Part shown: positions 1 to 64,000 of the stretch, one piece after another
Numbering within the stretch: position 1 is the stretch's first letter
Layout of the letters: each line of letters starts with the position of its first letter
DNA from: Exiguobacterium acetylicum
GTDB taxonomy: Bacteria > Bacillota > Bacilli > Exiguobacteriales > Exiguobacteriaceae
Length of the DNA: 64,000 nucleotides
Assembly (NCBI RefSeq): GCF_019890935.1
Contig: NZ_CP082333.1
Coordinates: forward strand, 1,824,001-1,888,000
Direction of reading: 5' to 3'
Program-made: the position numbers and the translations under genes
The notes under the pieces: model-generated
Told to the model about the DNA's origin: nothing
Seen by the model: only the letters and a program-made list of their open reading frames with translations
Databases searched by the model: none

Positions 1-34
1 AAGCAACTAACGTTGTAAAACTTTAATTTCCTTT

Positions 35-61
35 AGACCCTGCTCACGCAGGGTCTTTTTT
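35..61 (+). terminator. Rho-independent terminator of the gene left of the window
   Basis: A 9-bp perfect stem (AGACCCTGC / GCAGGGTCT) with a 4-nt loop runs straight into a T tract. No plus-strand gene lies before it in the window, so it ends transcription arriving from the left. Confidence 0.9.
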
Positions 62-109
62 GTGTTTATATATGCTACACTAGCGATTCAGGAAGAAAGG
101 AGATGTAAT

Positions 110-475
110 ATGACACTTGAACAAACCATGCAACACCTTCAAGAGGCTATGCTAAAAGGAGATTTATCACAAGTCTCGCCTCTATTATCTCCCGAATTTA
201 CGTTCATCGATGCGTTAGGGCGGTCTTTCGATGCCGAGACCTACCTCGATCATTACGTGGATCCTGCAAACATCCGCTGGTTATCCCGGACCGATGATTT
301 TTCATACATTGATCATTTCGAAGATACGGCAATCCAGTATAGTTTGACAGAAGACCGATTTGAATACGGGACAACTCAATACGTTGGTCGTTTCCGGATC
401 GTATCCATCTATCGTGCTACGTCAGATGGTTGGAAATGGCACTTTGGTCAATTGACATCTCTTGATCCGGCGTAA
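110..475 (+). CDS. NTF2-like / SnoaL-fold small protein
   Basis: A 121-residue soluble protein. Its pattern (N-terminal amphipathic helices, then LSPEFTFIDALG, and a C-terminal beta-rich part ending WKWHFGQLTS) fits the NTF2-like cone fold of DUF4440/SnoaL proteins, which include small enzymes and ligand-binding proteins. No catalytic residue assigns a reaction. The start at 110 was chosen because AAAGGAGAT lies at 96-104; an in-frame ATG at 62 has no ribosome binding site. The gene stands alone between two terminators, and its stop codon sits in the loop of the second. The fold call is by pattern only; the function is unknown. Confidence 0.6.
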   Translation: MTLEQTMQHLQEAMLKGDLSQVSPLLSPEFTFIDALGRSFDAETYLDHYVDPANIRWLSRTDDFSYIDHFEDTAIQYSLTEDRFEYGTTQYVGRFRIVSIYRATSDGWKWHFGQLTSLDPA

Positions 476-500
476 CGGATTCAAGGGATGTTTTTGTTTT
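456..500 (+). terminator. Terminator overlapping the end of the NTF2-like gene
   Basis: A 14-bp stem with one bulge (CATCTCTTGATCCG pairing with CGGATTCAAGGGATG) is followed by TTTTTGTTTT. The TAA stop of the preceding gene forms part of the loop, so the hairpin begins inside the coding region. Confidence 0.8.
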
Positions 501-566
501 CATGTTCCATTCATCGTCAGTTGGAATTGCTTCTCATTTTTCATTCCGTTACACTTGAGTGGTACA

Positions 567-581
567 TATTTTCTGAAAATT
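567..581 (+). promoter_or_regulatory. CodY-box-like operator upstream of serC
   Basis: The 15-mer TATTTTCTGAAAATT matches the CodY consensus AATTTTCWGAAAATT at 14 of 15 positions; only the first base differs. It lies 18 bp before the serC start codon, so CodY bound here (GTP and branched-chain amino acids as effectors) would be expected to block the serC-serA operon. Confidence 0.7.
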
Positions 582-599
582 CAAGAAGGAGTGTTCCTC

Positions 600-1664
600 A
601 TGACGGTTTATAACTTCTCTGCCGGTCCTGCAGTCCTTCCTGCCCCGGTCTTATTGAAGGCTCAATCCGAGTTACTCGATTATGAAAATTCAGGACAATC
701 CGTTCTTGAAATGAGTCACCGTTCGCCGATTTTTGAATCGATTCGGGATGCGGCTGAACAATCCTTACGGAGACTGATGTCGATTCCCGATACGTACTCC
801 GTCTTGTTTCTTCAAGGGGGAGCTACACTTCAGTTCGCGATGTTACCGCAAAATCTAGCAACGAAGACCGGACGGGTTGATTTCATCGATACCGGTGGTT
901 GGTCGACAAAGGCGATGGCAGATGCCAAACGGTACGCCTCGGTCAATGTGCTCGCCTCATCCGCTGATCACGGATATCGCTTCATCCCAGAAGGTCCGTT
1001 CACGTCAACGGCCGACTATCTGCATATTACTTGGAACAATACACTTGAAGGGACAACGTATCAGACACCGCCTCTCGTTGATGTGCCACTCGTCGCAGAC
1101 GTCTCTTCTTCGATTTTGTCTGAACCATTGCCAATCGAGTCATTCGATGTGTTGTATGCTGGTGCTCAAAAAAACCTTGGCGTCGCTGGTTTGACGGTCG
1201 TCATCGTGAAGAACGCGTTGCTAGATTGTGTTCCTGACACGATCGGCGCCTACTTACGGTATGACATCCATGCCAAACAGCGGTCTCTGTACAACACGCC
1301 GCCGACATTCAGTCTTTATATGACGAAATTAGTGCTCGAATGGATTGAAGAGACCGGACTCGAGACGATCGCGGCACGAAACGTCTCACAAGCACACATG
1401 TTATATGAAGCAATCGATCAATCCAATCTCTTTCATAACCATGTAGCCGTCAAGGATCGAAGCCGGATGAACATTCCGTTCTCGACCGGAAGTGAGTCGG
1501 AGGATGCTGCGTTCTTGAACTTTGCTGCGCGTCACGATTTAATCAACCTTGCCGGTCACCGCTCGATTGGTGGAATGCGCGCGAGTCTTTACAATGCGAT
1601 GCCGACCGAAGGAGTTACGGCACTGATTCACATCATGCACCGTTTTGAACAGGGGGAACGTTAA
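600..1664 (+). CDS. serC: Phosphoserine aminotransferase
   Basis: A 354-residue PLP enzyme that transfers the amino group of glutamate to 3-phosphohydroxypyruvate, the second step of serine synthesis; it may also serve vitamin B6 synthesis. Visible family marks are the N-terminal NFSAGPAVLP motif, the glycine-rich FLQGGATLQF phosphate-binding stretch, and AGAQKNLG with the Schiff-base lysine near residue 191. The length fits the 360-residue family. ATG at 600 is preceded by AGAAGGAG; the longer reading frame back to 462 runs through terminator sequence and is not used. The stop codon directly abuts the serA start. A CodY-like box lies just upstream. Confidence 0.96.
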   Translation: MTVYNFSAGPAVLPAPVLLKAQSELLDYENSGQSVLEMSHRSPIFESIRDAAEQSLRRLMSIPDTYSVLFLQGGATLQFAMLPQNLATKTGRVDFIDTGGWSTKAMADAKRYASVNVLASSADHGYRFIPEGPFTSTADYLHITWNNTLEGTTYQTPPLVDVPLVADVSSSILSEPLPIESFDVLYAGAQKNLGVAGLTVVIVKNALLDCVPDTIGAYLRYDIHAKQRSLYNTPPTFSLYMTKLVLEWIEETGLETIAARNVSQAHMLYEAIDQSNLFHNHVAVKDRSRMNIPFSTGSESEDAAFLNFAARHDLINLAGHRSIGGMRASLYNAMPTEGVTALIHIMHRFEQGER

Positions 1665-2822
1665 ATGTATCAAATTCAACTATGGAATGATTTATCGGAC
1701 AAAGGATTAAAACGATTCACAGATGACTATCACGTTCAGCGAGAAACGGAACAACCAGACGCTTTTCTCGTCCGCAGCAAGGATTTACATGACATGCGCT
1801 TTCCAGATAGTCTTAAAGCCGTCGCCCGAGCCGGCGTCGGTGTCAATACGATTCCACTTGATCAACTCGCAAACCGCGGGATTCCCGTCTTTTCGACGCC
1901 AGGCGCTAACGCGAATGCCGTCAAGGAACTCGTCATCGGTAGTTTATTCCTGACGGCGCGAAAGCTCGTGCCGAGTCTGCTTTGGACGAACAACTTACGC
2001 GGACCGGATATTCCGGAGCGGATCGAAGCGAACAAAAAACAATTCGTCGGAACCGAGTTACTCGGGAAACGAATCGGAATCGTTGGACTTGGGGCGATCG
2101 GGGCAAACTTAGCCAACACTCTCCACGAGCTTGGCATGACCGTCACAGGCTATGATCCACACATGTCCGTCGAGTCCGCTTGGCGCGTCTCGAATCAGAT
2201 TCAGCGGGCGACACAGCTTGAGGATCTTCTCGCGACAAGTGACTATATCACGTTGCACCTGCCGCTCGTTGACGCAACGACAGGTTTACTCGATGCATCA
2301 CTCTTCTCGAAGATGAAACATGGCGCGACCCTACTCAACTTCTCGCGTGGCGAACTTGTCGATGAACAAGCGTTAGCAGACGTACTCCGGTCCGGTCGAC
2401 TGGCGAACTATGTGACGGATTTCCCGAACGCCTTCATCTTGTCCCTCCCCCGAGTCATTGCCTTACCACATATCGGGGCATCGACAAGTGAAGCGGAGGA
2501 AAACTGTGCCATCATGGCGGTCGATCAACTGCGTCTGTTCCTTGAGACAGGAAACATCCGCAATGCTGTCAATTTTCCAGCCGTCGAGTTACCGTTCACT
2601 GGAAAACGACGGATTACGATTGCGCACCATAACATTCCGAACATGGTCGGTCAAATCGCTTCGGTGTTAGCACAAGAGTCGATCAATATCGCGAATATGA
2701 TCAATGGTAGTAAAGATGCAATTGCCTATACGATCATCGATATCGATAACCATGCGGATGAATCAATCTCGCTCGACCGACTGAATCAGATTCCTGGCGT
2801 CTTGAAAACACGTCTACTTTAA
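1665..2822 (+). CDS. serA: D-3-phosphoglycerate dehydrogenase, short form with ACT domain
   Basis: A 385-residue cytosolic NAD-dependent enzyme that oxidises 3-phosphoglycerate to 3-phosphohydroxypyruvate, the entry step of serine synthesis. The Rossmann motif GIVGLGAIG lies near residue 140. The catalytic arginine is in NFSRGELVDE and the catalytic histidine in LPHIGAST. The C-terminal 75 residues form an ACT domain (ITIAHHNIPNMVGQIASVL), consistent with serine feedback. The long form's extra intervening domain is absent. It starts immediately after the serC stop with its ribosome binding site inside serC, so the two are translationally coupled. Confidence 0.95.
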   Translation: MYQIQLWNDLSDKGLKRFTDDYHVQRETEQPDAFLVRSKDLHDMRFPDSLKAVARAGVGVNTIPLDQLANRGIPVFSTPGANANAVKELVIGSLFLTARKLVPSLLWTNNLRGPDIPERIEANKKQFVGTELLGKRIGIVGLGAIGANLANTLHELGMTVTGYDPHMSVESAWRVSNQIQRATQLEDLLATSDYITLHLPLVDATTGLLDASLFSKMKHGATLLNFSRGELVDEQALADVLRSGRLANYVTDFPNAFILSLPRVIALPHIGASTSEAEENCAIMAVDQLRLFLETGNIRNAVNFPAVELPFTGKRRITIAHHNIPNMVGQIASVLAQESINIANMINGSKDAIAYTIIDIDNHADESISLDRLNQIPGVLKTRLL

Positions 2823-2836
2823 AAGGAGTGAACTCC

Positions 2837-4039
2837 ATGCCAACTTTCGAACCTTTTGCGGCGTTACGACCGGACTCAAAATATGCGGCAGAATTTGCCG
2901 CCTTACCGTATGATGTTTATTCGCGCGAAGAAGCACGTTCTGAGATTCGACGTCATCCGCTGTCTTTTTTGCGGATCGATAAAGCAGAAGCCACCCTTCC
3001 GTCATTGATCGCTGAAGATGATCCACGCGTTTATCAGCAAGCGGCGCTTGCCTTCGAAGAGAGTCAAACAAACGGCATTTTACAGCTCGACACGGACGAG
3101 ACGTATTATATCTATCAATTGTCAGACGGGACACATACACAATCCGGTTTCGTCGGATGTGTTGCCGTCAGTGATTACGAGACGAATCAAATTCGTAAAC
3201 ATGAATTCACACGTCCGGATAAAGAGCGCGACCGTGTCCGACACGTCGAACAGTTGCAAGCACATACGGGACCAATTTTACTGGCGCACCAGACGGATGC
3301 ACAACTCGAAGCAATCGTCACGACCGTCACTGCTGGCGATTCCCTATATGATTTCACCGTCGATGGAGTGACGCATCGAATTTTTAAAATCACTGATCGT
3401 AATCATTTGTTGACGATCGGGAGCCAGTTCGCCCGTCATGATGCTCTCTATATCGCTGATGGTCACCATCGCGCTGCAGCAGCAGCCATCGCTGCCAGTC
3501 GGACGGACCAGGAGGAAGCCCAACGTTTTCTTGGCGTCTCTTTCCCGCAGGATCAATTACGGATTCTCGGATACCATCGCGTCGTTGAAGATTTGTACGG
3601 TCAATCGGTCGTTGACTTCCTCGAACGATTAGCCCATCGCTTTACGATTACAAAAGGACGTGCCGAACAAACGAAGCCTCACCAAATCGAGATGTATCTC
3701 AATCGACAATGGTATACCCTTTCGTACGATTCTGAACGAATCGGGACGAAAGCGAATCTCGACGTCTCGATTTTACAAGAAGAGTTGTTGACACCGTTAC
3801 TCGGTATCGAAGATCCACGGACGGACGCACGAATCCAGTTCGTCGGTGGTCATAAGGGGTATGCCGGTCTTGAGCAGATCGTGGACTCTGGGCATGCCGC
3901 TGTCGCCTTCCACTTACATCCGACTTCGATCGAAGATTTAATGGCTGTGGCTGATGCCGGAGAGGTAATGCCGCCGAAATCGACTTGGTTCGAACCGAAA
4001 CTTCGGAGCGGTTTACTGATCCATCCGTTTGATTCGTAA
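2837..4039 (+). CDS. DUF1015 family protein, serCA operon member
   Basis: A 400-residue soluble protein of the DUF1015 family. The hallmark is YIADGHHRAAAA, with DGHHR at residues 208-212. This resembles the DGHxR nucleotide-binding motif of ParB/sulfiredoxin-fold proteins such as the serine kinases SerK/SbnI, but that resemblance is a motif comparison only. ATG at 2837 has AAAAGGAGTG in front; a GTG at 2828 falls inside that ribosome binding site. It follows serA by 14 bp, so it is almost certainly co-transcribed. From memory, DUF1015 next to serC-serA is a recurrent arrangement in Firmicutes. No serB phosphatase is seen here, so a role at the phosphoserine step is a reasonable guess. Confidence 0.85.
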   Translation: MPTFEPFAALRPDSKYAAEFAALPYDVYSREEARSEIRRHPLSFLRIDKAEATLPSLIAEDDPRVYQQAALAFEESQTNGILQLDTDETYYIYQLSDGTHTQSGFVGCVAVSDYETNQIRKHEFTRPDKERDRVRHVEQLQAHTGPILLAHQTDAQLEAIVTTVTAGDSLYDFTVDGVTHRIFKITDRNHLLTIGSQFARHDALYIADGHHRAAAAAIAASRTDQEEAQRFLGVSFPQDQLRILGYHRVVEDLYGQSVVDFLERLAHRFTITKGRAEQTKPHQIEMYLNRQWYTLSYDSERIGTKANLDVSILQEELLTPLLGIEDPRTDARIQFVGGHKGYAGLEQIVDSGHAAVAFHLHPTSIEDLMAVADAGEVMPPKSTWFEPKLRSGLLIHPFDS

Positions 4040-4048
4040 TGCACACCA

Positions 4049-4089
4049 AAAAAGCAAGTCGCGGATGCGATATCCACGACTTGCTTTTC
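4049..4089. terminator. Bidirectional terminator between DUF1015 and amylase genes
   Basis: A 12-bp stem AAAAGCAAGTCG / CGACTTGCTTTT is flanked by A-rich sequence on the left and T-rich on the right, so it can end transcription from both converging genes. Confidence 0.85.
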
Positions 4090-5922
4090 TTATACGTGTC
4101 GCAAAAGAAGAGCCGACACAGGTTCTACTTGAATAGTGCCCGACAACGTCGTTGTATCCAACAGACTTTCATACGTTCCTTCAAGCGAAAGAGATTGCGC
4201 CTCTTCACTGACGTTGACGACGAGCAAGTAAACCTGTTCGCCCTGACGTCGCTCGACAATAAATGTCTGTTTTGTATCATCGATCCTTTGGAAATGATAC
4301 GTTCCGGCATTTGCTAAAACCGGATGCTGTTTTCGAAGGGCGATCAACTGCGCAACGTGATCGAACAACTCACGGTTTTGTTTCGTCTCGTCCCACTCCA
4401 TACACGCACGGTTGGCCGGGTCTTGCCCACCCATCATTCCAATCTCATCACCATAATAGATGACGGGTGTACCCGGAAACGTCAACAGTGTGGCGAAGAG
4501 TAACTTCATCCGATCAATGTTTCCTTTCGCACGTGTTAATGCACGCGGCGTATCATGCGAGTCAATCAAATTGAACATGACCTCGTTAACATTTTGAGAA
4601 TGCCAGTTTAAATTTCGGCTGACTGCATGTGAGAAATCACGAACGCTCGTCTCGCCCGTCGCAAAACAAGTCAAAAAGCTCTCGGTCAAACCGTAATTCA
4701 TGACGGCATCAAATTGATCGCCGAGGAGCCACGGTTGCGAATCCGTCCAGCATTCACCGACGATATAACATGTTCCGTTCGCAGCCCGGACTTCCTTGCG
4801 AAACTCACGCCAAAATGCATGATCGACTTCACTTGCGACATCCAGACGCCAGCCGTCGATTCCGAATTCCTCGACCCAGTAACGTCCGACGTGAAGCAAA
4901 TAGTCTTTGACGTCCGGATGGGCAGTATTTAACTTCGGCATGTTCCGTTCAAACGCAAACACTTCATAGTTCGGAATCGATGGATCGACTGGGAAGGAAC
5001 CAATCGTAAACCAATTGGCGTATTTTGAATCTTGCCCCTTTTCTAAGACATCCTGAAAGGCGGGGTGGTCTTCACTAATATGGTTGAAGACGGCATCGAG
5101 TAATACGCGGATACCGTTCTCATGTAGCACATCGATCATCTTGCGGAACGTTTTCTCGTCACCAAATGCAGGATCAAGCTTCAGATAATCAAGGGTATCG
5201 TATTTATGATTCGATGGTGCCTCAAAGACTGGGCAGAAGTAGACACCCGTGACACCAAGACGTTGTAAATGATCGACGTGATCGATGACCCCTTGAAAAT
5301 CTCCACCAAAGAAATTCTGAAAAGCCGGTGCTTCACTTCCCCACTCCTTCGTTCCCGCTGGATCATTTGCTGAGTCACCATTCGCGAATCGTTCCGGGAA
5401 AATTTGATACCAGACCGTATCCTTCACCCACTCCGGTGTATCAAAGACATCCGTTGCATGAACATATGGCACAGAAAAATAATAGCCCGGATGATCGAGT
5501 GGCGCTTCGTCATACCAGCCACGCTCGGTTAAAACGGCTGTCGTATCGCCATGAACCTCAAACCCATATCGTACCCGCTTCCGTTCTGGACGGATTGCAA
5601 CGAACCAATAGTCATACGTCGCATCACTTCCATTGTGTTGCATCGGCATCCGCTCTACTTTCCATGATTTTTCTTTCTCCGGATCAAAATTCCAATCTCG
5701 GTCTTCTTCTTTTTCCGCTTCCCATTCGTACGGATCACCATATATCAATTCAACTTTTTCAATATCGTCTTTAGCCGTCATGAGTCGGACATGGACCGTC
5801 TCTTGATCGTAAGCATAAACGAACGGTGATAATGCGCGATGAACTATCCCAGCCTGGTTCAAATTCTGCCACTCTCCCTTAAATTGATATTTCTCTATCG
5901 GTAAAGTTCCTTTCTTCCACAT
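4090..5922 (-). CDS. Neopullulanase / cyclomaltodextrinase-type alpha-amylase (GH13)
   Basis: A 610-residue probably cytoplasmic enzyme (no signal peptide) that hydrolyses cyclodextrins, pullulan or maltodextrins. Residues about 25-150 form an N-terminal CBM34-like beta domain; the GH13 barrel follows from WYQIFPERF (171). The catalytic triad is visible: nucleophile D361 in GWRLDVASE, acid/base E390 in VGECW, and D457 in IDSHDTP. A C-terminal beta domain closes the protein. The N-terminus is uncertain: family members usually begin near the LSPFVYAYD stretch, about 25 residues in. A TTG at Leu21, preceded by AAGGGAG, is a credible alternative start. Single gene; partner of malL in maltodextrin use. 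Confidence 0.88.
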   Translation of the reverse strand: MWKKGTLPIEKYQFKGEWQNLNQAGIVHRALSPFVYAYDQETVHVRLMTAKDDIEKVELIYGDPYEWEAEKEEDRDWNFDPEKEKSWKVERMPMQHNGSDATYDYWFVAIRPERKRVRYGFEVHGDTTAVLTERGWYDEAPLDHPGYYFSVPYVHATDVFDTPEWVKDTVWYQIFPERFANGDSANDPAGTKEWGSEAPAFQNFFGGDFQGVIDHVDHLQRLGVTGVYFCPVFEAPSNHKYDTLDYLKLDPAFGDEKTFRKMIDVLHENGIRVLLDAVFNHISEDHPAFQDVLEKGQDSKYANWFTIGSFPVDPSIPNYEVFAFERNMPKLNTAHPDVKDYLLHVGRYWVEEFGIDGWRLDVASEVDHAFWREFRKEVRAANGTCYIVGECWTDSQPWLLGDQFDAVMNYGLTESFLTCFATGETSVRDFSHAVSRNLNWHSQNVNEVMFNLIDSHDTPRALTRAKGNIDRMKLLFATLLTFPGTPVIYYGDEIGMMGGQDPANRACMEWDETKQNRELFDHVAQLIALRKQHPVLANAGTYHFQRIDDTKQTFIVERRQGEQVYLLVVNVSEEAQSLSLEGTYESLLDTTTLSGTIQVEPVSALLLRHV

Positions 5923-5970
5923 CGCTTAAACGTGTTTAATAGAAATTCAACGGTTCCACCGACATTTTAG

Positions 5971-6000
5971 TTCAGTCTGTCAGGTAGTTTAAGGTATACT
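5971..6000 (+). promoter_or_regulatory. Candidate sigma-A promoter of the YebC-family gene
   Basis: TTCAGT and TATACT lie 18 bp apart, about 57 bp before the start codon. The -10 is good and the -35 is weak, so this is tentative. Confidence 0.45.
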
Positions 6001-6056
6001 GATAACGCATAGGAAATCACGGATTTCTGACATTACGGAAAGAGAGTGGATACGAA

Positions 6057-6770
6057 ATGGGTCGTAAATGGAATAACATTAAGGAAAAAAAAGCATCAAA
6101 AGACAAAAATACGAGTCGGATTTACGCAAAGTTCGGTCGTGAGATTTATGTAGCGGCTAAACAAGGTGAACCCGATCCAGAATCAAACCAAGCATTAAAG
6201 GTCGTTCTCGAACGAGCGAAGACATACAACGTGCCACGTGCCATCGTCGATCGGGCGATTGAAAAAGCAAAAGGTGGAGCGGAAGAAAACTACGATGTCT
6301 TGCGTTATGAAGGGTTCGGTCCAAGCGGTTCAATGGTCATCGTCGAAACGTTGACGAACAACGTTAACCGGACGGCTTCTGACGTTCGTGCTGCGTTCGG
6401 AAAAAATGGCGGAAACATGGGCGTTAGCGGATCCGTCGCTTATATGTTCGATGCGACGGCAATCTTTGCCTTTGAAGGTAAAACTGCGGATGACGTTCTT
6501 GAATTGATGATGGAAGCGGATATTGATGTGCGCGATATCCTCGAAGAAGACGAATCTGTCATCATCTACGCTGAGCCGGAACAATTCCATGCTGTACAAG
6601 AAGCGTTGAAAGCTGCAGGCATTACTGAGTTCTCACTTGCCGAACTCGTCATGCTCGCCCAAAACGAAGTCGCGTTGTCTGAAGACGACGTCGCCCAATT
6701 CGAAAAAATGATCGATGCACTGGAAGATCTTGAGGATGTGCAACAGGTCTACCATAACGTAGAACTATAA
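6057..6770 (+). CDS. yebC: YebC/PmpR-family translation factor (YeeI/YebC2 type)
   Basis: A 237-residue cytosolic protein. The N-terminal [20 protein letters not shown] and the shared YebC motifs ([31 protein letters not shown]) place it in this family. The MGRKWNNI opening is the form seen in B. subtilis YeeI rather than the longer MAGHSKW paralogue. Family members were long annotated as transcription regulators; the YeeI/YebC2 branch is now known to relieve ribosome stalling at polyproline. AAAGAGAGTGG precedes the start. It is monocistronic and its stop codon lies inside a long palindrome. Confidence 0.9.
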
Positions 6771-6822
6771 TCAAAAAGACAAGGGGATGGTCACGACCAT
6801 CCCCTTGTCTTTTTGATTATAG
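6765..6822 (+). terminator. Very long perfect palindrome/terminator after yebC
   Basis: Two perfectly complementary 28-bp arms (6765-6792 and 6795-6822) flank a 2-nt centre. The arms contain AAAAAG and CTTTTT, so the hairpin works as a terminator in either direction. The yebC stop codon lies in the left arm. Confidence 0.85.
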
Positions 6823-6879
6823 TTTCTCTATCGGTTAACGCCCGGAATCGGTCACGCACCGTCTATATGTATCATAAAG

Positions 6880-6897
6880 TATGAAACGCGTTTCATA
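6880..6897. promoter_or_regulatory. 18-bp perfect palindrome, probable operator
   Basis: TATGAAACGCGTTTCATA is a perfect 18-bp inverted repeat with no spacer, in the 190-bp region upstream of the small gene at 7015. It lacks a T tract and so is not a terminator. The form suits a dimeric regulator site; the regulator is unknown. Confidence 0.55.
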
Positions 6898-7014
6898 ACA
6901 AGAACAAAAAAAGATTCATTTGTGATGTTTATTTCTTGAATTTAATGGGAATAGTAATATTCGGAGTTGATTATAACTTATTTTGCTTTGAAGAAATAAA
7001 AGGAGGAACGAACG

Positions 7015-7308
7015 ATGACATATTCTTTAATTGAAACATTCAAACACATCGTAAGCGAGGCAACTAGCTTTAAGCGCGTTGATTTCGGAGGTTACGATAT
7101 TTATATGCAGACAACAGATGGACGAACGATTACGGCACACATCCGTTATGATGGTGGTGGTACGGACTTCAATGAAGCTTATTTAATGCTTGAATCGAGT
7201 ACCGGTCAACGTCGCACAGCGACCTTAACGCTTTATCAATTCGAACATCTCTCTTCTTATACTGCACACAGTGAACGGACACGTGCCCTAGTCACAACAA
7301 GTGCTTAA
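7015..7308 (+). CDS. Small protein of unknown function (97 aa)
   Basis: A 97-residue soluble, mixed alpha/beta-looking protein that I do not recognise. It has no Cys, signal peptide or membrane segment. Residues 20-65 look like beta strands (VDFGGYDIYMQTTDGRTIT, then HIRYDGGG), and the C-terminus is rich in Thr and Ser. The start is strongly supported by AAAGGAGG eight bases upstream, and a terminator follows directly, so it is a genuine single-gene unit. A perfect 18-bp palindrome lies upstream and may control it. Confidence 0.7.
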   Translation: MTYSLIETFKHIVSEATSFKRVDFGGYDIYMQTTDGRTITAHIRYDGGGTDFNEAYLMLESSTGQRRTATLTLYQFEHLSSYTAHSERTRALVTTSA

Positions 7309-7318
7309 TGACCATAAA

Positions 7319-7350
7319 ACACGCCTCTCATTCGAGAGACGTGCTTTTTT
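7319..7350. terminator. Terminator between convergent small genes
   Basis: The imperfect 11-bp stem ACACGCCTCTC / GAGAGACGTGC with ATTC loop is followed by TTTTTT on the plus strand and by TTTTATGG on the minus strand. Confidence 0.8.
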
Positions 7351-7600
7351 AATTTTCTTCTCGCTCGAGGCGTTCGAGTTCTGCGTGTGTTTGTGGGAAT
7401 CCATTCGCTTGCCAATCTGCCCGATGAATGGAATCCAGTTGTGTCAGTCCGACTTCAGCCGGATCGCGTTTCGCGTCGACACTTGGACGATGGTCAATAT
7501 CATCTGAAGTCGATTTTCGTTGTTGGTATTGTTGATAGGCGATTGTCGCAATCGCTGCTAGACCACCTAAAATAACACCTGTCTTGAATGTTGCTCGCAT
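7349..7600 (-). CDS. Small single-pass membrane-anchored protein
   Basis: An 83-residue protein. Residues 6-22 (KTGVILGGLAAIATIAY) form one N-terminal membrane segment, followed by a charged tail with Gln/Arg-rich and acidic stretches that probably faces the cytoplasm. I do not recognise a family. The start is supported by GAGGGGGAAC upstream. It converges on the gene at 7015 and stands alone. Confidence 0.65.
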   Translation of the reverse strand: MRATFKTGVILGGLAAIATIAYQQYQQRKSTSDDIDHRPSVDAKRDPAEVGLTQLDSIHRADWQANGFPQTHAELERLEREEN

Positions 7601-7824
7601 GAAAGTTCCCCCTCTATGATCATTAGTTGTGCTCTAGATAAATGTACCCGCGTTCCTTGAGTTTGAATCATTCTTCTCATGGATCCACGTGTTTTTTGAA
7701 AAAAATCAAAAAAAATTTCAGCCTATTTCTGCCGTGTTCCTACATATTTAATAATCAAGAGAGAAAATGGCTCTATCCCTTATGCTTCAACGCTTCACGT
7801 CATGCAAGAAGGAAAAAAGTACGC

Positions 7825-7830
7825 TATACT
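7825..7830 (+). promoter_or_regulatory. Candidate -10 element of the mrp operon
   Basis: TATACT lies 128 bp upstream of the mrpA start; no good -35 is visible 17 bp before it. If used, it gives a leader of about 120 nt. A hairpin GGAC(7878)...GTCC(7914) in that leader is followed by CTTTTTCATTTTT and could act as an attenuator. The rest of the 7601-7957 gap is AT-rich and shows no ORF I believe. Confidence 0.35.
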
Positions 7831-7957
7831 TGTTTCAGAAACATCTTCGACGAACAAAATGAATCGTGTCTTCTACTGGACAGTTCCGAGCTTCGACAGC
7901 TTGCGTTCGCGTCCCTTTTTCATTTTTGGTCGTCGATGTCACAAAGGAGGGAATTTC

Positions 7958-10363
7958 GTGTCCGTGATGCACGGGGCTATTTTACTGCCCATATTGATCA
8001 GTCTTTTCATTCCGCTTCTAGCGAAACGCCTTCCGAACATTCATACCGGTTGGTTCGTACTTGTCGTACCAGTACTGCTCGTTTCGTATTTCAGCCGCTT
8101 TCTCCCTGGTACGATGTCAGGTGAGACCTTTACGGCACGCATGCCGTGGATACCATCGCTCGGTATCGACTTCGTCACATATCTTGACGGACTCGGCTTA
8201 TTGTTCGCACTATTGATCACAGGAATCGGCTCACTCGTCGTTCTTTATTCGATTTTTTATTTAGATGCGAAAAAAGAATCCCTCGGAACATTTTATGTCT
8301 ATCTGTTGATGTTCATGACCGCCATGCTTGGGGTCGTGCTGTCAGATAACATGATCGTCCTCTATCTGTTCTGGGAATTAACGTCGATTTCGTCATTCTT
8401 ATTGATTGCTTACTGGTACGAGCGGGAACGTTCTCGTTACGGCGCTCAAAAATCGATGCTGATCACCGTCTTCGGTGGACTAGCGATGCTTGGGGGAATC
8501 GCGATTCTCTCTACACTCAGTGGATCATTAAGTATTCGTGAGACGTATGCTTCACTTGAATCGATTCAAGGTGAACCCTTCTTTATGGTCGCTCTTGTTT
8601 TATTCTTGCTAGCTGCCTTCACGAAATCGGCTCAATTTCCGTTCCACATCTGGTTACCGGATGCGATGGAAGCACCGACTCCTGTCAGTGCCTACTTGCA
8701 CTCGGCAACGATGGTCAAGGCAGGATTGTATCTTGTCGCTCGTTTTAGTCCGATTTTTGCGGATGAGTCGCTATGGTTCTATCTCGTCTCATCTGTCGGA
8801 ATATTCACCTTATTCTGGGGTTCACTCAATGCGGTGAAACAACATGATTTGAAAGGAATCCTTGCTTACTCGACGATTTCTCAGCTTGGATTGATCATGT
8901 CCTTACTTGGACTCGGAGCTGCCGCCTTACACGTCGACGCGTTAGATGACGGATTATATACGATCGCGACAGTTGCTGCGATCTTCCACCTGATCAACCA
9001 CGCGACGTTTAAAGGCAGTCTCTTCATGATGGCGGGAATCGTCGATCACGAAACTGGTACTCGTGATATTCGGAAGCTCGGTGGCCTTGCGCAACTCATG
9101 CCGATTTCGATGACGATTGCGATGATCGGGACCCTTTCGATGGCAGGGATTCCACCGTTCAACGGGTTCTTAAGTAAAGAGATGTTCTTGACAGGTGTAC
9201 TTGAAGTTTCAGGATCTGACTTGTTCCACTTATCATCTTACGGTTGGATCATTCCTGTACTCGCCGTCGTCGGAAGTATCTTTACGTTCGTCTACAGCAT
9301 CCTGATCGTCCGCAGAACGTTCTTCGGTAAGCGGCAAGACGACAAATTGCCGAAAACACCACACGAGGCACCGATTGGCATGTTGATTCCACCACTCGTC
9401 CTCGTCTCGCTCGTCGTCATCATCGGACTCTTCCCGAATCTATTATCGGATACGTTGATTCGACCGGCAGTCGAAGCGATCTTACCGCAAGTCGTTGATG
9501 CCGGTGGCAAGATTGATGTGCACATTACGATGTGGCATGGATTCAAACCAGAATTTTTCCTGACGTTACTCATCTTTACCGTCGGGTTCATCTTGTATAA
9601 GACACTGCCACGTTGGCAATCCCTCTACAATCGGATGCCTCGTGCCGTCTCCTTGAATCATCAATATGACGCTTTGTTACGTCGTGGTGAACAGACATCG
9701 ACACGGATCCATGATACGGTCATGACCGGCTACATGCGGTCGTATCTCGTCTACATCTTCGGATTCATCGTTATCTTGATCTTGACGGCACTATACGGGT
9801 TTGATGCCTTCCGCTTCGCGGTTGATCCAATCAGCTCAATTCATGCGTACGAGATCATCCTTACACTCGTTCTCGTTTCGAGTGCACTCTCGATCACCTT
9901 TGCGCGTTCACGACTGACATCGATTATCTTGCTCGGTGTGACAGGTTATACGGTCGCTCTGTTCTTCGTCTTGTTCCGAGCGCCAGACCTTGCCTTGACG
10001 CAACTCGTCATCGAGACAGTATCGGTCGCTCTGTTCCTGCTCGTTTTCTATCGTTTACCGGAAATCAGCCGGAAAGAAGAGCGCATTCCGTTCAAGCTCG
10101 GCAACGCCTTGATTTCGGCACTTGTCGGATTGACGGTGACACTCGTCGCACTTGCTTCTCTCAGCCAACGATCGTTTACTTCAATCGCCAAATATTACAT
10201 CGATAATGTCGCTGATCTGGCTGCTGGCGGTAATATGGTCAACGTCATTCTCGTCGACTTCCGTGGCTTCGATACGTTGTTTGAGATTGCCGTTCTCGCA
10301 CTTGCCGGAATCGGAATTTACACGATGATTAAATTCAGACGAACAGGAGGGATGGATAAATGA
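7958..10363 (+). CDS. mrpA: Mrp antiporter subunit A
   Basis: An 801-residue integral membrane subunit of the Mrp cation/proton antiporter, homologous to the NuoL proton channel of complex I. Visible marks are many hydrophobic helices, the core segment FPFHIWLPDAMEAPTPVSAYLHS split over residues about 225-250, and FHLINHATFKGSLFMMAG with its channel lysine. The C-terminal 200 residues carry the MbhD-like extension typical of MrpA. The start is GTG at 7958 with AAAGGAGGG seven bases before; the longer frame from 7802 has no such signal. The stop overlaps mrpB in ATGA. First gene of the operon, giving Na+ and alkali tolerance and pH homeostasis. Confidence 0.95.
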   Translation: MSVMHGAILLPILISLFIPLLAKRLPNIHTGWFVLVVPVLLVSYFSRFLPGTMSGETFTARMPWIPSLGIDFVTYLDGLGLLFALLITGIGSLVVLYSIFYLDAKKESLGTFYVYLLMFMTAMLGVVLSDNMIVLYLFWELTSISSFLLIAYWYERERSRYGAQKSMLITVFGGLAMLGGIAILSTLSGSLSIRETYASLESIQGEPFFMVALVLFLLAAFTKSAQFPFHIWLPDAMEAPTPVSAYLHSATMVKAGLYLVARFSPIFADESLWFYLVSSVGIFTLFWGSLNAVKQHDLKGILAYSTISQLGLIMSLLGLGAAALHVDALDDGLYTIATVAAIFHLINHATFKGSLFMMAGIVDHETGTRDIRKLGGLAQLMPISMTIAMIGTLSMAGIPPFNGFLSKEMFLTGVLEVSGSDLFHLSSYGWIIPVLAVVGSIFTFVYSILIVRRTFFGKRQDDKLPKTPHEAPIGMLIPPLVLVSLVVIIGLFPNLLSDTLIRPAVEAILPQVVDAGGKIDVHITMWHGFKPEFFLTLLIFTVGFILYKTLPRWQSLYNRMPRAVSLNHQYDALLRRGEQTSTRIHDTVMTGYMRSYLVYIFGFIVILILTALYGFDAFRFAVDPISSIHAYEIILTLVLVSSALSITFARSRLTSIILLGVTGYTVALFFVLFRAPDLALTQLVIETVSVALFLLVFYRLPEISRKEERIPFKLGNALISALVGLTVTLVALASLSQRSFTSIAKYYIDNVADLAAGGNMVNVILVDFRGFDTLFEIAVLALAGIGIYTMIKFRRTGGMDK

Positions 10364-10800
10364 AAAAGCAGACAAAAAAGCATACGAATGACGTCATCTT
10401 AGAGTCCGCGACTTCCTTTATCACGTTCATCATCTTCCTGTTTGCTGTCTACTTGTTCTTTGCTGGACACTATACGCCAGGTGGCGGTTTCATTGGTGGT
10501 CTTGTGACGGCGTCTGCTCTTGTCTTGATTTTACTTGCTTACGACATCAAGACGTTGCGCCGGATTTTGCCATTCGACTATAAATGGATCACGGCTCTTG
10601 GTATGTTGATTGCCGTACTGACGGCTTCGGGAGCGCTTGTCTTTAACGTCCCGTTCTTCACACATGCACATGACTATTTCAACCTACCGTTATTCGGTAA
10701 GACATCACTTCATACGGCGATGTTATTTGATCTTGGTGTTTATCTTGTCGTCGTCGGTGTGACGATGACGATTATTCAAACGATTGGGGAGAGTGATTAA
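10360..10800 (+). CDS. mrpB: Mrp antiporter subunit B
   Basis: A 146-residue membrane protein with four predicted helices and the conserved [13 protein letters not shown] motif of MrpB/MnhB. It belongs to the Mrp complex in the cytoplasmic membrane. It overlaps mrpA by four bases with GGAGG just upstream in mrpA, and mrpC follows one base after its stop, so expression is coupled throughout. Confidence 0.95.
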
Positions 10801-10801
10801 T

Positions 10802-11143
10802 ATGGAAATCATCATGGCGATCGCCGCAGGCATCCTGACGATGTGTGCCATTTATCTCATTCTTTCGAAAAGTATTCTTCGCATTATCATCGGAACAGGG
10901 TTGCTCAGCCACGCTGCCCATCTACTCGTCATGACGATGGGTGGATTAAAACGAGGCGCGGCTCCGGTTTTAAAGGATGGCGTGACTTCCTATACGGATC
11001 CACTACCGCAAGCACTCGTCTTGACCGCCATCGTCATCAGTTTTGGTGTCACTGCCTTTTTCTTGGTACTCGCTTACCGTGCTTATCAAGAACTCGGAAC
11101 CGATAATATCGAAGAGATGAAAGGAACCGATTCGAATGATTAA
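10802..11143 (+). CDS. mrpC: Mrp antiporter subunit C (NuoK-like)
   Basis: A 113-residue, three-helix membrane subunit related to NuoK of complex I. The marks are [20 protein letters not shown] and the [17 protein letters not shown] stretch typical of MrpC/MnhC. ATG at 10802, after GGGGAG, is preferred over an in-frame start 18 bases upstream inside mrpB. It overlaps mrpD by eight bases. Confidence 0.95.
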
Positions 11144-12623
11144 CTTACCGCTTCTACCAATCATCATCCCTTTGTTGACGGGTGTCATCTTGATGTTTTT
11201 CCCGCGACACCTCAAAGGACAACGGATCGTTTCCCTCTTTTCGACGATTTTGACTGTCTGTGTCTCCATCTATCTTGTGCTGACTGTCCGGTCAAACGGC
11301 ATCTTAACAGTCACACTCGGTAGTTGGCCAGCACCTTTTGGTATCACGCTCGTCTCTGACATGCTATCCGCTTTACTCGTCACGACGACGAGCATTCTTG
11401 TTCTTTGTATCATCTGGTATGCCATTGTCTACTTGAGCGTTTCCTATCAACGATACTACTATTTCATCGCCGTTCAATTCCTGCTCGTTGGTGTCAATGG
11501 TGCCTTTACGACAGGTGATATCTTTAACATGTTCGTCTTCTTCGAAGTCTTCCTGATTTCGTCTTATGTCTTAATCGTTCTCGGCGGGAAACCGGCACAA
11601 TTACGAGAGTCGCTGAAATATCTTTTGATTAACGTCATCTCGTCCGCGTTATTCGTCATGACGGTTGCCTTCTTGTACGGAATCATTGGATCACTGAGCA
11701 TGGCGGATATCAGTCAAAAGATTTCAGAGGTCGGACAGCCGGCAATCCTCAACGTCATCGCCTTGTTATTCCTGATCGTCTTCGGATTAAAAGGTGCGAT
11801 CTTCCCGCTCTACTTCTGGTTACCTGGTTCTTATCAAGTACCACCGACGCCTGTTCTAGCTCTGTTCGGTGCCTTGCTGACGAAGGTCGGGGTCTACGGG
11901 ATTTTACGGACGTATAGTTTGTTCTTCTCAAATGAGATTGGAACGATTCATCAAATCTTAAGTATCCTTGCGCTCAGTACGATCGTCATCGGGGTGATCG
12001 GTGCGCTCGCGACACGGGATGCGAAGCAAATCATCATCTACAACATCATCGTCGCAGTCGGGGTCATCTTGTACGGGGTTTCCCTCATGACACCGCAAGC
12101 ACTAGAAGGTGCGATTTTCTATCTTCTTCATGATATGTTGATTAAAGCTGCTTTGTTCCTACTCGTTGGAATCATGGTCGGAATTGCCGGATCGAGTAAG
12201 CTGAAAGATATGGGCGGGATGATCAAAGCCTATCCTGTATTAGGTTGGACGTTCTTCATCGCGGCGTTATCACTTGCCGGGATTCCACCGCTCAGCGGAT
12301 TCATTGGGAAATTCCTGATCGTTCGTGGTGGTATTGAAGCCGGTGAGTTGATTGGACCAATCATCGTTCTACTATCGAGTCTGCTCGTCTTGTATTCGGT
12401 CGTTCAATTGTTCATGCGTGCCTTTTGGGGAACACCGAAGACCTACTCTGGTGATAAACAAGCGCTTGTTCCAAAGCTGCTAGTTCCTACGATTGCCTTA
12501 GTTGCGCTCAGCGTTCTCTATGGAGTAGGTGCTGAGGCGATGCGTCCACTGATTCAACAAGCCGTCGAACCGTTGACGAATCCAACGCTCTATATCGATG
12601 CCGTACTAAAAGGAGGTCGTTAA
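11136..12623 (+). CDS. mrpD: Mrp antiporter subunit D (NuoN/NuoM-like)
   Basis: A 495-residue polytopic subunit homologous to the NuoM/NuoN antiporter-like channels. Visible are [20 protein letters not shown] near residue 130, [20 protein letters not shown] near 225, and [14 protein letters not shown]-like segments with membrane lysines. It begins eight bases inside mrpC and ends three bases before mrpE. Confidence 0.95.
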
Positions 12624-12626
12624 TTC

Positions 12627-13103
12627 ATGCCATTTCAAGTCTTGCTCAACTTATTTCTTGCATTCTTGTGGATGTTTCTCTCCAACAATTTCTCGGCCTC
12701 CGGTTTCGTCATCGGTTACGCGCTAGGGTTGATTGCGATGTTCGCTTTCCGTCGCGGCTTCAAAGGACGCTTTTATCTCGGACCTGTCGTCGCACTCGTC
12801 CTATTGTTTTTCCGCTTTCTCTACGAGCTTGTCGTCGCGAACATCGATGTCTTGAAAATCATCTTAAAGCCGAAGTTAGATATTCAGCCTGGTATCTTCG
12901 CTTATGAGACCGAACTCGATCAACCGTGGCAAATCACGTTGCTGTCGATGTTGATCACATTGACACCGGGAACGCTCGTCGTTGATATCTCGGATGATAA
13001 TAAGACACTCTACATTCATGCACTCCACATGCCAGAGGTTGATGAAGCAGTCGCTTCGATTCGTGAAAGTTTTGAGAAAGCCATTCTGGAGGTGAGTCGG
13101 TAA
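12627..13103 (+). CDS. mrpE: Mrp antiporter subunit E
   Basis: A 158-residue subunit with N-terminal membrane helices (FQVLLNLFLAFLWMFLSN) and a cytoplasmic C-terminal domain holding the conserved SMLITLTPGTLVVDIS sequence and HALHMPE. This is the standard MrpE/MnhE layout. AAAAGGAGG lies upstream and the stop overlaps the mrpF start (TAATG). Confidence 0.95.
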   Translation: MPFQVLLNLFLAFLWMFLSNNFSASGFVIGYALGLIAMFAFRRGFKGRFYLGPVVALVLLFFRFLYELVVANIDVLKIILKPKLDIQPGIFAYETELDQPWQITLLSMLITLTPGTLVVDISDDNKTLYIHALHMPEVDEAVASIRESFEKAILEVSR

Positions 13104-13387
13104 TGTTCGATATTTTAATCTATATCGCACTCGGGGGTGTCTTTCTCTCGATGCTCGGTCTGTTTTACCGGGTCATCAAAGGACCAAGTGTGGCGGATCG
13201 TGTCATTGCTCTTGATTCGATTGGTATCAGCTTGATTTCAATCGTTGGCCTTGTCTCGATCATCTTACGGACGAGCGACTACCTCGAAGTCATCCTGTTG
13301 ATTGGTATACTCGCCTTCATCGGTACGGTTGCCTTTTCAAAATATATCGAGAAAGGAGAGATCATCGAACGTGATCGCAATCAATGA
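13103..13387 (+). CDS. mrpF: Mrp antiporter subunit F
   Basis: A 94-residue, three-helix membrane protein. The motif YRVIKGPSVADRVIALD is diagnostic of MrpF/MnhF/PhaF. The start overlaps the mrpE stop and the end overlaps mrpG by 17 bases. Confidence 0.94.
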   Translation: MFDILIYIALGGVFLSMLGLFYRVIKGPSVADRVIALDSIGISLISIVGLVSIILRTSDYLEVILLIGILAFIGTVAFSKYIEKGEIIERDRNQ

Positions 13388-13745
13388 ATTGATCGTCGCG
13401 GTCTTCGCCTTGCTCGGTATGGGATTTAGTCTCGTCACCGCGCTTGGTCTGATCCGCTTACCGGATGTCTATACGCGTGCTCACGCTGCATCTAAAAGCG
13501 CGACATTAGGTGTCATGTCGATTTTAATCGGCGTCATCATCTATTTCGTCACTGAAGATGGATTCTTCTCCTCTCGTGTCGTTCTCGGTATCCTGTTCGT
13601 GCTCATTACAGCACCGATTGGAGGACATCTGATCGCTCGTGCTGCATATTACAGCAATGTGCCGTTATGGAAATCGTCTGTTCGTGACGACTTGTCTCAG
13701 AACAAAGAACATGTGGAACCAAAGAAACGCCAAGATGATGTATAA
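13371..13745 (+). CDS. mrpG: Mrp antiporter subunit G
   Basis: A 124-residue membrane subunit, last of the operon. The sequence GLIRLPDVYTRAHAASKSATLG and the APIGGHLIARAAY segment are diagnostic of MrpG/MnhG. GTG at 13371, after AAAGGAGAG, gives the family-type N-terminus; the longer frame starts deep within mrpF. A terminator shared with nsrR follows. Confidence 0.94.
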   Translation: MIAINELIVAVFALLGMGFSLVTALGLIRLPDVYTRAHAASKSATLGVMSILIGVIIYFVTEDGFFSSRVVLGILFVLITAPIGGHLIARAAYYSNVPLWKSSVRDDLSQNKEHVEPKKRQDDV

Positions 13746-13758
13746 GTATCACCATGAC

Positions 13759-13796
13759 AAAACCCTCACTTCCATTCATGGAAGCGAGGGTTTTTG
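13759..13796. terminator. Bidirectional terminator between mrpG and nsrR
   Basis: AACCCTCACTTCC / GGAAGCGAGGGTT with a 6-nt loop is flanked by AAAA on the left and TTTTT on the right. Confidence 0.9.
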
Positions 13797-13797
13797 A

Positions 13798-14241
13798 TTA
13801 AGAACGCTGTAAAGGTGAGGCAGCAAACAAGAGTGCCAACTCATCACGATTATCCAGCAATTCTTCTAATGTATGCTGTTCCAGTTCCCGGATAAAAGCT
13901 CGAAGCGCTCGTCCGAGTACACCTTTTAGACGACATCCTGGTTCGATGACACAATGACCGTTGCTTCCAAAACACTCGACGATATCCATCGGTTCCATCT
14001 CCCGAACGACTTTCCCGATGTTGATATCTTTTGGATCACGAATCAAACGGAGTCCGCCTGACCGACCTCTGGTTGATTCGACATAGCCAAGTTTCGCTAA
14101 CTGTTGTGTCACCTTCATTAAATGGTTGGATGAGATGCCATAATGATTTGCAATCTGCGGCATTGGTGTGATGACATCCCGGTGCACCCCGAGGTACATC
14201 AACACACGTAATCCATAATCCGTATACTGTGTAATTCTCAC
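13798..14241 (-). CDS. nsrR: NsrR-type Rrf2 family iron-sulfur repressor
   Basis: A 147-residue Rrf2-family DNA-binding protein. The winged HTH covers residues 1-75 (MRITQYTDYGLRVLMYLG, then TRGRSGGLRLIRDP). Cysteines at 90, 97 and 103 (VECFGSNGHC, then EPGCRLKGV) are spaced as in NsrR, the [Fe-S] nitric-oxide sensor. IscR would have a different Cys pattern. GTG at 14241 restores the canonical N-terminus; a TTG eight codons earlier is possible. It stands alone, converges on mrpG, and no hmp or nitrite reductase gene is nearby, so its targets lie elsewhere. Confidence 0.85.
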   Translation of the reverse strand: MRITQYTDYGLRVLMYLGVHRDVITPMPQIANHYGISSNHLMKVTQQLAKLGYVESTRGRSGGLRLIRDPKDINIGKVVREMEPMDIVECFGSNGHCVIEPGCRLKGVLGRALRAFIRELEQHTLEELLDNRDELALLFAASPLQRS

Positions 14242-14398
14242 GATCCTCACTCCATTCCTTCCCAAAACTGCACTGTTATCGTACCATGAAATACGAAACT
14301 GACTACATTGTTTTGTCTCATGATTCGAAATTCTGATAAACCTCTATAGGGTTTACGTATGGAATGAAATATTGGATTTAATATACGAGTTTTAAAAA

Positions 14399-14441
14399 CA
14401 AAAAAACTATTCCTCCTTTCCTGTTCGAAAGAAGAAATAGT
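14399..14441 (-). terminator. Terminator of the glycerophosphodiesterase gene
   Basis: A 15-bp imperfect stem (14407-14441) reads into a run of seven T on the minus strand. The rest of the 14242-14458 gap is AT-rich promoter sequence for nsrR with no further feature I can name. Confidence 0.8.
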
Positions 14442-14458
14442 GCTATTTCCTTTTTACC

Positions 14459-15355
14459 TTATTTTTTGTACAGTCCTTTCACGACATCATTAAAACGGTC
14501 GGCATAGTTCGTAAAGACTCCCGTGACACCATAATCAAGCATACGAACCATATCCGCTTTTTCATTCACTGTGTACGGGTGAAGTAACAAATCATGCGCC
14601 CGAATTGCTGCGACGTTCTCACGTGTCAATGCTTTGAAGGAAGGACCGACACCGACCGCATACTGGCGGATTGCTGTTAATCGATCATCCGTCAATGCCT
14701 TGACTTCATTTGCTTCCATCAACTGAACCAATGGAACGTTCGGGTCGATGGCTCTGACTTTTTGAAGACTTGCTTCACTAAACGACTGAATCAAGACTTG
14801 TCCTGATTTGACCTTGTTACTCGATAATCCGTTCTGCTTTAGTACGTCGAGCAATTTCTGTTCCATTCCCGGGTACACTTCCGGTGATTTCGTCTCGATG
14901 TAATAATTCGCATGCTTCCCATACTTACTCAAGACTTCTTGAAGCGTCGGAACTTTCAGACCGACATACGATTTTTTCGCAAGGGTCGGGTTCGCTTCAT
15001 TGAACCAGCTACCGGCATCAAGTTTCTTGATTTCAGCAAGCGTTTTATCTTTGACGGCACCCGTTCCGTTCGTCGTCCGATCAACCGTTTCATCGTGCAT
15101 TGCAATCAATTGACCGTCTTTTGTCATCTGTAAATCAATTTCGATGTAATCTGCTTTAAATGCCTTATGTCCCATTTCATAAGCTGGCATCGTATGCTCT
15201 GGCGCGTATCCCGAAGCTCCGCGGTGAGCAACACTGATGATGCGATTTGGATCGAGTAACGATTTTCCTTTTGAATGTGCGCTGACATCTTCTGTCGGAA
15301 GACCTGTGCTTAATACGGCTCCTGCTACCATCGTCAATCCAATTTGTTTCAACAT
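14459..15355 (-). CDS. glpQ: Secreted glycerophosphodiester phosphodiesterase
   Basis: A 298-residue exported enzyme that hydrolyses deacylated phospholipids, or wall teichoic acid backbones, to glycerol-3-phosphate plus an alcohol. The N-terminal 28 residues form a signal peptide (MLKQIGLTMVAGAVLSTGL). The GDPD core begins at VAHRGASGYAPEHT with the catalytic His, followed by the metal site EIDLQMTKDG and MHDETVDRTTNGTG. ATG at 15355 lies eight bases after AAGGGGGAA; a TTG two codons upstream is too close to that site. No glycerol-phosphate transporter is adjacent, so a role in phosphate scavenging or teichoic acid turnover is inferred. Confidence 0.9.
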   Translation of the reverse strand: MLKQIGLTMVAGAVLSTGLPTEDVSAHSKGKSLLDPNRIISVAHRGASGYAPEHTMPAYEMGHKAFKADYIEIDLQMTKDGQLIAMHDETVDRTTNGTGAVKDKTLAEIKKLDAGSWFNEANPTLAKKSYVGLKVPTLQEVLSKYGKHANYYIETKSPEVYPGMEQKLLDVLKQNGLSSNKVKSGQVLIQSFSEASLQKVRAIDPNVPLVQLMEANEVKALTDDRLTAIRQYAVGVGPSFKALTRENVAAIRAHDLLLHPYTVNEKADMVRMLDYGVTGVFTNYADRFNDVVKGLYKK

Positions 15356-15467
15356 AATCAATTCCCCCTTGAAATATTCTTACAACACTTATCCTAAATC
15401 GTATGTATGAAGCTGATATAGAGATGATGTAAATGTCGTTTCGTATTTTGATGACAAAGTGATATCA

Positions 15468-15510
15468 ACAAAAAAGTGCAATCCTTCTCGTTAGAGAAAA
15501 ATTGCACTTT
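15468..15510 (-). terminator. Terminator of the odhAB operon
   Basis: The arms AAAGTGCAAT and ATTGCACTTT enclose a second short stem; on the minus strand the hairpin reads into TTTTTTG. A weaker hairpin (15523-15552) lies between it and the odhB stop. Confidence 0.8.
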
Positions 15511-15555
15511 GTCTTCAGTCTCAAAGACCCGCATCTAAAATGGGTTTTTTTATGA

Positions 15556-16812
15556 TTACGCTTCGAAAATCAATGACTCTGGATCTTCGAGGAGATCTTT
15601 AATGTGTTTCAGGAACGTAACCGCTTCTTTTCCATCAACGATTCGGTGATCGTAGGAGAGTGCGACATACATCATCGGACGGTTTTCCATGCGTTCAGCA
15701 TCGATTGCTACAGGGCGCAAGTTGATTGCGTGCATCCCGAGAATTGCGACTTGTGGACCGTTTAAGATCGGTGTCGACATGAGTGAACCGAATGTACCAC
15801 CGTTCGTGATCGTGAACGTACCACCCGTCAAATCAGATAGACCGAGTTTGTTATCGCGCGCCTTGACCGCTAATTGAATGATGTCTTTTTCAATCTCAGC
15901 AAAGTTCTTTTTGTCCGCATCACGAACGACTGGAACGACGAGACCATCTGGTGCTGAAACGGCAATACCGATATCGTAGAATTTCTTCAGGACGATTTCG
16001 TCGCCTTGAATCTCAGCATTCAAGTATGGCATTTTTTTAAGTGCTGCGACTGCTGCTTTTGTAAAGAATGACATGAAGCCGAGTTTGACTTCGTTTTCCT
16101 TCACGAATTTTTCTTGGCGACGTTTACGTAGTGCCATGACCGCTGACATATCGATCTCATTGAATGTCGTCAACATCGCTGCCGTTTGCTGGACTTCAAC
16201 GAGTCGGTTCGCAATCGTCTTACGACGGCGTGACATCTTGATTCGCTCTTCCGGTTTCCCAGGAGCGGCTGCAGGTGCTGGTGCCGGTGTAGCGGGTTTC
16301 GTAGGAGCCGGTTTTGCTTGCTCACGTGGTGCTACTTCAAACGTCGCGACGTCTTGGACGCGGATGCGACCAAGTGGATCTTGCGTCGCCACTTGTGCTA
16401 AATCGATTCCTTTTTCACGAGCCAGTTTACGGGCAGCAGGTGAAGCAATCGGACGATCCGCAACAGACGTACTTTCAGTCGCTGCTACTGCCACTGGTTG
16501 TTCCGCTTTTTCTTCTGCTTTTGGTGTCTCTTTTGGAGTTTCTTGTACTGGTTCTGCCGCAGCCGGTTTTGGAGCCTCGCCACCAGCAGAGATGACAGCA
16601 ATCGTTTCCCCGACGCGAACTGTATCTCCTTCAGCAGCCATCACTTCCGTCAACGTACCTGCTTCATCTGACGGTACTTCGATGTTGACTTTATCTGTCT
16701 CGAGCTCAACGATGGCTTCCCCTTTTTCCACGTAATCACCTGGTTGTTTTAACCAAGACGCCACCGTTCCTTCTGTAATTGATTCGGCAAGTTCTGGTAC
16801 TTTGATTTCCAT
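15556..16812 (-). CDS. odhB: Dihydrolipoyllysine succinyltransferase (E2 of 2-oxoglutarate dehydrogenase)
   Basis: A 418-residue core subunit that transfers the succinyl group from lipoamide to CoA in the TCA cycle. Residues 1-75 are the lipoyl domain, with the modified Lys41 in [12 protein letters not shown]. An Ala/Pro/Glu-rich linker follows, then a peripheral-subunit-binding domain ([19 protein letters not shown]), a second linker, and the catalytic domain with [13 protein letters not shown]. Start after AGGGGGAG. It lies 35 bases after odhA in the same operon. Lipoamide dehydrogenase (E3) is not in this window and must come from elsewhere. Confidence 0.95.
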
Positions 16813-16847
16813 CGTATTCTCCCCCTATGACTCGATTCTATCTTAAG

Positions 16848-19688
16848 TTATGATGTGTGATTCGATACGTGTGATGGTGCTGTTGGAGTAGAAGCAGTCG
16901 CTGTGAGTGCATCATTGATGATACGTGCCTGCTCTACTTTATGACCTGACGGGTCACCTTCCGCTGTACTCGAACGGCGACGACGACCGATGTAACGGAC
17001 GGTTTGAATGCCGTTCGGTGCAACTGTCTCAAGACGCGGTTCCATGAAGGACCACGCACCCATGTTTTTCGGTTCTTCTTGCACCCAGACCATCTCTTCG
17101 ACGGCTTCATAGCGCGCGATGACTTCTTGTAAGGCTTTCGCCGGGAACGGATACAACTCCTCGACCCGGACGATCTGTAGCCAATCGAGATTCTCATCTG
17201 ATTTCGAAACGGCTTCCGCTAGATCGATTGCCATCTTACCAGAACAGAACACAAGACGTTTAACACGATCTGGTGCTTCTCCGAGCCCTGATTGTTCGAT
17301 GACACGTTGGAAACTACCTTCCGTCAACTCAGAAACATCGGATGTCGCAAGCGGATGACGCAAGAGACTCTTCGGTGTCATGACGACGAGCGGTCGGACT
17401 TCCTCTTTTCCGAGAATCGCTGCTTGTCGGCGCAATAAGTGGAAGTACTGGGCTGCGCTCGATACGTTCGCGACCGTCCAGTTTTTCTCACCCGATAACG
17501 TCAAGAAGCGTTCTAAACGACCACTCGAGTGTTCTGGTCCTTGCCCCTCATAACCATGCGGAAGCAACATGACGAGACCTGACGTTTGTCCCCATTTCGC
17601 GCGGCTAGCTGAGATGAACTGGTCGAAGATGACTTGACCTGAGTTCGCAAAGTCCCCATATTGCGCTTCCCATAATACGAGTGTTTCCGGAGCGAAGACG
17701 TTATAACCGTATTCAAAACCAAGTACACCTGCTTCAGACAACGGACTGTTGTAGACCGAGAATGATGCAGTTGCCGTTGACAAGGCATGGAGTGGCGAGA
17801 AGCCTTCTCCTGTTTTCACATCATGAAGATTAATGTTCCGTTGTGCGAACGTTCCCCGTTCAGAATCTTGACCGCTCAAGCGGATGGGTGTTCCATCTGA
17901 GAGGATCGAAGCGAACGCCAACGTTTCGGCATGTCCCCAGTCAATTCCGTTCTTCGTCGAGAACGCATCCGTCCGGCGCTTCAGGACTTTCTCAAGTTTA
18001 TGGAACACTTGGAAGCCATCCGGCCACTGTAATAATTCTTCATTGTACGCCGTCAATGTTTCGATCGAGACCCCTGTCTCGATTGTCGGAACGCCTTTAA
18101 AGACGACGTCCGGCATGACCCCACCATACTCTTTCTCGACGTTCGGTACTTTTTCGCGCGCCGCTTTCATTTGGTCATTGATTGATGTTTCAATCGATTG
18201 AATTTCGTCAGCTGTCGCATCCCCGTTCGCGACAAGTGTTTTCCCGTACAAGACACGAATTGGGTCATGTTTATGAATCAAATCGTATAAGACCGGGTTC
18301 GTATTCATCGGTTCATCCATTTCGTTATGACCAAAACGACGGTATCCGATCAAATCAATCATGACATCCTTCTTGAACGTTGCCCGGTATTCGCTCGCGA
18401 GCAACGCGACAGCAAGACAGCTTTCCGGCTCATCCGCGTTGACGTGGAAAACTGGGATCTCATACCCTTTGGCAAGATCACTCGAGTAACGCGTCGAACG
18501 GGAGTCCGTCGGCTCCGTCGTGAAGCCGATCGTGTTGTTCGCGATGATGTGAATCGTTCCGCCGGTGTTATATCCTTTGAGATTCGCTAAATTTAATGTT
18601 TCAGCCACGATTCCTTGGCCTGGGAACGCTGCATCACCGTGGATCAGGATTGCAGCAGCAGCCGCTTGATCTTGGCGTGGCGCACCTTTTTGTGAGCGAT
18701 CATCTTGTGCCGCACGTGTGAAGCCTTCGACGACTGGATCAACGAACTCAAGGTGCGACGGGTTGTTCGCAAGCGTCATCCGCACGTTACGTGTCTCTTG
18801 CTCGAGTTTTCGGTTTAAACCGAGGTGATATTTCACGTCGCCCGTCCAACCGTACGTGATCCCAATCGAGCCTTCAGATGGTACGAGGTCGTGGTTCGGT
18901 GCATGTTGGAACTCAGCAAAGATCATTTCATATGGCTTCCCGAGTACGTGCGCCAAAACGTTCAACCGTCCACGGTGTGCCATTCCGATATTGATCGTCT
19001 CCGACCCGTTCGAGATGAGGTGTCCGACGATCGTGTCGAGCAATGGCACCATCGCATCTAGTCCTTCAATCGAGAAGCGTTTTTGACCGACATATGTTTT
19101 ATGCAAGTATTTTTCGAAGAGGTCCGTTTCAGCTAAGCGTTTGAACAACTGTTTCTTTTGTTCAACATCTAGCGTCGCTGTCAAAGCACCTTGCTCGATT
19201 TTCTGACGGAGCCATTTCTTTTCATCGAGATCATCGACATGCTGAAACTCAACTGCGGCTGCTCCCGTGTACTGCGCTTTTAAATGTTCGATGCCTTCAA
19301 ACGCGTCCTGTACACCAGTTGGTGGTTCAGGGCAAACGAGTGACACTGGCATTTTACGAAGATCTGCCTCTGTCAATCCGTACTGACTCAATTCGAATAA
19401 CCCTGTTTCTCGCGGATGGTCCTTCAGCGGATAGATATCCGCCGCAAGATGTCCTTTTGCACGAATTTGTTCCGCTAAACGATTCGCCGCAAGATATTTT
19501 TCGAAATCTCCTGTCTCGACTTGCATCGGTACGACTGGTTCCGTCACGGGTGCACCATGCTCTTCGAAATAAGCACGTGTCTCCTCATCAACGGATGTCT
19601 TGTCTTCTAAAAAACGCTCGTACAATTCAATGATGTAGCCAAGGTTTGGTCCATAAAATGCTTGTTGATCTTGCTCGTGGCCTGCCAT
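16848..19688 (-). CDS. odhA: 2-oxoglutarate dehydrogenase E1 component
   Basis: A 946-residue thiamine-diphosphate enzyme that decarboxylates 2-oxoglutarate. The N-terminal segment (YGPNLGYIIELYERFLEDK) is the E2-docking region. IGMAHRGRLNVLAHVLGKP near residue 240 and HGDAAFPGQGIVAETLNL near 350 are family signatures, and RRFGHNEMDEP follows. The C-terminal transketolase-like part contains EYGYNVFAPETLVLWEAQYGD (given in two pieces: EYGYNVFAPE, then TLVLWEAQYGD). GGGGGGAACC precedes the start. A cre site lies about 75 bp upstream, so glucose repression through CcpA is likely. Confidence 0.96.
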   Translation of the reverse strand: MAGHEQDQQAFYGPNLGYIIELYERFLEDKTSVDEETRAYFEEHGAPVTEPVVPMQVETGDFEKYLAANRLAEQIRAKGHLAADIYPLKDHPRETGLFELSQYGLTEADLRKMPVSLVCPEPPTGVQDAFEGIEHLKAQYTGAAAVEFQHVDDLDEKKWLRQKIEQGALTATLDVEQKKQLFKRLAETDLFEKYLHKTYVGQKRFSIEGLDAMVPLLDTIVGHLISNGSETINIGMAHRGRLNVLAHVLGKPYEMIFAEFQHAPNHDLVPSEGSIGITYGWTGDVKYHLGLNRKLEQETRNVRMTLANNPSHLEFVDPVVEGFTRAAQDDRSQKGAPRQDQAAAAAILIHGDAAFPGQGIVAETLNLANLKGYNTGGTIHIIANNTIGFTTEPTDSRSTRYSSDLAKGYEIPVFHVNADEPESCLAVALLASEYRATFKKDVMIDLIGYRRFGHNEMDEPMNTNPVLYDLIHKHDPIRVLYGKTLVANGDATADEIQSIETSINDQMKAAREKVPNVEKEYGGVMPDVVFKGVPTIETGVSIETLTAYNEELLQWPDGFQVFHKLEKVLKRRTDAFSTKNGIDWGHAETLAFASILSDGTPIRLSGQDSERGTFAQRNINLHDVKTGEGFSPLHALSTATASFSVYNSPLSEAGVLGFEYGYNVFAPETLVLWEAQYGDFANSGQVIFDQFISASRAKWGQTSGLVMLLPHGYEGQGPEHSSGRLERFLTLSGEKNWTVANVSSAAQYFHLLRRQAAILGKEEVRPLVVMTPKSLLRHPLATSDVSELTEGSFQRVIEQSGLGEAPDRVKRLVFCSGKMAIDLAEAVSKSDENLDWLQIVRVEELYPFPAKALQEVIARYEAVEEMVWVQEEPKNMGAWSFMEPRLETVAPNGIQTVRYIGRRRRSSTAEGDPSGHKVEQARIINDALTATASTPTAPSHVSNHTS

Positions 19689-19761
19689 GTACGGTTCCCC
19701 CCGTTTCTATATTTCTCCCCACACATCCAGTGGATACTAAATGTGTTTCCAGCCCTCTACC

Positions 19762-19775
19762 TGTTAGCGCTTTCA
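19762..19775 (-). promoter_or_regulatory. cre site upstream of odhAB
   Basis: On the minus strand TGAAAGCGCTAACA fits the CcpA consensus TGWAANCGNTNWCA at every defined position. It sits 74-87 bp before odhA, in the 312-bp gap 19689-20000. That gap also holds an inverted repeat GAATGA/TCATTC near 19815-19833 and the next operon's terminator, but no gene. Confidence 0.75.
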
Positions 19776-19961
19776 AAAGGAATTGCATGGATGAAACGCT
19801 GAACGTCATGAGAAGGAATGATCGTGTCATTCTTCTATGAAAGTGCCTTCGTTACTATATTACTACTCTTTTCCTGTGTGTGCATTTCGAATTCCCAAAT
19901 TCTCACGCTTAAATGTATAAGTTTTTCTTATGAGCGCTTAGCCAGTTATTTATGATTCGCC

Positions 19962-19997
19962 AAAAAACCGGCGTATCCGCATTTAGATACGCCGGTT
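19962..19997 (-). terminator. Terminator of the amino-acid ABC operon
   Basis: A perfect 12-bp stem AACCGGCGTATC / GATACGCCGGTT reads into TTTTTTGG on the minus strand. Confidence 0.9.
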
Positions 19998-20000
19998 CAA

Positions 20001-20729
20001 TCATAAGACTTTACTGAGGAACGATTGCGTCCGTTCGTGTTGTGGAGAATCAAACAATGCTTGTGGTACGTTCTCTTCGACGATATAACCACCATCCATG
20101 AATAAGACGCGATCTCCGACCTCACGAGCAAATCCCATCTCATGGGTCACGACGACCATCGTCATGCCTTCAAGAGCAAGTTGTTTCATGACGGCAAGCA
20201 CGTCACCGACCATTTCTGGGTCAAGTGCTGACGTTGGCTCATCGAATAACATGATTTTCGGATTCATTGCAAGCGCGCGGGCAATTGCGACCCGCTGTTT
20301 TTGCCCCCCAGATAATTCACCTGGATAATTATCGGCTTTTTCCCGTAATCCGACTTTATCGAGGAGTTCAAGCGCCCGCTGTTTCGCCTGTTCTTTATCC
20401 GATTTGCGCACTTTGATCGGTGCAAGCGTGACGTTTTCTAGTACGGTCTTATGCGGGAAGAGATTAAAATGTTGAAAGACCATCCCGACTTCTTCCCGGA
20501 CCTTGTTGATATCGACTTTTGGACTCGTGATGTCGAAATTATCGACGATGACGGTACCACCTGTAATCTCTTCCAATCGATTCAAACAGCGTAGAAACGT
20601 ACTTTTCCCAGATCCCGACGGACCGATGACACAAACGACTTCTTTTTCGGCAATCGAGACGTTGATGTCTTTTAAGACTTCATTCGAACCGAATGATTTC
20701 TTTAGATTCTTTACTTCAATGATACTCAT
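20001..20729 (-). CDS. Polar amino-acid ABC transporter ATP-binding protein
   Basis: A 242-residue ABC ATPase of the GlnQ/HisP branch. It has the Walker [13 protein letters not shown] near residue 36, Q-loop FQHFNLFPH, signature [15 protein letters not shown], Walker [15 protein letters not shown], and the H-loop VVTHEM. It energises the permease encoded upstream, which it overlaps by ATGA. Last gene of a binding protein-permease-ATPase operon. The substrate is not resolvable from the ATPase; glutamine, glutamate or arginine are the usual choices. Confidence 0.93.
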
Positions 20730-21370
20730 CGTAATGTAAACCTCCGTTCCAAGAACTTCGCCACTAAGGACAAGAGATAAATGATGACGAAGTACATCAA
20801 TCCGACGACGGACCAGACGATGAATGGTTCAAACGTCGTTGACTGCTGCACTTGACCTTGTTGCGTCAAGTCAGCGATGCCGATAATCGACAACAACGAG
20901 GTATCTTTTAAGCTGATGATCGATTGGTTCGTAATCGTTGGTAACATCCGACGAAATGCTTGCGGTAGGATGATCTGTACCATCGTTTGACGCCCTGTCA
21001 TTCCGAGTGAACGTGCAGCTTCTGTTTGTCCTTTATCAATCGACTGGATACCAGCTCGAATGATTTCCGCAAAATAAGCACCGGCATTGATTGCGACCGT
21101 CAGTATCCCTGCATACATCCGGTCCATCGATAACCATTCGAGCGAATTGAGTCCAAAGTAGATGAAGAATAATTGAACGATGAACGGCGTTCCGCGAATG
21201 ACATCGATGTAGACGATCGCGATCCCGTTTAAGATTTTTAATGGTGATAATCGCATCAATGCGACGACTAAGCCAATCAGAAAGCCGACGATGACCGCGA
21301 TGATGAAAATATACAATGTGACTTGAAGCCCTTCCAAGAAAAATGGAAATGCGGTTTTGACCACTTCCAT
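20726..21370 (-). CDS. Polar amino-acid ABC transporter permease
   Basis: A 214-residue membrane permease of the HisM/GlnP type with about five helices. The coupling motif [22 protein letters not shown] lies near residue 135 (shown as [22 protein letters not shown]). [16 protein letters not shown] is the other family signature. It probably works as a homodimer because only one permease gene is present. It overlaps the ATPase gene and follows the binding protein by 31 bases. Confidence 0.93.
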
Positions 21371-21401
21371 TGGTTATCCCACTCCCTTATCGCCTTGCGA
21401 C

Positions 21402-22169
21402 TTATTTCAGATACGTGTCAACGATTTTATCGTATTCACCGTTTTCTTTCAGATTCGCAAGTCCTTTGTTGATTTTCTTCATCAGATCCTCGTTCTCACC
21501 TTTTAAGACAGCGATTCCGTAGTTGTCCCCGTTGAGACGGTCTCCGACAAGTTTCAATCCAAGGTTTTGTTGTTTGTTGGCATATGAGATGACAGGATAA
21601 TCTTCAATCAAAGCAGCAGCGTTACCGTTCTTCACTTCTTGGAACATCGCTGGGCTGTCATTGAACTGTGTGACTGTGAAGCCAAGCTTATCTGCGTTAT
21701 CCGTTGCATATTTCGCACCAGTCGTTCCCTTTTTGACGGCCACTTTTTTCCCTTTTAAATCGTTGACGGATTTAATACCATTCTCATCTTCTTTGACGAC
21801 TAGAATAAGACCAGCTTTGAAGTATGGATCTGAGAATGTGACGACTTTCTTCCGTTCTGGCGTAATACTCATACCGGCAATGGCAACGTCCAATTGATTT
21901 GCTTGAAGTGCTGGAATGATGCCGCTAAAGTCCATCGCTTCAAATTGAATCTTGAAGTTCTGATCCTTCGCGATTGCTTTCATGAGATCGATATCGATTC
22001 CCTTGTACGTATCTCCGTCTTTATATTCGAATGGTGGATACGTGACGTCAATGCCAACCTTGTACGTCTTTCCTTCTGACGACTCTTCCTCTTTCGAACC
22101 GATGCTACACGCACCAAGCACGAGAACACAGCTCATCAAGAGCGCTAACAAGATACTCCCTTTTTTCAT
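21402..22169 (-). CDS. Polar amino-acid ABC transporter substrate-binding lipoprotein (GlnH-like)
   Basis: A 255-residue binding protein. The signal peptide ends in the lipobox LVLGAC, so Cys is lipidated and the protein is tethered outside the membrane. The type II periplasmic-binding fold shows VGIDVTYPPFEYKDG near the mature N-terminus, LDVAIAGMSITPERKK, and the hinge region. The sequence is closest in pattern to GlnH-type proteins, so glutamine or glutamate is the best guess for ligand. First gene of the operon. A 12/15 CodY-like sequence at 22280-22294 lies upstream and is only suggestive. Confidence 0.9.
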   Translation of the reverse strand: MKKGSILLALLMSCVLVLGACSIGSKEEESSEGKTYKVGIDVTYPPFEYKDGDTYKGIDIDLMKAIAKDQNFKIQFEAMDFSGIIPALQANQLDVAIAGMSITPERKKVVTFSDPYFKAGLILVVKEDENGIKSVNDLKGKKVAVKKGTTGAKYATDNADKLGFTVTQFNDSPAMFQEVKNGNAAALIEDYPVISYANKQQNLGLKLVGDRLNGDNYGIAVLKGENEDLMKKINKGLANLKENGEYDKIVDTYLK

Positions 22170-22324
22170 CTTTGTTTCCCCTCTCCTATGTGTTAAAGAT
22201 TGTTAACTCTACTTAGTACTTTCCCTGAAGAGTACCCTCTTTAAAACGTATTTTACCAGAAAAGTTCTAAAAAGATAAACTTTTCTGAATTTTTATTCGT
22301 TGTAACCGTTTTCTATTCAGCAAC

Positions 22325-22361
22325 AAAAAAGGAGGCAACCCCTTGTTGGGATTGCCTCCTT
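22325..22361 (-). terminator. Terminator after tRNA-Leu
   Basis: The stem AAGGAGGCAA / ATTGCCTCCTT (one G-T pair) reads into TTTTTTG on the minus strand, directly downstream of the tRNA. Confidence 0.85.
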
Positions 22362-22371
22362 CAATCATTTA

Positions 22372-22455
22372 TGCCGCCGAGAGGACTTGAACCTCCACGG
22401 TGTTGCCACCACTAGATTCTGAGTCTAGCGCGTCTACCAGTTCCGCCACGACGAC
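22372..22455 (-). tRNA. tRNA-Leu(CAG)
   Basis: An 84-nt class II tRNA. The acceptor stem GTCGTCG pairs with CGGCGGC using two G-U pairs, with discriminator A. The anticodon loop CTCAGAA between CTAGA and TCTAG gives anticodon CAG, reading CUG. A long variable arm and the T arm with TTCAAGT are present. CCA is not encoded. A strong promoter lies upstream and a terminator downstream, so it is a single-tRNA unit. Confidence 0.95.
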
Positions 22456-22471
22456 GTTGATTTATGATATT

Positions 22472-22501
22472 AATATAGCGGGTAACGAACTGAGTTGTCA
22501 A
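22472..22501 (-). promoter_or_regulatory. Promoter of tRNA-Leu
   Basis: On the minus strand TTGACA and TATATT are 18 bp apart and lie 17 bp before the tRNA. The -35 overlaps the end of the hydrolase gene. Confidence 0.8.
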
Positions 22502-23430
22502 TCATTTCGCAAGATGTTGCGAACGAACTTCTCGACGACATCATCATACAATGCCGGATCCTCGAAATAGGCCATCGCATGAGCGGCATTCGGAATGACG
22601 ACGAGTTCTTTTTCCGTTGGACAAGCTTCATACAGCTCATATACCATGTCTGTCGGTACGAACGTATCCGCCCCACCATGGATGAACAAAATCGGCACCT
22701 GTGCTTTTTTGACTTGTTTCAGCGCTGATGCTTCACGGAACGTATAACCTGCCTTTAGCTTCGTCAATACACTCGTCATCCCTAAGAACGGGAAGTGTGG
22801 TAGTCGGTACATCCGCTTCATCTGATACGCAAGGACAGCATTGACGGACGTATAGGCACAATCAGAAATGATTCCTTTGATTTGTGGTGGGAGTTGCTCG
22901 CCACTTGTCATCAATACGGTCGCCCCTCCCATCGACACTCCATGCAAGAACAGTTTCGCATCCAGTCCGATCCGTTCGATCAGATAGTTCGACCAACTGA
23001 GACAATCTTCCCGGTCATGCCATCCGAATCCGATATAGTGACCATCACTCATCCCGTGTCCACGATTATCGGGCATCATGACATGGAAACCGGCTTGATG
23101 GTACAGATAGGCGAATCCGGCTAAATCCGTTCCGACGCCTCCGTACCCGTGCACGAGAATGACGATCCGATCTGACGGAACAGGTGACGGAAGGAAATGA
23201 CCGCGTAACGTTAAGCCGTCTTTCGCTTCAATCTCGATCCGCTCAAGCGGTTGCTCCTTGATCCACGTCTGACCAGGTTGCATCAATCGGACCATCTCGT
23301 CACTCAAATCTCGATTATTCGATAAGAATGGCTTTGGATTCGTAGCGATTGCCATCTCATAAAAATAATAACTCGCTGCTACTAATCCGGATCCGATGAC
23401 TCCGATTCCAATTTTTGTTCTGCGACGCAT
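22498..23430 (-). CDS. Membrane-anchored alpha/beta hydrolase (YqkD-like)
   Basis: A 310-residue serine hydrolase. Residues 5-25 form an N-terminal membrane anchor (KIGIGVIGSGLVAASYYFY). The alpha/beta-hydrolase core shows the oxyanion motif VHGYGG near residue 90, nucleophile elbow HGVSMGGATV, and the catalytic His in NAAHAMAYF; the acid is probably Asp in HGGADTFVP. The architecture resembles B. subtilis YqkD. The substrate is unknown, perhaps an ester or lipid. ATG at 23430 is eight bases after AAGGAG; a GTG three codons earlier overlaps that site. Confidence 0.85.
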   Translation of the reverse strand: MRRRTKIGIGVIGSGLVAASYYFYEMAIATNPKPFLSNNRDLSDEMVRLMQPGQTWIKEQPLERIEIEAKDGLTLRGHFLPSPVPSDRIVILVHGYGGVGTDLAGFAYLYHQAGFHVMMPDNRGHGMSDGHYIGFGWHDREDCLSWSNYLIERIGLDAKLFLHGVSMGGATVLMTSGEQLPPQIKGIISDCAYTSVNAVLAYQMKRMYRLPHFPFLGMTSVLTKLKAGYTFREASALKQVKKAQVPILFIHGGADTFVPTDMVYELYEACPTEKELVVIPNAAHAMAYFEDPALYDDVVEKFVRNILRND

Positions 23431-23451
23431 CTGCCCCACTCCTTCTTTCCG

Positions 23452-23793
23452 TTATAGCTCGATCTTCAGTTGAGCAGCATGGTCATCCTCTTCATCCTGC
23501 AAGACTTGTTGACGTAATCGTTGTTCTTGTTGCTGACGCCGGTAGGCAAACTCTTGAATGAGCTCTGTACCCGTGAATCCATCTTCTACGAGTTCGCTCA
23601 ATAAATCCGTTTCTGTCTCGACGACCTCGCCCGGACGTCGCATGACGAGAACATCTCCGACTTGTGCAATCAGCAATTCATCTTCTAGACGAAGTGCATC
23701 GTAAAATGGTTCCGGTAACGTCATCCGACGGGTCTCCGGGTTGATATGGACGCGTTTATAAACGCCTAATGCTTGAAACTTACGACGTGCCAT
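23452..23793 (-). CDS. AbrB/MazE/SpoVT-like small DNA-binding protein
   Basis: A 113-residue protein. Residues 12-52 (KRVHINPETRRMTLPEPFYD, then LLIAQVGDVLVMRR) fit a swapped-hairpin AbrB domain. The C-terminal half holds a helix resembling the LVxxGxxGxxLIxEFxxRR tail seen in AbrB/MazE-type proteins, ending in a Gln/Glu-rich coil. No toxin gene lies next to it. It sits between the S66 peptidase (16 bases upstream) and the hydrolase (21 bases downstream), so the three may be one operon. AAAAGGAG precedes the start. The DNA-binding call is moderate; targets unknown. Confidence 0.6.
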   Translation of the reverse strand: MARRKFQALGVYKRVHINPETRRMTLPEPFYDALRLEDELLIAQVGDVLVMRRPGEVVETETDLLSELVEDGFTGTELIQEFAYRRQQQEQRLRQQVLQDEEDDHAAQLKIEL

Positions 23794-23808
23794 TGCGTGC
23801 TCTCCTTT

Positions 23809-24819
23809 TTAGTTGAACGTCAGATCGATTCGTGAATCTTTTCCTTGAATACGAACCGTACCCGTCGCTCCATTGATTAACGTCAACTGTGGCGGCTGAT
23901 GACCGATGTCAAGATCGTATAAGACTGGTAAGCCCGTCTCATCCGCTAGATATTGATACACGTCTAGCCATGTCAGGTCTTCTGTAATCCTTGCAGACGT
24001 GCGCCCGAATAAAAAGCCAGCCGCATGGTCGAACCACCCAGCATACGCCATTTGTCGCAGTGTCCGGTGCACCTCTGCAGAATTCGCTTCAGACACCTCG
24101 AAGTACCAGAGAATCGGTTCTCCGTTGATCTCTTCATGCTGGAAACGTTGCACATCTCCATACGGTGTCCCAATCAGATGGCGAATCGTCTCCAAACACC
24201 CACCAAGTAAACGTCCTGTTACCTCGGTTCGCTCATCAAGTGCTTTCCATTCCGTCGCTTCCGATAGCTGAAATAAAGAACCTGCTGGACGTTCTTCATC
24301 AGTCCACTCGGATTGATAACGATCGGAAGCCCACTGTGTAACGGTTCCTCCAGTTGGCGTCGCGAGCACCCGTCGCCAGGCACTTGTCGTCTCATCCCAT
24401 TCTTCACTTCGAAGCTCAACGAAATTCGGACCATGTGCTGTTGCAATTCCCGTCTGCAGCGTCAGACTGAGCAATAACGTACTGATATCAGAATAACCAA
24501 GCAACCATTTTGTTTGGTAAGTAGCTAGCGTCAACTCGGGTAAAAGATCAATGGCACGTTCTCCACCAAATGGCGGGATGACGGCATCAATCGTCTCATC
24601 CGTCATCATGTGATTCAATTCCTCCGCCCGTTGTTTGACCGGTGCACTCTCAGCAAGTTGATGCGACCAAATCGTTTCACCTAAACGGACGTTCATTTGC
24701 CGTGCTTGTACCTGTTCAACTGCTCGTTCGACCCATTCCTGTTGCTGTTCACGTAATCCGGAGGAGGGCGCCGTCACTCCGATCGTTTGACCTGTCCAAC
24801 CTAAAAATGGATATTTCAT
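23809..24819 (-). CDS. S66 family peptidase (LD-carboxypeptidase / MccF-like)
   Basis: A 336-residue cytosolic serine peptidase. Family S66 marks are IGVTAPSSGL at the N-terminus, GGERAIDLLPEL, the nucleophile Ser in LLGYSDISTLL near residue 107, Glu in LGGCLETIRHL, and His in LDIGHQPPQLTLING. LdcA enzymes recycle murein tetrapeptides; MccF relatives degrade microcin C-type peptidyl-nucleotides. The length over 330 and the LRSEEWDETT insertion lean toward the MccF-like branch, but I cannot settle this by eye. GGGGGTCACC precedes ATG. Confidence 0.85.
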   Translation of the reverse strand: MKYPFLGWTGQTIGVTAPSSGLREQQQEWVERAVEQVQARQMNVRLGETIWSHQLAESAPVKQRAEELNHMMTDETIDAVIPPFGGERAIDLLPELTLATYQTKWLLGYSDISTLLLSLTLQTGIATAHGPNFVELRSEEWDETTSAWRRVLATPTGGTVTQWASDRYQSEWTDEERPAGSLFQLSEATEWKALDERTEVTGRLLGGCLETIRHLIGTPYGDVQRFQHEEINGEPILWYFEVSEANSAEVHRTLRQMAYAGWFDHAAGFLFGRTSARITEDLTWLDVYQYLADETGLPVLYDLDIGHQPPQLTLINGATGTVRIQGKDSRIDLTFN

Positions 24820-24934
24820 GGTGACCCCCTATAATGTCATTGTGTGAAACTATCTTCTCGTCAAAATATGAGTTCATTATACCGTTCTTATGCCGCATTA
24901 CCAACTTTTATCCTGTTCGAACGTCATGATACGA

Positions 24935-25003
24935 ACAAAAAAACACGATTCCGTACGAGCGACCTGAATGATCAAGTCACCTCGACGAAACCGTGTTTGA
25001 TTT
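24935..25003 (-). terminator. Terminator of the aldehyde dehydrogenase-DUF779 operon
   Basis: A long imperfect hairpin (AAACACG...CGTGTTT with inner CGAG/CTCG) reads into a run of seven T on the minus strand. Confidence 0.75.
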
Positions 25004-25007
25004 TTCA

Positions 25008-25376
25008 TTAGCTTGACGCTGATAGTTCAGCGTATTCCTCTTGCGTGAACGCACGGGAGCGTGTCAAAAAACGTTTCCCTTCGACACCTTCAAGAGAAAA
25101 CATTCCGCCTCGACCATCCACGACATCAATGATGAGTTGCGTATGTTTCCAGTACTCATATTGATCTTCATGAATATAAAACGGACAACCACCAATCTCT
25201 CCCAGTTTTTTATCCTGATCTCCTAGGAATAGATCACCCTGCGCAAAACACATCGGGGAACTGCCATCGCAACAACCACCAGATTGATGAAACATCAACG
25301 GACCGTGTTTTTCTCTCAACTGGTCGATTAACTCTAGACAAGCTACCGTCGCCTGAACACGTTCCACCATTTGCAT
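25008..25376 (-). CDS. DUF779 protein, aldehyde dehydrogenase partner
   Basis: A 122-residue soluble Cys-rich protein of family DUF779. The marks are FHQSGGCCDGSSPMCF near residue 30, FLGDQDKKLGEIGGCPFYI, and VVDGRGGMFSLEG. The family is nearly always next to an AcoD/AldB-type aldehyde dehydrogenase, as here, 16 bases downstream. The Cys pattern suggests metal or redox chemistry. The precise role is not established to my knowledge. Confidence 0.88.
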   Translation of the reverse strand: MQMVERVQATVACLELIDQLREKHGPLMFHQSGGCCDGSSPMCFAQGDLFLGDQDKKLGEIGGCPFYIHEDQYEYWKHTQLIIDVVDGRGGMFSLEGVEGKRFLTRSRAFTQEEYAELSASS

Positions 25377-25392
25377 CCACGTCCTTTCCGAC

Positions 25393-26913
25393 TTAGAAGA
25401 AACCGAGTTTATTCGGGTTATAGCTAACGAGTAGGTTTTTCGTCCGTTGGTAATGGTTGAGCATCATCTTATGGTTTTCACGTCCGATACCTGACATTTT
25501 GTAACCACCAAACGCCGCGTGAGCTGGATATTGGTGATAACAGTTCGTCCAGACGCGTCCTGCTTCGATCGCACGTCCAAATCGATAAGCACGGTTCATG
25601 TCACGTGTCCAGACGCCGGCACCAAGACCATATAACGTATCATTCGCGATTTCGAGTGCTTCTTCTTCCGTCTTGAATGTCGTGACCGACAGAACCGGTC
25701 CGAAAATTTCTTCTTGGAAGATTCGCATCTTATTGTGTCCTTTGAAGATCGTTGGTTGGATGTAATATCCTTCTGCGAGATCTCCTTCGAGCATGTTGCG
25801 CTCTCCACCAATAAGACATTCTGCGCCTTCCGACTTACCGATTTCCAGATATGAAAGGATTTTCTCCATCTGTTCGTTTGAAGCTTGAGCACCCATCATG
25901 ACGTCCGAATCAAGAGGATTTCCAATCTTGATGGCTTTGACGCGCTCTAGAACACGTTCCATGAACGGCTCGTAAATTGATTCTTGAATCAAGGCACGCG
26001 ACGGACACGTACAGACTTCTCCTTGGTTCAACGCAAACATCAGTAATCCTTCGATTGCTTTATCGAAGAAAGCATCATCTGCCTGCATGATATCCTCAAA
26101 GAAGATGTTCGGTGATTTCCCGCCAAGCTCGAGTGTGACCGGAATCAAGTTTTGTGATGCGTACTGCATGATCAAACGTCCTGTCGTCGTCTCACCCGTA
26201 AAGGCGATTTTGGCGATTCGTTTGCTTGAAGCGAGTGGTTTCCCTGCCTCGAGACCAAATCCATTGACGATGTTCACGACTCCAGGTGGCAATAAATCCT
26301 CGACAAGTTCCATGAGCACCATGATGCTCGCTGGTGTTTGTTCTGCTGGTTTTAAGACGACACAGTTTCCTGCTGCGAGAGCCGGTGCCAGTTTCCAGAC
26401 AGCCATCAGGAGTGGGAAGTTCCACGGAATGATTTGACCAACGACGCCAAGTGGCTCATGGAAGTGATACGCTACCGTGTCTTGATCGAGTTCGCCGACC
26501 GAACCTTCTTGGGCACGGATGACGCCGGCGAAATAACGGAAGTGATCGATCGCGAGCGGTAGATCGGCGTTGAGTGTCTCGCGGACCGCTTTCCCGTTCT
26601 CAAGTGTCTCTGCATAAGCAAGCATCTCGAGGTTTTCTTCCATTCGATTCGCGATTTTATTTAAAATGTTTGAGCGTTCCGTTACAGACGTTTTCCCCCA
26701 TGCTTCTTTTGCCGCGTGTGCTGCGTCAAGAGCCAGTTCGATGTCTTCCTTACCGGATCGAGCGACTTGGCACAATACTTTACCAGTGACCGGTGTGACA
26801 TTATCAAAATATTCTCCCCCGACAGGTGCCGTCCACTTTCCATTGATGTAATTTTCATACCGTTCCTTGTACTGTACCTTTGACCCTTGCTTGTTCGGAA
26901 TGTCATAAATCAT
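25393..26913 (-). CDS. NAD(P)-dependent aldehyde dehydrogenase (AcoD/AldB type)
   Basis: A 506-residue cytosolic dehydrogenase that oxidises aliphatic aldehydes such as acetaldehyde to acids. Family marks are [19 protein letters not shown] near residue 160, FTGETTTGR at the cofactor loop, the general base Glu in LELGGKSPN, and the catalytic Cys in [11 protein letters not shown] with its neighbouring second Cys, characteristic of this branch. GGAGGAAATAACGC precedes the start. A cre site 50-63 bp upstream implies use under glucose-poor conditions, probably to recover carbon from acetaldehyde. Confidence 0.92.
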
Positions 26914-26962
26914 GCGTTATTTCCTCCCTCAACTAAAATGGTCAAGCAGTGAGACGGATGCT

Positions 26963-26976
26963 TGTATGCGCTTACA
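26963..26976 (-). promoter_or_regulatory. cre-like site upstream of the aldehyde dehydrogenase gene
   Basis: On the minus strand TGTAAGCGCATACA fits the relaxed cre consensus TGNAANCGNWNNCA at all positions and the stricter TGWAANCGNTNWCA at all but one. Confidence 0.7.
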
Positions 26977-27070
26977 TTTTAATATAGGCTAAACAGCCCC
27001 CTCGATACCATCGTACCAAAATTATATGAAAAGTCAAAAAATTCCGGTAAATATTTGCGGTTTTTTTCGA

Positions 27071-27100
27071 GAAAAAAACATCTCCATTTTCGGGAGATGT
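27071..27100 (-). terminator. Terminator of the YteA-like gene
   Basis: The stem ACATCTCC / GGAGATGT reads into seven T on the minus strand. Confidence 0.8.
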
Positions 27101-27108
27101 TTTGCCGG

Positions 27109-27633
27109 TCAAGACCGTGTCGGGTCAATTCCGTCTTCTTGGTCAGACGGTGTATCGGAACTACCGAAATCACTCACTTTCGAGAATCCATCCGTATCAC
27201 CGTCGATGTCTTTCCCGCGGGCTGTGACAGATGGGTCCAGTACATCTTCTTCACTTGGTCGCGAATTCGGATCGTTCTCGTTTTGTTCTGCCTCTTCTTT
27301 TGCATGCTTGATACATAATAGCGTTTCCGGAATGATATCAAGACGTTCAATCTCAATCTCTTTTCCACAGACTTCGCAAATACCGTACGTCCCGTCCTCG
27401 ATCGCTTTTAGGGCACGATCCACATCAGAGAGCATATCCTCTTGCATGTCCGTGATCGCTTGATCGCGTTCGCGCAAGAACAATTCATCGCCGGAATCGG
27501 CAGGGTGATTATCGTAACTCGACAATTCACCTTCATCGTAATCCGTATCGCGTTGTTCGATGTTTGATGTCGTCTTTTCTTTTTCCTTTAATAATCGTTG
27601 CTTGAATTCTTCCGTCTGTTGTTTAGATAACAT
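27109..27633 (-). CDS. TraR/DksA zinc-finger protein, YteA type
   Basis: A 174-residue protein. Residues 1-75 form a charged helical hairpin (KQQTEEFKQRLLKEKEKT); then comes GTYGICEVCGKEIEIERLD with a zinc finger at residues about 85-110 (CEVC ... CIKH, so three Cys and one His as in YteA relatives). The C-terminal 60 residues are acidic and probably disordered. YteA proteins are often labelled sporulation proteins, but the family occurs in non-sporulating Bacilli too. No DksA-like role on RNA polymerase can be claimed. Monocistronic. Confidence 0.82.
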   Translation of the reverse strand: MLSKQQTEEFKQRLLKEKEKTTSNIEQRDTDYDEGELSSYDNHPADSGDELFLRERDQAITDMQEDMLSDVDRALKAIEDGTYGICEVCGKEIEIERLDIIPETLLCIKHAKEEAEQNENDPNSRPSEEDVLDPSVTARGKDIDGDTDGFSKVSDFGSSDTPSDQEDGIDPTRS

Positions 27634-27701
27634 GATTGTTCGACTCCCCTTCGTTAGAACCTCTGTTAAGAATGTAGCCTATTCGAAGAAGAGTTAAACC
27701 A

Positions 27702-28499
27702 TCACGAACACTTATAAGAACGAATTGATCCATGAAGATCACAGATGACCGTCATGCATTCATTCCCATCGTTAAAACAAATCTGATGTGATCGTCCGTT
27801 CTTGGATGTCGTGATGTCATCAATCCACAGTTGCGAAGCATCTGCCGAAGACAGCATCGCAATTTTGTCACGAATCATGAATAAATCAAACGGTAACAGA
27901 TTCAAGGATTGAATCGTCAAACCATGTTTACGGAAGAGTGGATCAAGCTGATATTGCGAAAGACTATACAAACACTTCTCGGCCCCACCAATCAACAACT
28001 GAATCGAATGGGAAGGTTCATGACTATCGATGCGCTCTTTATGCAGGATGATTCGCCCTCGAACTCCAGACTCATTGAAAATTCGTTGCGTATCCTCTTG
28101 TGACAGGCGTGGTCCGCCTTCCTTGACCTTTAAGACGATGTGAGCGAATTCCGCGAAATCCGGTTTTCCGATTTCAAGCGCTGGGATATGACGGACTTCT
28201 TCACGTTCAATGATTTCAATCAAGTCACGCTCGACTTGGACACTGACCGTATCTGTTGAAAAGACACGGACGTCGATCACGAATTGATCAAGTACCGCAT
28301 TTACTTCGATCGTATACGTCAAATCAAGATTTTTTTCTTGTTCAACCAACAAACGATTCAAGATGAGTTGATGCAATAAATGGACTGGTGTACGTGAAGA
28401 AAACTGACTCGAATAAATCAAATGTTTTGGTCCGGTTCCTTTTGTTGCTTTCGGTCGTGCTCCGTTTAATCTATATACGTTCACTTTATAATTCAACAT
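27702..28499 (-). CDS. Protein of unknown function (265 aa)
   Basis: A 265-residue soluble protein without signal peptide, membrane helix or motif I recognise. It looks like alternating beta strands and amphipathic helices; Cys occur only in the C-terminal part (GGAEKCLYS, NDGNECMTVICDLHG and a final KCS). ATG at 28499 has AGAAGGTGAT in front; the longer frame to 28613 begins in AT-rich sequence with no ribosome binding site. It is flanked by a large AT-rich gap (28500-28690) holding only probable promoter sequence. Expression as a single gene is likely. Confidence 0.6.
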   Translation of the reverse strand: MLNYKVNVYRLNGARPKATKGTGPKHLIYSSQFSSRTPVHLLHQLILNRLLVEQEKNLDLTYTIEVNAVLDQFVIDVRVFSTDTVSVQVERDLIEIIEREEVRHIPALEIGKPDFAEFAHIVLKVKEGGPRLSQEDTQRIFNESGVRGRIILHKERIDSHEPSHSIQLLIGGAEKCLYSLSQYQLDPLFRKHGLTIQSLNLLPFDLFMIRDKIAMLSSADASQLWIDDITTSKNGRSHQICFNDGNECMTVICDLHGSIRSYKCS

Positions 28500-28689
28500 A
28501 TGATCACCTTCTCTTACCTGAAAAATCGGAATAGAGATGTTCCGTTCATATAGCGTACAATGTATTTTAATCGTTAAATATTCGTTTTCGAATATTCCAA
28601 ATTTAATATACAAATTGTAATCAAATTATGATAGAAGAATTTCAAAAACTGGTTATTTCGATGACGATGCGCTACATGTTATTTGAAAT

Positions 28690-28723
28690 ACAAAACCACC
28701 CTTCACGTGACGTGAAAGGTGGT
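28690..28723 (-). terminator. Terminator of the mtlAFD operon
   Basis: The stem CCACCcTTCACG / CGTGAAaGGTGG reads into TTTTG on the minus strand, 15 bp past mtlD. Confidence 0.75.
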
Positions 28724-28737
28724 GCGCACACTTATTC

Positions 28738-29880
28738 TCAAGCAATCGAATTGACTTGTTGTTGCATTGCTTCATAATGTTCAATGATTCGAGATCCAAG
28801 TGGATCCGTTGCTGACAGTTTTAGGTATGCGTTTAACGCATCTTCAATTCCATGTTTCGTGATATACGCATTCAATTCAAAAGATTCTGAATCATTCGGA
28901 TCGAAATAGGTTAGAGCTGCTGCGATCCCACGTGCTAATCCATCTGCTTCAATCCCACGCTCCATCAATTCCTTCGCTGGTTTGACGAGTCGGTCACTTG
29001 GACTCAGTTTACGAATCGGTGAGCGAGCGACACGTATGATTTCATCATGAATCCGCGGGTTTTCAAAGCGTTTCATATTCTTTTGGATATACGCACTATG
29101 GTCGACCGGATTAAAGCCGTACTTTTCAAGTAACAACCACCCTGTTTCGTAAAGTGCTGTCTGGACACCACGACGGATGCGTGGATCCGTTAGACTTTCA
29201 GCAATCGTCTCTTTACGGAACAGTGCTCCGAGGTACGAAGCAATCGCATGTCCCGTGTTGACGGTAAACAGCTTTCGCTCAATGAACGGTTCGATGTTCT
29301 CGACATAGGTGACACCTTCGATCCGTGGATAGGCTTCCGGTAGTCCAGTCGTCTCAATCACCCATTCAAAGAATTCTTCCACTTCGACGTACAACGGGTC
29401 TTCGTGATGTTGAAGCGGTACGATCCGGTCAACCGCTGCATTCGGGAAATACCAGTTCTCCGCTACGGGGTGATGTTTCGCTACCTCTGCTTGTAAGTGT
29501 TTTGACCCACCGATCATGTTCTCACACGCAATGACGTAGACAGGTGTCTGTTGATCACGTTGACGTAACCCTTCCGCGATCAAAGGAGCTACTTTCGACA
29601 ACAAGCTCGGGCCAACAGCTGTTGTAATCACATCTGCATCGCGAATCGCTGCAATGACTTGATCCGGTTCAGATAAACTGTTGAGTGCTGTCACGCCGTT
29701 GACCCGTTCACGTCCTCCTTGTTCAGAGGCATAACCTACTTCGTAGGTTTGTCTCGTTTTTAATGCATCGACGACCGTCGTATTGACATCTACGAAACAG
29801 ACTTCGTAACCCGTCTTGACGAGTTGTAACCCGATGAACCCACGTCCGATGTTACCGGCACCAAAATGGATGGCTTTCAT
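28738..29880 (-). CDS. mtlD: Mannitol-1-phosphate 5-dehydrogenase
   Basis: A 380-residue cytosolic NAD enzyme converting mannitol-1-phosphate to fructose-6-phosphate. The Rossmann motif is at the very start (HFGAGNIGRGFIG). Other family marks are YVIACENMIGGSKHL, FPNAAVDRIVP, and KLFTVNTGHAIASYLG with the catalytic lysine. Its GGAGG site lies inside the end of mtlF, two bases separate the genes, and it closes the operon. Confidence 0.95.
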   Translation of the reverse strand: MKAIHFGAGNIGRGFIGLQLVKTGYEVCFVDVNTTVVDALKTRQTYEVGYASEQGGRERVNGVTALNSLSEPDQVIAAIRDADVITTAVGPSLLSKVAPLIAEGLRQRDQQTPVYVIACENMIGGSKHLQAEVAKHHPVAENWYFPNAAVDRIVPLQHHEDPLYVEVEEFFEWVIETTGLPEAYPRIEGVTYVENIEPFIERKLFTVNTGHAIASYLGALFRKETIAESLTDPRIRRGVQTALYETGWLLLEKYGFNPVDHSAYIQKNMKRFENPRIHDEIIRVARSPIRKLSPSDRLVKPAKELMERGIEADGLARGIAAALTYFDPNDSESFELNAYITKHGIEDALNAYLKLSATDPLGSRIIEHYEAMQQQVNSIA

Positions 29881-29882
29881 GG

Positions 29883-30320
29883 TTACACCTCCGCTGTCAA
29901 TAAGGCGATGATTTCTTCTTTTGACGTCGCTGCCACGATACGCTCGACGTTCTCCTCATCGGAGCAAATGACCGCGATATTCGATAGCAACTCGAGGTGT
30001 TCGTCCCCAACGCCAGCGATGCCGATGACGAGTCGTGCTTGTTCCGTTCCGAACGCTACGCCTTGCGGTACTTGTAGAATCGATAGTCCTGTTTTCTTGA
30101 CCTGCGATTTAGCCGACTCTGTTCCGTGTGGAATCGCGACATGGTTGCCGATGTAGACCGTTGATAAAGCGTGACGCTCCTGCATTGAATCGATATAACC
30201 CGCTTCGACATATCCGTGATCGACGAGGAGTTGACCGGCAGCCGTAATGGCTGCCGTCTCGTCTGCGAATTGTTGATCCAGTAGTACAAGTTCCGGTGAA
30301 AGGTTCATTGTCGTTGTCAT
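29883..30320 (-). CDS. mtlF: Mannitol PTS EIIA component
   Basis: A 145-residue cytosolic phosphocarrier that accepts phosphate from HPr and passes it to the EIIB domain of MtlA. The phosphorylated His lies in VAIPHGTES near residue 65; VYIGNH and LVIGIAGVGDEHLELL are family marks. ATG at 30320 follows CAAGGAGGAATAAAC; the longer frame back to 30416 overlaps mtlA and lacks a signal. EIIA is a separate gene here, not fused to MtlA. Confidence 0.94.
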   Translation of the reverse strand: MTTTMNLSPELVLLDQQFADETAAITAAGQLLVDHGYVEAGYIDSMQERHALSTVYIGNHVAIPHGTESAKSQVKKTGLSILQVPQGVAFGTEQARLVIGIAGVGDEHLELLSNIAVICSDEENVERIVAATSKEEIIALLTAEV

Positions 30321-30354
30321 GTTTATTCCTCCTTGAGTATCTCTATCTTTATTT

Positions 30355-31785
30355 TTAAGAAATCTTATTCCGTGCTGTTTCGATCTCATGGACAAGTTGA
30401 TCATAATATCCGGCATTCAGGAAATTATCGACTGATCGGTGTTCTGCCGTTGGGACCTGCTCCATTGCTCGCTCCGTCAAATCACGATGCGTGATGATCA
30501 GTTCAGCGTTTTGCGGCAATTGACTGATCGACGTATTCGTCACTTTGATCGGTAAGCCCGCTTTGTTGATTTTATTGCGAAGGACGGATGCCCCCATCGC
30601 ACTCGATCCCATACCAGCGTCACAAGCGAAAATGATATGTTCGACTTCTGCAAGTGGTTTAGCATCAGCTGAAACGAGTGTCGAGGCAATCGATTGTTTG
30701 CCTTTCATCGCACTGACGTTCGCGCTTGCTTCTTCAAGCGATGTCTCTTTTGCTTTGCTTGTTTTCAATAAGACAGTCGAGACAACGAATGTCACAGATG
30801 CTGAAACAAGGACACCAGCGATCAATCCGGCATAAGAGCCGCGGGATGCCATCGCAAGGACAGCGATGATACTACCTGGTGAAGCAGGTGCAACTAAACC
30901 GACATCAAATAGGACGAATGTGAGGATCCCACTCATACCACCTGCGATCATCGCAAGCAATAAGACCGGCTTCATCAAGACATATGGGAAGTAAATTTCG
31001 TGAATCCCACCGATGAACTGAATGAACGCAGCACCCGGTGCTGTTTTCTTTGCTGCACCAGAACCGAAGAAAGAGTAAGCGAGTAACAATCCGAGACCCG
31101 GACCTGGGTTGGCTTCGAGTAGGAACAGTACCGATTTTCCTGCTTCATTCACTTGATCGAGACCAAGAGGGCTTAAGATGCCGTGGTTGATGGCGTTATT
31201 TAAGAATAAAATTTTCGCTGGTTCGATGAACAAACTAGCAAGCGGTAATAAGTGAGCACTGACGATCGCACCAACTGCTGCAGCCATGATGTCGTCAAGA
31301 CCTGTCATGAGTGGTCCGAATAACTTGAACCCGCCGAGCATCAACAAACCACCAATGATTCCGACCGAGAAATTGTTGACGAGCATCTCGAGACCCGGTT
31401 TGACTTTTCCTTCGATCAACTGATCGAACTTTTTGATGACGTATCCGCCAAGTGGTCCCATGATCATGGCACCGAGGAACATCGGAATCTCTGTTCCGAC
31501 GATGACCCCCATCGTCGCGAGCGTCCCGACGACGCCCCCTCTGACGTCATGCATTAATTTCCCGCCTGTGTATCCGATTAGCAACGGTAAGAGATAGGTG
31601 ATCGTCGGACCGACGAGTTCACCGAGTTCCTTATTTGGTGCCCATCCAGTTGGGATGAACAGTGCAGTGATGATCCCCCAGGCGATGAATGCACCGATGT
31701 TCGGCATGACCATACCGCTTAAAAAGCTTCCGAACCGTTGAACTTGTACACGGATGCCCCGTGCTCCATTTTGAGCTGTCGCCAT
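30355..31785 (-). CDS. mtlA: Mannitol PTS EIICB permease
   Basis: A 476-residue membrane transporter that imports and phosphorylates mannitol. Residues 1-340 are the EIIC domain (RFGSFLSGMVMPNIGAFIAW, and the substrate region with GGIHEIYFPYVL). The C-terminal 95 residues are the EIIB domain with the phosphorylated Cys388 in IFACDAGMGSS. ATG at 31785 lies eight bases after GGAGG; the longer frame is not supported. A promoter, cre and a likely MtlR operator lie upstream. Confidence 0.95.
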   Translation of the reverse strand: MATAQNGARGIRVQVQRFGSFLSGMVMPNIGAFIAWGIITALFIPTGWAPNKELGELVGPTITYLLPLLIGYTGGKLMHDVRGGVVGTLATMGVIVGTEIPMFLGAMIMGPLGGYVIKKFDQLIEGKVKPGLEMLVNNFSVGIIGGLLMLGGFKLFGPLMTGLDDIMAAAVGAIVSAHLLPLASLFIEPAKILFLNNAINHGILSPLGLDQVNEAGKSVLFLLEANPGPGLGLLLAYSFFGSGAAKKTAPGAAFIQFIGGIHEIYFPYVLMKPVLLLAMIAGGMSGILTFVLFDVGLVAPASPGSIIAVLAMASRGSYAGLIAGVLVSASVTFVVSTVLLKTSKAKETSLEEASANVSAMKGKQSIASTLVSADAKPLAEVEHIIFACDAGMGSSAMGASVLRNKINKAGLPIKVTNTSISQLPQNAELIITHRDLTERAMEQVPTAEHRSVDNFLNAGYYDQLVHEIETARNKIS

Positions 31786-31842
31786 TGCGTTAGCCTCCAT
31801 TTCGTGTATGAATTGATAAGATGATTGCTTTGCTATGCCCTT

Positions 31843-31872
31843 ATTGTAAGAGCATTGCAAGCGCTTACTCAA
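31843..31872 (-). promoter_or_regulatory. Candidate mtlA promoter
   Basis: On the minus strand TTGAGT and TACAAT are 18 bp apart. The cre-like site fills the spacer, so CcpA would cover the promoter. Confidence 0.6.
31856..31869 (-). promoter_or_regulatory. cre-like site in the mtlA promoter
   Basis: On the minus strand AGTAAGCGCTTGCA carries the AAGCGCTT core of cre sites and differs from TGWAANCGNTNWCA at two defined positions. Its position between -35 and -10 suits glucose repression. Confidence 0.6.
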
Positions 31873-31891
31873 TCTTTCCTAGTTCAGTCTT

Positions 31892-31909
31892 TGTCCAAGA
31901 AGTTGGACA
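31892..31909. promoter_or_regulatory. Inverted repeat, probable MtlR operator
   Basis: TGTCCAA-GAAG-TTGGACA is a perfect 7-bp inverted repeat with 4-bp spacer, 19 bp upstream of the mtlA -35. MtlR activators bind such TTG-containing palindromes upstream of mtlA in other Bacilli; the assignment is by position. Confidence 0.6.
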
Positions 31910-31934
31910 TACTGGAAAGAAGCCTGCCTGACCT

Positions 31935-31977
31935 AAAAAATCCCTGTCACTTCAGGAATGGAGTGACAGGGATTTTT
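31935..31977 (-). terminator. Terminator of mtlR
   Basis: A perfect 16-bp stem AAAAATCCCTGTCACT / AGTGACAGGGATTTTT lies at the mtlR stop codon and isolates it from mtlA. Confidence 0.92.
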
Positions 31978-33989
31978 CAAGTGTGACCTAGGAATTGATC
32001 AATGACCGTTCGAAACGTTCGATTCAAAAGCAGACGTATCGTCTGTTCCTCCCCGAACTCGAATTGATCCATTTGTTCGGGACTCTCGATGATCGCAGCA
32101 CTGATCGAACTGAGTAATTCAAGTAGTTCATTCGAGGTCTCTTCCGGTGCGACCAAGACAAGGAGCCGTTCGACGGATTGTAACTGTTGATCCATCCCGA
32201 GTAAGTCGATCGGTTCAGGTAATTCAAAGATAAGAAATCCCCCTCGTTGAATCGTCGCATCGCGTCCGTGAAATAGCGCAAGCCGCGTTCCGGGAATACC
32301 GAGACCTGACATCTCATGACGACGTAACAATTGTCCAGAGAGCGAAATAGCTGATTTCGCTAATCCTTGCTCAACCATACGTGTACTGATCTCAAACAAG
32401 AGCGATTCAATCCCATCTCCCACCCGCTCTAACCGTTCCATTCGGAATCCGTCCGATACTTGAATGGACGATGCAACGAGCCGATGCAATTGCTCAAGAT
32501 CGAGCCATTCCGTTTTCGTCTTTCGCGGTGCCGGTTGAAAGGATTTAGGCAATGCGAGAATTAATTTCCGAATCCGTTCGACCTCATCCTGAGGAAGCAA
32601 CGGGTTGACGAGAAGATGTGGTGGGCGAATGTCAGGCAACGGCACAGTCGACAAAACGAAGTCGTACGAGTCGATTGGTAACCGTTCGATGCCAAACAGG
32701 GACGAGTTATCGATGTGCTCGAGTTCAGCGAATTCTTGCCGTAACCGGTTCATCAACAACTTCGAGGAACCGAGTCCAGCAGAGCAGACGACTAGAACAC
32801 GATACGGGAGTTTTGGTGTCGGTTTGCTGAGAACGGCACCGAAATGCATGACCCAAAATGCTAAATCTACGTCTTCAAATGTCGCATCGGTGAAGATCGA
32901 CAGTGCTGCTTGTTTGACCGCATCAAACAAGCGCGGATATTCCCGTTCAATTTGTTTGATGACATAGGACGGATTGACGCTATTTTGACGGGTGTACGAT
33001 TGAATATGCGAGACGAGTCCGCGTTCTAGCGCATGATCCTTCGTAAAGTTCGTTCCATATAGTAAGGAGACATGCTCAATCAATCGTTTTACACGAAGGC
33101 GCGTGACGAGTTCTTCCGTATCTCCTGCGTCCGATTGAAAGAAAGCACGCAATTCTTCTGATAACCATTGGCGTTCGGCAATCGACAACGTGTCAGGTAA
33201 TCGCTCTTCGACGCGTTCCACCCATTTGAGGATTTCGACCGGATACGCTTTTAACTCGTAACGCATCGGAAACTGCTCTTTGCGTAACGCTTGTAAAGCT
33301 AAGCTGAGTGTCGCACGCATGATTTGTCGGTCATTGAGACGCCCTTCTTTCGTCAATGGCGCTATGACCGCGTACGCTTGATTGATCATCTCAAGCCAGG
33401 ATGTTCGATTCATGCGTAACAGATGAGGTAATTGCCCAGCGTCGCCTTGTAACAACCGATAGAAAGCGAGAACATCCCATTGCGTAAAGATCAATGAAAT
33501 CAGTAAACGGCGTTTGTTGATTTCTTCGCCGATGACTTCGGCACCAATCCCTTTTTTGCGCTTGATTTCAAGGTCATATTGTAGAAACCACTCATCAATC
33601 CGCTCTAAATCCTGGCTAACCGTGCTCGGAGCCACATACATCGCATGGGCGATTGCCTGTAATTTGACCATCCCTTCTTCTTGTAGTAGCCGATACGCTA
33701 ACTCGACTTGGCGATCTTCAGCGTTCGGTAATTGTTTATGTGACAACAAGAGTTGGTCCCGTAATGCATGTTTGGCTTCGTCCGTTCCCTCAATTAAGAG
33801 ACCTCTGCCGCGAACATATGTCAAACGCAAATCATGATCTTCTAAAGACTGGGCAAGACGATCGCGTTCACGTTGAATCGTTCGTTCCGATGTCTCGAGC
33901 GTTTCCGCAATCTCTTGTATTTGAACAGGTTCCTCGCGTGATAAGAGGAAAAATAAGATATCATGTTCCCGTGGTGTAAATTCAGTCAT
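31977..33989 (-). CDS. mtlR: PTS-controlled mannitol operon activator
   Basis: A 670-residue multidomain activator. N-terminal HTH domains cover residues 1-120 (LETSERTIQRERDRL), then two PRD domains whose histidines are phosphorylated by HPr or EIIB. An EIIB-like domain carries Cys402 in VVCSAGLGSSKLL, and a C-terminal EIIA-like domain (about 520-665) has its His in TRLALFHGRD. This is the standard MtlR layout. It overlaps the upstream EIIB gene by eight bases, so both come from one mRNA. The targets are presumably mtlAFD just downstream. Confidence 0.93.
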   Translation of the reverse strand: MTEFTPREHDILFFLLSREEPVQIQEIAETLETSERTIQRERDRLAQSLEDHDLRLTYVRGRGLLIEGTDEAKHALRDQLLLSHKQLPNAEDRQVELAYRLLQEEGMVKLQAIAHAMYVAPSTVSQDLERIDEWFLQYDLEIKRKKGIGAEVIGEEINKRRLLISLIFTQWDVLAFYRLLQGDAGQLPHLLRMNRTSWLEMINQAYAVIAPLTKEGRLNDRQIMRATLSLALQALRKEQFPMRYELKAYPVEILKWVERVEERLPDTLSIAERQWLSEELRAFFQSDAGDTEELVTRLRVKRLIEHVSLLYGTNFTKDHALERGLVSHIQSYTRQNSVNPSYVIKQIEREYPRLFDAVKQAALSIFTDATFEDVDLAFWVMHFGAVLSKPTPKLPYRVLVVCSAGLGSSKLLMNRLRQEFAELEHIDNSSLFGIERLPIDSYDFVLSTVPLPDIRPPHLLVNPLLPQDEVERIRKLILALPKSFQPAPRKTKTEWLDLEQLHRLVASSIQVSDGFRMERLERVGDGIESLLFEISTRMVEQGLAKSAISLSGQLLRRHEMSGLGIPGTRLALFHGRDATIQRGGFLIFELPEPIDLLGMDQQLQSVERLLVLVAPEETSNELLELLSSISAAIIESPEQMDQFEFGEEQTIRLLLNRTFRTVIDQFLGHT

Positions 33990-34275
33990 GCAGCCTCACT
34001 CTTTTCTGCCAAGATTCGAGGATGACGTCATATGCAGTCGGATCAAGAATCCGCTCGACGGCATGAACAGTACAATGCGCTTTCCATACGTGTCGATGGA
34101 CGAGTTGTGCCTCTCCAACGATAAAAGATGCCTGATTAGGAAGGTCTACGATTCGACATGTCTTGACGTCCGTCGTAATCCCGCAACCAAGTAAGCGCTT
34201 TCTTAAAATCGTAGCTCCCATGACACTACTTGCCATTCCACTCTCGCATACGAAATAGATGATTTCTGGATTCAT
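33982..34275 (-). CDS. Free-standing mannitol-type PTS EIIB domain protein
   Basis: A 97-residue soluble protein matching the EIIB domain of MtlA in layout. The active-site Cys10 lies in FVCESGMASSVMGATILRKRL (shown as FVCESGMASS, VMGATILRKR), parallel to MtlA IFACDAGMGSS followed by GASVLRNK. It has no membrane part. AAGAGGAGG precedes ATG. It is translationally coupled to mtlR. In B. subtilis and Geobacillus MtlR is controlled by MtlA's EIIB, so this small protein may act as a dedicated signalling partner of MtlR instead of a transport component. That role is inferred. Confidence 0.85.
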   Translation of the reverse strand: MNPEIIYFVCESGMASSVMGATILRKRLLGCGITTDVKTCRIVDLPNQASFIVGEAQLVHRHVWKAHCTVHAVERILDPTAYDVILESWQKRVRLHD

Positions 34276-34384
34276 CCGTCATACCTCCTCTTCATTTTAT
34301 AAGAATAGCAGAAATATTTTCGGTGTTTCACCTTGAAACAAAATCAATAGTTATTTTCGAACTGGCAGATTTCTTTGCCAAACA

Positions 34385-34423
34385 CAAAAAAGCCTGGATT
34401 TCCGATGTTGCCAGAAAATCCAG
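34385..34423 (-). terminator. Terminator of the gltBD operon
   Basis: The stem CCTGGATTT / AAATCCAG reads into TTTTTTG on the minus strand. Confidence 0.8.
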
Positions 34424-34433
34424 ACGATGTGAT

Positions 34434-35900
34434 TTAGCCGGTTTGTTGCATTGCTTTTAAATATTGTCCAACGGCTTCTGCTACTTCACGACCTTCGCGA
34501 ATCGCCCAGACGATCAATGATTGACCACGTCTTGCGTCACCTGCGGCAAATACGCCTGGTCGGTTCGTCGCGTAACGTGTCGTCTTGATTTTCCCGCGTT
34601 CCGAGGCGACTGCTAAATGTTCGAGTACATTCTCTTCGACACCACTGAATCCGATGGCGATCCAGACTTGATCGACCGGGAAGTAACGATCGCTCCCTTC
34701 GATCTCCTCGAAGATCACTGCTCCCGATTCATTTTTTGTTTTCGTCGTCTGAATCGTCCAGACACCAGTGACTTGCCCGGATTCACTTGTCGTGAATCGC
34801 TTGATCGCGATCAAATATTCACGAGGATCCCGACCGAATTGTTGCAATGCTTCTGCGTACCCATAATCGATGGAGTAGAGTGACGGTGTATCGGGCCACA
34901 TGTTTCCTGCTGCACGCGTCGTTCCCGGTTGTTCATGTTTACCGAATTGGACGACGGAACGACAACGTTGACGGAGTGCTGTTGCCACACAGTCTGCTCC
35001 GGTATCGCCTCCACCGATGACGAGAATATCTTTATCTTTTGCGTCATGATCAGCAGACAACGGTTCTTGCGAGAGCACGTGACGTGTCACCCCTGTCAAA
35101 TAATCCATCGCATAACCAACTCCACGCGTTGGCGCGTCCATCAATTTGCGTGGTTCCGTCGCGCCGACACATAAGATGACGGCGTCATACTCCGCTTCAA
35201 GTGTCTCGAGAGTGATATCTGCGCCGATTGTGACGTTCGTCCGGAAGTGGATCCCTTCTGCTTCCAGCAAATCAACACGGCGCTGTACGACCTCTTTATC
35301 GAGTTTCATGGCTGGTATACCGTACGTGAGTAAACCGCCAATCCGATCTTCCCGCTCGTAGACCGTCACTTGGTGACCGACTTGATTCAGCTGATCGGCA
35401 GCCGCAAGACCAGCAGGACCAGATCCAACGATGGCAATCGAACGTGTCGATCGTATTGCTGGAATACGGGGCACGACCCATCCTTTTTCAAAGCCGATGT
35501 CGATGATCGTCCGTTCGATATCTTTGATCGCGACCGCAGGTTCATGAATCGACAACGTACACGATCCTTCACATGGCGCCGGGCAGACGCGACCCGTGAA
35601 TTCTGGGAAATTGTTCGTCTCAAGCAATCGATCGAGTGCCTCTTGAAAACGTCCTTCTTCTACGAGCAAGTTCCATTCTGGAATCAAGTTATAGACTGGA
35701 CAACCAATTTTCACTTGATCAAATACTTCCCCCACATGGCAAAACGGAGTGCCACAATCCATACATCGACTAGCTTGTTGACTCGCTTCTGCTTCCGTCA
35801 AAGCCGTCTTATATTCCTTAAAATCTCCCACTCGTTCGCTTGGATGTCGTTCCGTCCCACCCGAACGAGCAACTGTCATGAATTGATCGCGTCGTTTCAT
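34434..35900 (-). CDS. gltD: Glutamate synthase small subunit
   Basis: A 488-residue flavoprotein that passes electrons from NADPH to the large subunit. The N-terminal ferredoxin-like domain holds cysteines in ASRCMDCGTPFCH, GCPVYNLIPEWN and CPAPCEGSCTL. FAD binds at IVGSGPAGLAAADQL near residue 150 and NADPH at ILVIGGGDTGADCV near 290. A C-terminal FAD motif is AAGDARRGQSLIVWAI. It begins in a four-base overlap with the gltB stop. Confidence 0.95.
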   Translation of the reverse strand: MKRRDQFMTVARSGGTERHPSERVGDFKEYKTALTEAEASQQASRCMDCGTPFCHVGEVFDQVKIGCPVYNLIPEWNLLVEEGRFQEALDRLLETNNFPEFTGRVCPAPCEGSCTLSIHEPAVAIKDIERTIIDIGFEKGWVVPRIPAIRSTRSIAIVGSGPAGLAAADQLNQVGHQVTVYEREDRIGGLLTYGIPAMKLDKEVVQRRVDLLEAEGIHFRTNVTIGADITLETLEAEYDAVILCVGATEPRKLMDAPTRGVGYAMDYLTGVTRHVLSQEPLSADHDAKDKDILVIGGGDTGADCVATALRQRCRSVVQFGKHEQPGTTRAAGNMWPDTPSLYSIDYGYAEALQQFGRDPREYLIAIKRFTTSESGQVTGVWTIQTTKTKNESGAVIFEEIEGSDRYFPVDQVWIAIGFSGVEENVLEHLAVASERGKIKTTRYATNRPGVFAAGDARRGQSLIVWAIREGREVAEAVGQYLKAMQQTG

Positions 35901-38900
35901 CGTACCCCTCCTGTTCTGCGCCCTAGATGTGTCTCAAATGCGAGCAACATCGCTTCTTCGGTGTTGTGTCCTTGTTTTGCGAAATCAGCCATCAACGTCG
36001 TCACTTTCTCATACGTTGAAGGAATGACGCGGATGAACGAATGAATGACATGATCCCAGTTCGCTAGAATCGCATCTCCCTGCTCACTTCCGGTCCGTGC
36101 GACGTGACGTTCGATGAACGTCTTCAGTCGCGCAATCTCTTCGACATGCGTGACAGGTCCCGTCGAAACGAGTTCGCGGTTGACGCGCTGTAAAAATTGT
36201 TCAGGATGACGCGGCAAGACATAGGCGACACCACCTGACATACCGGCAGCAAAGTTTTTTCCGACATCGCCAAGGATGACGACGGATCCACCGGTCATAT
36301 ACTCGAGTCCATGGTTGCCGATTCCTTCGACGACGGCGACGGCTCCACTGTTTCGAACCGCAAATCGCTCACCTGCCTGACCGTTGACATAGAGCTCTCC
36401 ACTGGTCGCCCCGTAAAGTGCGACATTACCGATGATCGACTGATCGGACGAGACGAACGAAATCGAACGTGGAGGATGAACGGCGATGATTCCTCCGGAC
36501 AATCCTTTCCCGACGTAATCATTCGCTTCTCCCGTGACATCAAGCGTTACGCCGCGTGGTAAATACGCACCTAAACTTTGTCCGGCAGATCCATTCAGTT
36601 CAAGTTTCAATCGATCCGTTGGCAGACCGAGAGCCCCAAACCGTCTTGTCAGCATGGCACCGGTCTGTGTTCCGATCGCACGGTCTGTATTTTGAATCGT
36701 TAAACGTAGTGTCTGAGGCTGACTGAAGTCTGCCGCCTCCAAATACGGCGAGATTTCACGCGCGTCAAAGGAACGCTCGACATGATGCTGTTGTTGTTCA
36801 GCCGGACCGTGTGTCACATGGACGAGGAGACGCGAAAAATCAAGACTCTTCGCTTTCCAATGCGTCCGTTGACGTTCTGACGGTTCGAGTAAATCCGTAC
36901 GCCCTACGAGATCTTGTAGTCGGCTTACACCGAGCTTTGCTAAATGTTCTCGTACTTCCTTTGCGATGAACGTCATGAAATGAACGACGTCATCGGCAGA
37001 TCCCGTGAATTTCTTACGGAGCTCTGGATCTTGCGTCGCGACACCAACAGGACACGTATCGAGATGACACGCACGCATCATGATACATCCGACGGCGATG
37101 AGCGGAGCTGTCGCAAACCCATACTCATTCGCTCCGAGCATTGCGGCGAGGATGACGTCGCGACCAGTCAATAGCTTTCCGTCGGTTTCAAGGACGACAC
37201 GCTCGCGCAACCCGTTTAATGTCAACGTTTGGTGCGTCTCAGCAAGACCAAGTTCCCATGGCAGTCCGGCATGTTGAATACTCGTCTTCGGCGAGGCACC
37301 CGTACCGCCGTCATGACCACTGATGACGATAACGTCCGCAAGCCCCTTCGCAACTCCAGCTGCGATCGTTCCAACGCCACCTTTTGCGACAAGTTTGACG
37401 CTAATCCGGGCTTGATCGTTCGCGCGTTTTAAGTCATGAATCAACTGCGCCAAATCTTCAATCGAATAGATATCATGGTGTGGAGGAGGGGAAATCAATC
37501 CAACACCCGGTGTCGATGCACGCACCCGAGCAATCCACGGATAGACTTTTTCACCAGGCAATTGACCACCTTCACCAGGCTTCGCACCTTGTGCCACCTT
37601 GATTTGTAATTCGTCCGCGTGAACGAGGTAATGACTCGTCACCCCAAAACGACCAGAAGCGATCTGTTTGATTCGACTCATCCGGAAGTCACCATTTTCA
37701 TCGCGTTCGTAACGTTCCTCCTCTTCACCGCCTTCACCACTATTACTCTTACCACCTAATCGGTTCATTGCGATCGCAAGCGTCTCGTGCGCTTCTTTTG
37801 ATAACGATCCGTATGACATCGCACCCGTCTTGAAGTATTTGACGATTTCGCTGACAGGCTCAACTTCTTCAATTGGGATCGCCTTCGTCTCCTTGAACGT
37901 CAACAGATGTCGTAGCACCGTTGCCGGTTCCTCCTGAATGCGTTGAGCATACTTTTGATAAAGCCGGTAATCATTCGTCCGGCATGCGTGTTGCAACAAA
38001 TGAATCGTTGCTGGGTTAAAGGCATGATGTTCTCCTGCTTGACGGTACCGGAAGACACTACCGGACTCTAAATAAATCCGTTCATCTGCAACCTGTTGTG
38101 CTCGTCGGACTTCTTCTTCCATCAGTTCAAGCGTCATCCCGCTCAATTGAGAAACCGTACCAGTGAAATGCTGGTCGATGACGGCGTGGTCGATTCCGAC
38201 TGCTTCAAAGATTTGCGCACCACGGTAGCTGAAGACCGTCGAAATGCCCATCTTCGACATGACTTTGACGACGCCTTCCGTGACTGCTTTTTGGTAACGT
38301 TTGTCGACATCCGTAAAACGATCCCCTACCGCTTCTTCAAGCGTCGCATATGCCAGGTACGGATAAATCGCATCCGCACCATATCCGAGCAACGTCGCGA
38401 CATGGTGGACTTCACGAATCTCTCCCCCTTCAACGATCAAGCTGAGATTTGTACGTAATCCCTTGCGGATCAGCGCATGATGAATCGCACTCGTCACTAA
38501 GAGGATTGGCATCGGCAATGTGCCGGGGCGTACGAGACGATCCGATAACGTCAATAATTCATAACCGTTTCGTGCAGCGGTCACAGCCTCATCAACGATC
38601 ATGTCAAGCGCTTCTGCAAGCGAGTCGGTGAACGTCGTCGAAATCGTTTTTTGCTTGAGCCCACTTTGTTTGAGCGCATGGGCTTCGTCTGGTCGTAGAA
38701 TCGGTGTCTCTAAGCGAACACGACGACAGTTCGCGCGGTTCGGCGTCAACAGCTCCCCTTGTCGACCAAGCCATGTCAGCGTCGAGGTGACGATCTCTTC
38801 GCGTAACGCGTCAATTGGTGGATTCGTGACTTGTGCGAACAGTTGCTTGAAATATCGGAACAAGGATTGAGGGCGTTCACTTAAGACCGCTAGCGGTATA

Positions 38901-40369
38901 TCCGTCCCCATCGCACCTAACGGATCCTTTTGTTCTTCAACGAGGGGGATCAAGTATTGATCGATATCTTCACGCGTATATCCGAAGTGTCGTTGTTTCG
39001 TTCCAAGTTCAACGAGTGTTTCCTTGAAGTCGTTACTTGAAAGGGAAACGACTTCTTGCGCGAGCCACTCCGCGTAGGGATGACGTGTCGCGAGTTCCCG
39101 TTTGATCTCTTCATCTGCAATCAACTGACCGGACGCAAAGTCGAGTAAAAGCAGTTCACCCGGTGCTAATCGTTTTTTGTACAGGATGTCTTGTTCACGA
39201 AGAGGGAGTACTCCTGCTTCTGACGACAACATGAAGTGTCCATCGCGTAACAGCACATATCGCGCTGGGCGTAAACCGTTTCGATCGAGCGTCGCACCAA
39301 TCTGCTTCCCGTTCGTAAAGACGATGGCAGACGGACCATCCCATGGTTCCATCATGCTACTATGGTACTCATAATACGCGCGCTTCGCCGGTCTGATCTC
39401 AGCGTGTTCGAATGGTTCCGGTACGAGCATCAGTGCTGTCTCAGCGAGCGAGAGTCCGGACAGATGAAGAAACTCAAACGCATTATCAAGCATCGACGAG
39501 TCACTACCTGTCTCATCTAGAATCGGTAACACTTCCTCTGCCCGATTACCATACGTCGTCTCAGCAAGTCGACGTTCTCGACCGCGCATCGCCCGAATAT
39601 TTCCTTGCAACGTATTGATTTCGCCGTTGTGAATCAAATAACGGTTCGGATGGGCACGTTTCCAACTGGGGAACGTATTCGTACTAAAACGCGAATGCAC
39701 GATACCAAATCCTGATTGATAACGCTCGTCTCGTAAGTCATCGAAGTACGCGCGCAATTGATCCGTCGTCACGAGTCCTTTGTAAACGATTGTTTCACTC
39801 GAGCTACTCAAGACGTATTGTTCAAGACCGAGTTGCTCCGATTCACGTTCAAATGCGCGACGAATCAAAAAGAGTGTTCGTTCAAATGTCAATCCTTCCA
39901 TCGCTTGTGCACCAATGAAACATTGACGAATGACTGGCTCCGTGCGGCGGGCACCCGACCCAAGCACTTCGGACTGAACAGGTACGGTACGCCATCCTAA
40001 GACGTCTTGTCCTTCCGTCAAGATGATGGATTCTAACGTTCGTTCGAGTCGCATCCGTTCCCGTTCCTCACGTGGTAAGAACATCATGAAAACGCCATAA
40101 TCCCCTTTTTTAGGGAAGGAAATGTGACGAACCGTTTCACGAAATAAACGATCTGGTAATTGCGTTAAAATACCCGCCCCGTCTCCCGTCTTCGCATCGC
40201 TTCCTTGTCCACCACGGTGTTCCATTTGACAAAGCATGGCCAATGCATGTTCAACGATTTCATGACTCGCTCGTCCTGTTTGATGTGCGTAAACCCCGAT
40301 CCCGCACGCATCATGTTCCATACGAGGGTCGTATAATCCCTGCTGTTCAGGGTATTGATGAAATGTCAT
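35897..40369 (-). CDS. gltB: Glutamate synthase large subunit
   Basis: A 1490-residue enzyme making two glutamates from glutamine and 2-oxoglutarate. A short propeptide precedes Cys22 (MEHDACGIG), the nucleophile of the N-terminal amidotransferase domain. The FMN-binding synthase domain contains KPGEGGQLPG, SPPPHHDIYSIEDLAQLI and GGTGASP. The 3Fe-4S cysteines are in CIMMRACHLDTCPVG. The C-terminal GXGXG helix domain shows GGIIAVHPP. AAGGAGAG precedes ATG. A CodY-like sequence lies upstream. No gltC regulator is adjacent. Confidence 0.96.
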   Translation of the reverse strand: MTFHQYPEQQGLYDPRMEHDACGIGVYAHQTGRASHEIVEHALAMLCQMEHRGGQGSDAKTGDGAGILTQLPDRLFRETVRHISFPKKGDYGVFMMFLPREERERMRLERTLESIILTEGQDVLGWRTVPVQSEVLGSGARRTEPVIRQCFIGAQAMEGLTFERTLFLIRRAFERESEQLGLEQYVLSSSSETIVYKGLVTTDQLRAYFDDLRDERYQSGFGIVHSRFSTNTFPSWKRAHPNRYLIHNGEINTLQGNIRAMRGRERRLAETTYGNRAEEVLPILDETGSDSSMLDNAFEFLHLSGLSLAETALMLVPEPFEHAEIRPAKRAYYEYHSSMMEPWDGPSAIVFTNGKQIGATLDRNGLRPARYVLLRDGHFMLSSEAGVLPLREQDILYKKRLAPGELLLLDFASGQLIADEEIKRELATRHPYAEWLAQEVVSLSSNDFKETLVELGTKQRHFGYTREDIDQYLIPLVEEQKDPLGAMGTDIPLAVLSERPQSLFRYFKQLFAQVTNPPIDALREEIVTSTLTWLGRQGELLTPNRANCRRVRLETPILRPDEAHALKQSGLKQKTISTTFTDSLAEALDMIVDEAVTAARNGYELLTLSDRLVRPGTLPMPILLVTSAIHHALIRKGLRTNLSLIVEGGEIREVHHVATLLGYGADAIYPYLAYATLEEAVGDRFTDVDKRYQKAVTEGVVKVMSKMGISTVFSYRGAQIFEAVGIDHAVIDQHFTGTVSQLSGMTLELMEEEVRRAQQVADERIYLESGSVFRYRQAGEHHAFNPATIHLLQHACRTNDYRLYQKYAQRIQEEPATVLRHLLTFKETKAIPIEEVEPVSEIVKYFKTGAMSYGSLSKEAHETLAIAMNRLGGKSNSGEGGEEEERYERDENGDFRMSRIKQIASGRFGVTSHYLVHADELQIKVAQGAKPGEGGQLPGEKVYPWIARVRASTPGVGLISPPPHHDIYSIEDLAQLIHDLKRANDQARISVKLVAKGGVGTIAAGVAKGLADVIVISGHDGGTGASPKTSIQHAGLPWELGLAETHQTLTLNGLRERVVLETDGKLLTGRDVILAAMLGANEYGFATAPLIAVGCIMMRACHLDTCPVGVATQDPELRKKFTGSADDVVHFMTFIAKEVREHLAKLGVSRLQDLVGRTDLLEPSERQRTHWKAKSLDFSRLLVHVTHGPAEQQQHHVERSFDAREISPYLEAADFSQPQTLRLTIQNTDRAIGTQTGAMLTRRFGALGLPTDRLKLELNGSAGQSLGAYLPRGVTLDVTGEANDYVGKGLSGGIIAVHPPRSISFVSSDQSIIGNVALYGATSGELYVNGQAGERFAVRNSGAVAVVEGIGNHGLEYMTGGSVVILGDVGKNFAAGMSGGVAYVLPRHPEQFLQRVNRELVSTGPVTHVEEIARLKTFIERHVARTGSEQGDAILANWDHVIHSFIRVIPSTYEKVTTLMADFAKQGHNTEEAMLLAFETHLGRRTGGVR

Positions 40370-40392
40370 AGTAGCACTCTCCTTGCCTTCTT

Positions 40393-40407
40393 AATTTTCT
40401 GTATATT
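40393..40407 (-). promoter_or_regulatory. CodY-box-like sequence in the gltB / ABC divergent region
   Basis: AATTTTCTGTATATT matches the CodY consensus at 13 of 15 positions, 24 bp before gltB. The surroundings are AT-rich, so chance similarity is possible. The rest of the 40370-40663 gap holds two divergent promoters and a GTAGAATT / GAATTCTAC repeat pair near 40483 and 40556. Confidence 0.45.
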
Positions 40408-40663
40408 CAGTTAAATTATACTTTACACCCTTTTATGTTTATTCGCTACTATGCATAATCACCATTTCGTTCAACCTTTGAAGGTAGAATTACCATATAT
40501 CAACATTGATAACGCTTACATAAACTTGGATATTCATTCAATATTTTTTTTGGTTGAATTCTACACTTTGTGCGCGTATTACTTTGCCCGAACATATGAT
40601 TCCGTGGTATTTTTAACTATGAAAAGAGTTATTGATCATGGAAATAAAGAGAGGAATAATACA

Positions 40664-41506
40664 ATGAAAAAAACAATGCAATTTACGGGTCTCTTGATCG
40701 CAGGAAGCTCGATCTTATTAAGCGCATGTGGTCAGCAAGAGGAGAAGGCAACCGCATATGACAAGATTCAAAAAGAAGGAACGATCGTCGTCGCGACGGC
40801 TGGTACACTTTATCCGACATCTTATCATGAAGAGAAAAACAATAAGTTGACTGGATTTGATGTCGAAGTCGTCAAAGAAGTAGCAAAACGTCTTGATTTG
40901 AAAGTGAAATTCAAAGAGATGTCATTTGACGGTATGTTGACAAGCGTCAATACAGGTCAAGTCGATCTTGCCGCTAACGACATTACAATTACCGATGATC
41001 GTAAAGAAAAATTCGCGTTCTCTAAACCATATAAATATACGTATGGTACGGCAATCGTCCGTAAAAGTGACTTATCAGGCATCAAGTCTCTTGAAGACTT
41101 GAAAGGGAAAAAAGCTGCCGGAGAAGCTACAACGACATATATGCAGATTGCTAAAAAATACGGTGCAAAAGAAGTCACGTACGATAACGCGACGAACGAT
41201 CAATATCTTCGAGATGTCTCAAATGGTCGAACAGACGTCATCTTGAATGATTACTACTTGCAAACACTCGCTGTCGATTTCTTCAAGGACTTCGATATTA
41301 CGATTCATCCTGATATCGCTTATAATCCAAGTCAAGTTGGTTTAATCATGGATTTAGATAACAAGGAACTTCAATCCAACATTAACGAACAACTCGATAA
41401 AATGAAGGAAGATGGCACGTTAAAGGAAATTTCGAAGCAATTCTATGCCGGAAAAGATGTTTCCCAAATGCCTGACGTCAAAACGACGATCGTCGATGTG
41501 AATTAA
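40664..41506 (+). CDS. Amino-acid ABC transporter substrate-binding lipoprotein (cystine-type)
   Basis: A 280-residue binding protein with a signal peptide ending in the lipobox LLSAC. The mature part has GTIVVATAGTLYPTSYHE, LTGFDVEVVKEVAKRLDLKV and VDLAANDITITDDRKEKFAF, the pattern of type 3 solute-binding proteins such as TcyA/TcyK/YxeM that bind cystine or related cysteine derivatives. The ligand is not certain. AGAGAGGAATAAT precedes ATG at 40664; the longer frame to 40451 has no signal. The permease gene starts two bases after its stop. Confidence 0.85.
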   Translation: MKKTMQFTGLLIAGSSILLSACGQQEEKATAYDKIQKEGTIVVATAGTLYPTSYHEEKNNKLTGFDVEVVKEVAKRLDLKVKFKEMSFDGMLTSVNTGQVDLAANDITITDDRKEKFAFSKPYKYTYGTAIVRKSDLSGIKSLEDLKGKKAAGEATTTYMQIAKKYGAKEVTYDNATNDQYLRDVSNGRTDVILNDYYLQTLAVDFFKDFDITIHPDIAYNPSQVGLIMDLDNKELQSNINEQLDKMKEDGTLKEISKQFYAGKDVSQMPDVKTTIVDVN

Positions 41507-41508
41507 CG

Positions 41509-42186
41509 ATGTCTTCGATTGATTGGCGGTCCGTCTTCAATCCGGAATTGGCGGTCGAATCGTTTCCTTATATTTTAAGTGGACTGGGACAGACGCTATG
41601 GATTTCCTTGCTCAGTATGACCATTGGTCTCGGAATCGGGTTAATCCTTGCCCTTTGCCGTCTGTCTCGTTTTCGTGTATTGCGTATTGGAGCGAGCGCC
41701 TACATCTCGTTCATGCGAGGTGTTCCGATTCTCGTGTTGCTGTTCATGTTGTATTTTGGACTGCCGGTCATCAATATTCAACTTGACGCGTTAACAGCAG
41801 CCATCACCGGTTTTAGTTTGAACAGTGCGGCGTACATGGCGGAGATCATTCGCTCCTCCTTGTTGTCGATTGATCGTGGTCAAGAAGAGGCGGCAGCGTC
41901 ACTCGGTTTATCTAAGTATCGGACGTTTGTCGGCATCATTTTGCCACAAGCGATCCGGATTGCCATCCCACCACTCTCAAACGTTTTGCTTGATTTGGTT
42001 AAAGCTTCATCGCTTGCTGCCATGATTACAGTTCCTGAGATTTTTCAAAAAGCAAAAATTGTCGGTGGGCGCGAATTCGATTATATGACCGTTTATTTTG
42101 TCGTTGCGTTCATTTACTGGGGAATCTGTTCTTGTATCGCAGTCATTCAAGAGGTTCTCGAACGTCGTTTTGCGAGGTATCTGTGA
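41509..42186 (+). CDS. Amino-acid ABC transporter permease (TcyB/YxeN-like)
   Basis: A 225-residue membrane permease with about five helices. The family signatures are FMRGVPILVLLFMLYFGLP and the ATPase-coupling motif EEAAASLGLSKYRTFVGIILPQA (shown as EEAAASLGLS, KYRTFVGIILPQA). It forms an operon with the binding protein and is followed at once by a terminator, so no ATPase gene completes the transporter here. Confidence 0.88.
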   Translation: MSSIDWRSVFNPELAVESFPYILSGLGQTLWISLLSMTIGLGIGLILALCRLSRFRVLRIGASAYISFMRGVPILVLLFMLYFGLPVINIQLDALTAAITGFSLNSAAYMAEIIRSSLLSIDRGQEEAAASLGLSKYRTFVGIILPQAIRIAIPPLSNVLLDLVKASSLAAMITVPEIFQKAKIVGGREFDYMTVYFVVAFIYWGICSCIAVIQEVLERRFARYL

Positions 42187-42207
42187 TTCATTGATATACA
42201 GTTATAC

Positions 42208-42254
42208 AAACAGGCGATGGACTATGTCCATCGCCTGTTTACTTTCTTTTTTTG
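42208..42254 (+). terminator. Terminator of the two-gene ABC operon
   Basis: A perfect 15-bp stem AAACAGGCGATGGAC / GTCCATCGCCTGTTT with TAT loop is followed by ACTTTCTTTTTTT. Confidence 0.92.
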
Positions 42255-42267
42255 ATATATCATATCG

Positions 42268-44115
42268 TCAACCTTCTCGATACATCGTTAAAAAGTGTTC
42301 TAATTGTCTTGGTTGTAACGGGCGATGGAAGAGATATCCTTGCAACGTATGACATCCCAGTCGCTCGAGCAATGCCGCCTCTTCTTCTAGTTCAATCCCT
42401 TCAGCTACGATTGTCATATCTAATCGCTTCCCTAACTGAATGATCGTCTCGATCATCGCTCGTTTCTTCTCTGAATGAATGGCTTCTTGAACGATTTCTT
42501 TTGGAATCTTCAATTGATCGAACGGTAACTCCACTAATGATTGCATTGATGAAAAGCCTGTTCCGAAGTCATCGAGCGCAATCCGGATCCCGTATAAATG
42601 GAGGGCATTTAATGTCTCGATGATTTGCTCTGTGCCTTCAATGAAGATATGTTCTGTCATCTCGATTTCAAGTAATGACGGAGGGAAGCCAGACTGTTTT
42701 AAGATTGCCAATACGCGATCCATAAAATCAGATTGACGTAATTCCCACGGTGAGACATTCACGGAAATCGTTAACGGCTCCTTCCCCTCTTCCAACCATG
42801 CTTTTCCTTGGAAACAAGCTTGACGCATGACCCAAACGCCTAATGTCTCAATGAAACGTGTCCGCTCCGCAAGTGGAATGAACTCATTTGGCGGAACGAG
42901 ACCATATTCCGGATGATTCCAACGAATTAATGCTTCGACTCCTGTAATTTGACGCGTTTTTGCATTGACCTGAGGTTGAAATAAAATAAAAAAGTCTCGA
43001 TCCAGCTCTGCATCGTACAAGTCGCGTGTTAATTGAAGCGCCCGTTTTCGTTCATTTTGTGTCGCTAAATCTGTAATGGCATACGTATTTTTCCGATTGG
43101 ATTTAGCTGTGAACAAGGCAATCTCCGCATCATTAATGACATGGTCCGTCGTTTCGTCATTTACATAGGAAACACCGATACTTGCAGTGACGTTAATCTG
43201 TTTAAAGTCAATTTGAACGCGCTCTGATACACTCGATAAAATATCGTCACAAAGTGTTCGTGCATCATAATGGTTTGGAGCATGCAGTAAAAAAGCACTT
43301 CCACTCGCTTTCGCAATCGTACAATCCGGAAAGCGATTCATTAACCGACGACCAATGATGTGCAAAGTGCGGTCACCTGTCCGGTAACCAAAAGCATCAT
43401 TGACGGTTTTAAAATCATCCAGATCAACAAGACAAATCATGTCGCCTTCTCGTTTTTTCTTGTCCACTTCTATGACAAAAGAAGAACGGTTCGACAAACC
43501 TGTCACAGTATCCGTAAATGCTTGTTCTTGTAAACGTGCTAAGTAGTCAATATTACGTTCAAGACGGGTGACGTATTGATTGTGGATCAATAAACTGATG
43601 ATCGTCGCAATTAAGATAAGTCCAATTCGTGCGATATGATCAGATGCAAACATCGTAACGTTTTCTAATGAAGGGGTTTGATACCAAATATAGAGCAGGG
43701 AGATCGTCGTGATGCTCGTTGCGTATAACAACATCGTTCGGTTAATAACAACAAGGGACGCTAAAATGAAAAGTAGCGCGCATGCCCAAACCGTCTGGAC
43801 TCCCCGATCGATGAATGGATAATAAATATAAGGAATCAATAAAAAAATACTCGACATCATATGAGGTTTTAAACGATCTGACAACGAACTTTTACCGATG
43901 AAATACTGCACGATTCCAGCACTTGCAATGACGAGTGCACGTGTCCAATCCTCCCCGTTCAGACCAGAACGACTAAATACGTTGGCAACGATATATAAAA
44001 CGGCACCACAACTCGTCAATACAAAAATGATCATCCCGAACAATTGATAATTTGCTCGAATCTCTCGATGATATTGAAGACTATTGGAAGAACGTCGCTG
44101 TGTATTCACCGCCAT
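42268..44115 (-). CDS. Membrane GGDEF-EAL protein, probable c-di-GMP phosphodiesterase
   Basis: A 615-residue protein. Residues 25-190 hold about six membrane helices. A GGDEF-like domain follows (LVDLDDFKTVNDAFGYRTGD), but its active-site motif reads ASGSAF, so synthesis is unlikely. The C-terminal EAL domain has EAL at 394-396, the catalytic Asn in SVNVSPWEL, LEIEMTEH, LDDFGTGFSS and VAEGIE, so hydrolysis of c-di-GMP is likely. One departure is LKIPKEIV where LKIDR is usual. GAGGGG directly abuts ATG at 44115, so GTG at 44109 may be the true start. Single gene. Confidence 0.88.
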   Translation of the reverse strand: MAVNTQRRSSNSLQYHREIRANYQLFGMIIFVLTSCGAVLYIVANVFSRSGLNGEDWTRALVIASAGIVQYFIGKSSLSDRLKPHMMSSIFLLIPYIYYPFIDRGVQTVWACALLFILASLVVINRTMLLYATSITTISLLYIWYQTPSLENVTMFASDHIARIGLILIATIISLLIHNQYVTRLERNIDYLARLQEQAFTDTVTGLSNRSSFVIEVDKKKREGDMICLVDLDDFKTVNDAFGYRTGDRTLHIIGRRLMNRFPDCTIAKASGSAFLLHAPNHYDARTLCDDILSSVSERVQIDFKQINVTASIGVSYVNDETTDHVINDAEIALFTAKSNRKNTYAITDLATQNERKRALQLTRDLYDAELDRDFFILFQPQVNAKTRQITGVEALIRWNHPEYGLVPPNEFIPLAERTRFIETLGVWVMRQACFQGKAWLEEGKEPLTISVNVSPWELRQSDFMDRVLAILKQSGFPPSLLEIEMTEHIFIEGTEQIIETLNALHLYGIRIALDDFGTGFSSMQSLVELPFDQLKIPKEIVQEAIHSEKKRAMIETIIQLGKRLDMTIVAEGIELEEEAALLERLGCHTLQGYLFHRPLQPRQLEHFLTMYREG

Positions 44116-44254
44116 CCCCTCTTTCTAGTTCCTGTCGTTTATTTTCCTTATCAGAACCAAAATAAAACCTGAATTTTCTAAAAATAATAAAATATTGGGA
44201 AGTCATGATTTTGAGTAGAATGGGAATAGAGAGGTATAGAAAGGAGTAATGATT

Positions 44255-44884
44255 ATGTCACATTTACTATTCATCGAAGCGAACGATAGCACACATCAAA
44301 AAAAAGGCATTAGCTCTGAATTGAACGATGCCTTTTTGAACGCGTATCGTGAAACACATCCGGATGATACAGTTACGGTTTTAAATTTATTTGAAGAACG
44401 TCTTCCCTTCTTCGATTTGAAACTGGCGAGCGCGGCAGGTCGCCTCTTTAAAGGCGAGGAATTAACTGGAGAGGATGCGACACATGCACAGCGACTTCAG
44501 GAGTATTTAAACGGTTTCTTAGATGCCGATAAGGTCGTCTTCTCATTTCCGATGTGGAACTTGACGGTTCCGGCACCGCTGCACAATTATATGGATTACC
44601 TTGCTCAAGCTGGTCAAACATTTCGTTATACGGCCGAAGGTTCGATTGGACTTGTTGAAGACAAACAAGTGCTGTTGATTCATTCACGCGGTGGTGATTA
44701 CTCGACGAAAGAGAAAGCACCGAGTGAACACGCTGTTCGCTACATGCTAGATCTATTGGCATTTTTCGGTATTGAGGATGTATCGACTGTCATTCTCGAG
44801 GGACATCAGCAATATCCGGAACGTGCCTCTGAATTAATCGAACAAGCGCTTCAAGAGTGCCGACAATTCGGTCGTAAGTTTTAA
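44255..44884 (+). CDS. azoR: FMN-dependent NADH-azoreductase / quinone reductase
   Basis: A 209-residue flavodoxin-fold enzyme that reduces quinones and azo compounds with NADH. The family marks are LLFIEANDSTHQKKGISS at the N-terminus, the FMN loop SFPMWNLTVPAPLHNYMDYL near residue 95, and HSRGGDYS. ATG at 44255 is eight bases after AAAGGAGT; an ATG two codons upstream is too close. A quinone-detoxifying role is usual in the family. Its end overlaps the end of the last PlcR-like gene by four bases on the opposite strand. Confidence 0.9.
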   Translation: MSHLLFIEANDSTHQKKGISSELNDAFLNAYRETHPDDTVTVLNLFEERLPFFDLKLASAAGRLFKGEELTGEDATHAQRLQEYLNGFLDADKVVFSFPMWNLTVPAPLHNYMDYLAQAGQTFRYTAEGSIGLVEDKQVLLIHSRGGDYSTKEKAPSEHAVRYMLDLLAFFGIEDVSTVILEGHQQYPERASELIEQALQECRQFGRKF

Positions 44885-45756
44885 GTGGGGAAGAGAACGT
44901 ACTCTGCATGTTCTTCCAGAAGCAGCTTTTCATGAAGTGGCATATCAAATGCTCGAAAGACGGAATAGGCCATCGTAAAATCGCGTTGGATAGCTGAAAG
45001 ATCGCCATTCAGTTGTTGAGTGAAATATCCTCGCTGATAATAAAAGTGACCTAAGAAATGACCATCTTCTATTTGAAGACTCTCTTGAATACCTTGTTCG
45101 GTGATTTTTAGACCGGCAAGGTATTTTTTTTGCCTAGAAAGTTGTTGTCCATAGTTATATAAAATCTTGATGCGAACCTTTTTCAATTCGATGGATGGAT
45201 AATTCGATTGAATCAATACCTGGAAGATACCCTCCGCTAAATCGAAGTCACCGTGTTCAACATACAAATTCGCTATCGCCATCTGAATTCTTATATACAG
45301 AATAGCTGATTCAAACCAAAGGTGTTCTTTATTAACTAATCGTTCGAGCAATTGAATGGCTTTTAAGTAGTGAAGTTGACTACTTTTTTCCTGAACGATG
45401 ACTTGATAATATGCTGCCAAATCACGAACTTCCTCAAAATCTACCGTTGAAAGAACATGTTCGATCATCTTTAAGGCATCAACGTATTGGTTAGTCCGCA
45501 ATAGTTCTGCTAATTGCTCGTCATACGTTTGAAAAACATCACTTCGTAAATGATCTTGAAACAACATCGACAATGGTACCTTTAATCGTTTTGCGACTTG
45601 TTGTAGCAAATCGATGGTGGGTGAATTCTTACCATTTTCGATTTTACTGATTTCAGCTTGGCTACAAATGCCTTCACACAATTCTGCTTGTGTAATCTTT
45701 TTTTCTTTTCGAATTCGCTTGATTTCATAACCAATCGAGACGGGTAAGTGATCCAT
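44881..45756 (-). CDS. PlcR-like HTH-TPR regulator, array copy 6
   Basis: A 291-residue cytosolic regulator. HTH_3 domain at residues 8-62 (ITQAELCEGICSQAEISKIE, then NGKNSPTIDLLQQ). The rest, residues 70-291, is all-helical with TPR-like repeats, e.g. HFLGHFYYQRGYFTQQLNGD near residue 235, the region that matches PlcR's peptide-binding repeats. PlcR itself senses the imported PapR heptapeptide. Last gene of the array, with GAAAGGACG before ATG and 28 bases after copy 5. It has no terminator of its own and converges on azoR with a four-base overlap. Targets and peptide unknown. Confidence 0.85.
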   Translation of the reverse strand: MDHLPVSIGYEIKRIRKEKKITQAELCEGICSQAEISKIENGKNSPTIDLLQQVAKRLKVPLSMLFQDHLRSDVFQTYDEQLAELLRTNQYVDALKMIEHVLSTVDFEEVRDLAAYYQVIVQEKSSQLHYLKAIQLLERLVNKEHLWFESAILYIRIQMAIANLYVEHGDFDLAEGIFQVLIQSNYPSIELKKVRIKILYNYGQQLSRQKKYLAGLKITEQGIQESLQIEDGHFLGHFYYQRGYFTQQLNGDLSAIQRDFTMAYSVFRAFDMPLHEKLLLEEHAEYVLFPT

Positions 45757-45784
45757 TATATCGTCCTTTCTTTCACTTCCGTCC

Positions 45785-46651
45785 TCACATTTGAAAGTGG
45801 AGAAATTGTTTTTTTCCTTTTAAGACTAACGCGGCATGATTATCATTGCCAAAGGCAGTAAATAGGGAATAGGCAAGAGTAAACGCATCATGAATATCAC
45901 ACTTTGGATAATTCAATTCTTCATAGAAACATCCTCTTTGATAAAAGAAATGTCCTAACATCGCTGTATCTTTTCGTTCGATGGATAAACAAATTCCTTG
46001 TTCAGTAACCTGTAGCCCTGTTTTAAAGTCATTTTGAAAATACAACTGTTGCGCATGATTATATATAATTTTACACTGTAATTTTTTGAGTGCGTATGTC
46101 GAATACTCATACGTTAATAAATCTTCGTAGATTTTTCGTGCATATGGATATTGACCGTTCAAATAATAATAATTCGCGACCGACATTCGAATACGTAAAT
46201 AAAGAACAGGATACTCTATTTCCATTTGGTGTTCATCCGATAAGCGAAGCAATTGGGAGATACATGTCCGGTAATCGATATCTTTTTTACCTTCGCGAGC
46301 GACCCATTCAAAATATTGAATCAATAATTGAACGGAAGGAGGAAGACTAGTCGGTAAACGTTTCATAAATTCTAGCATCTCATCATAACGACGTTGCCTA
46401 GAAAAGTCCGACAGTTGTACGTCATAGTCCTGAAATAGCTTTACTTCATTTGAATCGATAAAGATTTGATCCATTGAAATATATAATTTTTGAGACAAAC
46501 GTTGAACAAGATCGATCGTTGGCATTATTTTTCCATTTTCAATCTTACTTAATTCCGCTTGACTACATACACCCTTTGCTAATTCTTTTTGTGTTAAATT
46601 TTTCTCGATTCGTAGTTGTTTTATCTGTTTACCAAATGACTCGATACGCAA
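45785..46651 (-). CDS. PlcR-like HTH-TPR regulator, array copy 5
   Basis: A 288-residue member of the same family. HTH at residues 6-60 (LTQKELAKGVCSQAELSKIE), then helical repeats with the shared AMLGHFFYQRGCFYEELNYP near residue 232. It is the most diverged copy in the HTH: LAKGV replaces LCEGI, so the first of the two shared cysteines is missing. The start is TTG at 46651, backed by AAAGGAGGAGG seven bases away; no ATG fits. Copy 4 ends 36 bases upstream and copy 6 starts 28 bases downstream. Confidence 0.84.
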   Translation of the reverse strand: MRIESFGKQIKQLRIEKNLTQKELAKGVCSQAELSKIENGKIMPTIDLVQRLSQKLYISMDQIFIDSNEVKLFQDYDVQLSDFSRQRRYDEMLEFMKRLPTSLPPSVQLLIQYFEWVAREGKKDIDYRTCISQLLRLSDEHQMEIEYPVLYLRIRMSVANYYYLNGQYPYARKIYEDLLTYEYSTYALKKLQCKIIYNHAQQLYFQNDFKTGLQVTEQGICLSIERKDTAMLGHFFYQRGCFYEELNYPKCDIHDAFTLAYSLFTAFGNDNHAALVLKGKKQFLHFQM

Positions 46652-46687
46652 TCTTCCTCCTCCTTTCTTATATTTTTTGTAGTCATC

Positions 46688-47569
46688 TTAGTCCAGTACA
46701 GATTGTAAATAAGAACCTTTTGTCTTTAGAACGATAGTAGCGTATTGTTTCATCTGAAAAGCAGAGAATAATTCATACGCCATCGTATAATCATGTTTCA
46801 TCTGCATGACGTCCGTATCCATCCGTTCATAAAACTCACCACGTTGATAATACAAGTGCGCTAAATAGGAAATCTGTTTCAATTGTCGACTGAGATGTAT
46901 GCCTTCCTCGATGATACGAAGACCCTTTTGAGGCTGATCCATTTTATATAATAATTTTGCATAGTTATAAAGAATCTTTAGTCGTTCACTCTTTAGACCG
47001 CTGATTTCTGTAGTAATGCGTAATACTTCATCATATATTTTTTCTGCTTGTTGGTACTGTCCGCATTCCGCATATAAAATGGATAATGCCATCTTGATTC
47101 GAAAGTAAAGCACCGGATCTTTCACCCATAAATCCTCTTGGTCCATCCATCGCGTAAATAAAACGGAGGTCGTTCGATAATCAACTTGTTTTTTTCGATA
47201 TGCAATCACAATTTCATAGTAGGTCATTAATCGTTTTATTTCATCAGAAGATTCACTTACTGAGATTTTTTTCATTTCATGAAAACATTCATCGAAAGCA
47301 TTTTCGCGTAGTAAGGTACTAAGTTTTTGATCAAAAATATTCACCTGCTCCAATTGATGTTCAGAATTACTCTTTAATAATTCTGATATAGGAACACGAA
47401 GTACTGTTGCAAGTTGTTGTAATAATTCCACAGTCGGCATCGTCTTCCCGTTCTCAATCTTACTAATTTCAGCTTGACTACAAATCCCTGCACTCAGTTC
47501 CTTTTGCGATAACCCATTCAATTTTCGAAAAAATTTGAGTTTCTTACCAATTGGATGTTCGTCCTTCAT
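46688..47569 (-). CDS. PlcR-like HTH-TPR regulator, array copy 4
   Basis: A 293-residue member. HTH at residues 8-62 (LSQKELSAGICSQAEISKIE), then TPR-like helices, with ISYLAHLYYQRGEFYERMDT near residue 236, closest by eye to PlcR's own LYYQRGE. GAGGTGATTAG precedes ATG at 47569. It is the first gene after the hairpin and nine-codon ORF that separate it from copy 3, so its expression may be controlled separately from copies 1-3. Confidence 0.85.
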   Translation of the reverse strand: MKDEHPIGKKLKFFRKLNGLSQKELSAGICSQAEISKIENGKTMPTVELLQQLATVLRVPISELLKSNSEHQLEQVNIFDQKLSTLLRENAFDECFHEMKKISVSESSDEIKRLMTYYEIVIAYRKKQVDYRTTSVLFTRWMDQEDLWVKDPVLYFRIKMALSILYAECGQYQQAEKIYDEVLRITTEISGLKSERLKILYNYAKLLYKMDQPQKGLRIIEEGIHLSRQLKQISYLAHLYYQRGEFYERMDTDVMQMKHDYTMAYELFSAFQMKQYATIVLKTKGSYLQSVLD

Positions 47570-47578
47570 CTAATCACC

Positions 47579-47608
47579 TCATTGAAATAAACGAATTGCA
47601 CTTTTCAT
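47579..47608 (-). CDS. Putative nine-codon leader peptide MKSAIRLFQ
   Basis: A minus-strand ORF ATG-AAA-AGT-GCA-ATT-CGT-TTA-TTT-CAA-TGA. A perfect AAGGAGG (47616-47622) lies seven bases before its ATG and its stop is nine bases before the copy 4 start. The Shine-Dalgarno sequence is also the 3' arm of a terminator-like hairpin. Nine residues is shorter than known RRNPP pro-peptides and there is no secretion signal, so a translation-coupling leader is more likely than a pheromone. It may not be translated at all. Confidence 0.35.
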   Translation of the reverse strand: MKSAIRLFQ

Positions 47609-47636
47609 GAAAAAACCTCCTTGTTTACCAAGAAGG
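47609..47636 (-). terminator. Terminator or attenuator between array copies 3 and 4
   Basis: On the minus strand CCTTCTTG-GTAAA-CAAGGAGG (one G-T pair) is followed by TTTTTT. It lies 17 bp past copy 3. The 3' arm equals a strong Shine-Dalgarno sequence. Confidence 0.7.
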
Positions 47637-47652
47637 TCACGTATCCTTTTTA

Positions 47653-48534
47653 TTAATTCTCAAAAGTGAACAACATATACGACTCCTTCATGCGAAGAAT
47701 CATCTTCTTTCGAACGTCGTGCTCAAACGCATGAAACAGTGCATAGGCGACTGAATATTGTTTTTGGAGTGACTTCTCATCCTCACCTAAGTATTCATCA
47801 TAGTGAGCGAGTTGATAATAAAAATGACCGAATAGAAATGTATGATTATGTTTCAAACATAACTCATATCCTTTTTTGGCAATGACGATACTTTCCTCAG
47901 ACTTCCCTTGGTACTCAAGAATCTGACAATGATTGAAGTAAATTTTCAATAGTGCATTTAGATAGGTATTGGACTGAAGAACTTCGATTTCATTTTCTAA
48001 TTCCTGATACACGGATTCCGTTAAATGAAATAAGTCCTGCTCTGAATACATATTCGCAATTGCCATTTTGATTCGAATGTACAATTGAATGGACTGAGAC
48101 CAGACTTCTTTTTCAATCAACAAGTTGCTAAGTAGGCTTGCTGCTGTCCGAAAATCGATTCGATTTTGCTTTAGGTCAATGATCGTCTTGATATAGCTTT
48201 TTAAAATGTAGACTTCGACGATGCTATCCTTTTCTTGCTGGTGAATTCGCTCTAACGCCTCTTTATATTTCTCTTCTCGAAGCAAATCGGATAAGAATCG
48301 ATCTAGTTGAAAGAACTTTTCCTCATCGGTATGTTCTCGAAACAACAAAGAGATGGGAACTTGCAACCTTACAGCAAGTTGTTGTAATAAATCAACAGTC
48401 GGAGAATTTAAGCCGTTTTCAATTTTACTAATTTCAGCTTGACTACATAAATCAGCACATAGTTCTTTTTGAGAATACCCCTTTTGAATACGAAATCGTT
48501 TTAAGTTTTCTCCAATTGGATTAGCTTTAACCAT
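47653..48534 (-). CDS. PlcR-like HTH-TPR regulator, array copy 3
   Basis: A 293-residue member. HTH at residues 8-62 (YSQKELCADLCSQAEISKIE), then helical repeats ending TFLFGHFYYQLAHYDEYLGE. It is closest to copy 2: both share FRTAxSLLSNLL, the KIYFNHxQIL stretch and TFLxGHFY, which suggests a recent duplication. ATG at 48534 follows TTTGGAGG by ten bases. An in-frame ATG at 48585 overlaps the copy 2 stop and is the alternative; it would give 310 residues. Confidence 0.84.
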   Translation of the reverse strand: MVKANPIGENLKRFRIQKGYSQKELCADLCSQAEISKIENGLNSPTVDLLQQLAVRLQVPISLLFREHTDEEKFFQLDRFLSDLLREEKYKEALERIHQQEKDSIVEVYILKSYIKTIIDLKQNRIDFRTAASLLSNLLIEKEVWSQSIQLYIRIKMAIANMYSEQDLFHLTESVYQELENEIEVLQSNTYLNALLKIYFNHCQILEYQGKSEESIVIAKKGYELCLKHNHTFLFGHFYYQLAHYDEYLGEDEKSLQKQYSVAYALFHAFEHDVRKKMILRMKESYMLFTFEN

Positions 48535-48581
48535 TCTATCAAATCCTCCAAATATCTTAAAACGTCTCACTGTGTTTTGAA

Positions 48582-49478
48582 TCATGCTTCGTATTTAAAG
48601 GTAGACTCAAAAGAAAACAATAAATGTTCTTTCTTTAGGTCAACGACTAATTGTTTCGTCGTTTGAAATTCAAATGCGTGTAACAATGTATAAGCTATCG
48701 TATATGTCTTTTGAAATAAAGCGTTACCGGCAGCTTCTTGATAATTTCCTAATTGAAAATAAAAATGCCCTAACAGAAAAGTCTGTTGAGAATCTAAGCA
48801 TAAATTAATTCCTTTTTGAATAAACACGTTCGCTTCTTCAAATAAATCTTGATATAAAAGAATTTGAGCATGATTAAAATAGATTTTTATCAAAGAAGTG
48901 ATATATTGGGAACTTTTGAGTTGCTCTAATAGCGTTTCAATATCGGAATAAGTACCCGTAGTTAAATGATATAACTCATGTTCAGCATATATATTTGCAA
49001 TTGCCGTCTTAATCCGAATGAATAACGAAATGGATTCGTTCCAAACATCATACTCGTTTAAAAGGTTACTTAATAAGGAAGTGGCTGTTCTAAAATCAAA
49101 TCGATTTTGTTTCATCTCTACGATGATCTTAAAGTAAGCACTTAATATGATTAAATTCATATTCTCTTTGTAATCATACTTTGAAATGAATTGTATGACT
49201 TGATCAAAATTCTCTTCTCGAAGTTGATCTGAAATAAATTTATCAAAAAAATCTATTTCTTCATTAGCTTGAGGATTCTCGAATAAAAGTGCAATCGGAC
49301 TATTTAAACGAGCGGCAATTTTTTGCAATAATTCTACGGTTGGTGAATTTAAGCCGTTCTCGATTTTACTAATCTCAGCTTGACTACAAATACCCTCACA
49401 TAGTGCTTGTTGAGTCAATTGCTTTTCGATGCGCAATTGTTTTATTTTTGCACCGATTGATGAAGTTAAATCATCCAT
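48582..49478 (-). CDS. PlcR-like HTH-TPR regulator, array copy 2
   Basis: A 298-residue member. HTH at residues 8-62 (LTQQALCEGICSQAEISKIE), followed by TPR-like helices with TFLLGHFYFQLGNYQEAAGN near residue 235. Base composition is visibly more A+T-rich than in the flanking metabolic genes. AGGAAAGATAAAG precedes ATG and copy 1 ends 12 bases upstream, so copies 1-3 form one transcription unit. Confidence 0.85.
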   Translation of the reverse strand: MDDLTSSIGAKIKQLRIEKQLTQQALCEGICSQAEISKIENGLNSPTVELLQKIAARLNSPIALLFENPQANEEIDFFDKFISDQLREENFDQVIQFISKYDYKENMNLIILSAYFKIIVEMKQNRFDFRTATSLLSNLLNEYDVWNESISLFIRIKTAIANIYAEHELYHLTTGTYSDIETLLEQLKSSQYITSLIKIYFNHAQILLYQDLFEEANVFIQKGINLCLDSQQTFLLGHFYFQLGNYQEAAGNALFQKTYTIAYTLLHAFEFQTTKQLVVDLKKEHLLFSFESTFKYEA

Positions 49479-49490
49479 CTTTATCTTTCC

Positions 49491-50378
49491 TCACTCACTT
49501 TCATCTACAGGAAATAGCAATAGATCTGATAAATGTGTTTCAAGAATTTTTCGGTATGCGTGATTATTCGTCGCAGTGAAAAATGAGTAAGCAATTGTAT
49601 ACGCTTCTTTAATACTTTTCTCGGAAGCGTTTAACGCTTCTAAAAAGAAGCCCTTTTGATAATAAAAGTGACCAATGTATGTTAAATCTTCTAGCTCTTT
49701 GGTTTCTTTTATCGCGTGTTCAACTTCTTTTAACCCTTCCTCGAATCGCTTTAACCGATATAAGTTACGTAAGTAATTATATATGATTTTCATTTTAATT
49801 TTTTTATACTCGCGTGTACGGTAAGGTAGTTTTAATAGCGCCTCATAAATTTGATGAGAATGCGTGTAATCATCATGATTCGTATATAAAACAGCAATTG
49901 CCATCTGAATTCTGGTATAGAGAAGAAATGACTTTTCAACTAAACTTTCTTCAATGACTAATTTTAATAACGCAGAAATACATGTTCTAAAATCGATGTT
50001 TCCTTTTTCATGTAATAACAGCTTTTGATGATATCGAATTAACACTTGAATTTCAAATTCAGTATTTGCTTTTGCATATTCTTCTAAATCCTTCTCCATA
50101 GCTGAGTAAGTTTTCTCTCTCATATGGCGCAACATTCTTTGGTCTATTTCATTTAACTTTTGTGAGACGATCTCATCTTCAAAAAACAATGAAATCGGGA
50201 TGCGTAGTCTTCGACAAATCTGCTGTAACAAATCAATCGTTGGAGAATTTCGACCATTTTCGATTTTACTGATTTCAGCCTGACTACAAATTCCTTCACA
50301 AAGTGCTTTTTGTGTCATTCCTTGTTTTTTTCGTTCTTGTTTGATTTTATCACCAACAGAATGAATGACTGGATGCAT
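49491..50378 (-). CDS. PlcR-like HTH-TPR regulator, array copy 1
   Basis: A 295-residue member and first gene of the array. HTH at residues 10-65 (MTQKALCEGICSQAEISKIE), then helical repeats with LTYIGHFYYQKGFFLEALNA near residue 235 and a C-terminus HAYRKILETHLSDLLLF that parallels PlcR's HAYKEALVNKISRLL. ATG at 50378 is eight bases after GGAG; a GTG three codons earlier overlaps that site. Only about 38 bp separate it from the tRNA-Thr terminator and no clear promoter is visible there, so readthrough from the tRNA unit may supply transcription. Confidence 0.86.
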   Translation of the reverse strand: MHPVIHSVGDKIKQERKKQGMTQKALCEGICSQAEISKIENGRNSPTIDLLQQICRRLRIPISLFFEDEIVSQKLNEIDQRMLRHMREKTYSAMEKDLEEYAKANTEFEIQVLIRYHQKLLLHEKGNIDFRTCISALLKLVIEESLVEKSFLLYTRIQMAIAVLYTNHDDYTHSHQIYEALLKLPYRTREYKKIKMKIIYNYLRNLYRLKRFEEGLKEVEHAIKETKELEDLTYIGHFYYQKGFFLEALNASEKSIKEAYTIAYSFFTATNNHAYRKILETHLSDLLLFPVDESE

Positions 50379-50415
50379 AGAGGTCACTCCTCAAATCAAA
50401 AATATCGAACTCATG

Positions 50416-50460
50416 AAAAAAGTCTTCCGTTTCAAGTATATATCACTTGAGACGGAAGAC
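50416..50460 (-). terminator. Terminator of tRNA-Thr
   Basis: A 16-bp stem with one mismatch (GTCTTCCGTTTCAAGT at 50422 / ACTTGAGACGGAAGAC at 50445) reads into TTTTTTC on the minus strand. Confidence 0.85.
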
Positions 50461-50467
50461 GTATCTA

Positions 50468-50538
50468 TGCTTCCGGCGAGAATCGAACTCGCACTGCAGC
50501 ATTACCATTGCTGAGGTCTGCCATTAACCTACGGAAGC
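50468..50538 (-). tRNA. tRNA-Thr(GGT), unusually short
   Basis: A 71-nt tRNA. Acceptor GCTTCCG pairs with CGGAAGC, discriminator A. The anticodon arm is CAGCA-ATGGTAA-TGCTG, giving anticodon GGT (Thr, ACC/ACU). The D arm is GGTT-AATGGCA-GACC and the T arm GCGAG-TTCGATT-CTCGC. The D loop and 4-nt variable loop are shorter than in a normal tRNA-Thr and resemble tRNA-Gly, while the GC start and A73 fit Thr identity. CCA is not encoded. It has its own promoter and terminator. Confidence 0.88.
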
Positions 50539-50555
50539 TTGCAAAACCTGATTCT

Positions 50556-50584
50556 AGTATAACTTATAAAAAAAGACAAAACAA
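50556..50584 (-). promoter_or_regulatory. Promoter of tRNA-Thr
   Basis: On the minus strand TTGTTT and TATACT lie 17 bp apart, 17 bp upstream of the tRNA. Confidence 0.7.
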
Positions 50585-50615
50585 GAAGTCGATGCTTTTC
50601 AGATCAACTTCTTGT
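50573..50615 (-). terminator. Terminator of the Cse60-like gene
   Basis: ACAAGAAGTCGAT / ATCAACTTCTTGT (one G-T pair) reads into TTTTGTCTTTTTTT on the minus strand. Confidence 0.8.
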
Positions 50616-50622
50616 CACTAAT

Positions 50623-50820
50623 TTACAATGTAGTTTTCGTTAGCGAGTTATCATAGACGACTAAAACTGAATAATGTTCATCCGCTTTAGACGCAACGAA
50701 TGTTGAAAATTTTAATGTAATGATGGCGTTCGATCCGACCCCATTATTTTCAAAAAATTCATTTAGTCTCTCCTCTAATTCCTCAGGCGATCGCCCAACG
50801 ACTACTTTAGAATGCAACAT
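50623..50820 (-). CDS. Small protein, possibly Cse60-like (DUF2758)
   Basis: A 65-residue protein. The layout, a charged helix (SPEELEERLNEFFENN) followed by a strand pair ending in HYSVLVVYD, resembles the Cse60/DUF2758 family of small Bacillus proteins, of which one is sporulation-expressed under sigma-E. Similarity is by pattern and moderate. ATG at 50820 is eight bases after GGAG. It has its own terminator and is divergent from patB. Confidence 0.5.
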   Translation of the reverse strand: MLHSKVVVGRSPEELEERLNEFFENNGVGSNAIITLKFSTFVASKADEHYSVLVVYDNSLTKTTL

Positions 50821-50976
50821 GATCATCACTCCGTTTCGTTATGGTAGGTTCGAGTTTAGTAATTACCTGATCGTATAAATGTTAAACCTCTATTTTTTTC
50901 GACTTGCCCCACACTCTCTCTATCCGCTATGGTGAAATGGAGTCATTCAACTATTGAAGAACAGGAGTGAAGTCTG

Positions 50977-52152
50977 ATGGAACAAATCAATTTTGATGAA
51001 ACGATCGAGAAACGAAATACAGGATCCGTTAAGTGGGACGGGCTCCCTTCGCTATATGGATCAGATGAGCTGATTCCGATGTGGGTCGCCGACATGGACG
51101 TACGTCCACCACACCATTTGACAGAACGATTGACTAGACGTGTTGCTACAGGTCATTTCGGTTACTCGATGTTTGAAGACGAAGCAAAACGAGCGATTCA
51201 ACACTGGTTTCAAAAGCGATATGATGTCACAATCACTACTGATTCCATTCTCTACTCGAGCGGTGTCGTTCCAGGACTTGCGCATACCGTCCTCGCATTG
51301 ACGGAACCGAGTGATGAAATCATCATTCAGACACCGGTCTATCCTCCATTTCATCAAATCATTCAGTCTAATCAACGACAACTCATTGAAAATCCGCTTC
51401 TTTTAGACGGTGAGACGTATCAGACAGACTTTCCACTTCTCGAACGGCAAATGCGAACAGCACGTATGATGATTCTCTGTAGTCCGCATAATCCAAGCGG
51501 TAAAGTCTATCCGAGAGAAGAATTACAACAAATCGTCGAACTCGCGAAGCAACATGATGTTTATCTTGTATCCGATGAGATTCATGCGGACCTTGTCTAT
51601 ACAGGTTCCGTTCACACCCCTATTCTCGGTTTGGATTATGAAAAACTCATTTTAGTGAGTGCGCCATCCAAAACGTTCAATATTCCGGGTCTATATGCGT
51701 CTTATTTGATCGTACCTGACATCTCGATTCGTCAACAGATCGAGCGTATCCAGCAACGTCATTTCGTTCACCCGAATGCATTAGCTTCGACTGCGATTAC
51801 AACAGCATATGGTGATGTTGCGAGTGAGCAATGGCTGTCACAATTACTTATGTATTTAGAAGGCAATCGTGACCATGCCATCCGTCGGATTCGCCAAGAG
51901 ATGCCAAAATTAGACGTTGTCATTCCAGAAGCAACTTTCCTGTTGTGGATCGACTTCAAAGCACTCGAACTAGACAGTAAAACACGATCAGATTGGCTCG
52001 TCAAGGAGGCAAAAATCGCTCTAACGCATGGTTCTTCGTTCGGATCTGGTGGCGAAACGTTTGAACGTTTAAACATCGGTTGTCCTCGTGCACAATTAGA
52101 TCAGGCACTAGACCGTTTAAGCGCCGCATACCAACGGTTTTGGACGAATTAA
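50977..52152 (+). CDS. patB: Cystathionine beta-lyase / aminotransferase (PatB/MalY type)
   Basis: A 391-residue PLP enzyme of aminotransferase fold type I. The N-terminus (FDETIEKRNTGSVKWDG) and PMWVADMDVRPP are MalY/PatB signatures. PLP contacts are NPSGKVYPREEL and SDEIHADLVY, with the Schiff-base Lys in VSAPSKTFNIPG near residue 234. It cleaves C-S bonds of cystathionine or cysteine conjugates. AACAGGAG precedes ATG. Monocistronic; terminator downstream. Confidence 0.92.
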   Translation: MEQINFDETIEKRNTGSVKWDGLPSLYGSDELIPMWVADMDVRPPHHLTERLTRRVATGHFGYSMFEDEAKRAIQHWFQKRYDVTITTDSILYSSGVVPGLAHTVLALTEPSDEIIIQTPVYPPFHQIIQSNQRQLIENPLLLDGETYQTDFPLLERQMRTARMMILCSPHNPSGKVYPREELQQIVELAKQHDVYLVSDEIHADLVYTGSVHTPILGLDYEKLILVSAPSKTFNIPGLYASYLIVPDISIRQQIERIQQRHFVHPNALASTAITTAYGDVASEQWLSQLLMYLEGNRDHAIRRIRQEMPKLDVVIPEATFLLWIDFKALELDSKTRSDWLVKEAKIALTHGSSFGSGGETFERLNIGCPRAQLDQALDRLSAAYQRFWTN

Positions 52153-52156
52153 TGTG

Positions 52157-52200
52157 ACATAAATGATCCTAATTTATTAGGGTCATTTATGTTTTATTTT
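52157..52200 (+). terminator. Terminator of patB
   Basis: A stem of about 16 bp, ACATAAATGATCCTAA / TTAGGGTCATTTATGT, is followed by TTTATTTTATT. Confidence 0.85.
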
Positions 52201-52236
52201 ATTATTCTGAATATTTGGATTAGTAGAACTTCAACA

Positions 52237-52338
52237 GGGACTAAAACCGTCCCAACCCCTTAAGGCACTAGGCGTGGCGGCACTTTTCATGAAAATGAAG
52301 TGACTTGCAAAGTCGTTTTATCCCCTGTAAGGTGGGGA
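52237..52338 (+). ncRNA. Structured 5' leader of putP, class unknown
   Basis: Four consecutive hairpins fit in this stretch: GGGAC/GTCCC (52237-52253), CACTT/AAGTG (52281-52302), GACTT/AAGTC (52302-52314) and TCCCC/GGGGA (52321-52338). They lie 75 bp upstream of the putP start. The sequence does not match a riboswitch class I can recall, and there is no terminator before putP. Confidence 0.4.
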
Positions 52339-52412
52339 ACATATCATTTGGCGAACAAGTCAATACATGCTTGATCGCTGAAAAAACTATTGCATTTGGA
52401 GGATTTAACTTT

Positions 52413-53885
52413 ATGACGCAAGAATGGATTTCGATCATCCTGTATCTTGTTCTCATGTTGGCAATCGGTTATTTTGCCTACAAGCGAACGACGAATACAG
52501 AAGATTACATGTTAGGCGGACGCGATCTCGGTCCAGGTGTCACAGCACTCTCTGCTGGTGCATCGGATATGAGTGGATGGATGCTCATGGGACTTCCCGG
52601 CGCCATGTATGCAACAGGTGTATCAGCCCTTTGGCTCGCACTCGGTTTATTGATTGGATGTTACGTAAACTACATCGTACTCGCACCACGTTTCCGTCTC
52701 TATACAGAAATGGCAAACGACTCAATTACGATCCCTGATTTCTTAGAGAATCGTTTTGAAGACAAATCACGCGTGCTTCGTACTGTATCAGCACTCGTTA
52801 TCATCATTTTCTTCACGTTCTACACATCAGCCGGAATCGTATCTGGCGGAAAATTGTTCGTCAGCTCATTTGGATTTGATTACCACTATGGTATGCTCTT
52901 GACGATTGCGGTCGTAATCGCCTACACACTTTTCGGCGGTTTTCTCGCAGTTAGTTGGACCGATTTCGTCCAGGGCTGTATCATGTTCATCGCACTCGTT
53001 CTTGTACCGGTCGTCGCATTGACAGACGTCGGTGGAATCGATGGTGCGTATAATTACGCTGAAAAATTAGACCCTTCGTTATTTGACCCATTCAAAGGGA
53101 CAACCATTTTAGGAATCATCGGTTTCCTTGCTTGGGGACTTGGTTACTTCGGTCAACCCCATATCATCGTCCGCTTTATGGCGATTCGTTCTGTTAAAGA
53201 TTTAAAAAGTGCCCGTCGTATCGGGATCGGCTGGATGTTCGTCTCAATCATCGGTGCCATGATGACAGGACTTGTCGGAATTGCTTATTTTGAAGGACAA
53301 GGAAATGGACTCGGTGACCCGGAAACAGTATTCATCCGTTTCTCGGATGTACTATTCCACCCGTATATCACAGGATTCCTAATGGCTGCGATTCTTGCAG
53401 CAATCATGTCGACGATTTCATCACAATTGCTCGTTACTTCGAGTGCGTTGACAGAAGACTTTTATAAAACGTTCTTGAAAAAAGACGCATCGGATAAAGA
53501 ACTCGTCCTGACAGGTCGAATCGCCGTTCTTGTCGTTGCCGTCATCGCAAGTATTCTCGCGTGGAACCCATCAGCGACGATTCTTGCACTTGTCGGTTAT
53601 GCATGGGCTGGATTCGGTTCTGCCTTTGGTCCGATCATCTTGCTTTCTCTCTACTGGAAACGGATGACGAAACAAGGCGCACTAGCTGGTATTATCTCAG
53701 GTGCCTTGACTGTCATCATCTGGGTTCAACTTGGACTTAGTACGACGCTTTATGAAATGGTACCTGGATTCTTCACAAGCTTGATCTTTACGGTCGTTGT
53801 CAGCTTGATGACGAAACAACCGGTCAATGCCGTTCAGGAAACGTTTGAAGAGATGGAAGACGAATTAAAAGACGCAGTTCAATAA
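52413..53885 (+). CDS. putP: Sodium/proline symporter
   Basis: A 490-residue membrane transporter of the SSS family with about 13 helices, importing proline with Na+ as nutrient or osmoprotectant. Marks are TNTEDYMLGGRDLGPGVTAL near residue 27, SAGASDMSGWMLMGLPGA with the Na+-site region, GLGYFGQPHIIVRFMAI, and AIMSTISSQLLVTSSALTED near 335 (in two pieces: AIMSTISSQLL, VTSSALTED). ATG at 52413 follows GGAGGATTTAACTTT; the longer frame covers the leader. The Na+ gradient it uses is maintained by the Mrp system in the same window. Confidence 0.94.
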   Translation: MTQEWISIILYLVLMLAIGYFAYKRTTNTEDYMLGGRDLGPGVTALSAGASDMSGWMLMGLPGAMYATGVSALWLALGLLIGCYVNYIVLAPRFRLYTEMANDSITIPDFLENRFEDKSRVLRTVSALVIIIFFTFYTSAGIVSGGKLFVSSFGFDYHYGMLLTIAVVIAYTLFGGFLAVSWTDFVQGCIMFIALVLVPVVALTDVGGIDGAYNYAEKLDPSLFDPFKGTTILGIIGFLAWGLGYFGQPHIIVRFMAIRSVKDLKSARRIGIGWMFVSIIGAMMTGLVGIAYFEGQGNGLGDPETVFIRFSDVLFHPYITGFLMAAILAAIMSTISSQLLVTSSALTEDFYKTFLKKDASDKELVLTGRIAVLVVAVIASILAWNPSATILALVGYAWAGFGSAFGPIILLSLYWKRMTKQGALAGIISGALTVIIWVQLGLSTTLYEMVPGFFTSLIFTVVVSLMTKQPVNAVQETFEEMEDELKDAVQ

Positions 53886-53902
53886 TCAGCGAATAGCAAG
53901 TA

Positions 53903-53938
53903 AGACCTCTGCCGAAACATCGGCAGAGGTCTTTTTTT
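53903..53938 (+). terminator. Terminator of putP
   Basis: Perfect 13-bp stem AGACCTCTGCCGA / TCGGCAGAGGTCT with AACA loop and a seven-T tail. Confidence 0.95.
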
Positions 53939-53941
53939 GAC

Positions 53942-54733
53942 TTACAGTTCAATCACGCCATAATGCAACTTCGACGTCTTCCGCTTTGTTCGTTCGAACC
54001 CAAACCGTTCAAACAAGGGACTCTCATAATGTGCTTTTAACACGATGCGCTGACGTGCCACACGCTTCGCCTCCACCATCGCTTCCTCGGATAAGGCTTC
54101 ATAATTCGCAAGCGTTCGTAAAGCGTCGAGATGCGTCGATTCTTCGACAGTCTGTTCGAACATAGGATCAAAGTAGATGACATCAAAGGAATTATCCGGA
54201 CATTCTTTTAAATAGGCGAGATGGTGTTTGACTCTCACTTCAATTCGTCGCATCGCTTGATTGATCGGTTCGTAGGACTCTTCCCACCGTTTTAATCCGT
54301 TCTTGACGACAAATGCTGTCTCAACCCGGCTTTCTAACCCGATGATCCGCCCCCGCTCTCCGATGGCATGACTCATGACGATGGCATCTGCTCCAAGACC
54401 AAGTGTGCAGTCAAGCACACGCATCCCTTCCGATAAGCGTCCGATCGCAATGAGAGGATCGCCTCCTCCTGCATCAATTTGTTTGATGCGAAACACAGCA
54501 CTCGAAGGATGGAAAAAGAACGATGTCGCCTCGCCTAGTGGATATAAATCAAGCCGTTGTTTATCGACGACAAGCACCGGTAATCCTGTCTCCTGTTGCA
54601 AGTGTTCTATGCTTTTTTTCTGACGCACGACGTAGATAAAATGTATCGTTTCATCCGCTAACAACTGTTTCACACGATGATGCACGTCGTCAGTCGGACG
54701 AAGACATGTCGTCAGTCCAATGGTTGGTTTCAT
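53942..54733 (-). CDS. Class I SAM-dependent methyltransferase (RsmJ/DUF548-like)
   Basis: A 263-residue protein. The SAM motif is VLDCTLGLGADAIVMSHAIG near residue 107, followed by IIGLESRVETAF and the catalytic-type motif VIYFDPMFEQT near 187. The layout fits the DUF548/RsmJ family, whose E. coli member methylates 16S rRNA G1516; family membership is by pattern. ATG at 54733 is eight bases after GGAGG; the longer frame starts five codons earlier. It follows the coiled-coil gene, separated by a terminator. Confidence 0.75.
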   Translation of the reverse strand: MKPTIGLTTCLRPTDDVHHRVKQLLADETIHFIYVVRQKKSIEHLQQETGLPVLVVDKQRLDLYPLGEATSFFFHPSSAVFRIKQIDAGGGDPLIAIGRLSEGMRVLDCTLGLGADAIVMSHAIGERGRIIGLESRVETAFVVKNGLKRWEESYEPINQAMRRIEVRVKHHLAYLKECPDNSFDVIYFDPMFEQTVEESTHLDALRTLANYEALSEEAMVEAKRVARQRIVLKAHYESPLFERFGFERTKRKTSKLHYGVIEL

Positions 54734-54749
54734 AACGTGTTCCTCCATA

Positions 54750-54775
54750 AAAAAATAAGCTAGCAGGAGCTAGCT
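54750..54775 (-). terminator. Terminator of the coiled-coil gene
   Basis: On the minus strand AGCTAGC-TCCTGCTAGCT forms a short stem running into ATTTTTTTAT. Confidence 0.75.
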
Positions 54776-55089
54776 CATTTCTTTTTCTTCAATAATCCTT
54801 CGATATCTTCAATCAATGCTTTTTTCGAAATCAGGTCTTCTTGCTTTTCCTGCTCGACTTTTGCATCGACCGTCGTCCGCTTCATGAGTGCCTGAAGCGT
54901 CTCATCGATGCTTGACTTCAAATGATCTCGGTCTTCTTTATTAAGGGAAAGATCATGTTGAACTTCATCCCCTTGTTCATCTAATTGGCGTAAGCGTTCC
55001 GTCAATTGTTTCGCTTCACGATTCAAGTCCGAATACAATCGTTCGATTTGCTCTAGACGCAATTTGATTCCGTCACGTTCTGTGAACAC
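54775..55089 (-). CDS. Small coiled-coil protein of unknown function
   Basis: A 104-residue, almost entirely helical, highly charged protein. Heptad-like spacing runs over residues 8-100 (IKLRLEQIERLYSDLNREAK, then LTERLRQLDEQ), interrupted near residue 45-50, so a helical hairpin is likely. No Cys and no membrane segment. The start is GTG, nine bases after AAGGGG. No function can be assigned. Confidence 0.65.
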   Translation of the reverse strand: MFTERDGIKLRLEQIERLYSDLNREAKQLTERLRQLDEQGDEVQHDLSLNKEDRDHLKSSIDETLQALMKRTTVDAKVEQEKQEDLISKKALIEDIEGLLKKKK

Positions 55090-55293
55090 GTTTTCCAGCC
55101 CCTTCCAGTATGCAGTTGTCTACATCATTACTTTACCATATTCCGAGGTAATTAAAACAATCACAAGATGATTACAGAATGACTTTTTTTAGATTTCTTC
55201 CTACGGATCGATTCCAGTTAATTTTTGCAATTGCATGAAGGGTATCGCTATAATGTAAACGAAGCATCAATTGGGATGAGGGAGGATTTTGTG

Positions 55294-55776
55294 ATGGAAT
55301 TGAGACGTCGAACATTACGTCATGTCGATCAAGCTGAGTATGATCATTTCTTGAAGTATGGCGAGCAAGCATATGGACTGACTCCGCAAGAAATCAAAGG
55401 GTATGACCATGAGCTTGGAGAAGAGCGGGCTTTTGATTCCGTCGAGCACAGTTATCCTGAAGATTATTACTTTGATATCGTTGAAGCGGATACGATCGTG
55501 GGGCGGGTTCTGCTCTTAAAAATGGGTCACTACTTCCAACTCGACTTCATGGTGTTTGATCCCTACACGCGTCGGGGTCTAGCTACTCAAGCAGTTGCTG
55601 AAGCATTGACGTATTCTGGGGTACTAGATCGTCACGAAGTACGCGCGCGCGTCCTTGATCAATCACCGCACGCTTCGTTTGCAAAACGTATTTTAGAAGC
55701 GAATGATTTTACATCGACAGAAAACTATTTCGTCAAAGGAAGACGTCGTCGGTATTCGCTGCAACGAATGAGCTAA
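55294..55776 (+). CDS. GNAT family N-acetyltransferase
   Basis: A 160-residue acetyl-CoA-dependent acetyltransferase. The N-terminal strand and helices are divergent (LRHVDQAEYDHFLKYGEQ). The fold marks are IVGRVLLLKMGHYFQLDFMV and the acetyl-CoA loop YTRRGLATQAVAEAL near residue 93, followed by ANDFTSTENYFVKG. The substrate is unknown. ATG at 55294 is eight bases after GGAGG; a GTG one codon earlier is an alternative. Single gene with a terminator. Confidence 0.8.
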   Translation: MELRRRTLRHVDQAEYDHFLKYGEQAYGLTPQEIKGYDHELGEERAFDSVEHSYPEDYYFDIVEADTIVGRVLLLKMGHYFQLDFMVFDPYTRRGLATQAVAEALTYSGVLDRHEVRARVLDQSPHASFAKRILEANDFTSTENYFVKGRRRRYSLQRMS

Positions 55777-55786
55777 AGACCGTCCG

Positions 55787-55815
55787 AAAGACCATGAAAC
55801 TCATGGTCTTTTTTT
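55787..55815 (+). terminator. Terminator of the GNAT gene
   Basis: The perfect stem AAAGACCATGA / TCATGGTCTTT with AAC loop is followed by a run of T. Confidence 0.9.
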
Positions 55816-55839
55816 AATGTCCTCATCGCTTCATCACCT

Positions 55840-55868
55840 TTGACAGTTGATCGATTTCAGCGTACAAT
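55840..55868 (+). promoter_or_regulatory. Sigma-A promoter of the queuosine precursor transporter gene
   Basis: TTGACA and TACAAT are exactly 17 bp apart, 34 bp before the start codon. No preQ1 riboswitch is visible in the short leader. Confidence 0.85.
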
Positions 55869-55901
55869 TTTCATCTGTATGAACAGAAAGGAGTACATCT
55901 C

Positions 55902-56600
55902 ATGAACGAATGGTTATGGATCCCTTCCATTTTTTTAACGATGGGATTATTGATTTTCAGTTATTATTTATTTGGTAAGACAGGATTGTTGATGTGGATT
56001 GCCATCGCAACAATCATTGCAAACATCCAAGTCACACAAACCGTCGATATTTTTGGTTTCGTCTTTACGTTAGGGAATGTCGTATATGGCAGTTGTTATC
56101 TAGCGACAGATATCCTCAATGAAAAATACGGAAAGCAGGTCGCTCGTAAAGGCGTCTATATGGGGTTCTTCTCCTTGATCACGACAACCGTCCTGATGCA
56201 GTTCAGTCTCTTATATACACCACTTGCTGATAAAGCTGCACTCGAAACATCCGATTCCTTGCATTTATTGTTTGGACTCTTACCATGGATTGCTATTGGT
56301 AGTCTTGCCGCTTATCTTGTCTCGCAACTATTCGATGTCTTTATTTATTCAAAGATCCGTCAGAAGACAGGCGAACGGAAGCTTTGGTTACGGACGACAG
56401 GGTCAACTGTATTAAGTCAATTGCTTGATACGTTGACGTTTTGTGCGATCGCCTTTCACGATATGCCCTTCTCCATCTGGTGGCAAATCTTCATTACGAC
56501 GTATCTCGCGAAATTCGTCGTCGCTTGGTTTGCGACACCATTCATGTATTTAGCAAAACGCATCCATCCGACGAAACAATCGACAGACGCTGCTGCATGA
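55902..56600 (+). CDS. Queuosine precursor transporter (YhhQ/VUT family, YpdP-like)
   Basis: A 232-residue membrane protein with about six helices. Family marks are ANIQVTQTVDIFGFVFTLGN near residue 42, YLATDILNEKYGKQVARKGV, SQLFDVFIYSKIRQKTG, and STVLSQLLDTLTFCAIAF. YhhQ homologues import queuine-pathway bases such as preQ0/preQ1. AGAAAGGAG precedes ATG. The gene ends just before the PilZ gene and may be co-transcribed with it. Confidence 0.87.
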   Translation: MNEWLWIPSIFLTMGLLIFSYYLFGKTGLLMWIAIATIIANIQVTQTVDIFGFVFTLGNVVYGSCYLATDILNEKYGKQVARKGVYMGFFSLITTTVLMQFSLLYTPLADKAALETSDSLHLLFGLLPWIAIGSLAAYLVSQLFDVFIYSKIRQKTGERKLWLRTTGSTVLSQLLDTLTFCAIAFHDMPFSIWWQIFITTYLAKFVVAWFATPFMYLAKRIHPTKQSTDAAA

Positions 56601-56659
56601 CCTAAAAAAAACTAGAAGCCTTGACGAAATTGTCGGATAATGGGAGTGGAGGTGCCTAC

Positions 56660-57016
56660 ATGAAAATCAAACGGAATGAACCATTTCGATATACGCTGAA
56701 AAAACCAATAACAGGTGAATTTCATTTATTGAAAAATGACCAGCGTACTCCTAATGGATTGATGAAAATCCATAATATCTCACCGAACGGACTAGCAATC
56801 AGCACAGAACTAAAACTTCCACTCCTCAAATCAATGAAAATCGTTGTTGAGTTCTCATTGATCGAGGGTCAAGAACCTTTGTGCATCGAAGGTCAGTTAT
56901 TGCATGAGAAGCCAGTGGGTCCCGAAAGACTGTATGGCATCCGCCTCAATCCGTCACCGACAGATCGTGATACGATCATCGCTCAGGTTAAACAAGTCGC
57001 TCAATTGGAGCGATAA
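56660..57016 (+). CDS. PilZ-domain c-di-GMP receptor protein
   Basis: A 118-residue single-domain protein. PilZ features are the Arg cluster RNEPFR at residues 5-10 and N-x-S-x-x-G at 39-44 (NISPNG), both contacting c-di-GMP in the family; the Arg spacing is one residue longer than the usual RxxxR. Strands follow (MKIVVEFSL, LCIEGQLLHE, LYGIRLNP). ATG at 56660 follows GGAGG; 59 bp separate it from the transporter gene. Its output is unknown; motility or matrix control is typical. Confidence 0.82.
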   Translation: MKIKRNEPFRYTLKKPITGEFHLLKNDQRTPNGLMKIHNISPNGLAISTELKLPLLKSMKIVVEFSLIEGQEPLCIEGQLLHEKPVGPERLYGIRLNPSPTDRDTIIAQVKQVAQLER

Positions 57017-57070
57017 TTTATAAGGAAAGGGTGGCAGATCATCATTCTGCCACCCTTTCCTTATAAAAAA
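57017..57070 (+). terminator. Terminator of the PilZ gene
   Basis: A perfect 22-bp stem beginning TTTATAAGGAAAGGGTGG (57017) and returning at 57046-57067, followed by AAA; the tail T-residues lie inside the 3' arm. Confidence 0.85.
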
Positions 57071-57219
57071 TGACGCGTCACACGCAACTTCTATAGGAAC
57101 AGCGCATTTATGCGCTTCAAAGACAACCAAGACCCGCTTTCCTGCTTCATTCAAGCAGGAAAGCGGGTCTTGTGTCTCGCCTGAGAAAGCGGCGTGAAAA
57201 GACGCGTCATTCTTTTTTT
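57069..57219. ncRNA. Nested palindromic element: possible small RNA or bidirectional terminator
   Basis: An 11-bp outer stem AATGACGCGTC (57069) / GACGCGTCATT (57201) encloses three hairpins: AGCGCA/TGCGCT (57101-57116), a perfect 19-bp stem (57129-57147 with 57153-57171), and CGCC/GGCG (57178-57194). CTTTTTTT follows on the plus strand and TTTTTT on the minus strand. It sits between convergent genes. Confidence 0.5.
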
Positions 57220-57250
57220 GAGTCAGCCCTCTGTTTTATGCTTAGATGAA

Positions 57251-58921
57251 TCACCCTTCAAACGTACGGAAGACGACGGCTTCATAAGGTCGAAGCGTGA
57301 GTTCATCGGTAACAACGGACTCCTCATAGTTTCCGATGACCCGGTCTGACGTATCATGCGTAGACGGAATATTCACATCATGATCCGCAAACGAACAGTA
57401 GACATACCATGTCTCCCCTTCAAGCGTTCGTGAGTAGGCGTAAACTTCTGGATGATCTTCGAGTAAGAGTTCATAGCGACCATAGACGACGAGCTCATGG
57501 TCATGTCGTAGACGAATCAACTGTTGATAGTAATAAAAGATGGATTGCTCATCTGCAAGCGCCTGTTCGACGTTAATTTCCGGATAGTTCGGATTGACCT
57601 TCAACCATGGTGTTCCCGTTGAGAAACCAGCGTTCTTCGACGCATCCCACTGCATCGGTGTCCGCGCATTGTCACGTCCTTTGACATGGATGGAACGTAG
57701 TAGTTCAGCCGGTGAAGCTCCTTGTTCCGTACGTTCTTTCCACATGTTCCGAATTTCGATATCTTCATAGTCCGCAATGTCTTCAAAAGCGACGTTCGTC
57801 ATGCCGATTTCCTCGCCTTGATAGATATATGGCGTCCCTTTTAACAAATGCAATAATGTAGCAAGCATTTTAGCTGACTCGACGCGGTACGTCGTGTCAT
57901 TTCCGAATCGACTGACGACGCGGGGTTGATCGTGGTTGTTCCAATAGAGCGAGTTCCAGCCCGTCTCATGTAAGGCCGTCTGCCATTTGGTGAAGTTTTG
58001 CTTGAGTTTAAGTAAATCAAACGGAATGACGTCCCATTTCCCATTCGGACCTGAATCAAGATCCATATGTTCGAACGTAAAGACCATGTTGACCTCTTTA
58101 CGTGCTGGATCCGTGTAAAGAATGGCATCATCCGTCGTCGCTCCTGGCATCTCACCGACTGTCAGGACATCGTATTTACCGAAGGAAGCTTCATTCATCT
58201 CGTGTAAAAATTCATGGACACGTGGTCCATTGATATAATGTTCCCCACCATCTCCATACAGTGCTCCTGGATGGACCGTCGCATCTGGTAAGCCGGGTGT
58301 CTTCGAAATCAAGTTGATGACGTCCATTCGGAAACCATCAATCCCTCGATCCAACCAACGACGAATCATCCCGTACACATCGTGACGCATCTGCTCATTT
58401 TCCCAGTTCAAGTCAGGCTGCTTCTTCGAGAATAAGTGAAGATAGTACTCATTTGTTGTTTCATCATATTCCCAGGCAGGTCCAGAGAAAATCGATCCCC
58501 AGTTGTTTGGTAGAGAACCGTCTGGATTTGCCGGGCGCCACATATAATAATCCCGATATGGATTGTCCTTGCTTTGACGCGATTCCGCGAACCACTGATG
58601 TTCATCTGACGAATGATTGATGACGAGGTCCATGACGATTTTGATATCTCGTGCATGTGCCTCATCTAAAAGACGATCAAAATCATCCATCGTTCCGAAT
58701 TCCTTCATGATGGCTTCATAATCACGAATATCATAGCCATTATCGTCATTCGGTGAATCATAGACAGGACTTAGCCAAATGACGTCGATACCAAGTGTCT
58801 TCAAATAATCCAACTTTTCGATGATTCCGTTCAAATCACCGATTCCATCCCCATTCGAATCATTATAACTACGTGGGTAAATTTGATAAACGACACTATC
58901 ATGCCACCATTTACGTTCCAT
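57251..58921 (-). CDS. malL: Oligo-1,6-glucosidase / alpha-glucosidase (GH13)
   Basis: A 556-residue cytosolic enzyme releasing glucose from isomalto- and maltooligosaccharides. WWHDSVVYQIYPRSYNDSNG starts the barrel. The nucleophile is D200 in GFRMDVIN, where the Val after Asp is typical of alpha-1,6-acting members. The acid/base is E257 in TVGEMPG, and the third Asp lies in NNHDQPR. The length matches the family. ATG at 58921 is preferred over a GTG three codons earlier. Upstream are a MalR-like operator and a cre site. Confidence 0.93.
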   Translation of the reverse strand: MERKWWHDSVVYQIYPRSYNDSNGDGIGDLNGIIEKLDYLKTLGIDVIWLSPVYDSPNDDNGYDIRDYEAIMKEFGTMDDFDRLLDEAHARDIKIVMDLVINHSSDEHQWFAESRQSKDNPYRDYYMWRPANPDGSLPNNWGSIFSGPAWEYDETTNEYYLHLFSKKQPDLNWENEQMRHDVYGMIRRWLDRGIDGFRMDVINLISKTPGLPDATVHPGALYGDGGEHYINGPRVHEFLHEMNEASFGKYDVLTVGEMPGATTDDAILYTDPARKEVNMVFTFEHMDLDSGPNGKWDVIPFDLLKLKQNFTKWQTALHETGWNSLYWNNHDQPRVVSRFGNDTTYRVESAKMLATLLHLLKGTPYIYQGEEIGMTNVAFEDIADYEDIEIRNMWKERTEQGASPAELLRSIHVKGRDNARTPMQWDASKNAGFSTGTPWLKVNPNYPEINVEQALADEQSIFYYYQQLIRLRHDHELVVYGRYELLLEDHPEVYAYSRTLEGETWYVYCSFADHDVNIPSTHDTSDRVIGNYEESVVTDELTLRPYEAVVFRTFEG

Positions 58922-58966
58922 CCTCAACACTCTCCTCTTTTATGTACGTAACGTGCTACATATTGA

Positions 58967-58978
58967 GCAAACGATTGC
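58967..58978. promoter_or_regulatory. LacI-family (MalR-like) operator upstream of malL
   Basis: GCAAACGATTGC differs at one base from the palindrome GCAAACGTTTGC bound by MalR-type repressors. It lies 46 bp before malL. Confidence 0.5.
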
Positions 58979-58987
58979 ATCAATTTT

Positions 58988-59001
58988 TAAAAGCGCTTTC
59001 A
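58988..59001 (-). promoter_or_regulatory. cre-like site upstream of malL
   Basis: On the minus strand TGAAAGCGCTTTTA fits TGWAANCGNTNWCA at all but one defined position. It lies directly beyond the MalR-like operator. Confidence 0.65.
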
Positions 59002-59145
59002 ATTATCACAACGTCATCTTAACATGTCCATGAGAGGTGCTCAAGCAAGAACCTTAACATATTTGATATCATGAAATATGAAATCCAAGTGTTTACTGCA
59101 TCCAATATGATGGGAAAGAAAGGTATGAGAAAGGAGTGTGGACAA

Positions 59146-59763
59146 ATGTATCGTCGATATTTGCTCTTCCTTGTCTGGGCGATTGCCATTGTCTTCATCT
59201 TATTATTTGGAAATAATCGTGTCTTTCCAGAAGGTTTCTTAATTTCGTTTTTACGTTTCGACCAAAGTCAATTTGATACATCCGCGTTAAGTTTATTTGC
59301 CTTACTCGGTATTTATCCGTTCGCTTTCTTTTTACTATTTCTAGATGAGAAACGATTCATGCGCCCCGGACCGCTCGTCGCAAGTATTGGATCGTTCTTC
59401 TTAGGTGCCTTCGTGTTGATGCCTTATGTCGCCCTCGCTATTCCAAGGAAAACGTTTCTTCCTTTTCGTCGTCGCGGGTGGATTCCGACCGTCGTCGCCT
59501 TACTTAGCGTCGTGACGACATTATTGCTTTGGATTGCTCTTGCTCGATCGGATTGGAGTATATTCCGCATCTACTTTGAGACCAATCAATTCGTTCGAAC
59601 GATGACCGTCGATTTGTTATTATTCTACATTCTGCAAGTCTATCTGCTCCGGCGCATTCGTCTTCGGAATGCACAATCATTAGAGTGGCAAGACGTGATT
59701 CCACTCTTTGGCTTATTTCGTTATCTATTCGCAAGACATTTACCGACATCCTCAAAATCTTAA
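59146..59763 (+). CDS. Polytopic membrane protein of unknown function
   Basis: A 205-residue protein with about five hydrophobic segments (RYLLFLVWAIAIVFILLFG at the N-terminus; FALLGIYPFAFFLLFL; LGAFVLMPYVALAI; VVALLSVVTTLLLWIAL; MTVDLLLFYILQVYLL). Basic residues between them suggest cytoplasmic loops. I do not recognise a family. ATG at 59146 is nine bases after GGAG. It ends 48 bases before thyA, whose own -10 lies in between. Confidence 0.65.
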   Translation: MYRRYLLFLVWAIAIVFILLFGNNRVFPEGFLISFLRFDQSQFDTSALSLFALLGIYPFAFFLLFLDEKRFMRPGPLVASIGSFFLGAFVLMPYVALAIPRKTFLPFRRRGWIPTVVALLSVVTTLLLWIALARSDWSIFRIYFETNQFVRTMTVDLLLFYILQVYLLRRIRLRNAQSLEWQDVIPLFGLFRYLFARHLPTSSKS

Positions 59764-59767
59764 TTTA

Positions 59768-59776
59768 TGGTACAAT
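59768..59776 (+). promoter_or_regulatory. Extended -10 promoter of thyA
   Basis: TGGTACAAT gives an extended -10 (TGn plus TACAAT) 35 bp before the thyA start; no good -35 is seen, as is common for this type. Confidence 0.55.
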
Positions 59777-59811
59777 GAAATTTGGATTTTTCGAAAAGGA
59801 GATGTCATCCG

Positions 59812-60606
59812 ATGGAACAATATCATGCACTTTGCGAACACATTTTGGAACACGGAACAAAAAAGGAAGACCGGACGGGAACGGGAACACTCAGCGTGTT
59901 TGGTCACCAAATGCGCTTCTCCCTTCAAGATGGTTTTCCTCTCATTACGACGAAAAAGTTACATATGAAGTCGATCATCCATGAGTTGATTTGGTTCATC
60001 TCGGGTGATACGAATATTCGTTATCTACAGGAAAATGGTGTGCGGATTTGGAACGAATGGGCCGATGAGAACGGAGATTTAGGTCCTGTTTACGGGGCAC
60101 AATGGCGCTCTTTTCCACGTCCAGATGGCACGACGGTCGATCAGCTGGCACAAGTCATTGAACAGATCAAAACGAATCCGGATTCTCGTCGTTTGATCGT
60201 CAGTGCTTGGAATCCTGGACAAGTCGATGAGATGGCTTTACCACCTTGTCATCTCTTGTTCCAATTTTATGTCGCTGACGGAAAACTATCATGCCAATTG
60301 TATCAACGTTCAGCTGATGTTTTCCTAGGCGTACCATTTAATATTGCATCTTATGCGTTACTGACACATATGATTGCTCATGTGTGTGGACTTGAGGTTG
60401 GTGACTTCGTTCATACGCTCGGTGACGCTCATATCTATTCAAATCATATTGAACAAGTTAATCTTCAGTTGACGCGTACCCCGAAAAAATTACCGACGCT
60501 GCGCTTCGCTCGAACAGTCGATCGTATCGAAGACTTCCGCTTCGAAGACATCATCATTGAAGGCTATGATCCTGATCCGCACATTAAAGGTGTGGTAGCC
60601 GTATGA
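59812..60606 (+). CDS. thyA: Thymidylate synthase
   Basis: A 264-residue enzyme that methylates dUMP to dTMP with methylenetetrahydrofolate. The family marks are [17 protein letters not shown] near residue 21, the catalytic Cys146 in [28 protein letters not shown], and [12 protein letters not shown]. The 264 residues match the ThyA short type. ATG at 59812 follows AAAAGGAG. The stop overlaps dfrA by ATGA, coupling it to the enzyme that regenerates its folate. Confidence 0.97.
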
Positions 60607-61079
60607 TCACACATATCGTAGCGTATACGAAAAATCATGTCATCGGTCGTGACAATGCGATGCCTTGGCACCTTCCAGCTGATTTGGCTCACTTCAAGCG
60701 TACGACGATTGGCAAACCGATCATCATGGGACGAAAGACGTTCGAATCCATCGGACGACCGTTGCCCGGTCGAGAGAACATCGTCATTACGCGCGATCAG
60801 ACGTTTGCAGCCGAAGGTGTAACGGTATGGCATGATCTATCTGCTTTACAACCATACGTCGATTCAGAAGAAGAAGTCTTTTTGATTGGTGGTGGAGAAT
60901 TGTTTGCTCAAACGCTTCCTCTTGCTCGCCGCCTGTATGTCACTGAAATTGATACGGTTCTTTCTGGAGATGTACATTATCCCGAAATCCCATCTTCATT
61001 TCAGATTACTTCCGAAACACATTATGATGCGGTCGAGGGCAACGATTATCCGTTCATCATTCGTCGATATGATCAGTAA
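60603..61079 (+). CDS. dfrA: Dihydrofolate reductase
   Basis: A 158-residue NADPH enzyme that reduces dihydrofolate made by ThyA. The conserved core is [20 protein letters not shown] with catalytic Asp27, followed by [17 protein letters not shown] and [14 protein letters not shown]. It is a chromosomal type by length and context, translationally coupled to thyA. Confidence 0.97.
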
Positions 61080-61082
61080 CCA

Positions 61083-61131
61083 AAAAACAGCCACATTGCT
61101 CCGTATAACGGACGAATGTGGCTGTTTTTTT
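61083..61131. terminator. Bidirectional terminator between dfrA and the diguanylate cyclase gene
   Basis: Long stem AAAACAGCCACATT / AATGTGGCTGTTTT with inner TCCG/CGGA, flanked by AAAAAA and TTTTTTT. Confidence 0.93.
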
Positions 61132-62647
61132 AAGGAATTTGCATGATCCATTCAGCAATCCATTCCTCCATATCAGAATCGATCTGTGAGGTCATGATAT
61201 AGTCTGTCGCACCGCATGATAGCGCCTTGGCTAAACGATCGTCTTCTTGATCCGTCACGACCAAAGAATCAATGATTGATTCCCGTTGTTGTCTCCACTC
61301 CTCTAATCGTACAAAGTTCTCGCTTGCTAACTGATCAAGTGAAAGAATCGCCAATTGTATTGGCGACGTCCGTTGATCATCTAACGAAATCACCTCAATA
61401 TGGTATTTCGGATGATCCGGCATATCAAGCGTATGTACCTGTTTAAGGAGTCCTTGCTCGACACGGATATAGACCGGTATTTTTTCGATCGATATCGCTG
61501 TCGAATAGGACACCACTTGATTACGACCGTTACGTTTCGCTTGATACAGAGCTTCATCTGCCTCCGCTGTTGCTTGCGCCAGAGATGTGTGGAGATCAAA
61601 AGCAAAGGAGAGACCAATCGAAACCGTTACTTTTAATCCGTTCGCAAAAATATGACGCTCGACACGTTCGCGAATTTTATTTATACTCGCAACGGCTTGC
61701 GGTACTGTTTCTGCTGAAAACAATAAGATGAATTCTTCACCACCGAAACGAATGAATTCATCGTCGAGACGAGCAGCTTGTTGAACGACGGTAGCTAGTT
61801 CGGAGAGGACCAAATCCCCCGTTGGATGTCCATGTAAATCATTGATCCGCTTAAAATGATCGATATCAAAAATCGCTAACCCAAATGTCCGCTGTTCACG
61901 CTCGAGACGTGCTACGCGACGATCAAAAGCATTTTGGAGGTATTTCCGGTTGTAAGCTCCCGTCAGTTCATCGACCAGAATCGTCGAAGATACGACCCTT
62001 AATTTTCGTAAGAGTCTCGCTAGACGAACATGTCGTTCTTCATTCGTCACTGTCTCATCCCAGTAGTCATCGGCTCCCATCTCAAAGCTGTTTTGACGAA
62101 TGTCAGACCGGTTCGGACCTACGATGATGACGGGAACGAATGCTGACTCCATTTGTTTGATCAGTTTTTGAGTCAACTCTAAGGATTCCGCGATAGATGC
62201 ATGGTCGATGATGACAGCATCCATAGCAATATCATGTGATATCGACATCGTGTCTTCCACCGAACTGAAGAATCGTGACATATAGCGCTCCTGTTCGAGC
62301 GATTTCTTCCATTTGATATTCTCAAGAAAACGTCTTGTCACAGTGACGACCAATTCTTTTCGGATCCGATTGGCGCGTGAGCGTTCAGACAACTGATCGA
62401 CGATTGGCCGCAGTAATTCTTTAACGATCGGCTGAGTGATGACCGCATTCATTTGCTCCCACGTCGCTTTTTCCCGACTCACTTGATCGGCAAGTCCTTT
62501 AAACAGTTCCTCTCTCCCGAGCCCTTCAAGCCAGCTTGCTAATGCGAGCAATTCTGTCCGTGGCACGGTCGGCATCCGAAGTAACGTCTCCACCATGATG
62601 ATCGTCTGTTGTAATTGTTTTTCTATCCGTTTTCGACTCCGTTCCAT
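61130..62647 (-). CDS. Diguanylate cyclase with two receiver-like domains
   Basis: A 505-residue soluble protein. Residues 1-135 are helical and possibly Hpt-like. Residues about 140-230 resemble a receiver domain (DAVIIDH, VPVIIVGPN, MGADDYWDE) whose acidic pocket and phospho-acceptor are altered. The GGDEF domain (about 235-390) has FDIDHFKRINDLHGHPTGD and an intact GGEEF at 302-306, so c-di-GMP synthesis is likely. A second degenerate receiver-like domain ends the protein (SLVVTDQEDD, CGATDYIMTSQ). ATG at 62647 follows AGAGGGG. Single gene. Confidence 0.87.
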   Translation of the reverse strand: MERSRKRIEKQLQQTIIMVETLLRMPTVPRTELLALASWLEGLGREELFKGLADQVSREKATWEQMNAVITQPIVKELLRPIVDQLSERSRANRIRKELVVTVTRRFLENIKWKKSLEQERYMSRFFSSVEDTMSISHDIAMDAVIIDHASIAESLELTQKLIKQMESAFVPVIIVGPNRSDIRQNSFEMGADDYWDETVTNEERHVRLARLLRKLRVVSSTILVDELTGAYNRKYLQNAFDRRVARLEREQRTFGLAIFDIDHFKRINDLHGHPTGDLVLSELATVVQQAARLDDEFIRFGGEEFILLFSAETVPQAVASINKIRERVERHIFANGLKVTVSIGLSFAFDLHTSLAQATAEADEALYQAKRNGRNQVVSYSTAISIEKIPVYIRVEQGLLKQVHTLDMPDHPKYHIEVISLDDQRTSPIQLAILSLDQLASENFVRLEEWRQQRESIIDSLVVTDQEDDRLAKALSCGATDYIMTSQIDSDMEEWIAEWIMQIP

Positions 62648-62694
62648 CCAATCCCCTCTCTTTCTATACATCCGAAGAACCGTCCTCGGATAAA

Positions 62695-62726
62695 GAGAAA
62701 GCGAGGGAATTCCCCCGCTTTTTCAA
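62695..62726 (-). terminator. Terminator of fumC
   Basis: AAAGCGGGGG-AATT-CCCTCGCTTT on the minus strand with a modest T-rich tail (CTCTTTAT). Confidence 0.6.
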
Positions 62727-62727
62727 C

Positions 62728-64000
62728 TCACGCTTTTAAATTCGGACGGACCATATCTGCTGGTACGATCCATTGATCATATTGTTCTTCTGTTAGTAGA
62801 CCAGTCGCAAGTGCTGCTTCTTTTAAGGTTGACCCGGATTGATGCGCTGCCTTTGCAATTTTCGCTGCATTCTCATATCCGATGTGCGGATTGAGTGCAG
62901 TGACGAGCATCAACGAACGTTCGACGTTCTCAGCGATGACGGATTGTTCTGGTTCGATTCCGATCGCACAGTGGTCATTGAACGAATGCAAGGCGTCTGT
63001 CAGTAAACGAACTGATTGTATGAAGTTATACATGATGACCGGCTTGAAGACGTTTAGTTCGAAGTTTCCTTGACTTGCAGCAAAACCAATCGTCGCATCG
63101 TTTCCAAGGACTTGCGCAGCGACCATCGTCAACGCTTCACTTTGAGTCGGATTGACTTTCCCCGGCATGATTGAGCTTCCCGGCTCATTTTCTGGAATCG
63201 TGATTTCGCCGATTCCTGCTCGTGGACCTGATGCGAGCCAGCGAACGTCGTTTGCGATCTTCATCGCGTCCATCGCTAACGCTTTGACCGCACCATGCGT
63301 AAAGACGAGTTGATCGTGGCTTGTTAGGGCGTGGAATTTGTTTTCCGCGCTCGTGAATTCATATCCCGTTTCTTCACTCATCTTTTGCGCAGCCAAATCA
63401 CCAAACTCAGGATGTGCGTTGATGCCCGTCCCGACTGCCGTACCGCCGATTGCTAATTCCGTTAACGGATCAAGCGTCCGCTCGATCATCTGCTTCGAAA
63501 GTGCAAGCATCCGGACCCAACCGCTGATTTCTTGACCGAGTGTGATCGGTGTAGCATCTTGCAAGTGTGTCCGTCCGATCTTGACGATATCTGCAAACGC
63601 GTTTGCTTTTTCGTCAAGTGTCGCATGCAACGCATCGATTGCTGGGAATAGTGATTCTAGCAAAACTGTCTTCGCCGCTAAATGCATCGCTGTCGGATAT
63701 GTATCATTTGAACTTTGTGATTTGTTGACGTCATCATTCGGATGAATCGTCGTCTCACTGCCTTGTTCTTTTAACTTGCGTGTCGCGACCCGAGCGATCA
63801 CTTCGTTGACGTTCATATTGGACTGTGTACCTGAACCCGTTTGCCAAACGACAAGCGGAAACTCATCATCGAATTTCCCCGCGATGATCTCGTCACACAC
63901 TTCAGCGATGACAACCGCTTTTTCTGCCTCGAGCACGCCCAAGTCGCGGTTCGCAAGCGCCGCTCCTTTTTTCAGGACTGCAAAGGCACGAATGACTTCA
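62728..64000 (-). CDS. fumC: Fumarate hydratase class II (5' end outside the window)
   Basis: At least 420 C-terminal residues of the iron-independent fumarase that interconverts fumarate and malate. Visible are [34 protein letters not shown], and the signature loop [17 protein letters not shown] with the catalytic Ser. The frame stays open to the window edge (the translation continues upstream of 63942), so the true start lies to the right. A TTG at 63942 is internal, not the start. With odhAB it is the second TCA-cycle locus here. Confidence 0.95.

Follow-up and report, generated by a model that had tools for sequence, protein, structure and literature searches.

The six regulator genes that lie in tandem at 44881-50378 of the analyzed window (the whole stretch of DNA, 64,000 nucleotides) are, by sequence and modeled structure, PlcR-type RRNPP receptors, as a sequence-only reading of this DNA had noticed. 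They appear to be members of a family of orphan PlcR paralogues that spans the genus, gains and loses genes at a single tRNA-Thr locus, and adds ligand inputs to a small PlcR-PapR circuit; this joint reading has about an even chance of being correct.

Array Receptors and Their Locus

Six ORFs in one orientation were found on the minus strand. In the order of transcription they encode receptors A (49491-50378, 295 aa), B (48582-49478, 298 aa), C (47653-48534, 293 aa), D (46688-47569, 293 aa), E (45785-46651, 288 aa, TTG start), and F (44881-45756, 291 aa), the last gene overlapping by 4 nt a convergent azoreductase-like gene. For gene C, the start at 48534 is preferred because it is preceded by GGAGG, whereas an alternative ATG at 48585 (310 aa, 4 nt overlap with B) has no visible Shine-Dalgarno sequence. 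With the preferred starts, the intergenic gaps from A to F are 12, 47, 83, 36, and 28 nt. Thus, from the range of -4 to 83 bp given earlier, the upper value holds, and the lower one depends on the upstream ATG of C, the smallest gap otherwise being 12 nt.

Both RNPP_C (36.9-107.6 bits vs. a cut-off of 26.5) and HTH_3, the N-terminal Cro/C1-type HTH, were found above the Pfam cut-off in all six copies. PlcR (2qfc) was the top PDB sequence match for the two copies tested by phmmer, B (E = 7.7e-20) and E (E = 1.8e-30). Copy A, the sole copy folded, was modeled by AlphaFold2 with the six aligned copies as input; the model has an HTH and an all-helical C-terminus (pLDDT 88.5), and Foldseek ranked the PlcR-PapR7-DNA complex 3u3w first (E = 2.7e-13, probability 1.00, TM 0.58). 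The comparison with PlcR-PapR structures proposed in the sequence-only reading therefore agrees with its assignment of PlcR-like receptors with HTH and TPR-type domains.

The array adjoins a tRNA-Thr gene (ggt; 50468-50538, minus strand), beside which lies an aminotransferase gene, presumably PatB-type (50977-52152, plus strand), in all 19 genomes of the genus. A flavodoxin-fold gene, named azoreductase-like by resemblance (44249-44884, plus strand), forms the downstream flank in 18 of the 19 genomes; in the remaining one, G015, the contig stops before that gene. In six genomes of the sister genus, the best aminotransferase match was 45-47% identical and had no tRNA within approximately 1.5 kb, and an empty site could not be defined.

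The interval between tRNA-Thr and gene A contains a hairpin with a T-run (50416-50460, minus strand), which by eye is alike in 18 of 19 genomes and diverged in G005. It is missing from the list of the terminator scan because loops were limited to 8 bases there. Given this hairpin and the short gap before gene A, read-through from tRNA-Thr is proposed, and the array may be partly expressed in this way. A second, terminator-like hairpin with a T-run, located between C and D (47610-47638, minus strand), would divide the array into ABC and DEF; its stem and T-run are retained by eye after C in G001, G002, G010, and G016. The scan found 4 terminator-like sites in the region vs. 4.1 expected from shuffles, so by itself it is not evidence for the C-D hairpin. 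A search for promoters gave no information on the array region, with 21 hits vs. 24.1 expected.

Search for the Pheromone Gene

No recurring signal-peptide ORF was found beside the array when its loci in 19 genomes were scanned by simple hydrophobicity and ribosome-site criteria; the 11 ORFs returned were scattered. Two candidates were rejected. The first lies in the gap between C and D, has 9 codons preceded by a sequence resembling a Shine-Dalgarno site, and was considered as a leaderless pheromone; its frame, start, or stop is altered in G001, G010, G016, and G017, and what looks like its ribosome site is formed by the 3' arm of the terminator-like hairpin. The second, a 68-aa ORF at 50623-50829, is conserved in all 19 genomes, but no signal peptide was recognized in it by eye and Pfam gave no match.

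A PlcR-PapR pair was found 0.85 Mb from the array. Here a seventh receptor, the single chromosomal cognate PlcR, has an adjacent gene for a secreted propeptide (signal peptide judged by eye), papR, located at C1:2728352-2728690 (L008 5653-5991) and convergent with the receptor gene. The propeptide contains six tandem repeats of the PapR-like core AGHLPPEY (PapR7, ADLPFEF) and is the only precursor in this genome. The earlier statement that no pheromone gene is visible thus stands for the surroundings of the array and is incomplete for the genome, which has this multi-copy precursor. As signal genes of their own are absent and the signal gene of the family lies beside the seventh receptor, the six array receptors look like extra listeners.

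One precursor locus per genome was found in all 19 genomes, the remaining matches to the precursor model all having E > 0.2. The 17 complete precursors carry 2-9 tandem pheromone repeats, and twelve distinct core strings were found among the 18 genomes for which the core was read. The single locus, and repeats that would increase the supply of peptide, suit an explanation by one signal and many receptors, in which all seven receptors would bind the self pheromone, with affinity or preferred promoters as their sole differences (cf. the ComR paralogues of Streptococcus salivarius). We consider this explanation unlikely, mainly for reasons that lie in the pocket residues discussed below.

Distribution and Evolution of the Array

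Every one of the 19 genomes has an orphan array of one to six receptors, each time at this tRNA-Thr/aminotransferase site. In the tree built across Exiguobacterium, a step suggested from the window, all array receptors fall in a single clade (64 rows, support 100/99), in keeping with the description of the six side-by-side genes as tandem paralogues. Orthologous groups were read from this tree. Group A is represented in 9 of the 19 genomes and group B in 6, counting rows of at least 240 aa (G001 has a 192-aa remnant). Copies B and C, earlier taken for the newest duplicates, are indeed the nearest pair, with a sensor identity of 48% vs. 24-36% in the remaining 14 copy pairs; their split is nevertheless old, since each is present in six genomes of the tree. 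Inheritance of the array was not purely vertical, as groups A and F diverged strongly (about 50-70%) between some species.

The GC content is 0.344 in the array region, 0.455 in the window, and 0.331 in the distant cognate plcR gene. The region is therefore A+T-richer, as had been noticed. The separate history read from this composition does not follow: the array occupies the same site in all genomes, and low G+C was rejected as a sign of foreign origin because that of the cognate plcR is equally low.

The variable copy number, from 1 to 6, and the disrupted copies in G001, G002, G007, and G011 would suit ligand-free or decaying repressors, acting as apo DNA-binding competitors or drifting as duplicates with little function. 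This is very improbable given the signs of constraint. For whole genes, dN/dS is 0.06-0.28 in all 12 array orthologue pairs tested, with both the HTH and the sensor below 1, so that the genes are, at the sequence level, under purifying selection. At least one full-length copy is retained in each of the 19 genomes, and Asn201 is invariant in the 64 rows.

Recognition Helix and Pheromone Pocket

Residues of the 64 array rows were compared with those of 19 chromosomal cognates in PlcR numbering. In the segment 29-37, which we take to be the recognition helix, residues 29-33, 35, and 36 are the same in all 19 cognates and in all but one of the 64 array rows, and that one row lacks this part.

The pheromone pocket of the array receptors is changed relative to that of the cognates, judging from aligned residues. 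Position 237 is Gln in all 19 cognates and His in 58 of the 64 array rows; position 159 is Ser in all cognates and Met in 54 rows; position 238 is Leu in all cognates and Phe in 53 rows. The glutamate of PapR is described as contacted by Lys89, Gln237, and Tyr275 of PlcR (PMC6568020). In the window, Q237 is replaced by H in 6/6 copies, Y275 is found only in A and D, and K89 only in A (R in E). The array genes were accordingly filed as PlcR paralogues rather than as PlcR. The cognate receptor of the same genome has Q237, Y275, and S at position 89; Lys89 is poorly conserved among cognates too (2/19). The change of the pocket is not absolute, since Gln237 is found in 6 of 64 array rows, and two rows of group F have the cognate-like Q237-L238. 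Moreover, Tyr275 in 36/64 and Arg87 in 62/64 array rows mean that these receptors could still bind a peptide with an acidic residue. The Asn of TPR3, N201, which we equate with N205 in the docking legend for PlcRa (PMC3519770), is found in all array rows and all cognates.

The retained N201, R87, and Y275 would speak for binding of the self pheromone by all seven receptors, whereas the His that replaces the Gln237 contact in most rows speaks against it. So does the constancy within groups: seven pocket positions are identical throughout group C (6/6 rows) and group E (7/7 rows), though five pheromone cores occur in each of the two genome sets (for E, merging I and L leaves four; the core of G006 was taken from G009). 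These alignments speak against array receptors recognizing the self pheromone specifically.

The array receptors might instead sense the pherotypes of other Exiguobacterium or of other Bacillota, as a non-self panel on a shared operator. The twelve core strings suit such listening, as do sensors with only 24-48% identity between copies next to near-constant recognition helices. In the same direction, 30 of the 36 pairs among nine close genomes show larger differences between cognate sensors than between array orthologues. Yet M159, H237, and F238, common in array receptors, are absent from all 19 chromosomal cognates; hence none of the array receptors has the appearance of a foreign PlcR specificity that was copied, and we regard listening to others as unlikely to be the explanation.

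Predicted Operator and Working Model

The PlcR-box-like palindrome TATTCG-N4-CGAATA has one exact copy in the window (28579-28594), 79 nt upstream of gene X (27702-28499, minus strand, 265 aa). The only other exact copy in this genome lies in the papR promoter. Exact sites number two in 17 of the 19 genomes and three in G014 and G015, always including the fronts of papR and gene X, and the palindrome is present in all 17 aligned papR promoters. The reversed pattern has no exact match in the 19 genomes. With up to one mismatch allowed, this genome has 12 sites, as against 7 of the reversed pattern. The 10 inexact ones all fall within ORFs of 100 aa or more, and for this reason only the exact pair was counted. 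Two exact sites were also found in the sister genus. Gene X itself is present in 19/19 genomes of the genus and 0/19 of the sister genus; folded alone, its product has a pLDDT of 39.4.

The box of Bacillus cereus PlcR, TATGNAN4TNCATA, has 6 matches in the window with one mismatch vs. 1.7 expected (2 of 100 shuffles reach 6). It was set aside, as three matches fall within B, C, and D and the array genes have none directly before them. We take this box to have a 6-4-6 geometry; the same geometry of TATTCG-N4-CGAATA, together with its conservation, marks the latter as the putative PlcR operator.

The most likely reading, about evenly balanced between right and wrong, is that the array supplies additional receptors whose pocket is altered and which would act on the PlcR operator. 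They would bind the same operator as PlcR before papR and gene X, competing with PlcR or supplementing it, and would be triggered by imported peptides that are not the self pheromone, or act ligand-free. Pheromone autoinduction and gene X would then hang on several receptors rather than one. A possible but rather unlikely elaboration is a decoder with many inputs and one operator, in which up to six receptors, diverged in their sensors but with one recognition helix, would read several peptides, including pheromones of other strains, and pass all of them on to the papR and gene X promoters. If so, a cell whose pherotype is swapped by recombination would keep an unchanged receptor set for other signals.

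Orphan receptors are familiar in quorum sensing, seldom with a natural control alongside. This genus offers 19 genomes with one cognate pair each, pheromone types varying among close relatives, and 1-6 orphan paralogues with a near-identical DNA-recognition helix. What orphan receptors hear, and whether they rewire the circuit of a cognate relative, is thereby directly testable; seven proteins and two promoters would suffice, along with a dozen synthetic peptides.

Comparison With Known Systems

Shared with PlcR-PapR of the B. cereus group are an HTH and TPR receptor, a Sec-type propeptide, the core [L/I]PxE[F/Y] (ADLPFEF; PapRa7, CSIPYEY), and, for the putative operator, the palindromic 6-4-6 layout. 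Distinct pherotypes are described there as well (PMC3171730). In contrast, plcR and the precursor gene converge in Exiguobacterium, the precursor has 2-9 pheromone copies in tandem, the putative operator has the half-site TATTCG and no more than two or three exact sites in each genome, and 1-6 orphan receptors are added.

Multiple PlcR paralogues per genome are also represented by PlcRa, PlcRb, and PlcRc of B. cereus (PMC3519770). Unlike PlcRa, whose signal is given as the heptapeptide PapRa7 (PMC3519770), the array receptors are in tandem and have no adjacent signal. ComR, ScuR, and SarF of S. salivarius are likewise RNPP paralogues around one receptor, with subtle differences in pheromone and promoter selectivity, but belong to the Rgg/ComR subfamily, number three, and have competence and bacteriocin outputs (PMC6703854). 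Expansion of a receptor family in one bacterial group is reported for AloR-AloP of Paenibacillus polymyxa, where a few AloR lack a good peptide gene; most AloR genes have an adjacent one of their own, and no array receptor does (PMC7425212). Multi-copy RRNPPA propeptides are reported, among them ones of the PlcR subfamily with up to six copies (PMC9765709; PMC11343458), and the main texts of these papers do not mention Exiguobacterium. Beyond these reports, all 17 complete precursors of a single genus are multi-copy here, with up to nine repeats.

Array receptors and their distribution

Six genes, all on one strand (minus), were found at 44881-50378 of the window; they are named A (49491-50378) to F (44881-45756) in transcription order. 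Their products are PlcR-like, as the sequence-only reading had proposed. RNPP_C and HTH_3 domains scored above the Pfam cut-offs in 6/6 proteins. For B and E, the copies compared with solved structures by sequence, PlcR was the nearest. A predicted structure lacking a TPR superhelix would have refuted that reading, and modeling did not do so: the AlphaFold2 model of copy A, computed from an alignment of the six array copies only, is all-helical (mean pLDDT 88.5), and its top-ranked Foldseek match was PlcR-PapR7-DNA (prob 1.00, TM 0.58, rmsd 9.5). Domain rotation probably accounts for so large an rmsd. Between copies, sensors are 24-48% identical and HTH domains 47-68%, B and C being the most similar pair.

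RNPP_C matches were found in 19/19 genomes of the genus (2-7 per genome) and in 0/19 genomes of the sister genus. The array adjoins tRNA-Thr(ggt) in all 19 genus genomes and is flanked by an aminotransferase gene in 19/19 and an azoreductase-like gene in 18/19, the contig of genome G015 ending first. It comprises one copy in G005 and six in the window's genome, and disrupted copies are present in G001, G002, G007, and G011. Between the aminotransferase gene and tRNA-Thr lies a 68-aa ORF (50623-50829), at least 82% identical in 19/19 genomes and having no Pfam match.

Two HTH-derived patterns, run against named genomes, matched 36 loci. In 20 of them the match spans most of the receptor (array-type and cognate-type loci counted together), and all 20 belong to Exiguobacterium (E. 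indicum, E. sibiricum, E. antarcticum, E. undae, E. flavidum, and others); the remaining 16 match in the HTH only. A tree of 84 receptors places all 64 array rows in a single clade, outside which are the 19 chromosomal cognate receptors and one further G014 receptor, located on a 110-kb contig that is perhaps a plasmid. The array/cognate split is kept in a 33-row tree including B. thuringiensis PlcR, in which the deepest joins are unsure owing to long branches. The further G014 receptor (locus L009, 1489-2367) groups with PlcR there, being nearer to it; beside it, in convergent orientation, lies a 49-aa ORF (L009, 1343-1492) that resembles a single-copy propeptide and ends in TELPFEH.

Pheromone precursor and cognate receptor

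The window's genome contains seven RNPP_C genes: the six array copies and one at C1:2727707 of its chromosome. Convergent with this seventh gene (plcR), at a distance of 15 nt, is a 112-aa ORF (papR; C1:2728352-2728690, or locus L008, 5653-5991) with a signal-peptide-like start, judged by eye, and six tandem repeats of (A)GHLPPEYSVK. A repeat-bearing precursor occupies the same place in all 19 genus genomes; the 17 complete ones have 2-9 repeats each, those of G006 and G012 being interrupted by contig ends. A profile built from seven precursors found this one locus in 19/19 genomes (divided between two contigs in each of G006 and G012), every other match in these genomes having E > 0.2.

As read from the precursor sequences, the core differs from genome to genome, the strings being AGHLPPEY, AKTELPYEY, AKNDLPAEF, AKEIPFEF, AKELPFEF, AIERLPLEY, AIERIPLEY, AIKGLPLEY, AGNGLPLEY, AGNNLPTEF, AKQDLPYEY, and AKDLLPPEH. 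The core Glu is constant, the sole exception being the last repeat of G003 (Lys). Repeats are alike within most genes, least so in G010 and G016, and unlike between species, which suggests concerted evolution.

Divergence and possible pherotype switching at the cognate locus

Compared in 150-base windows, the DNA of G000 and G001 is 89-99% identical in the flank upstream of the cognate locus (one window at 81%) and 96% identical where plcR begins and through most of its HTH. Identity falls to 64% at the HTH end, 49-59% in the sensor, and 23-35% in most of papR, and returns to 90-98% past the papR promoter. A comparable drop was found in four more genome comparisons. In nine genomes, gene X (described below) is at least 95% identical to that of the window's genome. 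Of the 36 non-independent pairs that these nine form, 30 show lower similarity in the cognate sensor than in the array orthologues on average; the exceptions are G006-G009, G006-G017, G009-G017, G009-G010, G009-G016, and G010-G016. Strong divergence is seen in array orthologue groups A and F as well, in some species. Between G009 (L012 and L014) and G017 (L046 and L054) the usual pattern is reversed, with nearly identical pheromone cores, cognate sensors 88.6% identical, and array orthologues only 51-76%.

Cognate position 87 (PlcR numbering) is Gln where A or P precedes the pheromone Glu (5/5 genomes) and Arg where F, L, Y, or T precedes it (13/13 read). It is also Arg in G006, in which the precursor is cut. 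Since the five Gln genomes form one clade of the tree, this pairing may go back to a single event.

Pocket residues and selection

The glutamate of PapR contacts Lys89, Gln237, and Tyr275 of PlcR, according to PMC6568020. Position 237 is Q in 19/19 cognates but H in 58/64 array rows, the remaining six (four of group A, two of group F) having Q. Likewise, position 159 is S in 19/19 cognates versus M in 54/64 array rows, and position 238 is L in 19/19 versus F in 53/64. Tyr275 is kept in 19/19 cognates and 36/64 array rows. Lys89 is conserved in neither set (2/19 and 13/64), and Asn201 is invariant in both. Positions 29-37, which we take to be the recognition helix, are nearly the same in the two sets.

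Seven pocket residues are unchanged in group C (6/6 rows) and group E (7/7 rows, that of G001 lacking its start), and the genomes behind each of these groups have five pheromone cores. Groups A, B, and D vary at one of the seven positions each, and F at several. Across 12 pairs of array orthologues, whole-gene dN/dS is 0.06-0.28. Higher values, 0.45-0.52, occur in two HTH segments, of which one belongs to the damaged copy E of G001. At the sequence level, the array genes encode orphan receptors whose helix is PlcR-like and whose pocket is altered; their locus is fixed, and purifying selection acts on them.

Candidate operator and gene X

The sequence TATTCG-TATT-CGAATAT was found in 17/17 aligned papR promoters. 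Exact TATTCGN4CGAATA sites number two per genome in 17/19 genus genomes and three in G014 and G015, with no match to the reversed pattern in the 19. In the sister genus, one match was found in 2/19 genomes, and one to the reversed pattern also in 2/19. In 19/19 genomes the second conserved box (window 28579-28594) precedes the gene X match by 77-82 nt, as measured by hand from match coordinates.

Gene X (27702-28499, minus strand) encodes 265 aa with no match in Pfam, PHROGs, or NCBIfam. It was found in 19/19 genus and 0/19 sister-genus genomes, and the contrast between genus and sister genus may be due to a single event. Besides the papR site there is one conserved PlcR-box-like site, and gene X lies behind it, as a candidate for the quorum circuit's output.

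Each genome has one pheromone locus and two conserved boxes; no exact box was found within the array. The array receptors are inferred to act on the papR and gene X boxes with other ligands or ligand-free. The array could be expressed by read-through from tRNA-Thr, as a hairpin may suggest, and hairpins likewise hint that ABC and DEF could be separate units.

Relation to described systems

No published description of the array or the multi-repeat Exiguobacterium precursor was found in the literature covered, which leaves out most subscription papers and supplements. Searches combining Exiguobacterium, quorum sensing, and RRNPP found no paper, and those on Exiguobacterium and pheromone gave none on this subject by title among the matches listed. 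By word search, Exiguobacterium is absent from the main texts of PMC9765709, PMC10075063, PMC12700828, and PMC11343458; in passages of PMC3171730 it figures in a phylogeny and sigma-factor counts.

The B. cereus PlcR box is TATGNAN4TNCATA, and the candidate operator TATTCGN4CGAATA shares its geometry. The pheromone core of the window's genome resembles PapR7 ADLPFEF (PMC6568020) and PapRa7 CSIPYEY (PMC3519770), and multi-copy propeptides are already known (PMC9765709). The array is a real, conserved feature made of PlcR-family paralogues, and not a new kind of system.
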